A stretch of 64,000 nt of DNA, from assembly GCA_029246685.1 (NCBI GenBank), contig JAQWMR010000016.1, positions 124,001-188,000 on the forward strand. The letters are read 5' to 3'. Positions 1 to 64,000 of the stretch are shown in pieces. This stretch comes from Acidimicrobiales bacterium (lineage in GTDB: Bacteria > Actinomycetota > Acidimicrobiia > Acidimicrobiales > Aldehydirespiratoraceae). The first letter of the stretch is position 1, and the number at the start of each line of letters is the position of its first letter. The notes below the pieces were generated by a model. The model ran no database searches and was not told the origin of the DNA. It saw nothing but the letters and a program-made list of their open reading frames with translations. Made by a program: the position numbers and the translations under genes.

Positions 1-230
1 TCAGCCTCCACCGGCGCAACGGCGTCGGGCTCGACGACCGCAGCCTCGATCGGGGCGACGTTGCGAGCGGCGGCCGGGGCGTCAAGTTGCGGCTCGGCGG
101 GAAGCTCGGGTGCCTCGACGGCGTCGGCGGAGGCCGCGTCGAGCGTGGACTCGGCGTGGCCGGCCGGCAGGGCCCATGCCCCGACGGCAGCGGTCGAGAC
201 GAGACAGAGAAAGACGAGAATGCGTCGCAT
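1..230 (-). CDS. Secreted protein, N-terminal part (cut by left edge)
   Basis: The minus-strand frame is open from an ATG at 228-230 to the window edge, so only the first 76 residues are visible. It starts with a basic tip (MRR) and a hydrophobic stretch to about residue 20 (ILVFLCLVSTAAVGAWALPA), a clear Sec signal peptide, followed by an Ala/Pro/Glu/Val-rich low-complexity segment typical of an extracytoplasmic linker. An AGGAG lies 12 bases upstream of the ATG, which is somewhat far. No domain is visible, so function is unknown; a cell-wall or exported protein is all that can be said. Confidence 0.6.
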   Translation of the reverse strand, partial: MRRILVFLCLVSTAAVGAWALPAGHAESTLDAASADAVEAPELPAEPQLDAPAAARNVAPIEAAVVEPDAVAPVEA

Positions 231-378
231 GAACGAGGTGGACTCCTGATGTGTGGTTGGAAACCGATGAACGCCCACCCCGGACTTCCGGGCACCGGGC
301 CGGCATCTCAGAGAGCCGACACCACATCGACGCACGACGAGGTCCGATCTATGACATCCCTCCGAGAAATTCGCTGCC

Positions 379-384
379 TAGGGT
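379..384 (+). promoter_or_regulatory. Leaderless -10 element TAGGGT
   Basis: TAGGGT ends 6 bases before the GTG start at 391, placing the expected transcription start on the start codon. No -35 hexamer is obvious. Confidence 0.45.
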
Positions 385-390
385 GACGGC

Positions 391-1137
391 GTGCGGAAGC
401 GGCTCTTGATCCTCCTTGTCCTCGTGCTGGCCCTCATCGCGGTGGCATGCGGCGACGACGGCAGCGGTGAAAACGCGGATGTCGACGGCTCGACGACCAC
501 CACGATCAGCGGCGACGACGGCGACCCTGACGACGCGACCACGACGTCCACCACCTCGTCGACAACCACGCCCGACGAGCCGACGACCACGACGACCACC
601 GAGGCGCCGTCCGGGCCGACCGGAATCCTCGTTCGAGAAGAAATGACGACCGCCGACGGACTCCGCGTCGACTGGCAGCTCAACGCTGGCACCGACAGCC
701 TATGCTTCAGCGCCCGCCCGTTCCACGACGATCCCGACATCGGCACCACGCTCGGAAACGGGCCGGAGAGATGCATCACTCCCGGCGTGGACGACATGGG
801 TGGTGAGGCGCTGAGCATCGATGTCGGCACCGTCGACGGCTCGAAGACCGTCGGCTACGTCTGGGGCCGCGTCGCGCCGGAGATCCTCGTCCTCACGATC
901 CACCACGCCGATGGCAGCGCGACCGAGGTCCCGCTGCTCGACGGACCGACCGACGTGCAGGTCTTCGCGTACGTCGTCGAGATCGCCACGATCCCAGCGG
1001 TCGTCGAGATCGAGGCGATCTCGGGTGAGCGGACCGCGGGCACGATCCCCATCCGCGGATTCCTCCGGTTCGGCCCCACCTATCCCACCGTGGACCCACC
1101 GCCCACTGCGCCACCTCCCGACTATCCGGAGAGCTGA
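391..1137 (+). CDS. Lipoprotein of unknown function
   Basis: The 248-residue product begins with a basic N-terminus and a hydrophobic core ending in the lipobox AVAC (Cys20), so it should be a lipid-anchored exported protein. A Ser/Thr/Asp-rich linker at about residues 22-75, with long TTTT runs, resembles a wall-spanning tether. The remaining 170 residues look globular and contain two Cys (in SLCFSA and ERCITPG) that could form a disulfide; the tail is Pro-rich. I do not recognise the domain. A TAGGGT hexamer 6 bases upstream supports the GTG start and a leaderless mRNA. The next gene follows after 2 bases. Confidence 0.7.
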   Translation: MRKRLLILLVLVLALIAVACGDDGSGENADVDGSTTTTISGDDGDPDDATTTSTTSSTTTPDEPTTTTTTEAPSGPTGILVREEMTTADGLRVDWQLNAGTDSLCFSARPFHDDPDIGTTLGNGPERCITPGVDDMGGEALSIDVGTVDGSKTVGYVWGRVAPEILVLTIHHADGSATEVPLLDGPTDVQVFAYVVEIATIPAVVEIEAISGERTAGTIPIRGFLRFGPTYPTVDPPPTAPPPDYPES

Positions 1138-1139
1138 CC

Positions 1140-1466
1140 GTGGCCTCCCTCGAGATCGACGGTGACGACCTCATCATCCGCCTCGGCCCATGGGAACGAC
1201 TCGGCGCACTTCAGCGGGGCGATGTGCGCGTCGCCCGCAGCACGATCACCGAGACTCGTGACGTCGAGAGCGCCTGCGGCGAGGTGCGAGGCCTTCGGAC
1301 CCCCGGCACAGGCGTCCTGCGACGCCCGCTTCTCGGCACCTGGCGCCACAAGGGCTCCAAATCGTTCGTTGCCGTGCGCGGCCGAGGTCCCGGCTGCGTG
1401 GTCGAGCTGCGCAACGGCCGTTTCGGTCGCTGGATCGTCAGCGAGCCGCTGCCCGCCGGTCTCTGA
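1140..1466 (+). CDS. Small basic protein of unknown function
   Basis: The 108-residue protein starts with GTG 2 bases after the lipoprotein stop and is presumably co-transcribed. It has no signal peptide or membrane segment. Alternating short strands (LEIDGDDLIIRLG, KSFVAVRGRGPGCVVELRNGRFGRWIVSEP) suggest an all-beta PH-like fold of the kind found in small actinobacterial proteins; this is inference from pattern only. It converges on the 1470-2615 gene with a 3-base gap. Confidence 0.5.
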   Translation: MASLEIDGDDLIIRLGPWERLGALQRGDVRVARSTITETRDVESACGEVRGLRTPGTGVLRRPLLGTWRHKGSKSFVAVRGRGPGCVVELRNGRFGRWIVSEPLPAGL

Positions 1467-1469
1467 CCG

Positions 1470-2615
1470 TCAGTCGTAGTTCGGGGCGTCGAACGCGCCC
1501 TCGAGGTTGTACGGCTTGTAGGGGCCGAGCATGACCTGCTCCAGCACGCCGATGCCCACCCGGTCGCCGTACGTCGCCCGCACGAGATGCTGCACGTGCT
1601 GGTTCTCGTACGCCGTCTCGTCCACATCCGCGAGCGCCCACGACTCGCTCTCCATGGCGAGCTCGCCGTGCCACTGGCCGTGCACCCACTTGGGATGCAT
1701 GTAGCCGATGCCCTTCATGCGGTACGTGAAGATCGGTTCGAGATGGACTTCGTGGCGTTCGCCCGTGTCGATCGAGGTCATCGCAATGTTGGCTTCCTTG
1801 ATCATGCGACTACCGGACTTGAACTTCAGCTCGTGCTCGAGGGCCCGCATGTGCTCGGCGGCCTCGTCCTCGACGCCGGGAATGCCGTCGATCGAGTCGT
1901 AGACGGGAAGCTTGGCGCCGACGTTGAACAGCGGCCGGCCCTTCCAGTCCTCGAACAGTTGGTAGTGCAGACAGATGTCGTCGAAGTTGAGCGGCGCCCA
2001 GAGGAAGAAGAGCCCGCCACCCGCACGGGGCGGCTGAGGCGCGCCACGTGTGTCGCCGCCAATGAGCGGCCGGATGCCCCAGGAGCGGTCCTTCGTGCCC
2101 CACATCTCGTCGCGCTTGAGGTCGAGTCGCTGGCCGCCGAACTCGATCCAGCCGGACCAGTGGCCGAGCTGGGCGAAGCGCGTCGTGTCCATCGTCTTGC
2201 GCACGCCGCCTCCACCGAAGTGGTGGCGAGGCTCCTCGACGTTGCCGGTGCGTCCCTCCCACAGAAGGTCGCACGCGAAGTCGGTCTCGTTCGGCTCGAG
2301 CGTCACGCGGAGCGACTTCATCGGCTCCTCGATGTCGACGTTGAACGGGCCGACCCGCAGCTCACTCGGCTCCGGCGTGGCCCGCGCGGACGCGTGGAAG
2401 GCGTATTGCCGGCCCTCGTGGACGATCGAGATCCCACAATCCTGGATCCCGAGGTGGGGGTAGAGGGCCGTACCGATCCCGAGGTACATGTCGCCGGCGG
2501 TGGAGTAGCCGTTGAACCAGTAGCGCTCGTAGACGTCCTTGTCGCTGCTCGCCGGATGGGCGATCGGATCGGGCGTCTGGTGGATAGGGAAGTCGTCGAA
2601 CTTGGTCAGCACCAT
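1470..2615 (-). CDS. CrtC/AttH lipocalin-like protein (DUF7064-type)
   Basis: This is a 381-residue soluble protein without signal peptide. The central segment (HWSGWIEFGGQRLDL, WGTKDRSWGIRP) matches the conserved tryptophan/arginine-rich core of CrtC/AttH-like two-domain lipocalin proteins often annotated DUF7064/DUF7065 and found near lipid and steroid catabolism genes. The reaction, if any, is unknown; related CrtC proteins hydrate carotenoids. The start is the first ATG; a GTG follows immediately. It stands alone, 37 bases from the exporter permease gene upstream. Confidence 0.45.
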   Translation of the reverse strand: MVLTKFDDFPIHQTPDPIAHPASSDKDVYERYWFNGYSTAGDMYLGIGTALYPHLGIQDCGISIVHEGRQYAFHASARATPEPSELRVGPFNVDIEEPMKSLRVTLEPNETDFACDLLWEGRTGNVEEPRHHFGGGGVRKTMDTTRFAQLGHWSGWIEFGGQRLDLKRDEMWGTKDRSWGIRPLIGGDTRGAPQPPRAGGGLFFLWAPLNFDDICLHYQLFEDWKGRPLFNVGAKLPVYDSIDGIPGVEDEAAEHMRALEHELKFKSGSRMIKEANIAMTSIDTGERHEVHLEPIFTYRMKGIGYMHPKWVHGQWHGELAMESESWALADVDETAYENQHVQHLVRATYGDRVGIGVLEQVMLGPYKPYNLEGAFDAPNYD

Positions 2616-2652
2616 GCGGGCAGGTTCGCAGTTCGTACCGGGCGACGCCAGC

Positions 2653-3483
2653 TCAGGATGCGGAGCGGCGCCCCCGTCGAGCCGAGCATCCGGTGGATCC
2701 CGGGATCGGGTCCCACCGGAACCGCCAGCGGGCGATCAGCGCTCCGACGACGAGCCACAGCGCCATCACGCCCAGCCGGTCCGGGACGAACGCGGGAGCG
2801 TCCGACCAGGGATTCATCGCCTCGGAGAACGCGACGCCGAAGTACTTGAGGGGCAGAACGTCCGCGGTGACGCGCAGCCATCGGGGAGGGTCCGCTCCGA
2901 GATCGATGAAGATGTTGGAGATGAAGGCCATCGGGAGAATCGTCGCGTTGGCCAGAGCCGAAGCCGACGAGGCGGATCTCGCGACCCCCGCGAGCGCGAC
3001 GCCGAGCGTTGCGAACGTGGCCGACCCGACAGCGAACGTGACGATCATCGCCGGCACCTTCGCCAACTCGATGTTGACGTCGTAGGCGATCACCCCGAGC
3101 GTGACCATGATCGCGGCCGACACCAGGGCGATCCACACCGATGACAGGATCGCACCGGCCATGTAGATCCACGGCGGCAGCGGCGTGCCCCGCACACGAC
3201 GGAGGATTCCGTCCTCGCGTCGCGTCGACAGGTTGATCGCGATGTTCGTGTAGGTCGCCGAGCCGACCGCGAAGACCGCGAGCGCCGGCGTGTAGAACTG
3301 GGCTGCGCTGACGCTCGCACCGGCGGGACCGTCGAAGTCGAGATCGTTGCCGAACAGCGCGACGAACAGCACGAGCATGAGGATCGGGAGGATCAGCGTG
3401 AAGAACGCGCCGACCGGTACCCGCCAGAAGAAGCGGTTCTGCGCACGGACCTGATGAACAAGGAGACGCACGTTCCGCCTCAC
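2653..3483 (-). CDS. ABC-2 type exporter permease
   Basis: The 276-residue membrane protein has six predicted hydrophobic segments, starting near residue 25 (AFFTLILPILMLVLFVALF). The cytoplasmic loop with RREDGILRRVRGTPLP is the characteristic ABC-2 permease signature before the second segment, as in DrrB and NodJ. Its GTG start overlaps the ATPase stop by 4 bases (GTGA), so the two are translationally coupled and should form one transporter in the plasma membrane. Substrate cannot be told; relatives export drugs, lipids or polysaccharides. The C-terminus is basic and ends with several Arg/Ser residues. Confidence 0.8.
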   Translation of the reverse strand: MRRNVRLLVHQVRAQNRFFWRVPVGAFFTLILPILMLVLFVALFGNDLDFDGPAGASVSAAQFYTPALAVFAVGSATYTNIAINLSTRREDGILRRVRGTPLPPWIYMAGAILSSVWIALVSAAIMVTLGVIAYDVNIELAKVPAMIVTFAVGSATFATLGVALAGVARSASSASALANATILPMAFISNIFIDLGADPPRWLRVTADVLPLKYFGVAFSEAMNPWSDAPAFVPDRLGVMALWLVVGALIARWRFRWDPIPGSTGCSARRGRRSAS

Positions 3484-4391
3484 GCGTCCTCCCCGACCAG
3501 ATCGAGGTAGACGTCCTCGAGTTCGGTGGACGTGACCTGGAGCCCGGCGAGCTCGATGCCCCGTGACGTCGCCCAGGCCGTTATGTGGGCGAGGTCGGCG
3601 GTGGGAGCGTCGGTCGTGATCTCGATCCGCCGATCGCGCCCGCGGCTCGTTCCCCGCAGCGGATCGAGCAGGGCGTTCAACGGCTCATCCACGGCCGGCA
3701 GCTCGAAACTGATCCGCGTGCCTTCGCCGAGCGATTCACGCAGCGCTGAAGGAGTCCCCTCCGCGACGATCCGACCACCCGCGAGCACTGCCACACGGTC
3801 GGCAAGCGTCTCGGCTTCGTCGAGGTAGTGCGTGGTGAGCACGATGGTGCGACCGAGCGACGTGAGATTGCGGATGAGGTCCCAGCTGCGCCGCCGGGCC
3901 GCGGGATCGAAGCCGGTCGTCGGCTCGTCGAGGAAGATCAGGTCCGGGTCGCCGACGAGCCCCAGCGCTAGGTCGACCCGTCGCTGCTGCCCGCCGGAGA
4001 GCGTGCCGACACGGTCGTCGGCTTTCTCACCGAGCTCGACCAGTTCGATGAGCTCGTTCACGTCGCGGGGACGGCTGTATGCGGTGCGGTAGTACTCCAG
4101 CACCTCGCGGACTGTGAGCTCGCGGTCGATCCCCGCGGACTGGAGCACGATTCCGAGCCGGTCGCGGAAGCCGGAGCCGGCGGAGCCGGGGTCCACGCCG
4201 AGGACGGTGACATCACCGCCCGTCCGTGGGCGATGCCCTTCGAGAATCTCGACCGTCGTCGACTTTCCGGCGCCGTTCGGACCGAGGATCGCGAACACCT
4301 CGCCCTCCTCGACGGAGAACGACAGGCCGTCGACGGCGCGAGTGTCGCCGTAAGTCTTCACGAGGTCGCGGACCTCGATCGCGGCAGTCAC
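3480..4391 (-). CDS. ABC exporter ATP-binding protein (DrrA-like)
   Basis: A 303-residue nucleotide-binding subunit that energises the adjacent permease. Walker A GPNGAGKST is at residues 37-45, a Q-loop Gln lies in IVLQS near 84, the signature LSGGQ is at 131-135, Walker B LIFLDE at 151-156, and the switch His is in LTTHYLDEAE. The 80-residue C-terminal extension is the DrrA-type regulatory domain. The GTG start at 4389-4391 overlaps by 4 bases the stop of a 7-codon upstream ORF (4388-4411), which itself follows a leaderless -10. Confidence 0.88.
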   Translation of the reverse strand: MTAAIEVRDLVKTYGDTRAVDGLSFSVEEGEVFAILGPNGAGKSTTVEILEGHRPRTGGDVTVLGVDPGSAGSGFRDRLGIVLQSAGIDRELTVREVLEYYRTAYSRPRDVNELIELVELGEKADDRVGTLSGGQQRRVDLALGLVGDPDLIFLDEPTTGFDPAARRRSWDLIRNLTSLGRTIVLTTHYLDEAETLADRVAVLAGGRIVAEGTPSALRESLGEGTRISFELPAVDEPLNALLDPLRGTSRGRDRRIEITTDAPTADLAHITAWATSRGIELAGLQVTSTELEDVYLDLVGEDA

Positions 4392-4411
4392 GACGCATCT
4401 CGCGTAGGCAT
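4388..4411 (-). other. Possible 7-codon leader ORF coupled to the ABC ATPase
   Basis: ATG at 4411-4409 opens a mini-ORF (MPTREAS) whose TGA overlaps the ATPase GTG as GTGA. The ATG sits 7 bases after a TAGGGT -10 element, so it would be the first codon of a leaderless transcript, with the ATPase translated by reinitiation. The alternative is a plain 20-base 5' UTR. Confidence 0.4.
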
Positions 4412-4418
4412 CCGGGTC

Positions 4419-4428
4419 ACCCTACTGT
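4419..4428. promoter_or_regulatory. Symmetric divergent -10 pair ACCCTACTGT
   Basis: TAGGGT (minus, 4424-4419) and TACTGT (plus, 4423-4428) share one TA step. They lie 7 and 6 bases from the ATGs at 4411 (minus) and 4435 (plus), so one element may drive transcription both ways. Confidence 0.5.
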
Positions 4429-4434
4429 TGAGGG

Positions 4435-4827
4435 ATGCGCCCGCTGCTGGGGAGGTCGATCATCGCCGAGTTCGGCACGAAGTTCGACGCGGACCTGGCG
4501 AAGGCCCGACTTGCCGAGTCCGGCTTGGAGTCGGTCGTGATGGGCGATCCCGCTCACAGCATCGCGCCCCATCATGTGACCGAGCGAGTGTTCCAGCTCG
4601 TCATGGTGGACGAAGTGGCGGATCACGCCCGGAGCATCCTCACCGACGATCTACCCGCCGACACCGAGGCCGACGCGCTCGACGAGGCGTTCCACCAGCG
4701 CCGCTTCGCCGACCGTCCGCTGTGGATCCGGCGGACGACGGTCCTTCTGATCATCACCTTTGTGGGCCCGATCGCGATCGCCGCGTTCTTCCACCTCCTC
4801 TGGCTATCACGGGGCCTCTTCCCGTAG
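4435..4827 (+). CDS. DUF2007-like protein with C-terminal membrane anchor
   Basis: The 130-residue protein has an N-terminal ferredoxin-like segment (EFGTKFDADLAKARLAESGLESVVMGD, later VFQLVMVDEVADHARSIL) matching the pattern of DUF2007 'putative signal-transducing' proteins, followed by one hydrophobic segment near residues 103-124 (VLLIITFVGPIAIAAFFHLLWL). It is probably a small membrane-attached protein facing the cytoplasm; function is unknown. The ATG lies 6 bases after TACTGT, consistent with a leaderless mRNA. It diverges from the exporter operon and precedes an SDR by 11 bases. Confidence 0.6.
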   Translation: MRPLLGRSIIAEFGTKFDADLAKARLAESGLESVVMGDPAHSIAPHHVTERVFQLVMVDEVADHARSILTDDLPADTEADALDEAFHQRRFADRPLWIRRTTVLLIITFVGPIAIAAFFHLLWLSRGLFP

Positions 4828-4830
4828 CGT
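4825..4830 (+). promoter_or_regulatory. Leaderless -10 element TAGCGT
   Basis: TAGCGT overlaps the previous stop codon and ends 8 bases before the SDR ATG at 4839, so the SDR may have its own promoter. Confidence 0.4.
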
Positions 4831-4838
4831 CGGCCGCC

Positions 4839-5618
4839 ATGAGTGACCTGACGCACCGAGTCGCTGTCGTCACGGGCGCGGCCCGCGGCGTCGGCGCCGA
4901 GACTTCCCGCCGCCTCGCTGCCGCCGGAGCCACCGTAGTGCTGACCGACGTGCTCGACGACCTGGGCGCGGCGACGGCGGCCGATATCGACGGCGCGTCG
5001 TACCGCTCGCTCGATGTCACGGATGAGGACGCGTGGGCGTCCGTCGTCGGCGAGATCGTCGACGAACATGGGCGTCTCGACGTACTCGTCAACAACGCCG
5101 CTGTCCTCCATCTCGGGACCATCGAGAACACGCCGCCGGACGCCTACCGGCGCGTGCTCGAGGTCAACACCGTCGGGCCGTTCCTCGGAATCCAAGCTGT
5201 GATCCCGCCGATGAAAGCCGCCGAACGAGGCTCGATCGTCAACATCAGTTCGATCGACGGGATGATCGGCATGAACGGCATCCCCGCCTATGCCGCCTCG
5301 AAATTCGGCGTGCGGGGCCTCACCAAGTCGGCCGCGCTGGAGCTTGGACGCAGCGGGATCCGCGTCAACGCGGTGTGCACCGCGGGCGGCAACCCGGCGA
5401 TGTACGGCAACTGGATGGATCAGCTCATGGAGGACATGGACGACATGATGGCGTACCAGAACGACCGGGCGATTCCGGGCGGCGTCGAGTACGGCCCTAT
5501 CGCCGACGCCGTCGTGTACCTCGCCGGCGACACGTCGTCGGCGATCACCGGCGCCGACATCCCGGTGGACAACGGCGCGCTCGCGGGCAAGTGGCTCGCC
5601 CCGTTCAACAACCTCTAG
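4839..5618 (+). CDS. SDR oxidoreductase (hydroxysteroid dehydrogenase-like)
   Basis: A 259-residue classical short-chain dehydrogenase. The NAD(P) motif TGAARGVG is at residues 12-19, an acidic residue at the end of the second strand (LTDVLD) suggests NAD preference, NNA lies at 85-87, and the catalytic Ser (SSID, 137-138), Tyr151 and Lys155 (YAASK) are present. The overall pattern resembles 3-alpha/20-beta-hydroxysteroid dehydrogenases, but the substrate cannot be fixed. The frame is open well upstream; I start at 4839 because of length, the Rossmann start and a TAGCGT 8 bases upstream. It converges on ilvC. Confidence 0.82.
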   Translation: MSDLTHRVAVVTGAARGVGAETSRRLAAAGATVVLTDVLDDLGAATAADIDGASYRSLDVTDEDAWASVVGEIVDEHGRLDVLVNNAAVLHLGTIENTPPDAYRRVLEVNTVGPFLGIQAVIPPMKAAERGSIVNISSIDGMIGMNGIPAYAASKFGVRGLTKSAALELGRSGIRVNAVCTAGGNPAMYGNWMDQLMEDMDDMMAYQNDRAIPGGVEYGPIADAVVYLAGDTSSAITGADIPVDNGALAGKWLAPFNNL

Positions 5619-5632
5619 TTCTCCAAAACCGA

Positions 5633-5660
5633 AACGGGCCGGCCCGAAGGCTGACCCGTT
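5633..5660. terminator. Terminator hairpin between SDR and ilvC
   Basis: A 12-base stem with one mismatch and a CGAA loop (AACGGGCCGGCC / GGCTGACCCGTT). Read on the minus strand it is followed by TTTCGGTTTT, so it mainly ends the ilvBNC transcript; it may also act on the SDR. Confidence 0.65.
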
Positions 5661-5683
5661 CGAAGATCCGATGAGGACCCGAG

Positions 5684-7254
<1,571 letters not shown>

Positions 7255-7255
7255 C

Positions 7256-9046
7256 TCAGCTCTCGCCTTCGAGGAGGTGAGCTTGCGTGGGATCGACAAC
7301 GACGTCGCTGTTGGACTTACCGGCCGGGACCATCGGGAAGACGTTCTCGCCGGCATCGGTGACGAACTCGACGACAACCGGCCGGTCGTTGATCTCGTTG
7401 GCCTTCTCGATCGCGGGAGCGACTTCCTCGGGGGCCTCGACGCGAATCGCGGCACAACCCATCGACTCGGCCCACTTCACGTAGTCCGGCACCCGCTCCT
7501 GGAGGTACACCTCGCTGTAGCGCTCCTCGTAGAACATCTCCTGCCACTGCCGGACCATGCCGAGGTACGAGTTGTTGAGCAGGGCGACCTTGATCGGGAT
7601 GTTCTCGACCGATGCGGTCACGAGCTCCTGCGCTGTCATCTGGAAGCAGCCATCGCCGTCCACGGCCCAGACCCGGCTGTCGGGTCGGCCGGCCTTCGCG
7701 CCGATCGCCGCAGGGATGGAGAAGCCCATCGTGCCGAGACCGCCGGAGTTGATCCAGGTGTAGGGGTGGTCGAACTGCCACCACTGGCTGGCGTACATCT
7801 GATGCTGACCGACGCCGGAGGCGACGATCGTGTCGGCGGGGTTGCCGTCGCGCAGCTCCTCGATGACGTACTGCGGCTTGAGCTTGTCGCCCGGCGCCGA
7901 CTGCTCGTAGGTGAGCGGGAAGTTCTCCTGCCAGCCGGACACCGTCGAGCGCCATGCGCTGCGGTCGACCTGGGCATCAGCGCCGCCCAACTCGCGCATC
8001 GCGTGGTTGATGCCTTCGATGACGAGGCGGCAATCGCCTTGAATACCCACGTTGAACTGGCGAACCTTGCCGAGCTCCGCCGGGTCGATGTCGACGTGGA
8101 TGATCTTTGCGGTCGGGGCGAAGCCGTCGAGCTTGCCGGTGACGCGATCGTCGAAGCGGGCACCGAGCGAGATCAGCAGGTCGCTCTCCTGCATGGCGGT
8201 GACGGCGGTGTAGTTGCCGTGCATGCCCGGCATGCCGAGGCAGAGTTCGTGGCTGTCGGGGAAGGCACCGCGGGCCATCAGCGTGGTGACGACGGGAATC
8301 TGCACCATCTCGGCGAGCTCGCGCAGCGCCTCGGCGGCTCGTGCTTTGAGGATGCCGCCGCCGACGTAGAGGACGGGGCGCTCGGCGTCGCGGATCAGCT
8401 CGGCTGCTTGGCGGATCAGTTCCCGGTCGCCTTCCATCTGGGGCGAGTAGCCGGGCAACTCCATGTCGGCGTCGGTGGCCGCGTACCAGTTCATGTCCGA
8501 ACGAGGATTCGTGGGGTCGACGATGTCCTTCGGGATATCGACGAGCACGGGCCCGGGGCGGCCCGTCGTAGCGATGTGGAACGCCTCGTGGATGACCCGA
8601 GGGATGTCCTGCGCCTCGGTGACGAGGAAGTTGTGCTTGGTGACCGCCATCGTGATGCCGGTGGTGTCGCACTCCTGGAAGGCGTCGGTGCCGATCGCTG
8701 GAACAGGGACCTGGCCGGTGATGCAGACCATCGGGACCGAATCGAGCATCGCGTCGGCCAGCGGGGTCACGATGTTCGTGGCGCCGGGTCCAGAAGTGAC
8801 CATCGCGACGCCGGGCTCGCCGGTGGCGTGGGCGTAGCCCTCAGCCATGTGGCCGGCGCCCTGCTCGTGGCGCACGAGGATGTGGCGGATCGAGCTGTCG
8901 ATGATGGGGTCATAGACCGGCAGGATCGCGCCGCCCGGGTACCCGAAAATCGACTCGACGCCCTCGTGCTCGAGGCTCTTGACGAGGGCCTCACCGCCCG
9001 ACATCTGCTGGTTGTCGCGTTGCTCACTCATTGCGTGGTTGCTCAC
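7256..9046 (-). CDS. ilvB: Acetolactate synthase large subunit
   Basis: The 596-residue ThDP/FAD enzyme condenses pyruvate with pyruvate or 2-ketobutyrate. The catalytic Glu is at about residue 61 (RHEQGAGHMAEGYA), the FAD-domain region is intact (GARFDDRVTGK), and the ThDP/Mg motif GDG...NN lies near 461-490 (DGDGCFQMTAQEL...LLNNSYLG). The start is ambiguous: GTG 9046, ATG 9031 or ATG 9004 are all possible and none has a strong Shine-Dalgarno. It is first in the operon, about 40 bases after an intrinsic terminator preceded by a branched-chain leader peptide, implying attenuation control. Confidence 0.96.
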   Translation of the reverse strand: MSNHAMSEQRDNQQMSGGEALVKSLEHEGVESIFGYPGGAILPVYDPIIDSSIRHILVRHEQGAGHMAEGYAHATGEPGVAMVTSGPGATNIVTPLADAMLDSVPMVCITGQVPVPAIGTDAFQECDTTGITMAVTKHNFLVTEAQDIPRVIHEAFHIATTGRPGPVLVDIPKDIVDPTNPRSDMNWYAATDADMELPGYSPQMEGDRELIRQAAELIRDAERPVLYVGGGILKARAAEALRELAEMVQIPVVTTLMARGAFPDSHELCLGMPGMHGNYTAVTAMQESDLLISLGARFDDRVTGKLDGFAPTAKIIHVDIDPAELGKVRQFNVGIQGDCRLVIEGINHAMRELGGADAQVDRSAWRSTVSGWQENFPLTYEQSAPGDKLKPQYVIEELRDGNPADTIVASGVGQHQMYASQWWQFDHPYTWINSGGLGTMGFSIPAAIGAKAGRPDSRVWAVDGDGCFQMTAQELVTASVENIPIKVALLNNSYLGMVRQWQEMFYEERYSEVYLQERVPDYVKWAESMGCAAIRVEAPEEVAPAIEKANEINDRPVVVEFVTDAGENVFPMVPAGKSNSDVVVDPTQAHLLEGES

Positions 9047-9088
9047 TGCTGCTCTGCCCGCAGAAACGGGACACGGAAGTATGGTCGG

Positions 9089-9121
9089 AAAAAATGAAAC
9101 GACCTCCCTTCTGGGAGGTCG
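9089..9121 (-). terminator. Intrinsic terminator (attenuator) in the ilvB leader
   Basis: On the minus strand a perfect 9-bp stem CGACCTCCC/GGGAGGTCG with loop AGAA is followed by TTTCATTTTTT. It lies between the leader peptide stop and ilvB, so by position it is an attenuator that cuts transcription when branched-chain aminoacyl-tRNAs are plentiful. Confidence 0.85.
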
Positions 9122-9123
9122 AG

Positions 9124-9162
9124 GCGCACGTTTCCGGGGAAATTCTGGTCGCGAACGTGCGC
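9124..9162 (-). promoter_or_regulatory. Leader hairpin of the ilvB attenuator
   Basis: A perfect 9-bp inverted repeat (GCGCACGTT/AACGTGCGC) with a 21-base loop starts at the last base of the leader-peptide stop codon. A ribosome finishing or stalling in the leader would cover or expose the first arm, so this is the likely pause/antiterminator element. Confidence 0.65.
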
Positions 9163-9224
9163 TAGCTGAGGCCTACTACGAGGACGAGGGCGAGCGACGT
9201 GTTCACGGGCACGAGTATGACCAC
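9162..9224 (-). CDS. ilvB operon leader peptide (branched-chain attenuation)
   Basis: A 20-residue peptide (GTG start, TAG stop) reads M-V-I-L-V-P-V-N-T-S-L-A-L-V-L-V-V-G-L-S: 12 of the 19 residues after the start are Val, Leu or Ile, with the densest run (LALVLVV) just before the stop. It precedes a hairpin and an intrinsic terminator, then ilvB. This is the arrangement of ribosome-mediated attenuators of ilv operons. An in-frame TTG at 9242 would add MPSQRR; the GTG start has only a weak AG-rich sequence upstream, so the exact start is uncertain. Confidence 0.8.
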   Translation of the reverse strand: MVILVPVNTSLALVLVVGLS

Positions 9225-9279
9225 TCTTCGCTGTGATGGCAACGCGGTTGACAATCCTGTCGAAAACAGCGACGAGAAA

Positions 9280-9285
9280 TAGGCT
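9280..9285 (+). promoter_or_regulatory. Leaderless -10 element TAGGCT
   Basis: TAGGCT ends 7 bases before GTG 9293. It decides for this start over upstream in-frame ATGs at 9233/9236. Confidence 0.4.
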
Positions 9286-9292
9286 GGCGGCC

Positions 9293-9811
9293 GTGATCAA
9301 TCGCGTCGGCGTGTACCCCGGTTCGTTCAACCCGCCGACCCGCGCGCACTTGGAGATCGCGCTCGCCGCGCGAGACACGCACGGGCTCGTGCGTGTCGAC
9401 TTCGCCATCAGCGCGGTCGCGCTCGGAAAGTCCGACGTCGCCCGTCCCACGTTCGACGAACGCGTCGAAGTCATCCACGCCTCGATCGAGGGAGTGGACG
9501 GCCTCGGCGTTCTCATCACCGAGGCTCAGCTCATCGCCGACATCGCCCATGGATACGACATCGTCGTCATGGGCGCCGACAAGTGGACGCAGGTCAATGA
9601 TCCCGCCTGGTACGGAGACGATCACGCCGCCCGCGACGCCGCACTCGCCCGTCTCCCAGGGCTCGCACTGGCGCCACGTCCGCCCCACGCTATCCCCGAC
9701 GAGCATCGTCTTCCCGTCGCCGACGACCTCCTCGAGATCAGCTCGTCGGCCGCTCGCGCCGGCCGCACCGAGTGGATGACCGACGCCGCCCGCACCAGCG
9801 GCCACTGGTAA
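9293..9811 (+). CDS. NadD/CoaD-like nucleotidyltransferase
   Basis: A 172-residue cytidylyltransferase-fold protein. The nucleotide-binding signature is GSFNPPTRAHLEIA (residues 9-22, the T/HxxH motif), and the late ISSSAAR matches the ISSTxxR phosphate motif. MGADKW near the middle is the NadD-type GxDKW element. This would transfer an adenylyl or cytidylyl group; NadD (nicotinate mononucleotide adenylyltransferase) is the closest pattern, but the protein lacks some NadD substrate residues I would expect, so I give no symbol. It diverges from the ilvB leader. Confidence 0.65.
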   Translation: MINRVGVYPGSFNPPTRAHLEIALAARDTHGLVRVDFAISAVALGKSDVARPTFDERVEVIHASIEGVDGLGVLITEAQLIADIAHGYDIVVMGADKWTQVNDPAWYGDDHAARDAALARLPGLALAPRPPHAIPDEHRLPVADDLLEISSSAARAGRTEWMTDAARTSGHW

Positions 9812-9823
9812 ACCAAACCCCCG

Positions 9824-9870
9824 TTCTGGTGCACCAAACCTGTCGAACTGACACTCCTCGTGCACCAGAA
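9824..9870. repeat. 11-bp perfect inverted repeat, possible terminator
   Basis: TTCTGGTGCAC at 9824-9834 pairs exactly with GTGCACCAGAA at 9860-9870 across a 25-base loop, with further CCCG/CGGG complementarity outside. It sits between two convergent genes; there is no T-run. Confidence 0.45.
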
Positions 9871-9890
9871 GAACGACGGGTTGTGCAGGG

Positions 9891-10850
9891 TCAGCGGTGG
9901 GCGATCGTGAGGGTGGTCATGTCGTCGACGAGGGGGACCGACGAAATCACGGTGAAGCCGGCGGTGGTGAGCATCGAGGCGACGTCGTCGATCGTGCGGC
10001 TCACGTGGCCGGGGACGAAGACGGCGTGTTGGAGCGACCAGGCGGCCACGAGGGAGCCGCCGCCGAGCATGAAGTCGTGGACCGCGATCCAGCGGACCCG
10101 GCGCGCGAACAGTTGCTCGAGGAGCGGCTGGTGGACCTCGCCGGGGACAGACGACAGCAGGTAACTGAGCACGACGCCGTCGTAGTCGCCGTCCGGCCAG
10201 GTCGCCGGGTCGAGGGCGCTGCCGGGAAGGAACCGGACGCCCGCCTGCGGTGGCGCCGACGCGACCACGGGGTCGAGGTCGACGATGTCGACCTCCACGT
10301 CGTGGCGACTCGCGATCGCGGCTGCGACGGCCCCCCAGCCTCCGCCGAGGTCCAGCACCGGGCCTGTGGGCTCGATGGCGCGGGCGATGCCGCGGCCCGG
10401 GAGCACCGAGCCCGAGAACTGCGACGCCTGATACTTCCGGGCCTCTTGATCGTCGGCGAACCACGCCTCGTACCCGCCTCGCTCGGCCGGCTCCCGAAGA
10501 ACCCGTGCCAGTTCATTCACGCCGGGCCGTCCCAACATCAGCCGGGGCGTCATCTGATCGATGATCTGACCCCCGAGGTACTCCGCGTAGGAGCCCTCCC
10601 CCGTCAGCAGCACGTCCAACGGCTCGACCAGCGACCACACGCCATCGTTCTCGACGACCACACCGACATCGGCGAGAACCAGCAGCCATGTCGACGTGAT
10701 CCCCTGGTCGGGATACTCGTCGGCGAGATCCGCGACGGTCGCCGGCAGCCGGTCGAACAAGCCCAACGTGCTGGCCGTCAGCACCGACCACGAGCTGATG
10801 TATCCGTAGGCGACGTGGTTGAGCGAGCGAGCAGCGGCGGCGACGTCCAT
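9891..10850 (-). CDS. SAM-dependent O-methyltransferase family protein
   Basis: A 319-residue protein with an N-terminal winged-helix/dimerisation region (residues 1-85) and a class I methyltransferase domain. Motif I is LDLGGGWGAVAAAIA (near residue 166), the acidic end of strand 2 is VDIVDLDPV, and the C-terminal part contains the HDFMLGGG segment typical of plant-type/antibiotic O-methyltransferases. Substrate is unknown. It lies 14 bases downstream of two membrane acyltransferase genes on the same strand, so it may modify a related surface or secondary metabolite. Confidence 0.7.
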   Translation of the reverse strand: MDVAAAARSLNHVAYGYISSWSVLTASTLGLFDRLPATVADLADEYPDQGITSTWLLVLADVGVVVENDGVWSLVEPLDVLLTGEGSYAEYLGGQIIDQMTPRLMLGRPGVNELARVLREPAERGGYEAWFADDQEARKYQASQFSGSVLPGRGIARAIEPTGPVLDLGGGWGAVAAAIASRHDVEVDIVDLDPVVASAPPQAGVRFLPGSALDPATWPDGDYDGVVLSYLLSSVPGEVHQPLLEQLFARRVRWIAVHDFMLGGGSLVAAWSLQHAVFVPGHVSRTIDDVASMLTTAGFTVISSVPLVDDMTTLTIAHR

Positions 10851-10864
10851 GAACGCCGAGTATG

Positions 10865-12946
10865 TCAGCTCGACTTCGCGCCGATCTGGTCGAACAGCCA
10901 GGGGATGATCTCGTCGAGCCCACTGTCGCTGATGTGCACGCCATCGTCTCGACGCGAGAGCTCCTGGTCACTGCCGATCGGACCGACCCAGCTCGGAAAG
11001 TCCACCATCGTCACCGAATCACCGGCGGCGTCGGCCAACCCACCGACGATGTCGTTGAGGGCCTCGATCCGGGCCGGATCGTTCTGGGCCGCGAGCTCCC
11101 GGTTCAGCGGCGCGCCCTCGAGGATGTAAAGAGACGCGCCGCCGCTCGTCAGGAGATCGATCGCCTCTTGGAACTCGGCGCGGGCGTAGTCGTCGAACAC
11201 CGGCTCACCGACGTTGGTCCACTGATCGTCGTTGAGGCCGGGCACCAGGCGATCGGTGACGTCCCATGGCGAGATGTGGGTGACGACGATGTGCGGCTGG
11301 AACTCGTTCAGGATCGTGGGCCAGGACACGACGTCGTACTCGGTCACAACATCGGGATCGACCGGGTCGGCCCAATCCGAACAGGTGTCGCCGACCGGCC
11401 CTTCAAGGCCTTCCGGCACGCGCTTCAAACCCTCGCGAATGGTGCCGCATCCGATGTGCGCCTCGTTGAATGCGACGATGCCTGCGTCGGGATTCTCGAG
11501 TGTCCAGTCGACGAGCGCGACCCCGACCTGGTCCATCACGGAGTCCCCTACCACGAGGATCCGGATGGTCTCCGGCTCGGCCGGAGCGGGCACGTCATCG
11601 ATCTCTGCGCCGAGGTCGGATTCGGCCGGCGCGGCGCCGAGCCCGTCAGTCGGTTCCGCAGCGGTCACGGTGTCGACGATGACGATGCGCTCGGTGATCT
11701 CCGGTGGCACTCGGATGTGAGCGAAAAGAAGACCTCCAAGGATCACGACAACCGCTGTCGCGCCCGCGAAGGCGCCAGCCGACGACACCAGAGCGCGCCG
11801 AGAGATTGGCCAGGTGCGTTTGACGAACGGCTGCTCGATCAGATGGAACGACGCGACCGACACCAGCACGGTGAGCGTAAGATGGAACGCAAGCAGCGGG
11901 TAGCCAGTGATGTTCTCCGTGCCGAACAGCGCGCCGGCTCGGCCCGGCGTCACGAGCAGATAGATCGGCCAGTGGTACAGGTACAGCCCGTAGCTGATCC
12001 GGCCGGCGTAGCGGAACGGGGGCGAGGCGAAGAGGCGGTGAAGTGGGCTCCACGGCGCGTCCTGCGAGAGCCCGAACATCGCGAGCCCGGCCGCGGCCGC
12101 GATCAGCAGGAACCCGCCGTTCTCGAAGAGCCAGGCGTCTCGCTCGCTGACGGTGAGGACAGCCCAGAGGTGGATCGCCGTCGCGGGATATGCCATTGCA
12201 GCCGCGGTTCGGGTGCCGGTGGACGTCCGAACCCCGCCGTAGAGGTTGACCGCGAGCGCGATCGCGATGCCGACGAAGAGCGCTTGCGCCCGGGTGTCGG
12301 TGCCGTAGTAGGCCCGGCTCGGGTCCTCGCCCTCCACGTGAACGCGCATCATCCACCACGCCGACGCCAATGCGCCGAGGACCGAGATGCCGAGCAGGAT
12401 CTCGCGGCCCCGGCGACCACCCCAGCGGAGTCCGGCGATCAGGAACAGCGGGGCGAACAGGTAGAACTGCTCCTCGATCGCGAACGACCAGACGTGCTTC
12501 AGCGGCGACGGCGCGCCGAACTGCTCGAAGTACGAGACGTCGGCTGCGATCTCATGCCAGTTCGCGCTGTAGGTCAGCGCGGACACGATCGCTCCCGTCC
12601 AGCGATCGATGATCTCGGGGTCGTTGACGATCGCGAGGTAGATACTCAAGAAGCCGAGCACCAGGAACAGCGCGGGAAACAGCCGCCGGATCCGCCGACC
12701 GGCGTAGGCGCCCAGGTTGATCTCGCCCGTGCCGTCCCATTCCTTCAGGGCAATGGTGACGATCAGGTAGCTCGAGAGCACGAAGAAGAGATCGAGGCTC
12801 AGGATGCCGCCGGGAACGATGTCCGGGCCGCCCTGAATCGATGACGGACGGGCGTGGTAGAGCAGCGGCCCCATGACCACCCAGAAGCCCCGCATTCCAT
12901 CGAATGTGGGGATGTAGCCGAGGCGAGGCCGCACCGGGGCGGTCAC
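10865..12946 (-). CDS. Membrane acyltransferase (OafA/YrhL type) with SGNH domain
   Basis: A 693-residue protein: an N-terminal acyltransferase-3 domain of about 10 membrane segments (YIPTFDGMRGFWVV, LSLDLFFVLSSYLI, GRRIRRLFPALF, SFAIEEQFYLFAPLF) followed by a periplasmic SGNH esterase-like domain (VVGDSVMDQVG; C-terminal DDGVHISDSG gives the Asp/His pair). Such proteins O-acetylate surface glycans or peptidoglycan. The frame opens 9 codons earlier, but the GTG at 12944-12946 overlaps the upstream stop as GTGA, so I start there. It is a paralogue of the gene just upstream. Confidence 0.82.
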   Translation of the reverse strand: MTAPVRPRLGYIPTFDGMRGFWVVMGPLLYHARPSSIQGGPDIVPGGILSLDLFFVLSSYLIVTIALKEWDGTGEINLGAYAGRRIRRLFPALFLVLGFLSIYLAIVNDPEIIDRWTGAIVSALTYSANWHEIAADVSYFEQFGAPSPLKHVWSFAIEEQFYLFAPLFLIAGLRWGGRRGREILLGISVLGALASAWWMMRVHVEGEDPSRAYYGTDTRAQALFVGIAIALAVNLYGGVRTSTGTRTAAAMAYPATAIHLWAVLTVSERDAWLFENGGFLLIAAAAGLAMFGLSQDAPWSPLHRLFASPPFRYAGRISYGLYLYHWPIYLLVTPGRAGALFGTENITGYPLLAFHLTLTVLVSVASFHLIEQPFVKRTWPISRRALVSSAGAFAGATAVVVILGGLLFAHIRVPPEITERIVIVDTVTAAEPTDGLGAAPAESDLGAEIDDVPAPAEPETIRILVVGDSVMDQVGVALVDWTLENPDAGIVAFNEAHIGCGTIREGLKRVPEGLEGPVGDTCSDWADPVDPDVVTEYDVVSWPTILNEFQPHIVVTHISPWDVTDRLVPGLNDDQWTNVGEPVFDDYARAEFQEAIDLLTSGGASLYILEGAPLNRELAAQNDPARIEALNDIVGGLADAAGDSVTMVDFPSWVGPIGSDQELSRRDDGVHISDSGLDEIIPWLFDQIGAKSS

Positions 12947-15066
12947 GACAGACCCATCTCCTCGAGGAGCCACGGCGCGATCTCGTCGAGACCCGCTTGG
13001 GTGAGATGGACGCCGTCGTCGCGTAGGTCTGCATCGCGGGCCTCACCGACGGGCCCGATCCAGCTCGGGTAGTCGAGCTGCGTGATCGACGCGCCGGTCT
13101 CGCCCACGACGGCGTCGATTGCCTGCGTCACGAGATCGTTGGCACCGTCCACCCGAGCCTGATGATCGATCGGGAGCTGCGCCCGGTTCAGGTACGGCGA
13201 CATCATCCAGTACACCTCGGCGCCGCTCGCGCTCAGGACCGCATTGGCCTGGTTGTACTCGGCCAGGAAGTACTCGTCGTAGCTCGGGTCACCGACGGAC
13301 ACCCAGTCGTCGGCGACGCCTGGAACGATTCGGTCGGCCACGTCCCATGACGACACGTGAGCCAGGACCACGTCGGGCTGGAAGAGATCGATCGCGGTCG
13401 GCCAGGAGATCACTTCGGTGTCGGCGACCTCGTGCGGCGCAACTGGCACGTTCCAGTTGGAACAGATGTCGCCGACCGGTCCCTCGTCGGTCTCGTTGAC
13501 CCGTTTCTCGCCGTACCGCACCACGCCGCAGCCGAGGTGGCTCTCGTTGAACACGACGATCTCGAGGTCGTTGTCCTCGCCCCAGTAGTGCAGCGCCCAT
13601 CCGATCTGTGCCGACACCGAGTCGCCGACGACGAGGAGGCGAGTCGCGCCGTCATCGGCGGCGTTCAGGGCGACGTCGTTATCGATCTCGCCGCCCTCAT
13701 CGGCACCCGCGATCTGGTCCTCGCCGAAGTCGGCGACCACATCCGAATCCGGTACGGCGGCCACCGGGATCTCGATGAACACCTGCTCGCGGTCGTTCGG
13801 ACGGTCGGAGTTCGCCCACAGCAGGCCAACCAGGATCGCGATGATGGCGATCGACCCCGCGAGCAAGCCGTTGCGAAGATCGAGCTTCGCTCCCGTCCAT
13901 GGGAACTTCCGCTTGGTGAACGGCTGTTCGATCAGGTGGAACGATGTGATCGCAACAGCGAACGTGATCACGAGATGGATCGAGAGCAGGACGTAGCTGC
14001 TCGGGTTGTCGATCGAGGTCCACCGCTCCGCTCGTTCGGGGGTGACCAGGAGGTAGACAGGCCAGTGGTAGAGGTAGAGCCCGTAGCTGATTTTCCCGAC
14101 GTAGATGAACGGCCGGGACTCGAAGATTCGATGAAGCGGGCTCCACGGCGCGGGTTGGGAGAGGCCGTGCAGGATGATCGCCGACATCACCGCCGCGAGG
14201 AGGAAGCCACCGTTCTCGAACATCCACGCGTCACGCTCTGAGACGTTGAGGACGGCCCAGAAGAACCAGGCAGTGGCGGGGTACGCGAGGACCGCCGCGA
14301 GTTTCGAATTGAGCGCTTTGCGAACCGGCCCCCACATTCGCACCATGACCGCCATCGCGATGCCGACGAAGAACGCCTGCGCCCGCGTGTCGGTGCCGTA
14401 GTACGCCCGGCTGATCGAGTCCGCGTCGACGTGGACCCGAGCCATCCACCATGCGGAGAGAAGCGCACCGGCGATGGACGTCGTGAGCAGTGCCTGGCGG
14501 AATCGCTGCGGGAACCAGCGGTGGAGGGCGATGATGAACAGCGGCGCGAACAGGTAGAACTGCTCTTCGATCGAGAACGACCAGACGTGCTTGAGCGGCG
14601 ACGGGTTGTTCCACTGCTCGAAGTAGTCGACGCCGCTGCCGATCTCGTACCAGTTCGCGACGTAGAGCAGCGCCGAGACCATCGCACCGGTCCAACGGGG
14701 AACCAGCTCAGGGTCGCTGAGCGCCAAGTAGATGGCGAGGAAGGCGATGAGAGTGAAGAGCGCGGGGAAGAGCCGGCGGATCCGACGACCGGCGTAGGCC
14801 GGCAGGTCGATCCGTCCGGTCGACTCGATCTCGTTCAGCGCGATGCCGGTGATGAGATAGCTCGACAGGACGAAAAACATGTCCACGCCCAGGATGCCGC
14901 CGGGGAGGATGTCAGGGCCGCCGGGAACGCTCTCGGGGCGGGCGTGGTACAGCAGCGGACCGAACACCACCCAGAAGCCCCGCATGCCGTCCAGCGCGGG
15001 GATGTATCTGAACCGTTTGCGCGCCTCGGCCGCGTCGGGCGCGGTCTGGGTGGTCGAGTCGGTCAC
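12943..15066 (-). CDS. Membrane acyltransferase (OafA/YrhL type) with SGNH domain
   Basis: A 707-residue paralogue of the downstream gene, with the same order: acyltransferase-3 domain (YIPALDGMRGFWVV, GVDMFFVLSSYLITG, GRRIRRLFPALF, SFSIEEQFYLFAPLF) and a C-terminal SGNH domain (VVGDSVSAQIG, DDGVHLTQAG). The tandem duplication with 4-base overlap suggests that both act on the same glycan or on successive positions. GTG start 15066 has a GAGAG-type ribosome site; a TAGCGT about 45 bases upstream could be the promoter. It diverges from the MATE gene. Confidence 0.83.
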   Translation of the reverse strand: MTDSTTQTAPDAAEARKRFRYIPALDGMRGFWVVFGPLLYHARPESVPGGPDILPGGILGVDMFFVLSSYLITGIALNEIESTGRIDLPAYAGRRIRRLFPALFTLIAFLAIYLALSDPELVPRWTGAMVSALLYVANWYEIGSGVDYFEQWNNPSPLKHVWSFSIEEQFYLFAPLFIIALHRWFPQRFRQALLTTSIAGALLSAWWMARVHVDADSISRAYYGTDTRAQAFFVGIAMAVMVRMWGPVRKALNSKLAAVLAYPATAWFFWAVLNVSERDAWMFENGGFLLAAVMSAIILHGLSQPAPWSPLHRIFESRPFIYVGKISYGLYLYHWPVYLLVTPERAERWTSIDNPSSYVLLSIHLVITFAVAITSFHLIEQPFTKRKFPWTGAKLDLRNGLLAGSIAIIAILVGLLWANSDRPNDREQVFIEIPVAAVPDSDVVADFGEDQIAGADEGGEIDNDVALNAADDGATRLLVVGDSVSAQIGWALHYWGEDNDLEIVVFNESHLGCGVVRYGEKRVNETDEGPVGDICSNWNVPVAPHEVADTEVISWPTAIDLFQPDVVLAHVSSWDVADRIVPGVADDWVSVGDPSYDEYFLAEYNQANAVLSASGAEVYWMMSPYLNRAQLPIDHQARVDGANDLVTQAIDAVVGETGASITQLDYPSWIGPVGEARDADLRDDGVHLTQAGLDEIAPWLLEEMGLS

Positions 15067-15109
15067 GGCAGGGATCTCTCGGGCGGCGGATGCACGTCAG
15101 GTCGAGGCG

Positions 15110-15115
15110 ACGCTA
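15110..15115 (-). promoter_or_regulatory. Candidate -10 (TAGCGT) for the acyltransferase operon
   Basis: TAGCGT on the minus strand would start transcription near 15103, giving a 5' UTR of about 36 bases before GTG 15066. Confidence 0.3.
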
Positions 15116-15148
15116 GTGGCCCCAGCACCGCTGTGGACCAGACGGCAA

Positions 15149-15154
15149 TACCCT
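15149..15154 (+). promoter_or_regulatory. Leaderless -10 element TACCCT
   Basis: TACCCT ends 8 bases before the MATE ATG at 15163 and supports that start. Confidence 0.4.
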
Positions 15155-15162
15155 GCGACCCC

Positions 15163-16497
15163 ATGGACTCCCCGAGTCGACGCGCGTGGTGGACACCCGT
15201 CGACCGCGAGATTCTACGTCTGGCGTTCCCTGCACTGGGAGCCCTGATCGCCGAGCCGCTGTACATCCTCGCCGACACCGCAGTCGTCGGCCGACTCGGC
15301 ACCCCTCAACTCGGCGGCCTCGCCCTCGCCTCGTCGCTGCTGCTCATCAGCCACGCCGTGTTCATCTTTCTCGCCTACGGCACCACGTCCACGGTCGCAC
15401 GGCTGCTCGGCGCTGGTCAGCCGAGGCGCGCCGCCCATCAGGCGGTGCAGTCGCTGTGGTTCGCCGGCCTCGTGGGCGTCGGCCTTGTTGTTGCCGGCCT
15501 GCTCGCCGGTCCGTCGCTGATCGGCGCGTTGGGAGGAAGCGGCGCCGTCGCCACCAACGCCGAGGTGTATCTGCGGATCTCCCTCTTCGGGCTCCCGGCG
15601 ATACTGATCGGACTCGCCGGCGTGGGCTACCTGCGCGGCCTGCAGGACACGGCCCGGCCCTTCTACGTCGCGCTCGCGACCGCGCTACTCAACCTCGTGC
15701 TCGAACTCGTTCTGATCTACGGCTTCGACCAGGGCATCGGGGCGTCGGCGCTGTCCACAGTGGTCGCCCAGTGGGTGGCGGCGGGCGTCTTCGTGCTGTG
15801 GATTCGGACCGCGGTCTCCGAGCACGGCGTCTCGCTGGCGCCCGACGTCGCGATGATCCGAGAGCTCGCGGGCGACGGCTTCGACCTCTTCCTTAGCACG
15901 GCGGCGCTGCGGGGTTCGCTGACGGTCACGATCGCCGTGGCTGCCCGAATCGGCGACGACGACCTGGCTGCGCACCAGATCGCGTTCGAGATCTGGAACC
16001 TGCTCGCGCTCACGCTCGACGCCGTCGCGATCGCCGCACAGGCGATGATCGGGCGCGAACTCGGCGCGGGCAACCCGACGCGGGCCCGCGCCCTCGGTCG
16101 GCGGATGACGCAGTGGGGCGTGAGCTGTGGGCTCCTGGTTGGGCTGGTCGTCCTCGCGACGTCGCCGCTGCTCCCCTACGTCTTCACCGAGGACGATGCC
16201 GTCATCGCGCTGACGACGTTCCTTCTCATTCACGTGGCCGTCGCCCAGCCCGTCGCCGGCGTGGTGTTCGCCCTCGACGGAATCCTCATCGGCGCCGGCG
16301 ACCTCCGCTACCTCGCGTGGGCGATGTGGGCCGCCGCTCTCGTGCTCATCGGCGGCGGCATGCTCGTCCTCGCCCTCGACGCAGGCATCGGCTGGCTCTG
16401 GTTCTGCCTCCACGCCTGGATCGTCACCCGCGCCATCACCCTCCTCGCACGTTTCCGCACCCCCGCCTGGCAAGTGGTCGGCGCCACCCGCCGCTAA
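15163..16497 (+). CDS. MATE-family efflux transporter (DinF-like)
   Basis: A 444-residue integral membrane protein with 12 hydrophobic segments in two homologous halves. The N-terminal LAFPALGALIAEPLYILADTAVVGRLG and the repeated GYLRGLQDTARPF / AAQAMIGRELGAGN elements match the DinF branch of the MATE family, which exports cationic compounds using H+ or Na+ gradients. The open frame continues far upstream; the ATG at 15163 is chosen because the conserved N-terminus begins there and a TACCCT lies 8 bases before it. It converges on gatB across a repeat-containing spacer. Confidence 0.85.
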   Translation: MDSPSRRAWWTPVDREILRLAFPALGALIAEPLYILADTAVVGRLGTPQLGGLALASSLLLISHAVFIFLAYGTTSTVARLLGAGQPRRAAHQAVQSLWFAGLVGVGLVVAGLLAGPSLIGALGGSGAVATNAEVYLRISLFGLPAILIGLAGVGYLRGLQDTARPFYVALATALLNLVLELVLIYGFDQGIGASALSTVVAQWVAAGVFVLWIRTAVSEHGVSLAPDVAMIRELAGDGFDLFLSTAALRGSLTVTIAVAARIGDDDLAAHQIAFEIWNLLALTLDAVAIAAQAMIGRELGAGNPTRARALGRRMTQWGVSCGLLVGLVVLATSPLLPYVFTEDDAVIALTTFLLIHVAVAQPVAGVVFALDGILIGAGDLRYLAWAMWAAALVLIGGGMLVLALDAGIGWLWFCLHAWIVTRAITLLARFRTPAWQVVGATRR

Positions 16498-16499
16498 CC

Positions 16500-16529
16500 G
16501 CTGCAGTTGGGGTCAGACCCCCGCTGCAG
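16500..16529. repeat. GTCAGAC palindromic repeat, copy A1
   Basis: GGGGTCAGACCCC (16509-16521) is flanked by GCTGCAG on both sides and followed by TTTT. It lies between convergent MATE and gatB genes, so it may also act as a terminator. Confidence 0.6.
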
Positions 16530-16553
16530 TTTTGCTTCGCCGCGGGGAGACGC

Positions 16554-16580
16554 GATGAGTGTCTGAACCCGGTTGTCGCG
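16554..16580. repeat. GTCAGAC palindromic repeat, copy A2 (diverged)
   Basis: GATGAGTGTCTGAACCCGGTTGTCGCG shares GTGTCTGA and GGTTGTCGCG-like ends with the copy at 45943-45976, in the same orientation. Confidence 0.45.
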
Positions 16581-16581
16581 A

Positions 16582-18057
16582 TCAAGCAGACTTCTGGGCG
16601 AGGAGCTGGGCGACGGCTTTGCCGTCGGCCTGACCTTGCGTGGCCTTCATGATCTGGCCGGTGAAGAAGCCCTGCATCTTCTTCCGGTCGCCATCGTCGC
16701 CGCGCGAGAAGCGCGACCATTCGTCGGGGTGGTCGGCGATGAGCTGGTCGACAAGTGACTCGAGTTCACCGGTGTCCATCGCCTCGAAACCACGGGCGGC
16801 GGCAAGTGCGGCGGGATCGCCGCCCTTCTCGATGAGGTCGCCGAGGACCTGCTTGGCCTGGGTGGCGCTGAGATCTCCAGCCGACTCCATCTGAATCAAC
16901 GCGGTGAACGACTCGGCGGTGACGTTGGACCAGTCGTCGACGGCGAGGTCGTTGACCAGCCGGGTGACGACCTTGTCGCCGTCGGCGCCGGAATCGATCG
17001 CGACCATCGCCAGTTCGTCCTGACCTCGCTCGACCAGGATTCCGATCGCGTCGGCGTCAGCGTCAGATGCCGCGAGGAGCGCGGCACGCCGAGCGGCGGG
17101 AAGCATCGGCATCGAGGCGTCGATGGCGGCGATCTCTTCGCTGGACGGTTCGAGCGGCACGAGGTCCGGCTCCTGGAAGTATCGGTAGTCGTCCGCGTCC
17201 TCCTTGGAGCGACCGGACGTGGTGCGTCCGCCTTCTTCGTCCCAGTGGCGAGTCTCCTGATCCGGAGCGCCCGCGTTGGTCCAGAGGTCGATGTGGCGGC
17301 GAGCCTCGTAGTCGATGGCGCGGCCGAGCGACCGGACGGAGTTGATGTTCTTGATCTCGCAACGGGTCCGCAGCTCGTCAGATCCGTGGGGCCGCACGGA
17401 GACGTTGGCGTCGACGCGCATCGAGCCTTCCTCCATCCGAGCGTCGGACACACCGGTCGCGAGGAGAATGCCCCGCAGCTCCTCGACGTAGGCCTTCGCG
17501 TGCTCGATGGTTCGCACATCAGGCCGGCTCACGATCTCCACGAGCGGGACGCCGGCGCGGTTGTAGTCCACCAGCGAGTACTCGGCGTCGTTGATCCGAC
17601 CGCCGCCTCCGACATGGGTGGACTTGCCGGTGTCCTCTTCGATGTGGGCGCGCTCGATGCCGACCACGAAGCCGTCGCCGAGCTCGATCTTTCCGTCGCT
17701 GTTCGTCGGCTGGTCGTACTGCGTGGTCTGAAAGTCCTTCGGCATGTCGAGGTAGAAGTAGTTCTTCCTCGCCATGACAGACCGGTTCACGTCGCACCCG
17801 AGCGCACGGCCGAGGCGCATTGCGAGCGCGACGGCCGTTTCGTTCATGACGGGGAGCGATCCGGGGAGGCCCAGACAGGTCGGGCAGACGTTGGTGTTGG
17901 GCTCCGAGCCGAACTGGTTGGCACAACCACAGAAGAGCTTGGTGGCCGTGTCGAGCTCGACGTGGACCTCGAGGCCGACGACGAGCTCCCACCCGCCAGG
18001 CAGTGTCGGCTCGATCGGCGTGTCGTCGGTGGAGGCGGGGGCGACGAAGTCGGTCAC
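16582..18057 (-). CDS. gatB: Asp-tRNA(Asn)/Glu-tRNA(Gln) amidotransferase subunit B
   Basis: The 491-residue GatB binds misacylated tRNA and carries out the kinase/transamidase step of Gat[12 protein letters not shown] near residue 27 is the family signature; Zn-ligand Cys are at 43, 45, 58 and 61 (FCGCANQ, CPTCLG). The C-terminal YqeY-like tRNA-binding tail is complete, ending in VAQLLAQKS. The GTG start overlaps the gatA stop by 4 bases. Length is normal for the family. Confidence 0.97.
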
Positions 18058-19499
18058 GATACACCTCCACTCGCCGTTGCTTCGAGCACGGCAGCCACCT
18101 GGAATGTCAGCTCGTCGCCCAGCGCCGGGGCGAGCACCTGCACGCCGACCGGCATGCCGTCGTCACCCACACCGAACGGCACGGAAATGCCCGGGTGGCC
18201 AGTGAGGTTCGAGGGGATCGTGCACACGTCGTTCACGTACATCGTCATCGGGTCCGCCGTGCGCTCGCCGAGCCGGAAGGCGGTGGTGGGCGCGGTGGGG
18301 GTGACGAGCACGTCGACGTTCTCGTAAGCCTGTGCGAAGTCGCGCAGCATCATCGTGCGCACCTTGAGCGCCTTGCCGTAGAACGCGTCGTAGTAGCCGG
18401 CCGACAGGGCGTAGGTGCCGAGCATGATCCGGCGCTTCACCTCGGGACCGAACCCGGCAGTGCGGCTCGCGGTGTTCATCTCGCCGGTGGTGGGCGCGTC
18501 GACCCGCAGGCCGTACCGCACACCGTCGTAACGGGCGAGGTTGCTGGACGCCTCGGCCGGCGCGACGAGGTAGTAGGCGCTCAGCCCGAGCGTCGCGGAC
18601 GGCACGGAGACTTCGCTCACGATGGCACCGGCCGCGCGGAGCACCTCGACTGCTTCGTTCGTACGGGCCAGGACATCGGCCGACAACCCGTCGACGGACC
18701 CCTCGCCGCCCGAGAGCTCCCGGATGACACCGACTCGCAGGCCATCGACACCGCGGTCGAGTACGGCCGATGCGTCCGGCGAGTAGTCGCGGATCGAGGT
18801 GGAATCGAGCGGGTCGGGACCGGCGATCACGTCGAACATGGCCGCGGCGTCGGCCACGGAGTTGGCGAAGGGACCGATCTGATCGAGTGACGACGCGAAC
18901 GCGATGAGGCCGTAGCGACTCACCACTCCATACGTGGGCTTCATGCCGACCACGCCGCAGAACGCCGCGGGCTGACGGATCGAGCCTCCGGTGTCGCTGC
19001 CGATGCCGAGAGGTGTGAAGTTGGCCGCAACGGACGCGGCCGTGCCGCCGCTGCTGCCGCCGGGGACGCGGGAGATGTCGAGCGGGTTGCGAGTGGGTCC
19101 GAACGCGGAGTTCTCGGTGGACGAACCCATCGCGAACTCGTCGAGGTTGGTCTTGCCGACAGCGACCGCGCCGGCCGCTCGGAGTCGGGTCACAACGGTC
19201 GCGTCGTACGGGGGCTGCCAGCCTTCGAGGATCTTCGAGGAACACGTGGTCGGGATGCCCCGGGTGCACATGTTGTCCTTGAGCGCGAGCGGCACGCCGG
19301 CGAGCGGGCCCGGGTCGTCGCCTGCCGCGACGGCTGCGTCGACGCCCTCGGCTTCGGCACGCGCCGCGTCTGCGGTGACGACGTTGAACGCGTTGAGCTC
19401 ACCGTCGCGATCATCGATCCGCGCGAGGTGTTCGTTCAGAACGTCGACTGCCGATCGTTCACCGGCGCGCACAGCTGCAGCGATCTCGAGCGCGGTCAC
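18054..19499 (-). CDS. gatA: Asp-tRNA(Asn)/Glu-tRNA(Gln) amidotransferase subunit A
   Basis: The 481-residue amidase subunit supplies ammonia from glutamine. The catalytic triad of the amidase signature family is visible: Lys74 (LALKDN), Ser149 (GGSSGG) and Ser173 (GSDTGGSIR). Order gatC-gatA-gatB with 4-base overlaps at both joints indicates one coupled operon making a stoichiometric complex. It presumably serves Gln-tRNA(Gln) and/or Asn-tRNA(Asn) synthesis, as is usual in actinobacteria. Confidence 0.97.
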
Positions 19500-19798
19500 G
19501 GCTCCTCCCCCAGCACGGGCGGCACGCGGAACTGGCCAGCCTCGTTAGCCGGCGCTTGTGCGAGCACTTCGTCGCGGTCGACCGACGCCACGATCTCATC
19601 GCGGCGCAGCACGTTGACGAGCGGCAGCGGATGCGACGTGGGCTCGATGTCGCCGACGTCGAGCGCCTCGATGTCGGCCGCGTGCTCCAGGATGTCGCCG
19701 AGTTGGCCGGTGAAGAGGTCGATCTCGTCGTCGGTCAACTCGAGGCGAGCCAGCCGGGCGACGTGCTCCACGTCGCCGCGGGAGATTCGTTCTGACAT
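19496..19798 (-). CDS. gatC: Asp-tRNA(Asn)/Glu-tRNA(Gln) amidotransferase subunit C
   Basis: The 100-residue GatC clamps GatA to GatB. The N-terminal helix pair ([33 protein letters not shown]) and the later [11 protein letters not shown] segment are the conserved family pattern. The ATG lies 8 bases after a minus-strand TATCCT, consistent with a leaderless mRNA. First gene of gatCAB. Confidence 0.95.
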
Positions 19799-19806
19799 GG
19801 GGACAG

Positions 19807-19812
19807 AGGATA
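19807..19812 (-). promoter_or_regulatory. Leaderless -10 (TATCCT) of gatCAB
   Basis: TATCCT on the minus strand ends 8 bases before the gatC ATG. Confidence 0.45.
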
Positions 19813-19841
19813 CGCAGCAGATCGCCCGACACCCCGGGCGT

Positions 19842-19847
19842 TAGGGT
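19842..19847 (+). promoter_or_regulatory. Leaderless -10 element TAGGGT
   Basis: TAGGGT ends 7 bases before GTG 19855; an in-frame GTG at 19846 overlaps the hexamer and is therefore unlikely to be the start. Confidence 0.45.
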
Positions 19848-19854
19848 GCCCGTC

Positions 19855-20298
19855 GTGTCCGCCCATGCCTTCCTCAGTCCCGAGTGGATCGCCGCGGTCA
19901 GGGCGATCCGCGACGAGTACCACGATCGGGTGACCGCCCCGGACTATCCCGTCCGCGCCAACGTGACCGTCGCCGAGGCTCCCTTCGGCGAGCCGACGAT
20001 TGTCGGCCACATCGACACGACAGCCGGGGCGATCTCGCTCGAACTCGGCCACCTCGACGAGAGCGACTTCGCCATCGAGATGGCGTACGACGTCGCCCAG
20101 CAGATCTTCGTCGATCGCGATCCCCAGGCGCTCATGGGCATTCTCGTAGGCGGGCAGGTGAAGCTGACCGGAGACTCATCGAAGATTCTCGGGCTGGCTG
20201 GCATGGCGGCGCCGCCGGATCCCAACAACGAGTCGTCGGCGCTGGCGCGCGAGGTGATCGGCCGTATCGACGCCGTCACCGCGAAGTCGACTGACTAG
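19855..20298 (+). CDS. SCP-2 sterol-transfer-like protein
   Basis: A 147-residue soluble protein. The pattern FAIEMAYDVAQQIFVDRDPQALMGILVGGQVKLTGDSSKI matches the C-terminal half of SCP-2 sterol-carrier folds, where the last part (GQVKLTGDxxKxL) lines the lipid tunnel. It may bind or shuttle hydrophobic acyl or steroid compounds; this is inference. The start at 19855 rests on the -10 position. Its TAG overlaps the convergent kinase stop (shared CTAG). Confidence 0.55.
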   Translation: MSAHAFLSPEWIAAVRAIRDEYHDRVTAPDYPVRANVTVAEAPFGEPTIVGHIDTTAGAISLELGHLDESDFAIEMAYDVAQQIFVDRDPQALMGILVGGQVKLTGDSSKILGLAGMAAPPDPNNESSALAREVIGRIDAVTAKSTD

Positions 20299-22154
20299 CT
20301 GTCCGGAATCTCGGTCAGAAGTCGCACCTTCGTTCCGAACGGGTGGACCTCGCCTTGGTCCGGGTCTGTGAGGCGCACCGGCAACGCGGGATTTCCGACG
20401 ACCCCGGAGACCTCGAAGCCTGCCGCCTCCAGATCAGCGGTCGCTTCTGCGACCGTCAGTCCGACCACGTTCGGGACCGGACGTGGCGCGGGTCCGCTGG
20501 AGACGATGATCTCGACGACAGAGTCCGCGTCCACGAAGGCGCCGACGCCAGGCGAGAACTCGATGACGGACCCGACAGGCACGTCCTCGCTACTGTCCTC
20601 GACGACCTCGCCGACCAGACGGCGATCAGCCAGAGCTTGGAGGGCGTCGTCCACGTCGAAAGAGTCGGGAACGGCGGGCACCTGACGCTGCGATGGGCCG
20701 GCCGACACCACGAGGTCGACCTCGGATCCCGGTTCGACCTCGGTCTGTCCCGGATCCAGCAAGAGCTCGACCACCAGGCCCGGCTCGACGGTCTCGCTCT
20801 CGATGGAGTCGACGGAGCCGAGCGACAGCCCGACGCTCTCGAGCAGCGCGCCGGCCGCGATCTCGGTCTCGCCGATCAACTCGGGCACCGTGACGAGCTC
20901 TGAACCCTTGGACACGACGACGGTGAGAATCTCGCCCTCGTCGAGTTCGGTGCCGGGAGGCGGGTCAACCGACAGCACCTCGCCGACGGCGCTGCCGTCC
21001 TGGCGGTCCTCCTCCAGACGCAGCACCCAACCACCGTCGAGCGCCGCGGCGGACGCAGCCTCCGAGTTCGCCCCGATCAGCTCGGGAACGACCGACGCCG
21101 GTGTCTGGGTGTCGCGAAAGGCGAGCAGCGCGCCGATCACAGCTGCGGCCGCGACCAGCACCGCGAGGACGGCCCACGGCCACCGCCGGTCGACGGGATC
21201 GTCCTCAGCCGGAAGTGCGGGCACAGGTCTCGGGGTGGATGCGACGATCGGATCGGCGACAAGTTGCGTCTGATCGCCCTCCGCCAGATCGATCTCTGGC
21301 CCGACCAAGGGCAGGGGTTCGGGACGAGGGAGATCCTCGGCCGCCTCGAGGAAGCCACGAACGAGGTCGGCCGCAGTCGGACGCTCGTCCGGATCGATCG
21401 CTCCGGCCCGGCGCAGCGTGGCACCGAGTGGTCCGAGATCCGGATGGGGTTCGAGCGGCTTCTCCGTGCGGGCCATCAGTGTTGCGATCGCCGTGTCGGC
21501 GGTGAACGGGAGCTCGCCGCTCACCGCCTCGTTCACGGTGAGCGCCAGCGCGTAGATGTCGGCCGCGGGGCCGACCTTCTCGCCGCGAGCCTGCTCGGGG
21601 GCGGCGTAGCGAGCCGTGCCGACCATCGATCCGTCCGGCTCCGTCCATCCCGCCTCCGCCAGCGCCCGGGCGAGCCCGAAGTCCGCGATGCGGAGCCGAC
21701 CGGCATCACCGAAGAGAAGGTTGGCCGGCTTGATGTCGCGGTGGACCAGGCCTTCGCCGTGGGCGTACTCGAGCCCCCGCGCCGCCTCGAGCCCGACGAG
21801 CAGACCCTGTGACATGGACAGACGGTTGCCCCCGCGGATCATCGACTCCAGCGAACCGCCGCCCAAGTACTCGCTGACAAGATAGGGAACGCCGTCGTGG
21901 CCCCAGTCGTAGACACCGAGGACGTGTTGATGGTTCAGCGAAGCCGCCGATTGCGCCTCGGCTCGGAAGCGGCGCAAGAAGCTGTCGTCGGCGGCCAGTG
22001 CCTCGTGCAGGACCTTGACTGCGACGCGCCGACGCAACGTGACGTCGTCCGCCAGAAAGACCTGCGCGGAAGCACCCACGCCGATCGGCGCGACGATGCG
22101 GTAGCGCCCGCCGAGTACGCGCCCGACGGCGTCGCCGAAGTCTGAGGTGACCAT
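20295..22154 (-). CDS. PASTA-domain Ser/Thr protein kinase (PknB-like)
   Basis: A 619-residue transmembrane kinase: cytoplasmic kinase domain (residues about 18-275) with Lys47 (VAVK), HRD 138-140 and DFG 158-160, an intact activation segment ending in APE, a Pro/Asp-rich juxtamembrane linker, one membrane segment (WPWAVLAVLVAAAAVIGALLAF, about 335-357), and four extracellular PASTA repeats. Such kinases sense peptidoglycan fragments and control growth and division. An ATG 7 codons upstream is possible, but the TACGTT 7 bases before 22154 favours this start. It diverges from a small membrane-anchored protein. Confidence 0.92.
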   Translation of the reverse strand: MVTSDFGDAVGRVLGGRYRIVAPIGVGASAQVFLADDVTLRRRVAVKVLHEALAADDSFLRRFRAEAQSAASLNHQHVLGVYDWGHDGVPYLVSEYLGGGSLESMIRGGNRLSMSQGLLVGLEAARGLEYAHGEGLVHRDIKPANLLFGDAGRLRIADFGLARALAEAGWTEPDGSMVGTARYAAPEQARGEKVGPAADIYALALTVNEAVSGELPFTADTAIATLMARTEKPLEPHPDLGPLGATLRRAGAIDPDERPTAADLVRGFLEAAEDLPRPEPLPLVGPEIDLAEGDQTQLVADPIVASTPRPVPALPAEDDPVDRRWPWAVLAVLVAAAAVIGALLAFRDTQTPASVVPELIGANSEAASAAALDGGWVLRLEEDRQDGSAVGEVLSVDPPPGTELDEGEILTVVVSKGSELVTVPELIGETEIAAGALLESVGLSLGSVDSIESETVEPGLVVELLLDPGQTEVEPGSEVDLVVSAGPSQRQVPAVPDSFDVDDALQALADRRLVGEVVEDSSEDVPVGSVIEFSPGVGAFVDADSVVEIIVSSGPAPRPVPNVVGLTVAEATADLEAAGFEVSGVVGNPALPVRLTDPDQGEVHPFGTKVRLLTEIPDS

Positions 22155-22161
22155 TGTCGAC

Positions 22162-22167
22162 AACGTA
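22162..22167 (-). promoter_or_regulatory. Leaderless -10 (TACGTT) of the PASTA kinase
   Basis: TACGTT on the minus strand ends 7 bases before ATG 22154. Confidence 0.45.
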
Positions 22168-22225
22168 CAAGGCACTCGACCACGGACGGTGGCTCCCCGG
22201 CCCGAGGTTGCGCCGGGTTATCTGC

Positions 22226-22231
22226 GATAAT
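22226..22231 (+). promoter_or_regulatory. Leaderless -10 element GATAAT
   Basis: GATAAT, close to consensus, ends 8 bases before ATG 22240. Confidence 0.4.
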
Positions 22232-22239
22232 CGACGGCA

Positions 22240-22665
22240 ATGGGCCGCAAGCAGCAACTCATCTTCACGGCGCTCCTCGTCGCAGGCGTGGGGATGTTCA
22301 TCATCGCCGGGTTGATCGGACGTACGAATCCACCCGACGAAGCGACCCGCATCCGAGGAGTGGAGGCCATCGACCCCGAGCGGTTCGACGAGGTGCTTCA
22401 ACAGAACCGGGTCGCGATCGACCTCGAACCAGGATTCGTCGTCCGCTCGTTCACGGTCTCGCCCGATGCCGGCTGCTCGGCGCCGGTGGAGGTCGTCGAC
22501 TTCACCCGCATCACCGACGGGCTGAACATCTGGGTGTACCAGCCCGACGAGGGCAAGCCGATCAGTCAGCTCGCGCCCGATGACAACTGCGTCCGAGTGG
22601 TGATCGAAGACATCCAGCGACCGGGCGACACCGCCGAGGTCGAGTGGACCTTCACTGTCAACTGA
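22240..22665 (+). CDS. Small membrane-anchored extracytoplasmic protein
   Basis: A 141-residue protein with one N-terminal membrane segment (residues 7-27, LIFTALLVAGVGMFIIAGLIG) and a roughly 110-residue outer domain holding two Cys (GCSAP, DNCVRV) likely to form a disulfide. No known family recognised. It is transcribed divergently from the PASTA kinase and could be a partner or substrate, but position is the only evidence. Its 3' end overlaps the convergent HAD gene by 8 bases. Confidence 0.6.
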   Translation: MGRKQQLIFTALLVAGVGMFIIAGLIGRTNPPDEATRIRGVEAIDPERFDEVLQQNRVAIDLEPGFVVRSFTVSPDAGCSAPVEVVDFTRITDGLNIWVYQPDEGKPISQLAPDDNCVRVVIEDIQRPGDTAEVEWTFTVN

Positions 22666-23302
22666 GCTGATCCACCAGCGCGACGAGCTCGGTCATGGCG
22701 GGTGCCGGATCGCCGCCGACGACGATGCCGTGCATGCCGAGATCGCGCGCGGCTTGGACATTGGCGTCCATGTCGTCCAGGAAGACCGCCCGCTCAGCGG
22801 CAACGTCGAGCTCCGCGAGCGTGTGGAGATAGATCGCCGGGTCCGGCTTGCGCATGCCAACCGCTGAGCTGTCGGTCACGACGGACATCACGTCCATCGG
22901 CACGATCGAACGCCAGCCGCCGTTCTCCGACTCGGAGAATTCCTTGACGTTGTTGGTGATGATCGCCTGAGCGATTCCGCGACCATGGAGGTCCCGCACC
23001 GTGTCGGAGACGACCGAACGGTCGGCCGGGTCGTTGCCGAACTGGCTGAAGAAGTCCCTCAGCGTGAGCTCGACGCCGAACGCACCGATCGCCGCTTCGA
23101 CGTCAGCCCACGCTTCCTTCAGCGTGATCTGCCCGCGCTCGAGTCGATGCCAGGTGTGGTCGCCGTCCAGGTGGTACGGCCCGAAGATCGCGCTGAACAC
23201 CTCGTCGGGGTCGAGCCCGTGCTCGGTGGCCAGCCCGCCGACTGCATCCAACGGTCGACCCGAGAAGACCCCGCCGACATCCCAACACACCGCTTCGATC
23301 AT
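22658..23302 (-). CDS. HAD-superfamily hydrolase, subfamily IA
   Basis: A 214-residue phosphatase-like protein. HAD motif I is WDVGGVFSGRP (Asp10, with Gly in place of the second Asp, as in several dehalogenase/epoxide-hydrolase-type members), motif II is ITNN, motif III Lys lies in MRKPDPAIY and motif IV is FLDDMDANVQAA. Substrate unknown. The frame is open upstream, but the ATG at 23302 puts motif I at the correct distance. Convergent with, and overlapping by 8 bases, the previous gene. Confidence 0.8.
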   Translation of the reverse strand: MIEAVCWDVGGVFSGRPLDAVGGLATEHGLDPDEVFSAIFGPYHLDGDHTWHRLERGQITLKEAWADVEAAIGAFGVELTLRDFFSQFGNDPADRSVVSDTVRDLHGRGIAQAIITNNVKEFSESENGGWRSIVPMDVMSVVTDSSAVGMRKPDPAIYLHTLAELDVAAERAVFLDDMDANVQAARDLGMHGIVVGGDPAPAMTELVALVDQLS

Positions 23303-23354
23303 GCGAGCAGATTGGCGGCGCCGGGCCGCGGAGACAAATCCGGTCGACAGCGGA

Positions 23355-23671
23355 TCAGGTCGCGAGCGAGCCGGCGACCAGGCCGACTCCGATCGCGCAT
23401 GCGGCGAGGACGGTCCAGGCGGCCAATGGCATGCGGTTCCAGCCTTGTTCCCACGCGTACTTCCAGCGGATCTGCGTCCACATCGCCCACAGGAACGCGC
23501 CGCCACCGAAAGCCGCGGCAATCGCAGCTTCGCCGCCGACGCTCAGGCCCGACGTCTCGCCCTGGCCGATCAGGTGCCGGCGGCAAAGATGAGCCCGACG
23601 AGCGCGGAGCGACCGAGCCACTTCGGCCACATGAGGTTCTCTTCGTTGTCGTCATTGGATGCGAAGACCAC
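23355..23671 (-). pseudogene. Small two-segment membrane protein with a frameshift
   Basis: Two overlapping frames together make one plausible protein of about 105 residues. The first part starts at GTG 23671 (VFASNDDNEENLMWPKWLGRS, then a hydrophobic segment) and hits TGA near 23565; the second, shifted by one base, continues from HLIGQGETSG to a membrane segment (PLAAWTVLAACAIGVGLVAGS). Total length is 317 bases, one short of a multiple of three, so a single missing base around 23565-23590 explains it. A GACAAT 7 bases before the GTG supports expression. Sequencing error or a true lesion cannot be told apart here. Confidence 0.5.
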
Positions 23672-23715
23672 GACGACGATTGTCGCAGGCGAGCGCGGCT
23701 GCGGGCCGTCTCCTG

Positions 23716-27142
<3,427 letters not shown>

Positions 27143-27172
27143 TTGAAGCGGGGGTCAGACACCCGCTACATC
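27143..27172. repeat. GTCAGAC palindromic repeat, copy B
   Basis: AGCGGGGGT-CAG-ACACCCGCT (27147-27167) is a 9-bp stem with one mismatch, followed by ACAT. It lies between convergent genes and supplies the mnmA stop codon (TAG at 27168-27166). Confidence 0.6.
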
Positions 27173-28245
27173 TCGGGGGCTCGGGTTGCTTGGCCGCCGC
27201 CGATGACGAGGTCGTCGACGTAGGCGACCACGCTTTGGCCGGGAGCCACTTTGCGGTGGGGGGCCGACCATTCGACGGCGTCACCAACCACGCGGCCCGG
27301 CTCGGGGGTGCCGTGGGCACTGCACTGGAGCATGACCTCACCGTCGACCGAGCCGCCCACCCAAGTCCACGACTCGAGGGGAGTCACAGAGACGGACAGA
27401 TCGGCCTTCTCGCCGATGGTGACGGTGGCGCTCGCCGTGTCGACGTCGACCACGTAGCGGGGGTCCGTGCCACCGGCCAGACCGAGGCGCTTGCGCTGCC
27501 CGATCGTCACCATCTCGATGGCGGGCACCTCACCGACCTGCTCGCCGGCCGCGTCGACGACGCGACCACGGCGAAGCGGGATCCGGTCGCCGAGGAAGGT
27601 CTCCCGCCCGTGCTCGTTCGTGATGAAGCAGACGTCCTGGCTCTCGGGCTTGTTGGACGTACGCAGGTCCAGGTCCACGGCGATCGATCGGACGTCGGCC
27701 TTCGTCATCGCACCGAGCGGCAGCAGCAGGCGGCTGAGAACGGACTCGTCGAGCACGTGGAGTACGTAGGACTGGTCCTTTGCTCCATCCGCGCCGCGGC
27801 CCAGCCGCGGGCCGTCGGCGGTCGCAACGACGCGGGCGTGGTGTCCGGTCGCGACTGTCTCGAAGCCGAGGGCGTCGGCCCGGCGTAGGAGACGGTCGAA
27901 CTTGAGGTGGCGGTTGCACTCGATGCACGGGTTCGGGGTTCGCCCGGCGGCGTGGTCCTCGACGTAGGGGGCGACGACGTCGCGTTCGAAGTCGTCGCCG
28001 AAGTTGAACGTGTGGTGCTCGATGCCGACACGGTCGGCCACGCGGCGGGCGTCGTCCACGTCACTGACGGCGCAGCAGCCGGTGTCGCTGGGTCCGCCCC
28101 AGAGCTTCATCGTGACCCCGACTACCTCGTGGCCGGCCTGCTGGAGCAGCGCCGCGGCGACGGAAGAATCGACGCCACCGGACATCATCACCATGACGCG
28201 GCCGTCGCCCGTAACCCCGGGCTCGTCGATGCGGTCGAAAGACAC
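27166..28245 (-). CDS. mnmA: tRNA-specific 2-thiouridylase
   Basis: The 359-residue MnmA makes 2-thiouridine at U34 of tRNA(Lys/Glu/Gln) using ATP and a persulfide. The PP-loop is MMSGGVDSS (residues 20-28), catalytic Cys are Cys107 (TPNPCIECN) and Cys206 (SQDVCFI), and the GQRKRLGLAGG segment is conserved. GTG 28245 lies 6 bases after a minus-strand TACGCT. A cysteine desulfurase gene that could supply sulfur lies 1 kb away. The stop codon falls inside a palindromic repeat. Confidence 0.95.
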   Translation of the reverse strand: MSFDRIDEPGVTGDGRVMVMMSGGVDSSVAAALLQQAGHEVVGVTMKLWGGPSDTGCCAVSDVDDARRVADRVGIEHHTFNFGDDFERDVVAPYVEDHAAGRTPNPCIECNRHLKFDRLLRRADALGFETVATGHHARVVATADGPRLGRGADGAKDQSYVLHVLDESVLSRLLLPLGAMTKADVRSIAVDLDLRTSNKPESQDVCFITNEHGRETFLGDRIPLRRGRVVDAAGEQVGEVPAIEMVTIGQRKRLGLAGGTDPRYVVDVDTASATVTIGEKADLSVSVTPLESWTWVGGSVDGEVMLQCSAHGTPEPGRVVGDAVEWSAPHRKVAPGQSVVAYVDDLVIGGGQATRAPEM

Positions 28246-28251
28246 ATGATC

Positions 28252-28261
28252 AGCGTAAGTT
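28252..28261. promoter_or_regulatory. Symmetric divergent -10 pair AGCGTAAGTT
   Basis: Minus-strand TACGCT (28257-28252) serves mnmA at 6 bases; plus-strand TAAGTT (28256-28261) serves the KAS III gene at 7 bases. They share the TA at 28256-28257. Confidence 0.5.
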
Positions 28262-28268
28262 CTCCGAC

Positions 28269-29291
28269 ATGACTCGACGCACTCGTATTGCCGGGATCGG
28301 CTCTTTCGTTCCCGACCGCATCGTCACGAACGACGACATGACGCAGTGGATGGACACCTCCGACGAGTGGATCCAGACCCGTTCCGGCATCGAGCAGCGC
28401 CACTGGGTGGAGCCCGACAACACGACCACGAGCGACCTCGGTCTCGAGGCCGCCAACAAGGCGATGGCAGCGGCCGGCGTCACCCCTGCTGACCTCGACA
28501 TGATTCTCTTCGCCACGCTCTCGCCGGACCACGAGTTCCCCGGTACGGCGTGTTTCCTCCAGGCCAAGCTCGGCTGCCCGGAGATCCCTGCAATCGACGT
28601 GCGCCAGCAGTGCAGCGGGTTCGTCTACGGCATGGCCCAGGCCGACATGTTCATCCGGGGCGGCATGGCCGACACGATCCTGTTGGTCGGCGCCGAGATC
28701 CACTCGAAGGGCCTCGACGTGTCCACCGAGGGTCGCGACATCACGGTTCTGTTCGGCGACGGCGCCGGCGCGGCGATACTCCAGGCCACCGATGTCGACG
28801 AGCCCGCGTCGCAGCCCCACATCTATTCGTCGCACCTCCACGCCGACGGCACCCACGCCAAGGAGCTGTGGACCGAGGGCCCGTCGATGACCTACGCCCC
28901 GAACCGGTGGGACAACGACTGGCTCGAGCGCAAGGCGCAGTATCCGTACATGAACGGCAAGAAGGTCTTCAAGCACGCCGTCACCCGGATGCCCGAGGTG
29001 GCCACCGAGGCGCTCGACGCCAACGGCTACACGGTCGAGGACGTGGACCTCTGGATCTTCCACCAGGCCAACATGCGCATCAACTACTTCGCCGCCAAGA
29101 CGCTCGGCATCGAGGACGAAGACAAGGTGTTCAACACCATCCAGCGGTTCGGAAACACCACAGCGGCCACGATTCCGATCGGGCTCGACGAGGCGCTCAA
29201 GGCCGGGAAACTCGAGCCCGGCATGCTCGTCTGCATCGCCGCCTTCGGCGCCGGGTTCACCTGGGCCAGCTCGCTCGTCCGCTGGGGCTAG
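28269..29291 (+). CDS. 3-oxoacyl-ACP synthase III family (FabH-like)
   Basis: A 340-residue thiolase-fold condensing enzyme. The catalytic triad is present: Cys115 (RQQCSGF), His in FHQAN (about 257) and Asn in FGNTTAA (about 288). It joins an acyl-CoA starter to an extender, as in fatty acid initiation. Loops are longer than in E. coli FabH (about 317 residues), so an OleA-like or dedicated starter-unit role is possible. It is transcribed alone, away from any fab cluster, from a symmetric promoter shared with mnmA. Confidence 0.85.
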   Translation: MTRRTRIAGIGSFVPDRIVTNDDMTQWMDTSDEWIQTRSGIEQRHWVEPDNTTTSDLGLEAANKAMAAAGVTPADLDMILFATLSPDHEFPGTACFLQAKLGCPEIPAIDVRQQCSGFVYGMAQADMFIRGGMADTILLVGAEIHSKGLDVSTEGRDITVLFGDGAGAAILQATDVDEPASQPHIYSSHLHADGTHAKELWTEGPSMTYAPNRWDNDWLERKAQYPYMNGKKVFKHAVTRMPEVATEALDANGYTVEDVDLWIFHQANMRINYFAAKTLGIEDEDKVFNTIQRFGNTTAATIPIGLDEALKAGKLEPGMLVCIAAFGAGFTWASSLVRWG

Positions 29292-29299
29292 CGCTCCGG

Positions 29300-30472
29300 T
29301 CAGCCGCCGCCGTGGGCGCGGAGGTGACGGACAGCAGCCGGAATGATCTCGAGGGCGCGGTCCACATCGATCTCTGTCGACGACCAGCCGAGTGAGAGCC
29401 GCAGCGAGCCCTGGGCGACCTCTCGCGCCACACCCATGGCGGCAAGGACGTGGGACGGGTCCTGTGCGCCGCTCGAACACGACGACGCCGCGGACGCCCG
29501 CAGGCCCTCCTGGTCGAGGAGGAACAACAGCGCCTCGGCCTCGACCCCGGCGAGAATGACATGGGCGATCCCGGCGGCAACGGAGTCCGTGTCGCCCGGC
29601 CGGGCGACGGTGGCCACGACGCCGTCCCCGAGTTCGTCTTCGAGCCCGGCGATGAGACGATCGCGAAGCGCTCCGAGCCGGCCCACCTCCGCGGGTCGGC
29701 GTTCGACGGTGCGTCGCACAGCCTCCGCGAACGCAACGGCGCCCGCGACGTCGGGTGTGCCGGCGCGGCGGCCCCGTTCCTGGCCACCGCCGAGGATCTG
29801 CGCAGCGAGATCGATTCCGTTGCGCACGAACAGCGCGCCCGTGCCGATCGGCCCACCCAGCTTGTGTCCGGTGATCGATACGAGGTCGACGTCCGCGGTG
29901 GCGGCCGCCAGATCCATCCAGCTGACCGCCTGCACCGCATCGGTGTGCACGAGTGCGCCCGGGGCGCGATCGCGCACGACGGCGGCCAGCGCCGGGAGAT
30001 CGTTGATCGCTCCCGTCTCGTTGTTCACGGCGATGAGCGACACGATCGTCACATCGTCGAGCCCGTCGAGCACCGCAGCGAGCGCATCGGGTGCGACTCG
30101 GCCGGCAGCGTCGAGGCCGACGGTGACACCACCGGCATGCTCGACCGGTTCGAGCACGGCGTGGTGCTCCCCCGCCGAACACACCGCGGTCCCGCCGCGA
30201 ACGGCGAGGACACCACGCACCGCGAGGTTGTCAGCCTCGGAGCCGCCGCTCGTGAACACGACCTCGGCGGAGGGCCGGTCGAGCGCGGCCGCGAGAACAT
30301 CACGGGCGTCGTCAAGGGCACGGCGAGCGTCTCGCGCCGCCTTGTGGGCACCGGTCGGGTTCGCATGGTGAGTGTCGGCCGCGGCGAGCCACGCCGTCCG
30401 CGCCTCAGGCCTCACCGGCGTGCTCGCCGCGTGGTCGAGGTAGATCTCAGAAGTCGTGCCGTCCACAACCAT
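29300..30472 (-). CDS. Cysteine desulfurase (NifS/IscS family)
   Basis: A 390-residue PLP enzyme that takes sulfur from cysteine as an enzyme persulfide. PLP-Lys is Lys204 (SITGHKLGGP), the active-site loop Cys is Cys332 (ASSCSSGA), and YLDHAASTPV opens the fold. This is the class with a long loop around the catalytic Cys (IscS/NifS group I). It could feed the nearby MnmA or the NifU-like scaffold at 35.6 kb. ATG 30472 follows a minus-strand TAGGCT by 6 bases. Confidence 0.9.
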   Translation of the reverse strand: MVVDGTTSEIYLDHAASTPVRPEARTAWLAAADTHHANPTGAHKAARDARRALDDARDVLAAALDRPSAEVVFTSGGSEADNLAVRGVLAVRGGTAVCSAGEHHAVLEPVEHAGGVTVGLDAAGRVAPDALAAVLDGLDDVTIVSLIAVNNETGAINDLPALAAVVRDRAPGALVHTDAVQAVSWMDLAAATADVDLVSITGHKLGGPIGTGALFVRNGIDLAAQILGGGQERGRRAGTPDVAGAVAFAEAVRRTVERRPAEVGRLGALRDRLIAGLEDELGDGVVATVARPGDTDSVAAGIAHVILAGVEAEALLFLLDQEGLRASAASSCSSGAQDPSHVLAAMGVAREVAQGSLRLSLGWSSTEIDVDRALEIIPAAVRHLRAHGGG

Positions 30473-30478
30473 GCGGCC

Positions 30479-30484
30479 AGCCTA
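30479..30484 (-). promoter_or_regulatory. Leaderless -10 (TAGGCT) of the cysteine desulfurase
   Basis: TAGGCT on the minus strand ends 6 bases before ATG 30472. Confidence 0.45.
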
Positions 30485-30505
30485 GGGAGACGTCTCGGCC
30501 CGCGG

Positions 30506-30511
30506 CAGACT
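30506..30511 (+). promoter_or_regulatory. Leaderless -10-like element CAGACT
   Basis: CAGACT, one base off TANNNT, ends 6 bases before ATG 30518. Confidence 0.3.
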
Positions 30512-30517
30512 GCAGCC

Positions 30518-31258
30518 ATGGAGGGGTACGGGCCCGACAGCTACGGCGAGAGCTTCGCCGATGTCTACGACGACTGGTATGCGGACGTGAGCGACGTCGA
30601 TGCCACCGTCGCCGGGATCCTTGCGCTCGCCGACGGCGGCGCCGTCCTCGAGCTGGGCATCGGCACGGGCCGCCTCGCGCTCCCTCTCGCGGCCGCAGGT
30701 CTTGCCGTCACCGGCGTCGATGCGTCGCCCGCGATGCTGGACGCCCTGCGGGCGAAGCCGGGAGCCGATGTCATCACGCTCGTCGAGGCGGACATGGCAG
30801 ACCCGCCACTGGAGGCCGACGCCTTCGCCATCGCGTTCGCCGCGTTCAACACCTTCTTCAACCTGACCACCACACCCGCACAGCAGCGATGCGCCGCGGC
30901 CCTCGCTCGCGCCGTCCGGCCCGGCGGGTTCGTTGTGATCGAGGGGTTCGTCCCACCTGAGGGCGGCCTCTCGGACGGCGGCGTCTCGGTCCGCGAGATC
31001 GCCGCCGACCGCGCCGTACTCACCGCGTCCGAGCACGAAGCCGATGCCCAGGTGATTCGCGGTCAACACATCGACATCTCGAACGACGGCATCCGGATGC
31101 GGCCGTGGCAGCTCCACTACCGCACGCCAGAGCAGCTCGACGCGCTGTTCACCGAGGCCGGCTTCGAGTTCGAGTGCCGCCACGCCGGTTGGAGCCAGGA
31201 GCCGTTCTCGGCCGCCGCCGACGTCCACGTCAGCGTCTACCGACGACCGCCCGGCTGA
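30518..31258 (+). CDS. Class I SAM-dependent methyltransferase
   Basis: A 246-residue methyltransferase of the methyltransferase-25 type. The N-terminal YGESFADVYDDWYAD precedes motif I LELGIGTGRLALPLA (near residue 45), an acidic strand-2 end VTGVDASPAML, and a post-II segment AIAFAAFNTFFNL. Substrate unknown. The frame is open far upstream over the desulfurase gene, but ATG 30518 is the natural start for this family. Confidence 0.75.
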   Translation: MEGYGPDSYGESFADVYDDWYADVSDVDATVAGILALADGGAVLELGIGTGRLALPLAAAGLAVTGVDASPAMLDALRAKPGADVITLVEADMADPPLEADAFAIAFAAFNTFFNLTTTPAQQRCAAALARAVRPGGFVVIEGFVPPEGGLSDGGVSVREIAADRAVLTASEHEADAQVIRGQHIDISNDGIRMRPWQLHYRTPEQLDALFTEAGFEFECRHAGWSQEPFSAAADVHVSVYRRPPG

Positions 31259-31272
31259 CGTGCGGCCGAGGG

Positions 31273-31953
31273 TCAGCCCATCGCGCCGGTGAGCAGCGGA
31301 ATCTGCGGCCACTCGCGGGCCGTGCGCTTCATCTCGGAGAACCCGGGCCACTTGGCGAGCGTCATCACGGCGTCCCACAGCTCGACGGCCTCTTCCGGCG
31401 ACGGCACCCGTGAGATCACCGGCCCGAAGAACGCCGGGCCACCATCGGCCATCGCGACGATCGGCGTACCGACGTCGTCGCCGGTACGGGCGAGCGCGTC
31501 CTCGGTATCGGCCCGGATCGCCGAGTCCTGTGACTCGTCGTGCAGGTGCTCGACGTAGCGCTCGGCGAGACCGCACGCTGCCAGCGCGGCCCGGGTGGCG
31601 TCCTCCTCGGCGTAGCCCGAAAGCACGTCGCCGGTGCCGTCTGGAAGCCGGTTCCAGATCCCGTCGCCCAGCGCGGTGTAGAGCGGGCCCATCGGCGCGC
31701 GTCCCTCCTCGGCCCGAACCGCCGACGCGACCCGCAAGCCCCGAAGCCCAAGCGAGTGGTACTCCGGATAGCCGGGCGGGAACTCGGTCGCATAGTCCCG
31801 CGTCTCGTTGAGGATGCGCAGACCGATGAAGCGCCAGTCGACCGACATGTCCTTCTGCTCCGCCACCAAGGTGACCCAGCGGCTCGTTATCCACGCGAAC
31901 GGGCACACCGGGTCCCAGAAGAACTCCAGGTCGTAGGTCTCGTCATCAGCCAT
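31273..31953 (-). CDS. Rv2466c-like DsbA-family protein lacking the second active-site Cys
   Basis: A 226-residue thioredoxin-fold protein matching, as I recall it, the mycothiol-dependent nitroreductase Rv2466c of M. tuberculosis along its length: FWDPVCPFAWITSRW at the start, then LNETRDY, PLYTALGDGIWNR, GDDVGTPIVA and PAFFGPVISRVP. Rv2466c has CPWC; here the motif is CPFA (Cys17, Ala20), a monothiol form. It may still react with mycothiol through the single Cys. The frame is open upstream; ATG 31953 follows TACATT by 6 bases. Confidence 0.75.
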   Translation of the reverse strand: MADDETYDLEFFWDPVCPFAWITSRWVTLVAEQKDMSVDWRFIGLRILNETRDYATEFPPGYPEYHSLGLRGLRVASAVRAEEGRAPMGPLYTALGDGIWNRLPDGTGDVLSGYAEEDATRAALAACGLAERYVEHLHDESQDSAIRADTEDALARTGDDVGTPIVAMADGGPAFFGPVISRVPSPEEAVELWDAVMTLAKWPGFSEMKRTAREWPQIPLLTGAMG

Positions 31954-31959
31954 GGAGGC

Positions 31960-31969
31960 AATGTAGGAT
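31960..31969. promoter_or_regulatory. Symmetric divergent -10 pair AATGTAGGAT
   Basis: Minus-strand TACATT (31965-31960) is 6 bases from ATG 31953. Plus-strand TAGGAT (31964-31969) would start RNA near 31976, giving the SRPBCC gene a 38-base leader. They share the TA at 31964-31965. Confidence 0.45.
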
Positions 31970-32013
31970 ACGCAGCTACATCCGGAGCAGGGAGCGGAAC
32001 CGCAGGGTTTGGT

Positions 32014-32448
32014 ATGACACACATTCGGGTCGCAACCGACATCGACGCGACGCCCGCCGAGGTGTGGGCCGACGTCGAGAATATCTCGTCGCATGTCGAG
32101 TGGATGCACGATGCCGAGGCGATCACGTTCACCACGGAGGCCACCTCCGGCACGGGCGCAGCGTTCGACTGCGCCACGAAGATCGGCCCGATCCGGCTCA
32201 TGGACAAGATGGAGGTGACGGAGTGGACGCCGGGCGAAGCCATGGGCATTCGCCACGTCGGCTTCGTCGCCGGCGTTGGTCGGTTCACTCTCACGCCCCT
32301 CGGCGACGACGGCTGTCACTTCGCGTGGGACGAGGAGCTGCGGTTCCCGTGGTGGATGGGCGGCCCGCTCGGCGGCATCGTCGGCGGCCGCATTCTCAAG
32401 GCGGTCTGGCGCCGCAACCTCCGCCTGCTGGCCGCGCGGTTCGCCTGA
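32014..32448 (+). CDS. SRPBCC / polyketide cyclase-like ligand-binding protein
   Basis: A 144-residue START-like (SRPBCC) protein: a first strand THIRVATDIDATPAEVWADVENISSHVEWMHDAEAI, a middle sheet, and a long C-terminal helix (RILKAVWRRNLRLLAARF). These proteins bind hydrophobic ligands in a central cavity. Function unknown. An AGGG 6 bases before ATG 32014 could serve as ribosome site. It converges on the rhomboid gene with 1 base between stops. Confidence 0.65.
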   Translation: MTHIRVATDIDATPAEVWADVENISSHVEWMHDAEAITFTTEATSGTGAAFDCATKIGPIRLMDKMEVTEWTPGEAMGIRHVGFVAGVGRFTLTPLGDDGCHFAWDEELRFPWWMGGPLGGIVGGRILKAVWRRNLRLLAARFA

Positions 32449-32449
32449 G

Positions 32450-33292
32450 TCAGACGACGGGATTCAGCGCGAGCTGGATGCCGGCGAAGAAGAGCAATCC
32501 GCCAAGGGCCAGTGCGGCCCCGATGGCGACCCACTCGTTCTGACGAGCTCGAATCGCGGCGATGTAGATCGCGCCGACCGCCGCTCCCGTCACGAGTCCA
32601 CCCAAGTGTCCGCCGATGGAGATCTGCGGGATCGCGAATGTGATGAAGAGGTTCAGGGCGAGCACCGGCCCGAGCCCGCTTGCCCAGATGTTGACGCCTA
32701 TCGAACGCTGAATCACCGCAATCGCACCGAACAGTCCGAAGATCGCCCCCGAGGCGCCCACTGTGAACTGGTCGGGCCCGAGCAGCATCACGCCCGCCGA
32801 TCCACCGAGCAGCGAGACCAGATACAGGGCGATGAACCGGGGCCGATCGAAGACGCGTTCGAGCTGGGGACCCAGGATCCAGAGCGCATACATGTTGAAC
32901 GCGATGTGGAGAATCGATGCGTGGAGAAATCCGGAGCTGATGAGACGGATGTATTCGCCCTCGGCGACGCCGATGACCGGGCCGCCCACGAAACGCCCCT
33001 GACCAATGAGTCCGAGGTCACGCTCAAGCTGGAAGTCGCTCGAGACCACGAAGTAGGCGAGGACGTTCAATCCGATCAAGATCTTCGTGAGGATCGGGTC
33101 GAACGTCGGTGCGCCCCGGAATACCTGCTGTTTCCCGCCCTTGACGCACTCGGGGCAGTGGAATCCGACCGACGCCTGATGCATGCACTGCGAGCAGATG
33201 GGGCGGTCGCATCTTTGGCAGACCACTCCGGCGCGGTGGGTCTGATGCCGATAGCAGCTGGTGACGTCTGTTTCGCGGGACGAATCGCTCAC
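32450..33292 (-). CDS. Rhomboid family intramembrane serine protease with zinc-finger N-terminus
   Basis: A 280-residue protein. Residues 10-55 form a B-box-like Cys/His zinc domain (CYRHQTHR, CQRC, CSQC, CPEC); then six membrane segments with the rhomboid GASGAIFG motif (catalytic Ser) and a late GHLGG His, plus the HIAFNMYALWILGPQLE segment. It should cleave transmembrane substrates in the plasma membrane. The frame opens 23 codons earlier, but GTG 33292 follows a minus-strand TACCGT by 7 bases and starts just before the zinc domain. Confidence 0.88.
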   Translation of the reverse strand: MSDSSRETDVTSCYRHQTHRAGVVCQRCDRPICSQCMHQASVGFHCPECVKGGKQQVFRGAPTFDPILTKILIGLNVLAYFVVSSDFQLERDLGLIGQGRFVGGPVIGVAEGEYIRLISSGFLHASILHIAFNMYALWILGPQLERVFDRPRFIALYLVSLLGGSAGVMLLGPDQFTVGASGAIFGLFGAIAVIQRSIGVNIWASGLGPVLALNLFITFAIPQISIGGHLGGLVTGAAVGAIYIAAIRARQNEWVAIGAALALGGLLFFAGIQLALNPVV

Positions 33293-33299
33293 TGAGGCA

Positions 33300-33305
33300 A
33301 CGGTA
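33300..33305 (-). promoter_or_regulatory. Leaderless -10 (TACCGT) of the rhomboid gene
   Basis: TACCGT on the minus strand ends 7 bases before GTG 33292. Confidence 0.4.
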
Positions 33306-33384
33306 CCGGCTGAGACCGGAGCTACTGGGCGCGAGTCGAGCCCATTCTCCGGCGAGGTCACCCGGAAGACCCCATCGGCGCCGG

Positions 33385-33390
33385 TAGCGT
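33385..33390 (+). promoter_or_regulatory. Leaderless -10 element TAGCGT
   Basis: TAGCGT ends 8 bases before GTG 33399 of the trehalose-phosphatase fusion. Confidence 0.4.
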
Positions 33391-33398
33391 CGGGCGCC

Positions 33399-35057
33399 GT
33401 GGAGGGCGATTTCCTGTCCGATCCCCCCGACTTGGTCGCTGGTCTCGACCAGCTCGCGCAGCAGCCGACGCTGCTCGTCGCCTACGATTACGACGGCACC
33501 GTTGCCCCGATCGTCAATGATCCGATGAAGGCGCTTCCGCTCCGCGAAACGAGCGTGGCGCTGCGCAACCTCGCTGCGCTGCCCCAGACCGAGGTGGCAG
33601 TCATCTCCGGTCGCTCGCTCCACTATCTCGCAGCGCTCTCCCGGCTGCCGGCCAAGATCCACCTCGTCGGCTCCCATGGCACGGCGTTCGACATCGACTT
33701 CGCCCTCGATCTCGACCCGGCCCTCCGCGAGACGCGTCGTGCCCTTCTCGAGGAGCTCCAGAAGTTTACCGACGCCCATGCGGGGATGTCGCTCGAGAAG
33801 AAGCCGGCCTCGGTCGCCGTGCACTATCGCAATGTCGACGACGCGGAGGTCGACGACGTCCTCAGCCGCCTTGACGAGATCGCCGGCCAGTTCGAAGAGT
33901 TGACGGTGCGCCACGGCAAGAGGGTTTGCGAGCTGATCCTCGTGCCAACCGACAAAGGCCGGGCGCTCACGACGGTTCGGGGCAACGTCGGAGCGACCGC
34001 CGTCATGTTCCTCGGCGACGACCTGACGGACGAAGACGCGTTCGCCACACTGGCCGGCCCCGATGTCGGCGTGAAGGTCAGCGACGGCGACACGATCGCA
34101 GCGTTCTGCGTCGAGTCGCCCGACGACGTCGCCATTCTCCTCGCGGCCCTGTGCAGCCGCCGGGCCGACTGGCTCGGCGGCGCGGGCGCCGCTCCCATCG
34201 AGGACCACTCGATGCTGTCCGACCAACGCACCGCCGCGATCGTCACCCCCGATGCTCGCGTCACCTGGCTCTGCATGCCCCGAATCGACTCCGCGGCGAT
34301 CTTCGCCGAGTTGCTGGGCGGCCCCGCCGCCTGCCACTTCTCTGTTCGTCCGACCGGACAGTCGGACGAGCCCACGCAGACGTACCTGGACGACTCGCTC
34401 GCGCTGCGCACCTCGTGGGATTCGATGTCGGTCGCCGACTATCTCGACTGCTCGGACGGCCGACCCAACCGCATCTCCGGTCGTACCGACCTCGTGCGGG
34501 TCATCGAGGGCAGTGGCTCCACCGTCATCGAGTTCGCTCCCCGTCTCGACTTCGGCCGCTTCCCCACGCAGCTCGAAGTCCGCGACGGTGGCCTCGAAGT
34601 CACCAACGCCCACGACCTCGTCGTCCTTCGAACGCCCGATGTGGAGTGGGACATCCTCGTCCACGGCGCCCACCAGACCGCCCGAGCCGAAGTGGATCTG
34701 TCGAGGGGACCGGTCACGCTCGAACTGCGATGCGGCACGGCTTCCCTGCGCCCCGACCGCAGCGACGAACGCGAACGGCGCGACCACACCACCGCGTTCT
34801 GGAGCGACTGGGTCCGCCGGCTCGACATCCCCCCGATCGAGGCGAGCCATGTGAAGCGCTCGGCGCTCACCCTCAAGGCGCTCTGCTACGGCCCAACCGG
34901 CGCGATCCTCGCCGCGGCCACCACCAGCCTCCCCGAGTTCATCGGTGGCGCCTCGTCGAAGACCTGGTCAGCGCCGTCGACCAGCGCTGGATGGAGCCCG
35001 ACCAGGGCATCTGGGAAGTGCGCTCCGCTCCCCGCCACCACACCAACTCCAAGGTGA
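33399..35057 (+). CDS. Trehalose-6-phosphate phosphatase fused to a truncated GH15 domain
   Basis: The 552-residue ORF has an intact OtsB-type HAD phosphatase domain (residues 1-255: DYDGT 30-34, ISGR near 68, SHGTAFD, GDDLTDEDAF near 205), which would dephosphorylate trehalose-6-phosphate. It continues into the N-terminal beta-sandwich of a glucoamylase-like GH15 domain (SMLSDQRTAAIVTPDARVTWLCMPRIDS) up to TTSLPEFIGG. There the (alpha/alpha)6 barrel should begin, but a deletion shifts the frame and the last 36 codons are out-of-frame. The phosphatase may still work; the GH15 part cannot. Confidence 0.75.
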   Translation: MEGDFLSDPPDLVAGLDQLAQQPTLLVAYDYDGTVAPIVNDPMKALPLRETSVALRNLAALPQTEVAVISGRSLHYLAALSRLPAKIHLVGSHGTAFDIDFALDLDPALRETRRALLEELQKFTDAHAGMSLEKKPASVAVHYRNVDDAEVDDVLSRLDEIAGQFEELTVRHGKRVCELILVPTDKGRALTTVRGNVGATAVMFLGDDLTDEDAFATLAGPDVGVKVSDGDTIAAFCVESPDDVAILLAALCSRRADWLGGAGAAPIEDHSMLSDQRTAAIVTPDARVTWLCMPRIDSAAIFAELLGGPAACHFSVRPTGQSDEPTQTYLDDSLALRTSWDSMSVADYLDCSDGRPNRISGRTDLVRVIEGSGSTVIEFAPRLDFGRFPTQLEVRDGGLEVTNAHDLVVLRTPDVEWDILVHGAHQTARAEVDLSRGPVTLELRCGTASLRPDRSDERERRDHTTAFWSDWVRRLDIPPIEASHVKRSALTLKALCYGPTGAILAAATTSLPEFIGGASSKTWSAPSTSAGWSPTRASGKCAPLPATTPTPR

Positions 35058-35620
35058 TGTGCTAGGTCACCGTCGACCGCGCGATCCACATCGCCGAGGA
35101 CCTGTTCGGCCGCGAACGCCCGGAATGGATCGTGCTGCGCGATCAGATCGAGAAGGACATCCTGACCAACGGATAGAACGATGAGGTCGGCTCGTTCACG
35201 ACCGCCTACGACGGCACCGACCTCGACGCCTCGGTGCTGGCCATCGGCCTCTTCGGGCTCCTCGATGCCGGCGATCCCCGTTTCCGGGCCACCGTGGAAG
35301 CCGTGGAGACCTGGCTGCGCACCGGCGACACCGTTTACCGCTATAAGCACGAAGACGGCCTCCCCGGCGAAGAGGGCGGCTTCAATCTCATGACGAGCTG
35401 GCTCATCGACGCCAAACTGCTCATCGGCGACGTCGAAGAGGCCGAGTACCTGTTCGGCCGCTACCTCGACCTCGCCGGCCAAACCGGTCTGATCCCGGAG
35501 GAAGTGGACCCACACAACGGGCGCGGCCTCGGCAACCATCCGCAGGCCTATTCCCACCTCGGACTGATCACGAACGCCTGCAACCTCGCCGCCATCGAAG
35601 CCAACGGCCGCGAGGCGTAG
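34949..35620 (+). pseudogene. Remnant of the GH15 catalytic half, two TGG-to-TAG stops
   Basis: Starting at 34949 in the shifted frame, 223 codons still read as the C-terminal part of a GH15 glucoamylase/trehalase (RWMEPDQGIWEVRSAPRHH, DASVLAIGLFG, DGLPGEEGGFNL, GRGLGNHPQAYSHLGLI). Two in-frame TAG codons, at 35063-35065 (after KVMC) and 35174-35176 (after LTNG), sit where the family normally has Trp. By family comparison roughly 150 residues, including the first part of the barrel and one catalytic Glu, are missing at the junction near 34947-34952. Confidence 0.8.
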
Positions 35621-35623
35621 CGC

Positions 35624-35902
35624 CTAGAGCGAGACGGCGCTCTCGCTCATGCCCAGCGCGTTGATCTCAACGACTTCGGTGACGCCCTCGACGCGGTCCT
35701 TCATGATCCGCTCGATCCCCGCCTTCAACGTCTGCGTGGACGCGGGGCAGGTGACGCACGCGCCCATCAACTCGACCGTGACAACGCCCGACTCCTCGTC
35801 GACCTCGATGAGCGCGATATCACCCTCATCGGCCTGAACCGCCGGACGAATCGCGGTGATGACCTTCTCGACCTGCTCGCGCAACACGTACTCCGGAATC
35901 AA
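35624..35902 (-). CDS. NifU-like Fe-S scaffold domain protein
   Basis: A 92-residue stand-alone NifU C-terminal domain: VLREQVEKVITAIRPAVQADEGDIALIEVD, then the cluster-binding GACVTCP (Cys49, Cys52) and TLKAGIERIMKDRVEGVTEV. It would carry or deliver Fe-S clusters in the cytosol. The frame opens further upstream, but that part looks like non-coding; I choose TTG 35902 because GAGGGAG lies 7 bases before it. A GTG five codons in is an alternative. Confidence 0.8.
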   Translation of the reverse strand: MIPEYVLREQVEKVITAIRPAVQADEGDIALIEVDEESGVVTVELMGACVTCPASTQTLKAGIERIMKDRVEGVTEVVEINALGMSESAVSL

Positions 35903-35983
35903 CGGGGGGCTCCCTCGAGTCTGCCAGCCACCTGCTGAAACAACGACATCGGCCCGGTATTCCCACCCACTCCAACGAATCCG

Positions 35984-35989
35984 TAGGGT
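35984..35989 (+). promoter_or_regulatory. Leaderless -10 element TAGGGT
   Basis: TAGGGT ends 6 bases before ATG 35996 of a 52-codon gene. Confidence 0.45.
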
Positions 35990-35995
35990 GAACCC

Positions 35996-36154
35996 ATGCT
36001 GTTCGGCGCACTCCTCGCCCACCAGGGCGGATGGGACGAGATCCTCCTCGTCGCCGGGCCGATCGTCGTCTTCGCTTCGCTGCTGCTGGTCGCGCGGCAT
36101 CGTGCCGTCGCCCAGGCGTCACTCGACGCGGATGTCGGCTCCGAGGGCGTTTAG
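35996..36154 (+). CDS. 52-residue single-pass membrane protein
   Basis: A short gene supported by a TAGGGT 6 bases before its ATG. The product has one hydrophobic segment (residues 17-34, ILLVAGPIVVFASLLLVA) and a short charged tail (RHRAVAQASLDADVGSEG). No homologue recognised. Its last 36 bases are antisense to the end of murA. The alternative is that the promoter serves an RNA and the ORF is incidental. Confidence 0.5.
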   Translation: MLFGALLAHQGGWDEILLVAGPIVVFASLLLVARHRAVAQASLDADVGSEGV

Positions 36155-37384
36155 CTTCCCGGCGATGTCGTCGTAGCCGCGGGCAACGTGGTGCGCCTCG
36201 GCAACGACCGTCTCACCCTCGGCGGCGAGTCCGGCGATGACGAGCGCAGCACCGGCGCGAATGTCGTGCGCCTTCACCGGAGCGCCCGAGAGACGCTCGA
36301 CGCCGCGGACCACGGCATGGTGGCTGTGGGTGTCGATGTCGGCGCCCATCCGCCGCAGTTCGTCGACGTAGCGGAAGCGACCGGCGAAGAGATTCTCCGT
36401 GACGATGCCCACGCCGTCAGCTGTCGCGAGCACGGCGACGAGAAAGGGCTTGAAGTCCGTGGCCAGGCCCGGATACGGCAGCGTGGAGCAGTCGCTCGCC
36501 CGCAGCCGTGCACCCGCGAACGCCCAGATGCCGTCGGCGTCGGGCGAGATCCGCATTCCCATCTCGCCGAACTTCTGACACAGCATCACCATGTGGTCGT
36601 GGCGGGCGCCCTCGATCGTCATCTCACCGCCGGCGACGGCGAGCGCCGACAGGTACGTCGCGGCCTCGATGCGATCGGGGATCACCGTGTGATCGGCAGA
36701 GTGGAGCTCCTCGACACCCTCGATGGAGATCGTGGAGGAACCGGAGCCCTCGATGCGGGCACCCATCTTGTTGAGCAGCTCGCAGAGATCGGCAATCTCC
36801 GGCTCGCGGGCGGCGTTGTCGATCACCGTCTTGCCTTTGGCCCGAACGGCGGCCGTGACGAGGTTCTCTGTGGCGCCGACGCTCGGGAACTCGAGCAGCA
36901 CTCGTGCCCCCAAGAGGTTCGGGGCGGACGCATGGATGTAGCCGTGTTTCGTCTCGAACTCGACGCCGAGTTCGGTTAGGCCTCGGACGTGCATGTCGAT
37001 CGGTCGGGGGCCGAAGTCGTCGCCTCCCGGCAACGCCACCCGCGCTTCGCCACAGCGGGCCAGCATGGGTCCGAGGACGACGATCGACGCCCGGAACTGC
37101 TCCACGAGCTCGTACGGCGCAACCGGTTCGATCGTGGCGGGCACCGTGATCTCGAGGATCGGCGCCGCGCTGTCATCCCAGTCCACAGACGTCCCCGTGG
37201 CCCGGAGGAGATCCGACATCAAGGCAACGTCGGTGATTCGCGGAACGTTGGCGAAGCGGTACGTGCCCTCAGCCAGCAGCGTCGCCGCCATCAGCTTGAG
37301 CGCGCTGTTCTTTGCGCCGCCGACACGGATCGTGCCGTCCAGGCGGTTTCCGCCGGTGACGAGGATGCGCTGCGGGTCAGACAT
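36119..37384 (-). CDS. murA: UDP-N-acetylglucosamine 1-carboxyvinyltransferase
   Basis: The 421-residue enzyme starts peptidoglycan precursor synthesis by adding enolpyruvate to UDP-GlcNAc. Lys25-Asn26 (GGAKNSALK) and the inside-out barrel repeats are intact. The catalytic loop reads LPGGDDFGPRPID, with Asp122 where E. coli has Cys115. The same Cys-to-Asp change in mycobacterial MurA makes it insensitive to fosfomycin. The ATG overlaps the azlD stop by one base (TGATG), making murA the last gene of a coupled run. The open frame further upstream belongs to other genes. Confidence 0.95.
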   Translation of the reverse strand: MSDPQRILVTGGNRLDGTIRVGGAKNSALKLMAATLLAEGTYRFANVPRITDVALMSDLLRATGTSVDWDDSAAPILEITVPATIEPVAPYELVEQFRASIVVLGPMLARCGEARVALPGGDDFGPRPIDMHVRGLTELGVEFETKHGYIHASAPNLLGARVLLEFPSVGATENLVTAAVRAKGKTVIDNAAREPEIADLCELLNKMGARIEGSGSSTISIEGVEELHSADHTVIPDRIEAATYLSALAVAGGEMTIEGARHDHMVMLCQKFGEMGMRISPDADGIWAFAGARLRASDCSTLPYPGLATDFKPFLVAVLATADGVGIVTENLFAGRFRYVDELRRMGADIDTHSHHAVVRGVERLSGAPVKAHDIRAGAALVIAGLAAEGETVVAEAHHVARGYDDIAGKLNALGADIRVE

Positions 37385-37716
37385 CAGACCCAAGTCTGCC
37401 AGCGAATCAAGGCCGCTACGGCCATTGCAAGCACCACCACGACGATGAAGGGCGCCTTGCGCCAGGCGGCGACAGCGCCCACCACCATGCCCGCGGCTCG
37501 AGCATCGACTTGCAGTGCCCGATCGGTGCCAAGCGAGCCGACCGCAATCAGCGCCGCGAAGAGGGCCGCCGGAATCAGCGCCGCGAGGTCCGGGAACCAA
37601 CGCAGGATGCCCTGTGTTGATCGGCCTTCGACGGCAAGGCGAGCCAGGACGGCGTGGCCGAACATCTTGCACCCGTAGGCGCCGACGACGAGCACGATGA
37701 GGGCCGGCCAGCTCAC
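37384..37716 (-). CDS. azlD: AzlD-family branched-chain amino acid exporter subunit
   Basis: A 110-residue membrane protein with three to four hydrophobic segments (WPALIVLVVGAYGCKMFGHAVLA, ALIPAALFAALIAVGSLG, FIVVVVLAMAVAALI), the size and pattern of AzlD, the small partner of AzlC. GTG 37716 overlaps the azlC stop as GTGA; a start 9 codons earlier is possible but would overlap azlC more. With AzlC it should export branched-chain amino acids or analogues. Confidence 0.75.
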   Translation of the reverse strand: MSWPALIVLVVGAYGCKMFGHAVLARLAVEGRSTQGILRWFPDLAALIPAALFAALIAVGSLGTDRALQVDARAAGMVVGAVAAWRKAPFIVVVVLAMAVAALIRWQTWV

Positions 37717-38375
37717 GACGCCGGTCCTCTGACCCGCCACCACAGGGCAGGACCGACCGCGATCGCGGCGACGAGCAATGGCACCCCGGCCGGTGAGAGC
37801 GGGACCATGACGATCGCGAGAGCGGCGCCGAGGACCGCTGCGACGCGCCCCGGGGCCTCACGCAGGTGCGGCACGAGCAGCGACAGGAACGCCGCAGGGA
37901 ACGCGACATCGAGCCCCCACGCCTCGGGTTCCCCGATGAGAGCACCGAGCAGCGCGCCGGCGATCGACCCGATGTTCCAGAGCGACCACAGCCATATTCC
38001 CGTCCACCAGAACGCGTCAGCTGCCGTGGCATCGTCGTCCTGGACGCTCGCCATCGCCGTGGTCTCGTCGATCGTCATGTGCACCGCCAGAGCGCGGGTC
38101 CCGACTGCCCCCCGGAACAGCCGGGCGACGACCGGCCCGTAGAGCGCGTTGCGGGCGGCGAGCAGCATCGCCGACCCGACAGCCGCGCCGCTCGATCCGC
38201 CGCTGTCGATAACGGATACGGCCGCGAACTGCGACGCGCCGGTGAAGACCAGCGTGGACATCACGATCACCTGGGGCAGCGACAGCCCCGCGGCCTCGGC
38301 CAACACACCGAATGTCACCGCGACCACGCCGACGGCGATCGCGAGGAACAGCCCTTCGCGGCGATGTACGGCCAT
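37713..38375 (-). CDS. azlC: AzlC-family branched-chain amino acid exporter subunit
   Basis: A 220-residue membrane protein. The first segments (AVGVVAVTFGVLAEAAGLSLPQVIVMSTLVFTGASQFAAV) and the ARNALYGPVV motif are typical of AzlC/YgaZ. About seven membrane helices. It begins 1 base after the phosphatase gene stop. In this genome the ilv operon is attenuator-controlled, so an exporter for excess Val/Leu/Ile fits, but the substrate is inferred from the family. Confidence 0.82.
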   Translation of the reverse strand: MAVHRREGLFLAIAVGVVAVTFGVLAEAAGLSLPQVIVMSTLVFTGASQFAAVSVIDSGGSSGAAVGSAMLLAARNALYGPVVARLFRGAVGTRALAVHMTIDETTAMASVQDDDATAADAFWWTGIWLWSLWNIGSIAGALLGALIGEPEAWGLDVAFPAAFLSLLVPHLREAPGRVAAVLGAALAIVMVPLSPAGVPLLVAAIAVGPALWWRVRGPAS

Positions 38376-38376
38376 C

Positions 38377-38943
38377 TCAGAACAGACGATCGTGGAGCTC
38401 TGACACCAGCGCGGCGATCTCGTCCGCGGCCGCGTCGAAGTCGGGTTGTTCACCGCCGCCGGGATCGATCACTTCTTCCCATTCCTCGAACTCGACTGCG
38501 TCGAGCCCGAGCTCGGCAACCCGATCGGCCAGCGAGCCATCAGCGGGTTCGGCGAGATCTCGCACGATGCGCTTGAGGCTGGCCGTGATCGGTGCAGCCT
38601 CCGGGTGCATACGCCGGATCCACTTCAGATGATCGGGCTCCATCGCCACGATCACCGTCGCCCGCTCGATGTCGACGGGCGTGACCTGGTGGCTCCGATG
38701 GTGGGGGTCTCGGATGCCGTGGCGTTCCAACGCCGTGCGAGTGCGGACGCTCATGATCTGTCCGGGCAGCACGTGCGTTCCGCCGCTCGACACCGAGACC
38801 GCCGGTTGATCGCCGAGCCGACACCGCAGCATCGCCGATCCCATGACCGAGCGGGCCGCGTTGCCCGTGCAGAGGAAGTAGACGAGCGGGCGGTCGACGT
38901 CGTCGTCCGGGCGCGGCGCCTCGGTGGTGGACGCGGTCGTCAT
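38377..38943 (-). CDS. Low-molecular-weight protein tyrosine phosphatase family
   Basis: A 188-residue protein with an N-terminal extension of about 19 residues. The P-loop C(X)5R is CTGNAAR (Cys25-Arg31) and the general-acid region VIDPGGGE carries the Asp-Pro of LMW-PTPases. It may dephosphorylate a protein Tyr or act as an arsenate-reductase-like enzyme. Its ATG overlaps the thioesterase stop (ATGA), so it is coupled in the murA-containing run. Confidence 0.8.
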   Translation of the reverse strand: MTTASTTEAPRPDDDVDRPLVYFLCTGNAARSVMGSAMLRCRLGDQPAVSVSSGGTHVLPGQIMSVRTRTALERHGIRDPHHRSHQVTPVDIERATVIVAMEPDHLKWIRRMHPEAAPITASLKRIVRDLAEPADGSLADRVAELGLDAVEFEEWEEVIDPGGGEQPDFDAAADEIAALVSELHDRLF

Positions 38944-39641
38944 GGCTTCGGACGGCGGGGCGCCGGGTCCGGGGCATCACCGTCGTCGAGCTCGCGTAGA
39001 TTGCGCTCGAGGCCGTCGTAGTCGACACGGATGAAGAACGCCTCGGCTTCGGCGGTCACCGGGGCATCGGCGTCGTCGGCCGTGCCAGCGATGATGCAGT
39101 CGGCCTTCACGGTGATCCGCCGTTCGCGCGTTTCGGCGATCCACGCGCGGAATCGAAGGTCTGTGTCGAGCGGGGTCGGACGCCGGTATCGCACCGTGAG
39201 CCGGCCGGTCATGCCCGGGGCGCCGCCGGCGAGGCGCTGACCGCCGCCCAGCAGCTCATCGAACAGGCCGGCGAGAATGCCGCCGTGCACCGCCCGGGGC
39301 GGGCCCTCGTAGCGGCGATCGAGCCGGACAGTGCCGATGAGGGCCGGGGTGCCGTCGGCCAGTTCGCCGGGGCGGATCGTCATCGGCGGGGCGACGGTGT
39401 TCAGTCGGCCGGAGAAGGTGGAGAGCTGTCGGTAGGAGCGTGCGGTGTCGCGCTCGGCCTCCGGCATCTCGTACCAACGCAGGCGGGGCGCGCCGTCAAC
39501 CAGCGCCTCGGCTGCAGCCTCGAGGTGTTCGAGGACGCTCGCGCGCGCGTCTTCAGGGACCTCCCGGGTGTGGATCGCGGATCCCAGCTCGCGCAGCGCG
39601 GCCACGATCGCTTCGTCCTCGCGCCCCTCGGTTCGTCCCAT
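38940..39641 (-). CDS. PaaI-type hotdog thioesterase
   Basis: A 233-residue protein with an N-terminal helical part (residues 1-75) and a hotdog-fold domain. The active-site motif is GPPRAVHGGILAGLFDELLGG and the following strand TVRYRRPTPLDTDL is characteristic. It should hydrolyse an acyl-CoA thioester; the substrate is unknown. ATG 39641 is 4 bases downstream of the nucleosidase stop. Confidence 0.75.
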   Translation of the reverse strand: MGRTEGREDEAIVAALRELGSAIHTREVPEDARASVLEHLEAAAEALVDGAPRLRWYEMPEAERDTARSYRQLSTFSGRLNTVAPPMTIRPGELADGTPALIGTVRLDRRYEGPPRAVHGGILAGLFDELLGGGQRLAGGAPGMTGRLTVRYRRPTPLDTDLRFRAWIAETRERRITVKADCIIAGTADDADAPVTAEAEAFFIRVDYDGLERNLRELDDGDAPDPAPRRPKP

Positions 39642-39645
39642 CAGT

Positions 39646-40392
39646 TCATTCTGCGTCGGCGAGACGCGAGAGCAACCCGAGGGTGGTCGATTCCAATGCC
39701 GCCGACGCGGCCGCGAGGTTGGCGGAGAACTGGTCCGGCGTCGGGACGGCCGAGTCCACGAGATCGGTGACGGTCTTGATCCCGCCGACGGGCACGCCAT
39801 GGAGGTGACACACCCACGCGACCGCGGCGGCCTCCATCTCCTTCGCGACCCCGCCGTTATCGACGATCCGGTCGTGGTCGGTCGGCGACTCGTCCAGGCT
39901 GTCCCCGGTGGTGACGATGCCCAGCTCGCACCCGAGCGCCTCGGCGTGGGTGCGGAGATCTGCTGCCGGCAGGTCGCCGTCGGCGAACGCCTGAAAGCCG
40001 GGAAGATCGATGCGGCGGTCATGGCAGCTGAAGTGGGGCCAGGCGAGGTACGTGGTCCCGATCGACGCTCCGGCTCGCGTCCATCCACCGCACGTGCCGA
40101 CCGTGAGCACCAGGTCCGGCGGCTCGGGCAGATTCAGCACGACGTGGGTGGTGAGGGCGGCCGCCGTCGTGCCGATGCAGGGAATGCCGGTGATCGGGTC
40201 GGTGCCGTTCACGGCGAGCACAAGCTCCGGCCACGAGGGGCCCGCTGGCGCCCCGGCAAGCCGGACCGGCAGTGCCGAAGCCCATCCGGGGCTCGCGAGA
40301 TCCTGTGCGCCGACGGCTCGGCGTAGCGGCGCCGCTTCCGCCTCCATCGCCATGACGATCGCGACGCGGCGAACCGGCTCGGAGTTGGGCAT
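39646..40392 (-). CDS. MTA/SAH nucleosidase-like protein (PNP family)
   Basis: A 248-residue purine-nucleoside phosphorylase/nucleosidase fold protein. IVMAMEAEAAPLRR opens the domain, GTCGGWTRAGASIGT is the glycine-rich loop, and KEMEAAAVAWVCHLHGVPVGGIKTVTDLVD holds the ribose-binding Glu and catalytic Asp in the MTAN order. It would cleave adenine from methylthioadenosine or S-adenosylhomocysteine; futalosine hydrolase is an alternative. ATG 40392 follows a minus-strand TACGCT by 6 bases and is probably the first gene of the run leading to murA. Confidence 0.7.
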   Translation of the reverse strand: MPNSEPVRRVAIVMAMEAEAAPLRRAVGAQDLASPGWASALPVRLAGAPAGPSWPELVLAVNGTDPITGIPCIGTTAAALTTHVVLNLPEPPDLVLTVGTCGGWTRAGASIGTTYLAWPHFSCHDRRIDLPGFQAFADGDLPAADLRTHAEALGCELGIVTTGDSLDESPTDHDRIVDNGGVAKEMEAAAVAWVCHLHGVPVGGIKTVTDLVDSAVPTPDQFSANLAAASAALESTTLGLLSRLADAE

Positions 40393-40398
40393 CGCCGG

Positions 40399-40404
40399 AG
40401 CGTA
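40399..40404 (-). promoter_or_regulatory. Leaderless -10 (TACGCT) of the nucleosidase-murA run
   Basis: TACGCT on the minus strand ends 6 bases before ATG 40392. Confidence 0.45.
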
Positions 40405-40446
40405 GGGCGCCCCGACGTCCAAGAGAGACAACGACGGAGTTTCGCC

Positions 40447-40590
40447 ATGCGCATGCATTCCTCCAACTGCAACCTCTGTGGAGACCGCCACGCTCGCGTC
40501 CGTGAAGGCCGCCTTGGCCGCTACCGGGTCACCTGCGCCGACTGCGAAGCCCGCAAGGGTTCGCACCTCGTAAGGACGACCCAGGGCTAG
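40447..40590 (+). CDS. 47-residue zinc-ribbon protein
   Basis: The short product has two CxxC pairs, CNLC (Cys8, Cys11) and CADC (Cys30, Cys33), separated by a basic stretch (RHARVREGRLGRYRVT), the layout of a one-zinc ribbon that binds nucleic acid or ribosomal RNA. A GGAG lies 8 bases before the ATG. It lies between divergently placed and convergent neighbours with no operon partner. Family not identified. Confidence 0.6.
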   Translation: MRMHSSNCNLCGDRHARVREGRLGRYRVTCADCEARKGSHLVRTTQG

Positions 40591-40654
40591 GCGAGCCGCA
40601 TGGTGGTCGGGCATCCACCGTCCCTCATCGGCTGACCAAGCCCTCGTCGGCTGA

Positions 40655-41653
40655 TCAGATTTCGAGCGCGTCCGCCACTCGATCGCGATGCCCACGGGCG
40701 TCGCCGTACGTCGCCGCGAGCGCCCAGCCCCGCTTAAGCCACAGCTGCAGGTCGTACTCGAAGGTGTAACCGATGGCGCCATGGCACTGCAGCGCGGCGC
40801 GACAGGCCTCGTCGACCGCGTCTGACGCAGTGGACTTCGCCATGGACACATCGCGGCCCCGGGTGACGGGGTCGTGGGTCTCGGGATGGGCGACGGACCA
40901 TGCGGCCCGATACACGAGCGGCGCCGAGAACTCGATACCGATGCGAACGTTGGCCAGGTGGTGCTTCACGGCCTGATAGGAGCCGACCGGCTTGCCGAAC
41001 TGGTGACGCTCGCCGACGTACTCGACCGTCGCATCGAGCAGCCGCCGCGCAACGCCGATGCACTGGGCCGCCGTGCCGAGCGCGGCACGATCGTTGGCCA
41101 ATGCCGCATCGGCACCGCCGAGATCGGCGCATTCACCCGTGAGTTCGACGCGGGCCAAGCGACGTGATTGATCGATGGATTCCGCTCCGGTGACCGTGAA
41201 CGCATCCGCGGGTACAGCCACGAGCGCGCCGTCGTCTTCGGCAACCAAGGCGTCGACAGAGGCGGCGGCGAGCACGTTGGGGCCGCCGCCCGACAGGGCC
41301 ACCGAGTATCGGGTCGCGCCGCCGATGGCCGCCTCGATGAGCTCGCTGCCCGCCTCGGCAAGCGCGGGGACCGCCACAGCCGCATGCTCCATCAAGGGTT
41401 CAGGAACTCCTGCGTAACCGGCTTCCTCCAGGATTCGGACGAGGCCCACCTCGTCCATCCCGAGCCCGCCGGCGTCCTCCGGCGCGAGCACCGCGAGCAC
41501 GCCCATCTCGGCGAGCGCGTCCCAGAGGCCCGGCACGCGGCCGTCCTCGTTGTCCCAACTCGCGCGCACAGCCTCAGGCGGGCAGAGGTCGGCGAAGAGG
41601 TCGCGGACCGTGTCACGGAACATGTCTTGTTCGTCGGTGAATGCGAACTTCAT
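40655..41653 (-). CDS. Acyl-CoA dehydrogenase, FadE32-like
   Basis: A 332-residue acyl-CoA dehydrogenase with the N-terminal helical domain (FAFTDEQDMFRDTVRDLFADL) and C-terminal four-helix domain (RHQFGKPVGSYQAVKHHLANV, QCHGAIGYTFEYDLQLWLKRG). The central part is short and lacks the usual catalytic Glu context, as in the non-catalytic or partner subunits of heteromeric steroid dehydrogenases. ATG 41653 has a strong GGAGGT site 7 bases upstream, better than GTG 41659. Last gene of the ipdAB operon; in mycobacteria fadE31-fadE32 belong to the KstR2 regulon. Confidence 0.75.
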   Translation of the reverse strand: MKFAFTDEQDMFRDTVRDLFADLCPPEAVRASWDNEDGRVPGLWDALAEMGVLAVLAPEDAGGLGMDEVGLVRILEEAGYAGVPEPLMEHAAVAVPALAEAGSELIEAAIGGATRYSVALSGGGPNVLAAASVDALVAEDDGALVAVPADAFTVTGAESIDQSRRLARVELTGECADLGGADAALANDRAALGTAAQCIGVARRLLDATVEYVGERHQFGKPVGSYQAVKHHLANVRIGIEFSAPLVYRAAWSVAHPETHDPVTRGRDVSMAKSTASDAVDEACRAALQCHGAIGYTFEYDLQLWLKRGWALAATYGDARGHRDRVADALEI

Positions 41654-41658
41654 CGCCA

Positions 41659-42804
41659 CTACCTCCGGGGAAGACCGAGCACCCGCTCGGCGATGATGTT
41701 GCGCTGGATCTCGTTGGTTCCGGCGTAGATGGGGCCGGAGAGAGCGAAGACGTAGCCGTCCAGCCAGTCGTTGTCGTCGACGACCTCACCGGTGTCGCCG
41801 AGCAGGCGGAGTGCGGTGGCGTGGAGCTCGAGGTCCAGCTCGGACCAGAAGACCTTGCCGAGGCTGGCCTCAGAGCCGATCTCGGCACCCTCCATCAGGC
41901 CGGCCGCCAGCTGGTACGTCTGCCACCGATAGGCCTGCGCTTTGATCCAGGCGTCGGTGACCTCGTCGCGCAGACGGGCGTCGACGTCGTGATCCTGTTC
42001 CTTCATCGCGCGCACGAGCGCAGTCAGACGCTCCACGGCGGCCATGAACCGGCCCGGGCTGCGGAGGTTCAAGCCTCGCTCCGAGCCTGCTGCCGCCATG
42101 GCAACCGCCCAACCCTGACCCTCTTCGCCGAGGACGTTGTCCACGGAGACACGGCAGTTGTCGAAGAACAGCTCGGCGAACCCCGGCTCGCCGTCGAGCC
42201 GACCGATCGGTCGGCGCTCCATGCCCGGCGCATCCGCCGGCACGAGGAGGTAGGTGAGTCCGGCATGGCGCTCGGCCTCCGGATCCGTGCGGACGATGCA
42301 GAAGATCCAGTCCGCGAAGGCACCGCGGCTGCACCAGGTCTTCTGACCGTTCAGCACGTAGTGGTCGCCGTCGCGGATCGCCTTGGTCTTGATGGCCGCC
42401 AGATCAGATCCGGCCTCCGGCTCGCTCCAACCCTGCGCCCAGATGTGCTCGCCACTGGCCATCTTGGGAAGGAAGTAGTCCTGCTGTTCCTGGGTACCGA
42501 AGTTGAAGATCGTCGGGGCGAGGAGGTTCACGCCGTTGGCGCTGACGCGGCCGGGCACGCCCGACAGCCAGTACTCCTCTTCGTAGATCAGCCACTCGAT
42601 GAGGTCGCAGTCGCGTCCGCCGCAGGCCGTGGGCCATCCGGGGACCGACCAGCCACCGTCGAACAGCACCCGCTCCCACTCGCGATGCACCTCGAAGCCC
42701 TCGGGAGTGTCCATGGACGCGATCTGGCCCGGGTTGTTGGCCTGGAGCCAGGAGCGGCACTCCTCGCGGAAGTCGATGTAGCGGGATGCGAGCTCGAGGT
42801 CCAT
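41659..42804 (-). CDS. Acyl-CoA dehydrogenase, FadE31-like
   Basis: A 381-residue full-length acyl-CoA dehydrogenase. The substrate/FAD region (IWAQGWSEPEAGSDLAAIKTKA, YVLNGQKTWCSRG) and C-terminal IYAGTNEIQRNIIAERVLGLPR are intact. GGRDCDLIEWLIYEEEYWLSGVPGR resembles mycobacterial FadE31 as I recall it. Together with the FadE32-like product it likely forms an alpha2beta2 enzyme oxidising a C/D-ring steroid-derived CoA thioester. ATG overlaps the ipdB stop by 1 base. Confidence 0.8.
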   Translation of the reverse strand: MDLELASRYIDFREECRSWLQANNPGQIASMDTPEGFEVHREWERVLFDGGWSVPGWPTACGGRDCDLIEWLIYEEEYWLSGVPGRVSANGVNLLAPTIFNFGTQEQQDYFLPKMASGEHIWAQGWSEPEAGSDLAAIKTKAIRDGDHYVLNGQKTWCSRGAFADWIFCIVRTDPEAERHAGLTYLLVPADAPGMERRPIGRLDGEPGFAELFFDNCRVSVDNVLGEEGQGWAVAMAAAGSERGLNLRSPGRFMAAVERLTALVRAMKEQDHDVDARLRDEVTDAWIKAQAYRWQTYQLAAGLMEGAEIGSEASLGKVFWSELDLELHATALRLLGDTGEVVDDNDWLDGYVFALSGPIYAGTNEIQRNIIAERVLGLPRR

Positions 42805-43574
42805 CAGCGGAATTCGCTCTTGCGGACGCCCGCCGGATCGAACACGTCGCGGATGAGGGCGAGTTCCTCGTCGGTCGGCGGCCGGCTCTCCGGAACGTCG
42901 CCCGTCACCGTCAGCTCGAACGGCGACGCTTCCTGCGCCTGTTCGAGCGTGACCCCCGGATGCAGCGACCGCACTCGCATGGTGCGGTCGTCGGACTCGA
43001 AGTCGTAGGCGCCGAGATCGGTCACAACGCGCCGGATCTCGAAGTTGGCTCGACTGGCCTCCGGCAGTTCCGCGATGCGGTCGTAGCCGGGGCCGGAGAC
43101 GACGTCGACGGTCTCGCTGAAGGCGCGAGTTTGGTTGGGCACCCAGTAGGTGGTCGCGTGGTTGATCAAGTTGCCTGGGGCGCCCCGCATGCCGAGGAGC
43201 TGCGCTTTGGGCTTGCGGTACTCACCGATTGCGGCGAAGTTCTGGTTGCCGTACTTGTCGATCTGGCTGGCGCCCATCACCACGTGGCGCTTGCCGGACC
43301 AGACCTGATCGAAGATCGATCGGAACGGCATGTAGGACTCGATCACCGCATCGCTGGGGTCGCCGCCGAAGGGGAGATTGCCCTCGATCGCGTAGGCGAT
43401 CGTGTCGGTGAGCATGAGGTCCGGTTCGAACGTGGCGCGGGCGAGCCGACTGGCGATCACCGGGACCGGGCCCATGGGGTTGCACAGCACCTCGCCGTCG
43501 CCTCGGAACGCCTCGGCGAGGGCAACGACACAGATTTCGTCGAGCGTGACGTCGTTCGTCGTCTGGTCGGACAT
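42804..43574 (-). CDS. ipdB: COCHEA-CoA hydrolase subunit beta
   Basis: A 256-residue CoA-transferase-fold subunit matching mycobacterial IpdB: GEVLCNPMGPVPVIASRLARATFEPDLMLTD, GKRHVVMGASQIDKYGNQN, GMRGAPGNLINHATTYWV and MRVRSLHPGVT. With IpdA it hydrolytically opens the last steroid ring in cholesterol/bile-acid degradation. ATG and the ipdA stop share one base (TGATG). The pair and the two FadE genes form one operon. Confidence 0.88.
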   Translation of the reverse strand: MSDQTTNDVTLDEICVVALAEAFRGDGEVLCNPMGPVPVIASRLARATFEPDLMLTDTIAYAIEGNLPFGGDPSDAVIESYMPFRSIFDQVWSGKRHVVMGASQIDKYGNQNFAAIGEYRKPKAQLLGMRGAPGNLINHATTYWVPNQTRAFSETVDVVSGPGYDRIAELPEASRANFEIRRVVTDLGAYDFESDDRTMRVRSLHPGVTLEQAQEASPFELTVTGDVPESRPPTDEELALIRDVFDPAGVRKSEFR

Positions 43575-44434
43575 CAGTTGCCCCTTTCCTCGAGCTTGGC
43601 TCGGTACGCCTCGTGGGACTCGAGTTCCAGCCAGTTGGCCCGGAACTGCGCCCACGCGTCGGGGTCCTTGGCGGTCGCCGCGTATTCCTTCTGGAACGCC
43701 TCGTCGCGGCCGTAGTCCGGCGGGCACTCGGTGAAGTGGGCGCCCATCGGCGCCTCGACGACGCCGTCCACATGGACGCGCGGAATCTTGAGTGTGTAGA
43801 CAGGGCCTTCGTTCAGGAAGTCCTCGGTGGGGATGACCTTCTCCGCCGACATATACGTCTTGGCACCGGCCATCGCAAAGAGATCGTCGAAGTACAGATC
43901 CGGGCCCAGGAACTGACCGTTGCCCTTCGCGTCGGCTCGATTCATGTGGAGGAGCACGGCGTCCATCTCGAACGCGGGGATCGCCACGAGCTCCTCGCCG
44001 TCGTCATAGGGCGAACGCACGGTCTTGAGGCCGGGGTTCTCCGAGAGCATGGCGGTGCCGAGCCCGGCTCGGGTTGGGTAGAAGGGCACGCGGTGCGCCG
44101 CAGCCATGAGTCCGAGGTAGAAGGCGCCCTCGTCGAGTTCCATGAAGTCGTCGAGGGAACCGGCCTGGCGAGCGGCCCGGAAGTGCGGTTCGAGCGGGAT
44201 GGAGTCGAGCGAGACGAATCCGTAGGTGACCTTGCAGGCCTTGCCGGCGGCGGTGAGAATGCCGACGTCGGGGCCGCCGTAGCTGACGATGTGGAGATCG
44301 GTGAGGTCGCTGCGCAGGATCGCCCGCACGAGTGACATCGGCTTGCGGCGCGAGCCCCAACCACCGATCCCGATGGTCATACCGCTGTCGAGTTCGGCGA
44401 TGACCTCATCTTCGGTCATCCGTTTGTCCGGCAC
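43574..44434 (-). CDS. ipdA: COCHEA-CoA hydrolase subunit alpha
   Basis: A 286-residue CoA-transferase-fold subunit. The start (PDKRMTEDEVIAELDSGMTIGIGGWGSRRKPMSLVRAILRSDLTDL) and YGGPDVGILTAAGKACKVTYGFVSLDSIPLEPHF match mycobacterial IpdA closely. GTG 44434 is preceded by GGGAGG at 5 bases; longer starts in the open frame lack support. First gene of ipdA-ipdB-fadE-fadE. The 128-base upstream region holds a -10-like TACCGT overlapped by a repeated operator candidate, so the operon is probably repressed. Confidence 0.9.
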   Translation of the reverse strand: MPDKRMTEDEVIAELDSGMTIGIGGWGSRRKPMSLVRAILRSDLTDLHIVSYGGPDVGILTAAGKACKVTYGFVSLDSIPLEPHFRAARQAGSLDDFMELDEGAFYLGLMAAAHRVPFYPTRAGLGTAMLSENPGLKTVRSPYDDGEELVAIPAFEMDAVLLHMNRADAKGNGQFLGPDLYFDDLFAMAGAKTYMSAEKVIPTEDFLNEGPVYTLKIPRVHVDGVVEAPMGAHFTECPPDYGRDEAFQKEYAATAKDPDAWAQFRANWLELESHEAYRAKLEERGN

Positions 44435-44481
44435 GTTGTCCTCCCAGCTCCCGCCTGACGGCACGAGCCTGCCTCGTGGAC

Positions 44482-44514
44482 CTCTGACGGTCTGTCAGAA
44501 ACCGCTCTGACGGT
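44482..44514. promoter_or_regulatory. Tandem/palindromic operator candidate upstream of ipdA
   Basis: CTCTGACGGT occurs twice as a direct repeat (44482-44491 and 44505-44514, 23 bases apart), and TCTGAC-GGTCT-GTCAGA (44483-44499) is a palindrome. The second repeat overlaps the minus-strand TACCGT (44515-44510). The layout fits a TetR- or GntR-type repressor covering the ipdA promoter. Confidence 0.5.
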
Positions 44515-44549
44515 AGGGCACGGCTAGGAGGCGTGCGAACACGTGCGGG

Positions 44550-44555
44550 TAGGGT
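44550..44555 (+). promoter_or_regulatory. Leaderless -10 element TAGGGT
   Basis: TAGGGT ends 7 bases before ATG 44563 of the SDR. Confidence 0.45.
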
Positions 44556-44562
44556 TTCGCGC

Positions 44563-45354
44563 ATGACCGACCCGCTCGACATGTCAGGCCGCACCGTCAT
44601 CGTCACCGGTGGCACCAAGGGTCTCGGCAAGGTCATCGCCGAACGCTTCCTGGAGCAGGGCGCCGATGTCGTCATCTGCGCTCGCCGCGAGCCCGAGGCG
44701 CTCGTTGCCGCCGACGGACGGGCGGCCTCCTTCGTGGCCTGCGATGTGCGCGAGCCGGAGCAGGTGGCAGCAGTCGTCGCCGCCGCGATCGAGGCCACGG
44801 GCCGCATCGACGTACTCGTGAACAACGCCGGCGGCGCGCCCCCGGCGGACTCGGCAACCGTGTCGCCTCGCTTCAACGAGAAGATCATCGCGCTCAACCT
44901 GCTGGCTCCCCTCTCGTTCGCTCAGGCCGTCCATGACCAGATGCAGAGCCAGGACGACGGCGGTGTGATCGTCAACATCGGTTCGGTGTCGGGCACTCGG
45001 CCCAACCCGGCGGGAGTGGCGTACGGCGCCGCCAAGGCGGGCCTCATCAACGTAACGGAGACGCTCGCGCACGAGTGGGGCCCGAAGATTCGGGTGATCG
45101 CGCCGGTCGTCGGTCTGATCGTCACCGAGGAAGCCCATCTCTTCTACGGCGACCAGGCCGGCATCGACGCAGTCGGCGAGACGATCGCGCTCGGCCGCAT
45201 GGGCGTGCCCGAGGAGATTGCCGACGTCGTGCTGTTCTGTGCATCGCCGCTCGCTCGCTGGGTGAGCGGCTGCACCATCCCGGTACACGGCGGCGACGAC
45301 AAGCCGTCGTACCTCGGCGCGTCCACGGGCGAGGTCACCCAGGGCGAGGCATGA
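44563..45354 (+). CDS. SDR oxidoreductase next to ipdAB
   Basis: A 263-residue classical SDR. TGGTKGLG (residues 16-23) binds the dinucleotide, followed by Arg residues after strand 2 (CARREPEA), which suggest NADP(H). NNAGG is present, and the catalytic Ser (GSVSG), Tyr and Lys (YGAAK) are intact. Divergent from the ipd operon and sharing its regulatory region, it is probably a steroid or bile-acid side-product dehydrogenase; the substrate is inference. ATG 44563 chosen for its leaderless -10. Confidence 0.8.
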   Translation: MTDPLDMSGRTVIVTGGTKGLGKVIAERFLEQGADVVICARREPEALVAADGRAASFVACDVREPEQVAAVVAAAIEATGRIDVLVNNAGGAPPADSATVSPRFNEKIIALNLLAPLSFAQAVHDQMQSQDDGGVIVNIGSVSGTRPNPAGVAYGAAKAGLINVTETLAHEWGPKIRVIAPVVGLIVTEEAHLFYGDQAGIDAVGETIALGRMGVPEEIADVVLFCASPLARWVSGCTIPVHGGDDKPSYLGASTGEVTQGEA

Positions 45355-45608
45355 CCGCACGAGTCGGCGCCGCGCTCGCGGTCGGAGTCCTGCTCGTGCT
45401 CGTTCTCGTCGACCCGGCGATGGCCCAGGACGACATCTCCGATTCGTGCCGCACGATCATCGGGTGCGTCGACGCAGGCCCGAAACCCCAGAACCCCGGC
45501 GACCGCGGCGGCTACGCCCAACTCCTGACGCTTCTCGTGTTGGTCGGCGGCGTGAGCTTCATCGGCTGGCGAGTAGTCCGTAGCGCCCGCGCCAACGCCG
45601 CGGCCTGA
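45351..45608 (+). CDS. Small exported/membrane protein of unknown function
   Basis: An 85-residue protein with a signal peptide or first membrane segment (GAALAVGVLLVLVLVDPAMAQ, ending in a possible signal peptidase site AMA-Q), a short loop with two Cys (DSCRTIIGCVD), and a C-terminal membrane segment (LLTLLVLVGGVSFIGWRVV). Its ATG overlaps the SDR stop (ATGA), so it is co-transcribed. No family recognised. Confidence 0.6.
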   Translation: MTARVGAALAVGVLLVLVLVDPAMAQDDISDSCRTIIGCVDAGPKPQNPGDRGGYAQLLTLLVLVGGVSFIGWRVVRSARANAAA

Positions 45609-45611
45609 CCG

Positions 45612-45872
45612 CTAATCGCCGGGCGCTTCGCCGATCTCCTGGAGCGCGTCACGGATCGCGAGACGGAGACGTCGAGCCTGCTCCGGCGCGAGGTGCGTCA
45701 TGAGCCCCTCGGCGGGTCGCCCGACCTCCTCGACGGTGAGCACAACCCGCGGCTCGGCGTCGTCGTAGTCGTCGGAGATCTGGATCGCCCATGACACAGG
45801 TGCGAGATCGTCCTCCCACCCCGGAGGAATGTCCGCTGCCGTCGCCGGATAGTCATCGATCGATCGCTTCAT
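45612..45872 (-). CDS. Small acidic cytoplasmic protein of unknown function
   Basis: An 86-residue protein without signal or membrane segment, rich in Asp/Glu (DDYPATAADIPPGWEDD, ISDDYDDAEPRVVL) and ending in a helix (PEQARRLRLAIRDALQEIG). The pattern suggests a small alpha/beta domain. No family recognised. It converges on the previous gene with a 3-base gap. Confidence 0.45.
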   Translation of the reverse strand: MKRSIDDYPATAADIPPGWEDDLAPVSWAIQISDDYDDAEPRVVLTVEEVGRPAEGLMTHLAPEQARRLRLAIRDALQEIGEAPGD

Positions 45873-46126
45873 CCCCGCTTCTTAACCGAGTTGCGCGTAC
45901 ATAGCCCGCGCAACTCACCCCAGAACGCAGAGTTCCAGCGGAGATGAAGCGGGTGTCTGACACCAGTTGTCGCGGGCGGGAGGTCGTGGCACTCGTGTCC
46001 GAGAGACAATGTCCGGACTAATACCTGACAAAAATGATCGGAATTGTGTGCATTGGCCTTTGGCCTGCTCATATGGTGTCCAACAGGAATCCCGACTGTC
46101 CTGATCATAATTACCTGGATTAACTG
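45873..46126. promoter_or_regulatory. AT-rich control region upstream of cysH
   Basis: After a palindromic repeat (45943-45976), the stretch 46010-46126 is clearly AT-richer than its surroundings. It holds CAGGA/TCCTG (46084-46088, 46099-46103), a TGGCCTTTGGCC direct repeat, two TGATC sites and a -10 candidate CATAAT (46106-46111) 15 bases before the cysH ATG. A sulfur-responsive regulator site is plausible; none is identified. Confidence 0.4.
45943..45976. repeat. GTCAGAC palindromic repeat, copy C
   Basis: The 13-bp perfect palindrome GGTGTCTGACACC (45952-45964) sits within GATGAAGCG...AGTTGTCGCGGG. Its reverse complement matches copies B and D on both sides of the core. Confidence 0.6.
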
Positions 46127-46837
46127 ATGACCCTCCTTGAGACCCGTCCGACCGGCACTCCGGTCGCCCTGCGCACCGGACGCCGCTACACCGCGGCCGA
46201 CGTTGCCGCGATGAGCGAGTCGTTCGAAGGTTGTCACCCCTCAGAGGTGATCGGTTGGTCGGTCGAGGAGTTCGGTTCTCGACTCTCGTTGAGCGCCTCG
46301 TTCGCCGACACGCTGCTCATCGACCTGGCGACCAAGGTGGAGCCCGACATCGAGGTCGTCTTCATCGACACCGGCTTCCACTTCGCGGAGACGCTCGCCA
46401 CGGCGAGACAAGCAATGAGCCGATATGCGCTCAACCTCACGGTCCTTCGTCCGCTCCCGACGGCAGCTGACGTGTGGGCGCACGGGGTCGACACGTGCTG
46501 CGGAAGCCGCAAGGTCGCGCCGCTCGAGCGTCACCTCGTCGCCAACGCCGATGCGTGGCTGAGCGGCCTTCGTCGGTCCGACAGTCCAGAGCGAGGCGAT
46601 GCGCCGATCGTGAGCCTCGACCTTCGCGGGCTCGTGAAGATCAACCCGATGGCGGACTGGTCGAGTGACGACGCCGAGCGCTACATCCTCGAGAACGACG
46701 TCCTCATCAACCCACTCGCGTTCGAGGGCTACCCCTCGATCGGCTGCTGGCCGTGCACCGAGCCGGCTGATTCGTCCGATCCCCGCTCGGGCCGCTGGTC
46801 CGGCTCCGAAAAGACGGAATGTGGTCTCCACGCATGA
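46127..46837 (+). CDS. cysH: Adenylyl-sulfate (APS) reductase, [4Fe-4S] type
   Basis: A 236-residue assimilatory reductase that turns activated sulfate into sulfite with thioredoxin. The PP-loop-like SLSASFADTLL binds the nucleotide; four cluster Cys (Cys124-Cys125 in DTCCGSRK and Cys207/Cys210 in GCWPC) mark the APS-specific class, and Cys232 (ECGLH) is the catalytic residue that carries the thiosulfonate. First gene of a coupled run with siroheme and sulfite reductase genes; the next ATG overlaps its stop (ATGA). Confidence 0.94.
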   Translation: MTLLETRPTGTPVALRTGRRYTAADVAAMSESFEGCHPSEVIGWSVEEFGSRLSLSASFADTLLIDLATKVEPDIEVVFIDTGFHFAETLATARQAMSRYALNLTVLRPLPTAADVWAHGVDTCCGSRKVAPLERHLVANADAWLSGLRRSDSPERGDAPIVSLDLRGLVKINPMADWSSDDAERYILENDVLINPLAFEGYPSIGCWPCTEPADSSDPRSGRWSGSEKTECGLHA

Positions 46838-47481
46838 GCGCCACCTACGCCGTCAACCTCGACCTGTCCGGCCGACCCGCCCTCGTAGTGGGTGGTGGTC
46901 GGGTCGCGGCCCGCAAGGTCACCGGACTGCTGCGGGCCGGCGCCGATGTCACCGTCGTCTCCCCCACCGCGGTTCCCGAGATTGCCGACGATCCCGACGT
47001 CCGCTGGTTCCAGCGGCCGTACCAGCGGGGCGAAGTCGCCTCGTACCGCCTTGCGATCACGGCAACCGACGACGCTGACGTCAACGCACAGGTCGCAAGC
47101 GACGCCGACTCGGCCGGTGTCTTCGTGAACTCCGCCGACGACCCCGCCAACTGCTCGTTCACGCTGCCGGCGGTGGCTCGCCGAGGCGACGTCCAGGTGG
47201 CGATCTCCACGAACGGCCGAAGCCCGGCGCTCTCGCGTTGGCTGCGGCGCCGCTACGAGCGGGAGCTGAGCGCGGGCTACGACCAACTCCTCGATCTCCT
47301 CTCGGAGGTCCGAGCTGAGGTTCGTGCCGCCAAGGGCACTTCGGAAGTCGCAGGCTGGGACGACGCGCTCGACGCCGATCTCCTCGGCCTCGTTCGCAGC
47401 GGCCGCATCAACGATGCCCGCACGGTTCTGCTCGACTCCCTCGGCATCGACGACACCGTCCCGACGGAGGTCGCATCGTGA
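46834..47481 (+). CDS. Precorrin-2 dehydrogenase / sirohydrochlorin ferrochelatase-like (CysG N-domain)
   Basis: A 215-residue protein equal to the N-terminal part of CysG (Met8p/SirC type). GGGRVAARKVTGLLRAGADVTVVSP is the NAD site; FVNSADDPANCSFTLPAVARRGDVQVAISTNGRSPALSRWLRR is the conserved core and helix. It makes sirohydrochlorin, and possibly inserts iron, for the sulfite reductase two genes downstream. Overlaps both neighbours by 4 bases. Confidence 0.9.
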   Translation: MSATYAVNLDLSGRPALVVGGGRVAARKVTGLLRAGADVTVVSPTAVPEIADDPDVRWFQRPYQRGEVASYRLAITATDDADVNAQVASDADSAGVFVNSADDPANCSFTLPAVARRGDVQVAISTNGRSPALSRWLRRRYERELSAGYDQLLDLLSEVRAEVRAAKGTSEVAGWDDALDADLLGLVRSGRINDARTVLLDSLGIDDTVPTEVAS

Positions 47482-48242
47482 CTGTCCATCTGGTCGGCGC
47501 AGGCCCGGGCGATCCCGAGCTGCTCACCGTGAAGGCCGTCCGCCTGCTCGAGCAGGCTGACGTCGTCGTCTACGACCGCCTTGTCGATCCCCGGATCCTC
47601 GAGCTCGCGGCGCCGTGGGCCGAGATGGTCGACGTCGGCAAGCGCCCCGGCGCGCCGAGCGACGCCCAGGCCCGCATCAACGAAATCCTCGTGGACCGGG
47701 GCCGCCGCTTCGACTGCGTCGTCCGCCTCAAGGGCGGCGATCCATTCGTCTTCGGGCGGGGCGGCGAAGAGGCACTCGAGCTGCGGGCCGCCGGCATCGA
47801 GGTGGCCGAAGTCCCCGGCATCACATCGGCCATCGCGGCTCCGGCAGCCGCCGGCATCCCCGTCACCATGCGGGGCATCAGCAGCGGCTTCACCGTGGTC
47901 ACGGCCCATCAGGACCCCCACGCCGACCGGCGGCTCGATTGGGACGCGCTCGCTCAGAGCGGCACCACCCTCGTGATCCTCATGGGCGCCAGCCGCACGG
48001 CTATGATCAGCGACCGACTCATTCAGGGCGGCCTCGAGCCGACCACTCCGGTCGCCGTCGTCCATGCGGCGACCACCACCACGCAGGACGTGCAGCGCAC
48101 AACGCTCGCCGGCCTGCCGGAGCTCACCGTGGTCAACCCGTCGACGCTCGTCGTCGGCGCCGTTGCCGCTCAGTCCGTTCTCGACCTGCCGGCCATCAGC
48201 CGGCTCACCACTGATTTCACCCAGGAAGGCACAAACCGATGA
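47478..48242 (+). CDS. cobA: Uroporphyrinogen-III C-methyltransferase
   Basis: A 254-residue SUMT that methylates uroporphyrinogen III twice to give precorrin-2, the first step of siroheme. VGAGPGDPELLTVKA is the SAM-binding loop, YDRLVDPRIL and RLKGGDPFVFGRGGEE are the family signatures, and VPGITSAIAAPAAAGIP is intact. GTG 47478 overlaps the previous stop (GTGA), and the next ATG overlaps its own stop, so three enzymes are coupled. Confidence 0.95.
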   Translation: MTVHLVGAGPGDPELLTVKAVRLLEQADVVVYDRLVDPRILELAAPWAEMVDVGKRPGAPSDAQARINEILVDRGRRFDCVVRLKGGDPFVFGRGGEEALELRAAGIEVAEVPGITSAIAAPAAAGIPVTMRGISSGFTVVTAHQDPHADRRLDWDALAQSGTTLVILMGASRTAMISDRLIQGGLEPTTPVAVVHAATTTTQDVQRTTLAGLPELTVVNPSTLVVGAVAAQSVLDLPAISRLTTDFTQEGTNR

Positions 48243-50029
48243 CCCTTCTCGAGCCATCCATCCCGACCATCGACATCGACCCCGATGTGCAGGCCGACGT
48301 CGACAAGTTCCGCGAGGTGCTGGCCGGCTATCAGACCGGCGACGTGACCGAAGACGTGTTCCGCGTTTTCCGGCTCACCAACGGCATCTACGGGCAGCGC
48401 CAGGGCGGCACCAACCAGATGGTGCGCGTCAAGGTGCCCTACGGCTCGATGCAGCCGGAGCAGTTCGACATGATCGCCAACCTGGTGGAGCGCTACAGCC
48501 GCGGCTGGGCCCACATCACCACCCGTCAGAACCTGCAGTTCCACTACGTGCAGTTGGATCAGATCCCGGACGTCATGCAGCACCTCGCGTCCGTCGGGCT
48601 CACCACCCGTGAGGCCTGCGGCGACACCGTCCGCAACGTGCAGGGCTGTCACCTCGCCGGCGCCTGCCCCCACGAGAACCTCGACATCACGCCGTGGGCG
48701 GAAGCCGCCTACCAGCACTTCGTACGCAACCCGCTGGGCCAGCGTCTCCCCCGCAAGTTCAAGATCAACTTCTCCGGTTGCGACACGGACTGCGGCCAGG
48801 CGATGTTCAACGATGCTGGCGTGATCGCCACCACGCGCACCCTCGAGGACGGCACCGTCGAAGCCGGCTTCCGCGTCTTCATCGCCGGCGGGCTCGGCAC
48901 CACACCGTTCCCCGCCATGGCGCTCGAAGACTTCACCCCGAAGGAGGAGCTGCTCCCCACGCTCGAAGCGATCCTGCGGATCTTCGAACAGACCGGCAAC
49001 CGGGACAACAAGCTCCGGGCTCGCCTGAAGTGGGTTGTCGAGAACCTCGGATTCGAAGAGGTCCAGCGCCGCATCCTGAACACCCGCAAGTTCCTCCTCG
49101 CTTCGTCCTCCTACCCCGGTGGCCTACCCACTGAGGTCCGGGTCGCAGACGACGCGCCCGCCGGTATCGGCAATGGCGCAGCGGTCACGCAGGTCGGCCA
49201 GGGCATCCCCGTGAGCATTGGCGGCGCCTCGCCGTACGACCGTTGGTTCCAGGCCAACGTCGTCCGCGGCATCGCCTCGGGTCAGGTCTCGGCCTACGCC
49301 TGGGCCCAGCTCGGCGACATCACGGCTGATCAGTTCCGCGGCATCGCCGCCATCCAGCGCGAGTTCGAGGCCGACATCCGCCTCACCAACCGTCAGAACC
49401 TGATCATCCGGGGGCTCGACGAGTCCGAACTCCCCCGCCTCTACGAACTCCTCGCGGAGATCGGGATGGCGGAAGAGGGCGCCGAGCTCGTCCGCGACGT
49501 CGTCGCCTGCCCGGGCGCAGACACCTGCAACCTCGCCGTCACCCAGAGCCGTGGCCTCGCCAAGGCAATCGGTGACGCCCTCGACGCCGAGGGCCTCGGC
49601 ACTATCGGTGGCCTGCGGATCAATATTTCCGGCTGCACGAACTCGTGTGGTCAGCACCATGCGTCCGACATCGGCTTCTTCGGGGCCGAGCGCCGGGCCA
49701 ACGGTCGCTCGGCTCTCGGCTATCAGATGTTGCTGGGCGGCTACGTGGGCCAGGAACGGATGCACTTCGGTGACAAGGCGCTGCGGCTCCCCGCGAAGGC
49801 GGCGGCGAATGCTGCCGTGCGGGTCGTTCGCCAGTTCAACGACGAGCGCACTGCCGGCGAGTCCTTCCGAGGCTGGCTCGAGCGCTCCGGCGGTGCGGCC
49901 GCGATCGGTGCGACCCTCAAGGATCTCGACGAGTTCCCCGAATACGACGAGGACCCCGACTTCTACGTCGACTTCGACGAGACCGGCCCGTACTCGGCCG
50001 AGATCGGCGAGTCGGAGTGCGCCACCTGA
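48239..50029 (+). CDS. Ferredoxin-dependent sulfite (or nitrite) reductase, siroheme/[4Fe-4S]
   Basis: A 596-residue two-repeat reductase. Cluster and siroheme ligands are Cys424 and Cys430 (CPGADTCNLAV) and Cys466 and Cys470 (SGCTNSCGQHH); the siroheme-binding Arg/Lys segments (HITTRQNLQFHYV, RLTNRQNLIIRG) are present in both halves. It adds six electrons from ferredoxin. The siroheme genes and cysH in the same operon point to sulfite as substrate, although sequence alone does not exclude nitrite. Confidence 0.9.
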   Translation: MTLLEPSIPTIDIDPDVQADVDKFREVLAGYQTGDVTEDVFRVFRLTNGIYGQRQGGTNQMVRVKVPYGSMQPEQFDMIANLVERYSRGWAHITTRQNLQFHYVQLDQIPDVMQHLASVGLTTREACGDTVRNVQGCHLAGACPHENLDITPWAEAAYQHFVRNPLGQRLPRKFKINFSGCDTDCGQAMFNDAGVIATTRTLEDGTVEAGFRVFIAGGLGTTPFPAMALEDFTPKEELLPTLEAILRIFEQTGNRDNKLRARLKWVVENLGFEEVQRRILNTRKFLLASSSYPGGLPTEVRVADDAPAGIGNGAAVTQVGQGIPVSIGGASPYDRWFQANVVRGIASGQVSAYAWAQLGDITADQFRGIAAIQREFEADIRLTNRQNLIIRGLDESELPRLYELLAEIGMAEEGAELVRDVVACPGADTCNLAVTQSRGLAKAIGDALDAEGLGTIGGLRINISGCTNSCGQHHASDIGFFGAERRANGRSALGYQMLLGGYVGQERMHFGDKALRLPAKAAANAAVRVVRQFNDERTAGESFRGWLERSGGAAAIGATLKDLDEFPEYDEDPDFYVDFDETGPYSAEIGESECAT

Positions 50030-50030
50030 G

Positions 50031-50036
50031 TAGATT
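50031..50036 (+). promoter_or_regulatory. Leaderless -10 element TAGATT
   Basis: TAGATT begins right after the reductase stop codon and ends 6 bases before GTG 50043, so DUF4202 and the MBL gene may also be expressed separately. Confidence 0.45.
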
Positions 50037-50042
50037 GCGGGC

Positions 50043-50618
50043 GTGAGCACCCTCCACGATCTTCTCGCCGCGGTCGACGCGGACAACGCGGACGACCCGA
50101 ACCAGTTCGACGGACGACCCCTTGCGCAAGCACAGGGTCAGATGGCTGACGCCTGGGTGACCCGTCTCGATCCCGACGCAGCCGACGCCGTTCGCATCGC
50201 GGCTCGGGCCCATCACCTGCGTCGGTGGGACTTGCCCCGCGCCGACTATCCGGAAGGCCGCGACGGCTATCTGCGATGGCGCCGGGACCAGAAGAAGGCA
50301 CACGCGGAACGCCTGGCAACGATCCTCGCCGCCGCCGACCCGCAGCTCGTCGAACGAGCCGCCGCGATCGTGCAGAAGAAAGGCCTCGGGTCGGATCCGG
50401 AGGTACAGGTCTTCGAAGACGCCGTCTGCCTCACGTTCATCGAGACCCAGTTCCTCGAGACGGCCGACAAGCTCGGCGACGACGACAAGATGGTCGAGGT
50501 CGTCGCCAAGACCCTGCTCAAGATGAGCGCGGCCGGCCATGAAGCGGCAGCCACCATCGCGCTGGACGAACGCTCAGCGGAGATCATCGGTCGGGCGACG
50601 CAGCAGGCCGCCGACTAG
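50043..50618 (+). CDS. DUF4202 family protein
   Basis: A 191-residue helical protein matching DUF4202: DADNADDPNQFDG, then AARAHHLRRWDLPRADYPEGRDGYLRWRRDQKKAHAE and KKGLGSDPEVQVFEDAVCLTFIETQF. The conserved His/Arg/Asp pattern suggests a metal-dependent HD-like enzyme, but no activity is known to me. Location directly after the sulfite reductase suggests a part in sulfur assimilation; the -10 at 50031 shows it may be partly independent. Confidence 0.85.
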   Translation: MSTLHDLLAAVDADNADDPNQFDGRPLAQAQGQMADAWVTRLDPDAADAVRIAARAHHLRRWDLPRADYPEGRDGYLRWRRDQKKAHAERLATILAAADPQLVERAAAIVQKKGLGSDPEVQVFEDAVCLTFIETQFLETADKLGDDDKMVEVVAKTLLKMSAAGHEAAATIALDERSAEIIGRATQQAAD

Positions 50619-51613
50619 TGCCGCCCCTCTTCGACACCGACTTCGAGCCACACCACGGCGAGCTGACCGACGTCTCGCCGCTGCTGCGGCGCATCGTCTG
50701 CAACAACCCGTCGAAATTCACGTTCCACGGCTCGGGCACCTACGTCATCGGCCGTGGCGACGTCGCAGTGGTGGACCCCGGACCTCGTGACGAAGACCAC
50801 GTCAACGCTCTGCTCCAGTCGCTGGACGGCGAGACCGTGCGGTCGATCCTCATCACCCACACCCACGGCGACCACTCGCCAGCTGCCGCGGCGGTGCAGG
50901 AGGCGACCGGTGCCCCAATCCTCGCGTTCGGAGGCCATCCGAGTATCGCGACGAGCGAGGGCGACGAGGACGTGGCGGACGACAGCGACTGGGACACCGG
51001 CGAGGATCGCAAGGAGCTGACGGACGAGGAAAAGGCGAAGGCCAAGGCGGACCGCGAGAAGCACTTTCCCGACGTCGACTTCGAGCCCGACCAGCGCCTC
51101 GCTCACGGCGACGTCGTCGAGGGCCCCGGGTGGACGGTCGAGGCCCTCCACACCCCGGGCCACATCTCCAACCACCTCTGCTTTGCGCTCGCTGAGGAAC
51201 AGGCCGTGCTGTCCGGCGACCATGTGATGGGGTGGTCCACCACCATCATTCCGCCCCCCGACGGCGACCTCCTCGCCTACCTGTCGTCACTCGAGCTCCT
51301 CCTGGCTCGTGACGACTCAACGCTCTATCCCACACACGGCGGGGCGATCACGAAGCCCAAGCCCTACGTGCAAGAGCTTTACGACCATCGCCGGATCCGC
51401 GAGGATCAGATCATGCGTGAGCTCTCCGACGGACCAAAGTCGGTTCGGGAAATCGTGGAGGTGCTCTACGCCGAGGTGGATCGCGGGCTCTGGCGCCCCG
51501 CAGCCCGATCCGTGATCAGCCACCTCATCGCGTTGTGTGACGCTAACCGCGCCGAACCGGCGATCTCCGATGCGCAGGTGCTGGCGACGGCGACCACGTG
51601 GGTGCGCCGCTAG
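50618..51613 (+). CDS. MBL-fold metallohydrolase (LACTB2-like)
   Basis: A 331-residue zinc hydrolase. The HTHGDH motif near residue 86, a later GHISNH and SGDH...THGG complete the metal site; the C-terminal 80 residues form the winged-helix tail of LACTB2-like ribonuclease/hydrolase proteins (SVREIVEVLYAEVDRGLW). An inserted acidic segment (DEDVADDSDWDTGEDRKELTDEEKAKA, about residues 113-145) is unusual. GTG shares its first base with the DUF4202 stop (TAGTG). Substrate unknown. Confidence 0.8.
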   Translation: MPPLFDTDFEPHHGELTDVSPLLRRIVCNNPSKFTFHGSGTYVIGRGDVAVVDPGPRDEDHVNALLQSLDGETVRSILITHTHGDHSPAAAAVQEATGAPILAFGGHPSIATSEGDEDVADDSDWDTGEDRKELTDEEKAKAKADREKHFPDVDFEPDQRLAHGDVVEGPGWTVEALHTPGHISNHLCFALAEEQAVLSGDHVMGWSTTIIPPPDGDLLAYLSSLELLLARDDSTLYPTHGGAITKPKPYVQELYDHRRIREDQIMRELSDGPKSVREIVEVLYAEVDRGLWRPAARSVISHLIALCDANRAEPAISDAQVLATATTWVRR

Positions 51614-51616
51614 CCG

Positions 51617-52621
51617 TCAGACGCCGACCGATACCTCGACGGGGTGGTGGCAGGCGAAGTAGTGGTCTTCGCCCGGCACTCGCTGCATCTGCGGTTCTTC
51701 GGTGAAGCAGATGTCGGAGGCGTGGCCACAGCGGGTGTTGAACCGGCAGCCCGCGGGCGGGGTGATCGGCGACGGAAGCTCGCCCTCGATGTCGCCGTCG
51801 GACGGATCGACGGTAGGCGCCGGCTCTGGAATCGAGGCGAGCAACGCTCGGGTGTACGGATGGCGCGGGTGCTCGTAGAGCTCGTCGGCGTTGCCGATCT
51901 CGCAGGCCTTGCCGAGGTACATCACGATGATGCGATCCGACACGTTCTTCACCACGGACAGGTCGTGGCTGATGAACAGCAGCGTGAGTCCGTAGCGCTC
52001 CTTCATGTCCTCGAGCAGGTTCAGCACCTGGGCTTGGACCGACACGTCGAGCGCCGACACCGGCTCGTCGCAGATCATCATCTTCGGATCGAGCGCCAAG
52101 GCCCGAGCGATGCCGATGCGCTGGCACTGACCTCCGGAGAACTGGTGCGGTCGACGATCGCCGTACTTGGGATCGATGCCGACCGCCGTCATCAGCTCTT
52201 CGATACGGTCCTGGGGCCACGAGCCCCGGTCATCGCCCCATACAGCGAGACCTTCGGAGATCACGTCACGGATCTTGCGACGCGGATTGAGCGAGGATAT
52301 CGGGTCCTGGAAGATCATCTGGAGATCGGGACGGATGCGACGCAGCGCCTCGCCCTCGAGGTCCGCCAGCTTGTGGCCCTGGTAGTCGACCGAGCCAGCC
52401 TTGATGTCGTTCAATCGGATGATTGACTTTGCGACCGTGGACTTGCCGCAGCCCGACTCGCCGACGATGCCGAGCGTCTCACCCTCGAAGACGTCGAAAG
52501 AGATGCCGCTGACGGCGTGGACCACAGCGCCCTTGCCGACAGGGAACTCGACCTCGAGATCCTGAATCGTGAGGAGAACGTTGGGATCGTCACGCAGCGG
52601 CGCGTGCCCGGAGCCGGCCAT
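51617..52621 (-). CDS. oppF: Oligopeptide ABC transporter ATP-binding protein F
   Basis: A 334-residue ATPase. Walker A GESGCGKST at 54-62, Q-loop FQDP near 105, signature FSGGQ 161-165, Walker B ICDEP near 183-187, and the Opp/Dpp C-terminal extension with four Cys (CRFNTRCGHASDIC...ACHHP), which can bind an Fe-S cluster. Pairs with OppD. ATG overlaps the oppD stop by one base (TGATG). Last gene of the operon. Confidence 0.92.
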   Translation of the reverse strand: MAGSGHAPLRDDPNVLLTIQDLEVEFPVGKGAVVHAVSGISFDVFEGETLGIVGESGCGKSTVAKSIIRLNDIKAGSVDYQGHKLADLEGEALRRIRPDLQMIFQDPISSLNPRRKIRDVISEGLAVWGDDRGSWPQDRIEELMTAVGIDPKYGDRRPHQFSGGQCQRIGIARALALDPKMMICDEPVSALDVSVQAQVLNLLEDMKERYGLTLLFISHDLSVVKNVSDRIIVMYLGKACEIGNADELYEHPRHPYTRALLASIPEPAPTVDPSDGDIEGELPSPITPPAGCRFNTRCGHASDICFTEEPQMQRVPGEDHYFACHHPVEVSVGV

Positions 52622-53685
52622 CAGAAGCCTCCCGTTCCGGCGTAGCCGGCGACTGGCATACCGCTCGCGTTCCGACCTGCGGCGACGTTCGCGGCGAGGG
52701 CCTCTCGGCCCTGGTCCGTGTTGGCCGGGTGGTGGCACGCGAACTCATGCATGCCCTCAACTCCCTGAGCCTCAGGAATCGACTTCAGACAGTCGGGTTG
52801 CGCATAGCGGCATCGTGGCGCGTACGCGCACTGCACCGGCGGGTTGATGAGCTCCGGCGGTCGGCCAGGGATCGGGTCGAGGCGGGTGTGGCTCGGCTGA
52901 TCGATCCGCGGGATCGAGCGCAAGAGCGCATCCGTGTAGGGGTGTCGAGAGTCCCCGAACAGCGTCTCCGTGGCAGAGCGTTCGACGATGCGGCCGGCGT
53001 ACATCACCGCGACGTCGTCGCAGCGTCCCCGCGCGACGCCGAGGTCGTGCGTGATGAGAATCATCGACATCCCTCGCTCCTCGCGCAAGGAGTCGAGGAG
53101 GTTGAGAATGTGGCGCTGGACCGTGACATCGACGGCGGTGGTCGGTTCGTCGGCGATCAGAAGCTTCGGCTGGCAGGCGAGCGCCATTGCGATGACCACA
53201 CGCTGGCGGAGACCGCCGGAGAGTTCGTGGGGATACTGGCTGACCCGCTTGCCCGGCTCGGGAATACCCACTTGACCGAGGAGGTCCTCGGCCATGGCGA
53301 GCGCCTCCGACTTGCTCTGCCCGAGGTGGTAGCGAATCGTCTCGGCGATCTGCTCGCCGCATTTCTTCACGGGGTTGAGCGAGGTCATTGGATCCTGAAA
53401 GACCATCGTCATCTCGACGCCCCAGAAGTGGTCCCGACCGTCCGCGGCAGCCTGGCGGACGTCCTGGCCGTCGAACATGACCGAGCCCTCGATCTCGGCC
53501 GTGCGAGGCAGCAGGTTCATGAGGGTCTTTGCGGTAACCGACTTGCCCGAGCCGGACTCGCCGACGATCCCGAGCATCTGACCCTGCTCGAGCTCGAAAC
53601 TGACGCCGTTGACCGCCTGGACCGTTCCCCGCGTTGTGGGGAAGCGGACAGTGAGATCGCGAACGCTGAGCTGTGGATCGGCCAT
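52621..53685 (-). CDS. oppD: Oligopeptide ABC transporter ATP-binding protein D
   Basis: A 354-residue ATPase. GESGSGKS at 42-49, FQDPMTSLNP near 96-105, LSGGL 155-159 and ADEP 178-181, followed by the C-terminal Cys motif (CAYAPRCRYAQPDC, ACHHP) and an extra tail of about 35 residues rich in Ala/Gly. A GGGGAG ribosome site precedes the ATG by 3-6 bases. Middle gene of the five-gene operon. Confidence 0.92.
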   Translation of the reverse strand: MADPQLSVRDLTVRFPTTRGTVQAVNGVSFELEQGQMLGIVGESGSGKSVTAKTLMNLLPRTAEIEGSVMFDGQDVRQAAADGRDHFWGVEMTMVFQDPMTSLNPVKKCGEQIAETIRYHLGQSKSEALAMAEDLLGQVGIPEPGKRVSQYPHELSGGLRQRVVIAMALACQPKLLIADEPTTAVDVTVQRHILNLLDSLREERGMSMILITHDLGVARGRCDDVAVMYAGRIVERSATETLFGDSRHPYTDALLRSIPRIDQPSHTRLDPIPGRPPELINPPVQCAYAPRCRYAQPDCLKSIPEAQGVEGMHEFACHHPANTDQGREALAANVAAGRNASGMPVAGYAGTGGF

Positions 53686-53693
53686 CGTCTCCC

Positions 53694-54578
53694 CTAGAAC
53701 GCCGTCTCGCGGACATCGAAGTACTCACGGACACGGTCGCCGGCAAAGTTCAGCGACAGGATTGTGAGGAACATCACACCGATCGGGAACATGGCAACCC
53801 ATGGGTTCTCCTGAAGGTCGCGACTCTGCCGCCCGTCGTTGATGGTGATACCCCAACTCTCGCCGCCGTCGACCGATAGGCCGAGGAAGGCGAGCCCACC
53901 CTCCGCGACGATCGCGACACCCATGCCGAGTAGCCCCAACGCGGCCATCGGGATGAGGACGTTGGGGAGAAGTTCGCGAATGATGATACGGAAGTGTTTC
54001 GCGCCGATGACCTTGGCAGCCAGGACGAACTCGCGCTCGGCAAACACGAGCGTGGCTGCTCTGGCGAGCCGGCCGACCGGGGCGACAGCGAGAATGCCGA
54101 GGGTGATTGCGACGGTGAACAGAGACACCTGGTCGAACGCATTGACGATCAGAAGAGCGAGGACCAGCTGAGGGAACGAGAGCAGCGAGAAGAAGATGAA
54201 GCCGATGACGGCATCGACCTTGCCCTTGAAGTAGCCGGCGACAATCCCGAGAGAACCTCCGACCACCATGCCGAAGATGATGGCGAACAGGCCAACCGCC
54301 AGGGACGTACGAGCACCGAGGATCGTGAGGTCGAACACGCTACGACCGTTGGCGTCGGTGCCGAACCAGTGTGACATCGACGGCGCCTCGCGGGGGCCGC
54401 CCTGCGCCCCATCACTCGTGACCGGTAGCCATGGCGCCAGCAACGCTACGAGGCCGATCGTTGCGAGCCACCCGATGCATACCCAGAAGCCGATGCCCAG
54501 CTCCTTCTCGACCGCGTCGTCCGGCATTTCGTCGACGTCGGCCCCGACGATCGTCGTCTCAGCGTCCATGTCGCTCAT
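53694..54578 (-). CDS. oppC: Oligopeptide ABC transporter permease C
   Basis: A 294-residue permease with a 30-residue acidic N-terminus, a first membrane segment (FWVCIGWLATIGLVALLAPWL), the linker HWFGTDANGRSVFDLTILGARTSLAVG typical of DppC/OppC, and the EAA-like loop AKVIGAKHFRIIIRELLPNVLIP. About six helices. Overlaps oppB by 4 bases (ATGA). Confidence 0.92.
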   Translation of the reverse strand: MSDMDAETTIVGADVDEMPDDAVEKELGIGFWVCIGWLATIGLVALLAPWLPVTSDGAQGGPREAPSMSHWFGTDANGRSVFDLTILGARTSLAVGLFAIIFGMVVGGSLGIVAGYFKGKVDAVIGFIFFSLLSFPQLVLALLIVNAFDQVSLFTVAITLGILAVAPVGRLARAATLVFAEREFVLAAKVIGAKHFRIIIRELLPNVLIPMAALGLLGMGVAIVAEGGLAFLGLSVDGGESWGITINDGRQSRDLQENPWVAMFPIGVMFLTILSLNFAGDRVREYFDVRETAF

Positions 54579-55588
54579 GAGGACCTCACCCGTGGGTCGA
54601 GCCAGCCATAGAGCAGGTCGACGAGGAAGTTGATGATCACGAAGCCGGCAGCGATCACGGCAACAAAGGCCATCACCACCGGCGGATCGGTGCGGATCAC
54701 GGCCTCGACCAATTCACGCCCGACGCCCGGGATCGAGAAGATCGTTTCGATCACGAGAGTCCCGCCGAGCAGCGCCCCGGTGTTCACACCGAATACCGTG
54801 ACCAGCGAGAACATCGACGGACGGAGCGCATGGCGATACATGATGTGGCGGTCGGGCATGCCCTTGGCCCGGGCCATGTGGACGAAGTCGTCCTGCAGCG
54901 TTGTTATCAGGTCGGTTCGAAGCAGGCGCTGGTAGGTAGCTGAGAGGCCCACACCCAGCGTTATCGCAGGGATGAACAACGACTTCAGCTCGTCGTACCA
55001 CCCATTATTCGAATATCTCGTGGGGAACCACTGCAGTCTGATGCCGAAGATGTATAGGAGAATGACCGCCAACGCGAAGTTCGGGATCGACAGCAGCCCG
55101 AACGACGCGAACGTCGAGACACGATCGAAGCCCCGATTCGCTCGGTAGGCCGCCGCGAGTCCCCATGGGACCGCGACGCCGATCGCGATGATCTGCGTCA
55201 TCACCACGAGCCGGATCGTGATCGGCAGCCGATCTTTCAGGATCGATGACACCTCGAGCCGACTGGTCGTCGACGTTCCAAGATCACCGCTAGCGATGTC
55301 GCCCAGCCAGCTGCCGTAACGGGTGAAGATGTCGTCATCAAGGTTGTTCTCCGCCTTGATCCGATCGATGTACTCACAGTCGCCGACGTTCTGGCCGAGC
55401 TGCTGTGTGTCGTCCATCTCACCAGCGCGAATGGCATCGCAATGGCCATTCGTGTCGAGTTCAGCTCCGGCGGCGATGAAGTTCTTGAGCGGTGTATCGC
55501 TCAGGTTGATCGACGCGAACGTCGCGATCGTCACCGCGAACATCACGAGAATCAGCAGCGCGAGACGCTGAAGGATTAGTTGTCGCAT
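54575..55588 (-). CDS. oppB: Oligopeptide ABC transporter permease B
   Basis: A 337-residue permease. The first helix (LALLILVMFAVTIATFASINL) is followed by an enlarged outer loop (about residues 33-90) with two Cys (GHCDAI, GDCEYID), larger than in standard OppB. The conserved YGSWLGDIASGDLGTS, the EAA loop ARAKGMPDRHIMYRHALRPS and SIPGVGRELVEAVIRTDPPVV match the family. The insertion may fit a specialised binding protein. Confidence 0.9.
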   Translation of the reverse strand: MRQLILQRLALLILVMFAVTIATFASINLSDTPLKNFIAAGAELDTNGHCDAIRAGEMDDTQQLGQNVGDCEYIDRIKAENNLDDDIFTRYGSWLGDIASGDLGTSTTSRLEVSSILKDRLPITIRLVVMTQIIAIGVAVPWGLAAAYRANRGFDRVSTFASFGLLSIPNFALAVILLYIFGIRLQWFPTRYSNNGWYDELKSLFIPAITLGVGLSATYQRLLRTDLITTLQDDFVHMARAKGMPDRHIMYRHALRPSMFSLVTVFGVNTGALLGGTLVIETIFSIPGVGRELVEAVIRTDPPVVMAFVAVIAAGFVIINFLVDLLYGWLDPRVRSS

Positions 55589-55647
55589 ACGACTTAACCT
55601 CCGGACGCGTCCGCACTACTGATTCTCGTGTACTGCTCGATCAAAGA

Positions 55648-57429
55648 TCAGCTGGCATCCTCCAACCACACGTTGTGGAAGAACGATCGACCCTGGTTGT
55701 TGCACTGCAGGGTGATGCTCTCGTCCTCGGCGCCGGCCGGGCCGGGGCCCGTTTGACCGCAGAGATTACGGACGTCGTCCTGGATCGCAAAAGTCCAGTT
55801 GGCGTGAGTAAAGAAGATGTAGGTGTAGGCCGCATTCATGTCGGCCTGGATCTCCTGCATGATCGCAATCCGGCGAGCCTCGTCGTCTGTGGCTCGCTGC
55901 TCGAAGAGCAGTTCGTCACGACGCTCGTCGCAGTACTTCGGCCAGTTGAGCGAGATGACGCCCGTCGCCGTTGCACACTCGAGCCAGACGACCTCGTTGT
56001 CAGGATCGACTGCACCGAACTGACGCCAGGTGACAACTTCCCACTGACCGGTCGCGGTCTGAATGATGTGCTGATCCTGCGGGAGGAGGTCACGCGTGAT
56101 GTTGAAGTAGTCCTGCCAACCGTCTTCGAGCAGATCCATGATTCGGGTCTGGGTGACGGACGGGCCGGAGAACTGCAGCTCCATGTTGATCTTGCCGTCG
56201 TTGCACATCTCCGGCACGTCGGCGCAGTAGTCGGCGACCAGCGGAGCGGCGAGCTCCGGCATGTTGCCTTCCTGGACGACATCCGGGTTGTTCCACTTCA
56301 GATCAGGGTGGTACATCGAATCCGCAAGCGGCTTGGTGTCCTGAGCGATGAAGGTGAGGTACCCCTCGCGGTCCGTGGCGAACGTCAGGGCCTGACGGGC
56401 CCGAATGTCATCGAACGGCGGCTTCGAGGTGTTCATCATGGCGAAGTCCTCGCCGGAATACAGGCCCTCAAGCGTAGAAACACCGTCGATGCCACGGGCA
56501 GTCAGCGTCGCGTCGGGGTTCGACGTGATGACCACATCGAGCTCGTCGGTGCCGAGCTGCTCAGCAGCGATCGCCGTATCGGTGTTGATGTAGATCTCGA
56601 TGCGGTCGAGGTGCAGATCATCGGTGCCTCGCCAGTAGTTCTCGTTGCGCTCCAACACCGTGACATTGTCCTGGTCACGGTCGACGAGCACGTACGGGCC
56701 GGTACCGATCGGTGCCTGGTTGAGCGTCTCCTCGGCGGCTGCCGCAGCGAGATAATCAGCCGACGCCACCATGCCGAGCTGGCTCGACAGGCCGACGGGG
56801 AAGTGCTGGTTCGGCCGGATCAGGTTGTAGCGCAGCGTGTACTCGTCGATAACCTCTGTCCGGTTCTCCGGCGGGTACGACGGCACGATCGCAAGCGAGA
56901 TGATCGGGTCGGTGATCGCCGTTTCGAAGTTGGCCTGCAGGGCCGCCGCGTTCAGTTCGGTACCGTCGTGGAAGAGGATTCCCTCGCGGACCTTTATGTC
57001 CCACGACATGAAGTCCGCCGACGGTGTCGCCGTCTCGGCGAGCCACGGGAACCAGTTCCCGTCCTGGTCGAAGTAGAAGAGCGGGTCGAAGATCGGGTAG
57101 CCCATGATGTACGCGGACACGGCGAAGTTGTTCGACGTCGGGTTCAGACCATCGGTCTCGGCCTCGACACCGACACGCAGGGTGCCACCGCGGACAGGCA
57201 CATCCTCGGGCGACGGCTCAGTGGTCTCCGTGTCCGGGTCGTCGTCGGTACCGAAGTCGGCGTCGCCGGTTTCGTCGTTCTGTCCTGCGACGTCGTCCGC
57301 ATCTGTCGGAACGTCGTCCGTCTCGGCGCCTTCGCCGCCGTCATCGCCGCAGGCGGCAGCGAACAGCGTAAACGCAAGCAGCACGGCCAGCAGTTTGGCC
57401 ATCGTTGCGCGGGTGGATCGGGTGGTCAT
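55648..57429 (-). CDS. oppA: Oligopeptide ABC transporter substrate-binding lipoprotein
   Basis: A 593-residue solute-binding protein family 5 lipoprotein. The signal ends with lipobox FAAAC (Cys27), followed by a long acidic/Thr-rich linker (about 30-90), then RGGTLRVGVEAETDGLNP, the family opening, and typical inner motifs (NEDQFHDGTELNAAALQANF-like, GTGPYVLVDRDQDNVTVLERNENYWRG). Ligand may be peptide, opine or another compound. The start is ATG 57429, with GGAGGAG 6 bases upstream; earlier starts lack a site. Confidence 0.93.
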   Translation of the reverse strand: MTTRSTRATMAKLLAVLLAFTLFAAACGDDGGEGAETDDVPTDADDVAGQNDETGDADFGTDDDPDTETTEPSPEDVPVRGGTLRVGVEAETDGLNPTSNNFAVSAYIMGYPIFDPLFYFDQDGNWFPWLAETATPSADFMSWDIKVREGILFHDGTELNAAALQANFETAITDPIISLAIVPSYPPENRTEVIDEYTLRYNLIRPNQHFPVGLSSQLGMVASADYLAAAAAEETLNQAPIGTGPYVLVDRDQDNVTVLERNENYWRGTDDLHLDRIEIYINTDTAIAAEQLGTDELDVVITSNPDATLTARGIDGVSTLEGLYSGEDFAMMNTSKPPFDDIRARQALTFATDREGYLTFIAQDTKPLADSMYHPDLKWNNPDVVQEGNMPELAAPLVADYCADVPEMCNDGKINMELQFSGPSVTQTRIMDLLEDGWQDYFNITRDLLPQDQHIIQTATGQWEVVTWRQFGAVDPDNEVVWLECATATGVISLNWPKYCDERRDELLFEQRATDDEARRIAIMQEIQADMNAAYTYIFFTHANWTFAIQDDVRNLCGQTGPGPAGAEDESITLQCNNQGRSFFHNVWLEDAS

Positions 57430-57464
57430 GGGGAACTCCTCCAGGGGGTTACCAACGGCGAGTG

Positions 57465-57493
57465 CATATGACTCGCGGGTCAAAGTTTAGCAA
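57465..57493 (-). promoter_or_regulatory. Candidate promoter of the opp operon
   Basis: On the minus strand TTGCTA (57493-57488), 17 bases, then CATATG (57470-57465). RNA would start near 57458, with a leader of about 29 bases carrying the strong Shine-Dalgarno; this differs from the leaderless pattern of most genes here. Confidence 0.4.
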
Positions 57494-57587
57494 CCATGGT
57501 TCATGCTACGGGTTGGGCGCAAGGGTTTGAAACGAGAACTTCACCCGTATTTCGAACTGGTAACAGTCCTGGCAACCGCCGCCCGCT

Positions 57588-58373
57588 CTAGGGGTGCTGA
57601 CTGCTGACGGCGATTACTTCGCCCGTCATGTAGCTCGCCAGGTCGCTGGCGAGGAACACCATCACGTTGGCGATCTCCCACGGCTCCGCCGCACGGCCGA
57701 ACGCCTCCTGCTTCGAGAGCTCCTCGAGGAGGTCCTCGTCGCTGACCTTCGCGAGAAATGCGTGCATCGCAATGCTCGGTGCAACAGCGTTGACCCGAAT
57801 GCCGTGCTCCGCCGCCTCGATCGCTGAACACCGGGTGAGCGCCATTACGCCGGCCTTGGCTGCCGCGTAGTGGCACTGTTCGTCTTGGGCCCGCCAGCCG
57901 ACGACGGAGGCGTTGTTGACGATCGCTCCTTCGATGCCGGCATCGATCATGTGTCGCAGCACCGCGCGGGTGCAGCGCATGGTGCCGTCGAGGGTGACCC
58001 CGAGGACGGCGCTCCACTGCTCATCGGTCATGTCGACCAGGCGTACCGAACCCCCGAGGCCGGCGTTGTTCATCATCACGTCGATCCCGCCGAGGCCCTC
58101 GGCCGCGGCGGCAACGAGCGCCTGCACGTCGTCCTCCACGGTCACGTTGCACATCTGAGTCAGCGGCCTTGCGCCCGTCTCCTCTTCGAGACGGTGCGCG
58201 GTCTCGTCGAGACGGCGCCCGTGGATGTCGGAGATGAGAACGCTGGCTCCCTCGAGGAGGGCGCGTTTCGCAACTGCGGAACCGATGCCGGTACCGGCCG
58301 CCGCGGTGACGACCACCCGCTTGCCCGCGAGCAGATTGCGCCCGTCGGGCTCCTGCGGAATCATCGGAGCCAT
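57588..58373 (-). CDS. IpdF-like SDR, steroid C/D-ring dehydrogenase
   Basis: A 261-residue SDR with the unusual nucleotide motif TAAAGTGIGS (instead of TGxxxGIG), NNAGLGG, catalytic Ser in NNASVVGWRAQ, Tyr/Lys in YAAAKAGVMALTRCSAIEAAEHGIRVNAV, and the C-terminus TGEVIAVSSQHP. These features match mycobacterial IpdF (KstR2 regulon), which oxidises a hydroxylated C/D-ring CoA intermediate, as I recall the family. It starts 2 bases after the upstream SDR stop, so the two are one operon. Confidence 0.75.
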   Translation of the reverse strand: MAPMIPQEPDGRNLLAGKRVVVTAAAGTGIGSAVAKRALLEGASVLISDIHGRRLDETAHRLEEETGARPLTQMCNVTVEDDVQALVAAAAEGLGGIDVMMNNAGLGGSVRLVDMTDEQWSAVLGVTLDGTMRCTRAVLRHMIDAGIEGAIVNNASVVGWRAQDEQCHYAAAKAGVMALTRCSAIEAAEHGIRVNAVAPSIAMHAFLAKVSDEDLLEELSKQEAFGRAAEPWEIANVMVFLASDLASYMTGEVIAVSSQHP

Positions 58374-58375
58374 GG

Positions 58376-59293
58376 TCAGCCTTCGCCTTCCTTGGCCATC
58401 TCGGCCATGCGCCGCTCGAGGTCGGTGATGAACGGGTTCGGCTCCTGGCCGACCTCGTCGAAGCGAGCCGCGATGGACTCAGGCGTCCACTGGTCGTCGT
58501 GGCTCATCATCGTGCGAACCTCGATCGGCTGGTTCCAGACGCTGATCCGCTTGCCCACGACCGTGTAGATCTGGGCGTTGACGTCGCGCCCGGCATCACT
58601 GAGGAGATATAGGGCCATCGGAGCGATGTCCTCGGGCTCCCCGGTCTCGATCTCGAAGGGCACGTTCTCGCTCATCCGGGTCTTCGCGACCGGGGCGATG
58701 CAGTTGGCGTTGATGGGCGGGCCGCCGCGGAGTTTGAGACTCGCCGCGATCATGGCCGCACTGCGAGTGAGGCTGACGATGCCGCCCTTGGCGGCGGAGT
58801 AGTTGGCCTGCGCGGTGGACGCGGTGAACGCGCCCGATGTGAAGCCGACGAGCGAACCGCCGGTCTCCTGCTTGCGCATACGGGCGAAGGCGGCCCGGTA
58901 GACGTTGAAGTGGCCCTTGAGGTGCACGGCGATGACGTGGTCCCACTCGTCTTCGCTCATGTTGAACAGCATGCGCTCGCGCAGCACGCCGGCCGGGCAG
59001 ACGACCCCGTCGATGGTGCCCCAGTTGTCGCACGCGGCGGCCACAACGGCCTCGCCCACGTCGAACTCGCTGATGTCGCCGGCGACGGCCACGGCCTGCC
59101 CGCCGGCAGCCTGGATCTCGGCGACGGCGGCGTCGGCCACCTCGCTCGACGGATCGCTGCCGTCCATCGCCACGCCGTAGTCGGCGACGACGATGTTGGC
59201 GCCCTCCGCCGCTACCGCCATGGCGATTGCCTTGCCGATGCCGGCTCCGCCGCCAGTGATCGCGATGTTCTTGCCTTCGAGGAATCCGGCCAC
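58376..59293 (-). CDS. SDR oxidoreductase of the Rv3548c/MaoC-associated type
   Basis: A 305-residue SDR: TGGGAGIG near residues 13-20, ADYG at the acidic strand end, CPAGVLRERMLFNMSEDEWDHVIAVHLKGHF, and catalytic Tyr/Lys in ANYSAAKGGI. The C-terminal tail (VWNQPIEVRTMMSHDDQWTPESIAARFDEV) is longer than in classical SDRs and is typical of the multifunctional-enzyme/Rv3548c group linked to steroid breakdown. GTG 59293 has AGGAG 9 bases upstream; longer starts in the open frame would be low-complexity. Confidence 0.75.
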   Translation of the reverse strand: MAGFLEGKNIAITGGGAGIGKAIAMAVAAEGANIVVADYGVAMDGSDPSSEVADAAVAEIQAAGGQAVAVAGDISEFDVGEAVVAAACDNWGTIDGVVCPAGVLRERMLFNMSEDEWDHVIAVHLKGHFNVYRAAFARMRKQETGGSLVGFTSGAFTASTAQANYSAAKGGIVSLTRSAAMIAASLKLRGGPPINANCIAPVAKTRMSENVPFEIETGEPEDIAPMALYLLSDAGRDVNAQIYTVVGKRISVWNQPIEVRTMMSHDDQWTPESIAARFDEVGQEPNPFITDLERRMAEMAKEGEG

Positions 59294-59401
59294 TGCCGTC
59301 CGCTCCTGTGTTCGAGAGTCTGTCGTTGTCGTGCTCGTTGCACGGCCGCTCGAGGCGACCGCCCGACTGTACCGACCCATCCCGCTCGCCCCCCAAGCGG
59401 C

Positions 59402-59440
59402 CTGTAGCGGGTGTATCGGGTGTCAGATACCAGCTACATG
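59402..59440. repeat. GTCAGAC palindromic repeat, copy D
   Basis: GGTGTCAGATACC (59419-59431) is enclosed by TGTAGC (59403-59408) and GCTACA (59433-59438), so the whole unit can fold as a nested hairpin. It lies between the divergent SDR and GGDEF/EAL genes. Confidence 0.6.
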
Positions 59441-59510
59441 TTTGTCACGTGGCGTGGGCGGAAATCTCACGGCGCGTCACAGCGTCCGCGTCTCCCTCCG
59501 ACCGGACGCG

Positions 59511-59516
59511 TACGTT
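59511..59516 (+). promoter_or_regulatory. Candidate -10 (TACGTT) of the GGDEF/EAL gene
   Basis: TACGTT would give a 5' leader of about 33 bases containing the AGGAG site that precedes GTG 59556 by 7 bases. Confidence 0.3.
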
Positions 59517-59555
59517 GTCGGCGGGCCGGAGTACCCACCGACGCAGGAGTAAGGC

Positions 59556-61721
59556 GTGACCCACGAGCGCGCGACCGTGACAGACGACCGATCCCGCGCC
59601 GACGTCCTCCAACGTCTGGCGCGGTTGACGGACCCGGACATCGACGATCTGACGCGCACGCTGGACGCCCGCGTCGCCCTCGATCAACTCGCCAGCCCGG
59701 CACTGCTCGTGGATCTCGACGGCACCGTTCTCGATGCCAACGAACAGGTTCTTGGCCTCGGCGTGGAGCGCGATGCGCTTCGGGGCCGGGCCCTCTGGGC
59801 GCCCACGCTGTGGGACTCCGACGACCCGACGCTCACACTCGCACCGCTCATCGAGGCGGGCGCCGAGGGCCGAGCCGGTCAACGTACGATCGACATCGGC
59901 GGTGCCGCTCCCCGTCCTGGCCGCGTCTCGCTCACGCCGGTCCTGGACGACGGCCGCGCCGTCGCCGTGCTCCTCGTCGAACTGCGCGGCCTCACCGACA
60001 GCCGCGAGACCGACGAACTCATCGCCGCGACCACGCAGGCCCTGGCCGCGGCCGAGGACATCTTCCGGGCGGTCGCCGAGAACACCTCGGACCTCGTCTG
60101 CCTCCATGACCCCACCGGAACGTTCACCTACGTCTCGCCTTCCGTTCGTCGTCTCCTCGATGTCGACCCGGCGTCGCTCAGCGGCACGCATCCCGTCGAC
60201 CTCGCCCACGCCGGCACCCGCGATGCCCTGGTGCAGGCAATCCAGGACGCCGGCCGACGCGGCTCCGAACCCACGCGCTTTCGCCACCGGCTCCGCCATC
60301 GCAACGGCTCGTTCCGGTGGTTCGAGACGGCGATCACGCCGATCCTTGCCCCGGACGGAAGTGTGCGGCAGCTGCAATCGTCGAACCGCGACATCACCGA
60401 GCAGCGCGAGACGGAGCAGAGCCTCATCAAACAGGCGTTTCACGACGAACTCACCGGCCTCCCGAACAAGGCCCTCCTCATCGACCGCATGTCGCACGCG
60501 CTCGCGGTCAGCGCCCGCACGTCACAGCCGATCGGTGTGCTCTTCATCGATCTCGACGGCTTCAAGACGATCAACGACACGCTCGGCCATCAGGTGGGCG
60601 ACACCGCACTGTTGAAAGTGAGTGAGCGCTTGACGGCGATTGTTCGTCCGGGCGACACGCTGGCCCGCATCGGCGGCGACAAGTTCGTGATGCTGTGCGC
60701 CAGCACCGACGGCGCTCGGGGCGCAACTGCGGTTGCCCGCCGCATCCTCGACGCGTTCGCGCAACCGTTCGTGCTCGAAGGCCGCGAGATCCAGATCGGT
60801 GCATCGATCGGCATCGCCACCTCGATCGGCGCCGAGGACCCCACCCAGATCATCGAGAACGCCGACACCGCGATGCACGAGGCGAAGCACGAGGGGCGCG
60901 GTCGCTTCGCGATTCACGACGAGGTGGACCAGTCGCTGGCACTCGAGCGAATCGACACCGAGGAGGCGCTGCGCCGAGCCGTGCACAACAACGAGCTGCG
61001 CCTCCACTATCAACCCGAGCTCGATCTCGAGTCCGGCCGCATCGTCGGTTTCGAGGCGCTCGTCCGTTGGCAGCGCCCCGACGGCCGCCTTGTGCCTCCC
61101 GGCGAGTTCATCCCGCTCGCCGAGGAGACCGGCATCATCGTCGAAATCGGTCGCTGGGTGATCGCAGAGGCATGCCGCCAGGCGTCGCTGTGGCGAGTGC
61201 ATCGCACGCCGGAGCAAGAGCCCGTGCGCATCTGGGTCAACCTCTCGGCTCGCCAGCTCGGCGACCTGGATCTCGTTCCCTACGTCGAACGCACGGTCGA
61301 AGCCGCCGGCATCTCCACCGACGAGATCTGTCTCGAGATCACCGAATCCGCGCTCATGGACGACGCCCAGGCTGCCACCGAGCAGCTCGACGAGCTTCGC
61401 CGGATCGGCATCAGCCTCGGCATCGACGACTTCGGAACCGGCTGGTCACAGTTCGCGTATCTCCAGCGGCTTCCGCTCGACGTGCTCAAGATCGACCGGT
61501 CGTTCGTGTCCGGGCTCGTGCCCGATCATGCCGCGGCGACGATCGTCGCGGCGATCATCGATCTGGCCCACGCGCTCGGCCTCATCGTCATCGCCGAGGG
61601 TGTGGAGTCCGAGGATCAGCTCGCGGTGCTGCGCGAACTCGATTGCGACCAGGCGCTCGGCTTCCTCTTCAGCGAGCCGCGCGAACCGGCGGCGTTCGAG
61701 GCCGCGCTCACTGCGAACTGA
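59556..61721 (+). CDS. PAS-GGDEF-EAL protein with degenerate GGDKF motif
   Basis: A 721-residue cytoplasmic signalling protein: a first PAS-like domain (about 35-140), a PAS domain with PAC motif (170-285, ending RDITEQRETEQ), a GGDEF domain (about 290-445) whose signature is GGDKF (373-377), and an EAL domain (about 465-715) with EAL 500-502, NLSARQL, EITES and DDFGTGWSQFAYL. The GGDEF site has Lys for Glu, so cyclase activity is doubtful; the EAL domain looks able to hydrolyse cyclic di-GMP. GTG 59556 has AGGAG upstream. No membrane segment. Confidence 0.9.
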   Translation: MTHERATVTDDRSRADVLQRLARLTDPDIDDLTRTLDARVALDQLASPALLVDLDGTVLDANEQVLGLGVERDALRGRALWAPTLWDSDDPTLTLAPLIEAGAEGRAGQRTIDIGGAAPRPGRVSLTPVLDDGRAVAVLLVELRGLTDSRETDELIAATTQALAAAEDIFRAVAENTSDLVCLHDPTGTFTYVSPSVRRLLDVDPASLSGTHPVDLAHAGTRDALVQAIQDAGRRGSEPTRFRHRLRHRNGSFRWFETAITPILAPDGSVRQLQSSNRDITEQRETEQSLIKQAFHDELTGLPNKALLIDRMSHALAVSARTSQPIGVLFIDLDGFKTINDTLGHQVGDTALLKVSERLTAIVRPGDTLARIGGDKFVMLCASTDGARGATAVARRILDAFAQPFVLEGREIQIGASIGIATSIGAEDPTQIIENADTAMHEAKHEGRGRFAIHDEVDQSLALERIDTEEALRRAVHNNELRLHYQPELDLESGRIVGFEALVRWQRPDGRLVPPGEFIPLAEETGIIVEIGRWVIAEACRQASLWRVHRTPEQEPVRIWVNLSARQLGDLDLVPYVERTVEAAGISTDEICLEITESALMDDAQAATEQLDELRRIGISLGIDDFGTGWSQFAYLQRLPLDVLKIDRSFVSGLVPDHAAATIVAAIIDLAHALGLIVIAEGVESEDQLAVLRELDCDQALGFLFSEPREPAAFEAALTAN

Positions 61722-61724
61722 TCG

Positions 61725-62321
61725 TCAGCGGCGGTCGTCGACGAGCATCGTCACCGCGTGATGGAGCTCGGATTCAACACTGCCGGCAGGGGCGAGGCCG
61801 CCGACCCAGCGACTGATCGCGGACAGCCAGACATGGCCGATGACACGGGCGACACCCGCGGCGTCGACATCGGTGTCACCGATCGCGATGACGATCATCG
61901 CCTGCACCTCGGAGTCGACCTGCAACTTGTACTTCGCCGCGTCCGGGTCGGTGGTGCTGAGCGCCGTGATCAGGGCCTCCATGAGGACCGGCGCGCCTTC
62001 GGAGGCGCGCGCAGACCGGGCTAGCACGTCGGACAGACGGTCAGCCGCGGTGCCTTCGGCGGGCGGCTCGGACTGGATCTGGCGTCGCAGCAGGTGCACC
62101 CAGCCACTCAGCCCTGCGAGTAGGAGGTCGTCCTTGCTCTTGAAGTAGCGGTAGATGGTGCCGAGTGAGACGTCCGCTCGTTCGGCGACCGCTCGCATCT
62201 GGACGGCCTCGTAGCCGCCCTCCGCCGCCATGTTCATCGCCGCTTCCACGATGCGGATACGGCGCGCCGCTTTCCCCTCGGCGCCCCGAGGTGTCGTGCT
62301 GGGATCAGCGGCTGCGGGCAT
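61725..62321 (-). CDS. TetR-family regulator, KstR-like
   Basis: A 198-residue repressor. The N-terminal helix-turn-helix ILDA-type segment (RIVEAAMNMAAEGGYEAVQMRAVAERADVSLGTIYRYFKSKDDLL) is close to mycobacterial KstR, the cholesterol-catabolism repressor that binds CoA-thioester ligands; the C-terminal ligand domain also follows KstR length. This fits control of the steroid genes in this window. No KstR-type operator was found by eye near the ipd genes. ATG 62321 is the only good start; it converges on the EAL gene with 3 bases between. Confidence 0.75.
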   Translation of the reverse strand: MPAAADPSTTPRGAEGKAARRIRIVEAAMNMAAEGGYEAVQMRAVAERADVSLGTIYRYFKSKDDLLLAGLSGWVHLLRRQIQSEPPAEGTAADRLSDVLARSARASEGAPVLMEALITALSTTDPDAAKYKLQVDSEVQAMIVIAIGDTDVDAAGVARVIGHVWLSAISRWVGGLAPAGSVESELHHAVTMLVDDRR

Positions 62322-62382
62322 CGTGTCGCATTGTGGTGGACGTCGCTCGGATCCGTGAAATCCATGGCCATTGGCTCAGCAC

Positions 62383-62388
62383 TACGCT
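62383..62388 (+). promoter_or_regulatory. Leaderless -10 element TACGCT
   Basis: TACGCT ends 6 bases before ATG 62395 of the Crp/Fnr gene. Confidence 0.45.
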
Positions 62389-62394
62389 GCGGGC

Positions 62395-63041
62395 ATGAAC
62401 GGCGGTTTTCTCGATGTGCTCGGCCCGGCGGCACCGGCCTGGCGCCAGCAAATGGTGCGTCGGCGCTACGGCCGCGACGAGCCGATCATGCACGAAGGCG
62501 AGTCCGGCGACACCTTCCACGTGATCGAGAAGGGTCGCGTCCTCGTGGAGGTCTCGACCGCGCGCTGCGACGTCGCCGCGCTTGCGGTCCGGGGGCCCGG
62601 CAGGTGCTCGGCGAGCTCGCGATCGTCGGTGCGGGACGTCTGACAGCGAAGGTGACAGCACTCGAGCCCACCGAGACGCTGTCCCTCACGCAGACGACAC
62701 TCGACGAGCTGCGCCGGGCCGACCCGAGCGTCGACCATCGCCTGCTGGAGATTATCGCCGCCAAGCTCCAGGAGACGATGGATCAGCTCATGGAAGTCCT
62801 CTTCATCCCTGTGGAGACCCGGGTCCTGCCGGTCGTGCTGCGCCTCGCAGACGCGTTCGACAGCGGCGCGCGCCCGGTCGTCGTACGAGTGCGCCAGGAA
62901 GACATCGCGGCGATGACCGGCACTCGTCGCCAGACAGCAAACCGCCCCCTCAAAGCCGCGGAGGCCGAGGGGGCGATCGTGGTCGGGCGGGGCCGGGTCG
63001 AGATTCTCGACCGAGACCCGCTCGAACGACTGGCTCGCTAG
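62395..63041 (+). pseudogene. Crp/Fnr-family regulator interrupted by a one-base frameshift
   Basis: The first frame (ATG 62395 to stop 62643) encodes the start of a cyclic-nucleotide-binding domain (RYGRDEPIMHEGESGDTFHVIEKGRVLVEV); the continuation from about 62600 lies in another frame (VLGELAIVGAGRLTAKVTALEPTETLSL, then a dimer helix and a winged helix-turn-helix: RVRQEDIAAMTGTRRQTANRPLKAAEAEGAIVV). One added G in the GGGGG run at 62591-62595 restores a 215-residue protein (RGARQVLGELAI). The leaderless -10 upstream is intact. Sequencing error in the homopolymer is as likely as a real lesion. Confidence 0.7.
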
Positions 63042-63045
63042 CCGG

Positions 63046-64000
63046 TCAGTCTTCCGGTGCCGGCGGCGGAGGCGGGGGGAGCTCCGAAGGAGCAGCGACC
63101 TCGTCATCGTCGGGCCGCATCGTCTTCAGGATGTCGACGCCGGTTGCGGCCTCGATCTGCTCGCTGAGGCTGACGACCGCACCGGGAAGTTGCGCCACGA
63201 GGCCAGGGATACCCCCGCCGCCGGCGCCGCCGCCCGTATCGACCACGGCGACGCGGTCGATGTCGATGTTGTTGACCGTTGACGTGATCTTGTCCACGAG
63301 GTCAGGGAGCATGTTGAGCACGAAGATCCGCTGACCGTCGTCGCCGGCGGCCTGGTATTGCTCGGTGAGCCGACGGAAGACATCGACCTGCGCCTTGCCG
63401 TCCTCGATGATCTTCGCCGCCTCGGCCTGCGCCCGAAGCTGCATCGCCTCGAGGTTCGCCTTGGCCGGGATGACCACATTGGCTTCGAGGCGACGGCGCT
63501 CCAGCTCGATGCGCTGCTCCTCGAGCTCCTGCTCAGCGGTGGCGCGGGCGATGTCGCCGGCAACCGACGCTTCCTCTTCCTTGGCGCGAGCGACGGCGTC
63601 GAGCTCGGCGGTGCGCACTCGCAGCTGGTTCTGCTCCTCGACGATGTTCTTGTCGGCGACAACGGAAGCGATCTGGGCCAGCTCCCGGGCGTGAGCCTCT
63701 GCCTGCTCGGACTCGGCCATCCGGTTGGCCTCGGCCACACGGGCTTCCTTCACGACCTCAGCGGTGAGTCGACGACCGACCGAATCGAGGTACTGGTTGT
63801 CGTCCGTGACGTTCTGGATCTTCATGACGTCGAGCTCGAGGCCCAGCGTCTTGATGTCGTCGTCCGCCTCGTCGATCAGCTGATGGGAGAACTTCAAGCG
63901 ATCCTCGTTGACCTCCTCGGGCGAAAGTGTGGCGAGCACACCGCGGAGGTTGGCCTCGAGGGTCTCCTTGGCGATCTGCCCGATCTGGTTATGCGGCACG
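63046..64000 (-). CDS. Flotillin-like SPFH-domain protein (cut by right edge)
   Basis: The frame is open to the edge, so 317 C-terminal residues are visible. HNQIGQIAKETLEANLRGVLATLSPEEVNEDRLKF is the end of the flotillin SPFH domain; a long Ala/Glu-rich coiled coil follows (EANRMAESEQAEAHARELAQ, AGDIARATAEQELEEQRIELERRRLEANVVIPAKANLEA), then a Gly-rich spacer and a Pro-rich tail (SELPPPPPPAPED). Flotillins scaffold membrane microdomains. The visible ATG/GTG codons are internal, so the real start lies beyond 64000. Confidence 0.85.
   Translation of the reverse strand, partial: VPHNQIGQIAKETLEANLRGVLATLSPEEVNEDRLKFSHQLIDEADDDIKTLGLELDVMKIQNVTDDNQYLDSVGRRLTAEVVKEARVAEANRMAESEQAEAHARELAQIASVVADKNIVEEQNQLRVRTAELDAVARAKEEEASVAGDIARATAEQELEEQRIELERRRLEANVVIPAKANLEAMQLRAQAEAAKIIEDGKAQVDVFRRLTEQYQAAGDDGQRIFVLNMLPDLVDKITSTVNNIDIDRVAVVDTGGGAGGGGIPGLVAQLPGAVVSLSEQIEAATGVDILKTMRPDDDEVAAPSELPPPPPPAPED

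Follow-up and report, generated by a model that had tools for sequence, protein, structure and literature searches.

The ilvBNC locus and its leader

The window, that is the whole stretch of DNA analysed here, comprises 64,000 nucleotides from an Acidimicrobiales bacterium whose genome consists of 3.8 Mb on 20 contigs. On its minus strand lies the ilvBNC operon for branched-chain amino acid (BCAA) biosynthesis, preceded on the same strand by a promoter-like sequence, a short leader ORF and two hairpins (Table 1). The preliminary description had placed an attenuator in front of ilvBNC, and the identities of the three genes were confirmed by NCBIfam equivalog models, all with scores over the cut-offs. 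The nearest ilvB genes belong to metagenome-assembled genomes of Acidimicrobiales and other Acidimicrobiia, with 94% protein identity for the nearest one. A divergent cytidylyltransferase-like gene (PF01467) is located on the plus strand from position 9293. It begins about 50 bp from the -35 box of ilvB, so that two promoters would lie close together at this site.

Table 1. Features of the ilvBNC operon and its leader (positions in the window)
Feature	Position	Strand	Basis or remark
ilvC, ketol-acid reductoisomerase	5684..6718	-	NCBIfam equivalog model
ilvN, acetolactate synthase small subunit (putative start)	6766..7275	-	NCBIfam equivalog model
ilvB, acetolactate synthase large subunit	7256..9046	-	TIGR00118, 768.8 bits; GTG 9046, possible alternative start ATG 9031
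Intrinsic terminator (predicted)	9089..9121	-	9-bp stem 9121-9113 / 9108-9100 and tail 9099-9089
Hairpin 1, 9 bp, candidate antiterminator	9124..9162	-	Shuffle tests; paired changes in relatives
Leader peptide (ilvL), 14 codons and stop, MNTSLALVLVVGLS (probable)	9162..9206	-	C-terminal L-V-V with GTA codons conserved
Putative control codons GTA GTA (rare valine codon)	9174..9179	-	Codon bias in related loci
-10 box CATACT (putative)	9214..9219	-	CATACT/CATAAT/CAGACT-like hexamer 5-9 nt 5' of the start codon, 59 loci
-35 box TTGCCA (putative)	9237..9242	-	TTG 15-20 nt upstream of the -10 box in 55/59 loci

The leader had been described as an ORF of 20 codons with 12 Val, Leu or Ile residues. 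This frame is indeed open on the minus strand, from GTG 9224 to TAG 9164-9162, and encodes MVILVPVNTSLALVLVVGLS with 12 such residues after the start. Its first six codons, however, coincide with the -10 box CATACT and its surroundings. As the promoter-like sequence TTGCCA-17-CATACT (a single match in 600 bases, 0.1 expected) overlaps the beginning of the frame, GTG 9224 is probably not the true start. Relatives keep a CATACT-like box which is followed 5-9 nt further on by a GTG or ATG, and it is this codon downstream of the -10 box that is conserved as the start. GTG 9206 and a peptide of 14 residues are therefore favoured. The codons are GTG AAC ACG TCG CTC GCC CTC GTC CTC GTA GTA GGC CTC AGC TAG (9206-9162), and 7 of the 14 residues are Leu or Val. 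In the closest relatives the frame is likewise open upstream through the promoter, for example RRVVILVPVNTSPALVLVVGLG in locus L001, because the V-I-L found there is GTCATACTC translated in frame.

Downstream of the ORF, two perfect 9-bp hairpins, the second with a T-tract, are located ahead of ilvB on the minus strand, exactly as first reported. Hairpin 1 begins with the G of the TAG stop codon, so the BCAA-rich ORF does end at the hairpin arm. The arms of hairpin 1 are GCGCACGTT (9162-9154) and AACGTGCGC (9132-9124), separated by a loop of 21 nt. Two bases further on, the stem of the terminator hairpin is formed by CGACCTCCC and GGGAGGTCG around an AGAA loop and is followed by TTTCATTTTTT, with the T-tract ending 42 bp upstream of the ilvB start. 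A terminator search gave this single match in 600 bases, where 0.2 were expected. Both hairpins together fold with -34.9 kcal/mol (z -5.6 against dinucleotide shuffles, 0/200 as good), and the terminator alone reaches a z of -5.5 in the same comparison. Hairpin 1 of the window reached p 0.005 in a stem search with shuffled versions of this stretch as the control. The terminator core occurs once in the genome. A search for a second copy of the attenuator with the pattern GTAGTA..TAGCGC yielded two other matches in the genome, fewer than the reversed control.

Promoter, codons and hairpins in related loci

For comparison we used 81 ilvB loci, the one in the window and 80 related ones. The terminator core RCCTCC..GG[AG]GGY is present within 330 bases upstream of ilvB in 74 of them, and leader ORF and hairpin 1 were recovered by script in 63 loci. 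Variant terminator stems occur in two loci (L062, L073). Upstream of ilvB, no leader was found in L012, L020 and L046, and only remnants were found in L026 and L033. In L020 and L046, as well as in L026 and L033, ilvB, with its leader lost or reduced, directly follows the apparent end of ilvD; the group L029-L047 retains a leader.

The spacing between promoter and start codon is tight. In the window, 7 nt separate CATACT (9219-9214) from GTG 9206, and gaps of 5, 6, 7, 8 and 9 nt were observed in 1, 6, 30, 17 and 5 of 59 loci, with a peak at 7-8 nt. These 59 loci were picked from the 63 for a -10-like hexamer with A at position 2 and T at position 6 within a range of five positions, and the spacing is conditional on this choice. 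By our own estimate such a hexamer occurs by chance in about 1 in 7 GC-rich sequences. The 59 of 63 lie far above this rate, which makes a leaderless leader of 14 residues most likely. Shine-Dalgarno-like sequences (AGGA, GGAG or GAGG) were found in none of the 59 loci within the 12 nt checked. The leader peptide of the window is thus best described as probably leaderless and 14 residues long.

The leaders of the related loci are rich in branched-chain codons (V 26.8%, L 15.6%, I 3.3%). Among their valine codons, GTA accounts for 115 of 187 (61%), whereas its share in the ilvB genes of these loci is 2.4%. The contrast is 25-fold; the nominal p-value cannot be read at face value, since the sequences are related to each other. 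In most loci GTA is located 3-5 codons before the stop. No shift to rare codons was detected for the Leu and Ile codons of the leaders. GTA is also found in most leaders of other actinobacterial families, including the Streptomyces-type MRTRILVLGKRVG. The codon bias points to valine, sensed through the GUA-reading tRNA, as the main signal. Against a role as control codons stands a result from Streptomyces coelicolor, cited in PMC1262725, where alteration of the candidate control codons in the ilvB leader was without effect.

The distances between these codons and hairpin 1 are kept as well. Measured from its central base, the last GUA lies 8-14 nt from hairpin 1 in almost every locus and 13 nt from it in the window; for the stop codon the corresponding distances are about 0-4 nt and 1 nt. 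With a ribosome occlusion of 26 nt, a value taken from PMC13236596, a ribosome at GUA would leave hairpin 1 free and a ribosome at the stop codon would cover it.

In each of the 59 loci, hairpin 1 begins at a distance of 0-5 nt from the first stop-codon base, and in 47 of them it is better than dinucleotide shuffles (p<0.05). Whole-leader alignment with MAFFT misaligned hairpin 1, and RNAalifold recovered the terminator only, so the arms were paired by position. In this comparison 96% of the cells of hairpin 1 are paired, against 57% (maximum 73%) after swapping 3' arms among the loci; for the terminator stem the values are 98.7% and 95.0%. As the arm register is set by the stem itself, these percentages are biased towards pairing. 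Changes on both sides occur in all 8 pairs compared of hairpin 1 and in 5 of 9 pairs of the terminator. A comparison of related leaders had been proposed as a check. Peptide composition, the rare codon GTA, hairpin 1 and the terminator hairpin are all conserved among them, and both stems contain pairs with changes on the two sides.

Some features of the terminator deserve separate mention. In L018-L028 and L078 the leader, hairpin 1 and the terminator stem are kept without a run of four T (e.g. TTTCGCGTGCGG), and termination may be weaker there or of a different kind. The core ACCTCC..GGAGGT is kept in primary sequence across the Acidimicrobiia, although a stem requires no fixed sequence. A similar core occurs in other actinobacterial families (L117, L118, L121, L136, L138-L146). 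Its GGAGGT looks like a Shine-Dalgarno sequence.

Proposed attenuation and the antitermination step

The features of an actinobacterial ilvB attenuator include a position upstream of ilvB(N/H)C on the same strand, a short ORF rich in Ile, Leu and Val codons which is conserved among related loci, and an intrinsic terminator between this ORF and ilvB. These three were found here. We consider it highly probable that the leader is a ribosome-mediated transcription attenuator of this type. A leader peptide with attenuator, as suggested in the preliminary description, remains the best reading. It is supported by the identity of ilvBNC, the conserved GTA codons, hairpins and terminator, and by the tested devices of Corynebacterium glutamicum (PMC11857589) and Mycobacterium tuberculosis (PMC13236596).

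From this anatomy we infer the following course. Transcription would start at or beside GTG 9206, and a ribosome would load on the leaderless 5' end. A shortage of charged valine tRNA, and perhaps of charged leucine tRNA, would slow this ribosome down at CUC-GUA-GUA during translation of MNTSLALVLVVGLS. A ribosome held at the GUA codons would end just short of hairpin 1, which could then form. A ribosome reaching UAG would cover the 5' arm and keep hairpin 1 open. In the open state the terminator (9121-9089) would stop transcription; once hairpin 1 is formed, termination would be weakened and ilvBNC transcribed. For this weakening, the 3' arm of hairpin 1 is most likely also sought by the base of the terminator beside the U-tract.

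Which segment forms the antiterminator had been left undecided at the outset, and folding yielded no structure incompatible with the terminator. The latter forms with a probability of about 1 in almost every locus, whether the ribosome is placed at GUA, at the stop codon or left out. Hairpin 1 has no stem pairs in common with the terminator, and the two coexist in each of these ribosome states. Pairing of the leader or of the hairpin 1 loop with the terminator arms, as in the C. ulcerans model, was also considered, but their complementarity to either arm does not exceed that of shuffles. With no excluding fold and no excess complementarity, a classical antiterminator is not seen. The classical attenuator of the trp type (1:2 / 2:3 / 3:4) was rejected, as hairpin 1 and the terminator do not overlap and fold side by side.

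The leading idea for the last step is a competition at the boundary of the two hairpins. We regard it as quite possible while still short of probable. Two partners would compete for the 3' arm of hairpin 1, namely the 5' arm of the same hairpin and the spacer preceding the U-tract, and the terminator stem would reach the U-tract only if hairpin 1 is open. Such a spacer exists in most relatives, whose first run of four T starts 7-9 nt after GGGAGGT. Its pairing with 2 or more bases of the 3' arm is possible in 54 of 59 loci, where 41 were expected from shuffles, and in L052 it gives a perfect stem of 13 bp. A control with shuffled post-stem spacers lends modest support to this pairing. However, no excess was observed when the hairpin side was shuffled or when spacers were swapped between loci. 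In the window, the extension consists of a weak GUG/CAU plus A-U, and the U-tract directly abuts the stem, so the extension is not needed there. We favour boundary competition because it resembles the competition for a shared boundary triplet for which mutations in C. glutamicum provide support (PMC11857589).

Hairpin 1 might instead be a pause hairpin which holds the RNA polymerase until the leaderless end has received its first ribosome, with the switch residing in another, unseen structure or in a contact between ribosome and polymerase. The coexistence of hairpin 1 and terminator in all folding states is consistent with this, and a pausing role of the first hairpin was proposed for C. glutamicum (PMC11857589). 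We nevertheless consider it rather unlikely: the position of the 5' arm under a ribosome at the stop codon, with the last GUA about half a footprint upstream, is the geometry of an antiterminator, and the short spacing between hairpin 1 and terminator is kept in relatives. It is also conceivable, as a conjecture to which we give little weight, that the terminator is switched by the abutting hairpin without common stem pairs and that the ACCTCC/GGAGGT sequence owes its constancy across several actinobacterial families to a second partner acting in antitermination, either an RNA such as the ribosomal anti-Shine-Dalgarno sequence or a protein.

A leader that binds a metabolite or protein, instead of sensing the ribosome, is very improbable. 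A ppGpp riboswitch controls ilvB in some Firmicutes (PMC10272879), and the terminator core is conserved in sequence beyond what the stem requires; the leader, however, matches no Rfam family, and the transcribed part is short and for much of its length an ORF with biased codons. In a single genome, a lone terminator-like hairpin would look no different. A plain terminator next to a chance ORF, without any regulation, is nevertheless hardly credible given that no gene on the minus strand runs into the terminator and that related loci keep the GTA bias, the peptide, the start spacing and hairpin 1 together in front of ilvB.

Relation to known ilvB leaders

The ribosome-mediated attenuator proposed here has well-studied counterparts. 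The ilvBNC attenuator of C. glutamicum was described by Morbach in 2000 (as referred to in PMC10272879) and was analyzed by mutations (PMC11857589). Both systems share the ilvBNC operon, a GUA control codon (CUU-GUA in C. glutamicum) and a terminator abutting the (here putative) antiterminator hairpin. The leader peptide of C. glutamicum starts one nucleotide from the transcription start, similar to the leaderless start predicted here. In C. glutamicum, however, an early segment (positions 36-38) takes part in the antiterminator, and a GCC triplet belongs to both antiterminator and terminator. Hairpin 1 of the window starts at the stop codon, and the window shows no triplet common to the two hairpins. 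The ilvB1NC leader of M. tuberculosis likewise has an intrinsic terminator before ilvB1, and its BCAA-rich uORF includes L-V-V and a regulatory GUA. Replacement of LVVI by AAAA in this leader left expression low and uninducible. It differs by its length of 166 nt, a proposed mutually exclusive antiterminator and a UGA stop (PMC13236596).

The ilvB leaders of Corynebacterium, Mycobacterium and Streptomyces were described by Seliverstov et al. 2005 (PMC1262725) and resemble the present one in the short BCAA ORF, the terminator and the downstream ilvB. IlvL of Streptomyces, MRTRILVLGKRVG, is leaderless (PMC8079986), and leaderless ilvB leaders are also found in C. glutamicum and S. lividans. In the Streptomyces-type loci of our comparison the terminator sequence differs from the core of the Acidimicrobiia. 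The RNA motifs ilvB-II, ilvB-OMG and ilvB combine a uORF with a structured leader before ilvB, and ilvB-II consists of P1 and the terminator P2. The uORF of ilvB-II spans most of P1 (PMC10272879), in contrast to the ORF of the window, which ends at the first base of hairpin 1. Membership in the ilvB-II motif was rejected, as the ORF does not span a P1-like hairpin and there is no Rfam match.

A search of the leader against Rfam 15 gave no family match, and in the searchable literature we found no paper that joins Acidimicrobiia with leader peptides. The device would be the known actinobacterial ilvB attenuator, and its occurrence in Acidimicrobiia and the alignment look new. The about 60 natural variants may be used for testing the disputed antiterminator of actinobacterial ilvB leaders. 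Attenuation of ilvB with a leaderless leader and a GUA control codon would hereby be extended to the class Acidimicrobiia, which suggests that the device is old in Actinomycetota.
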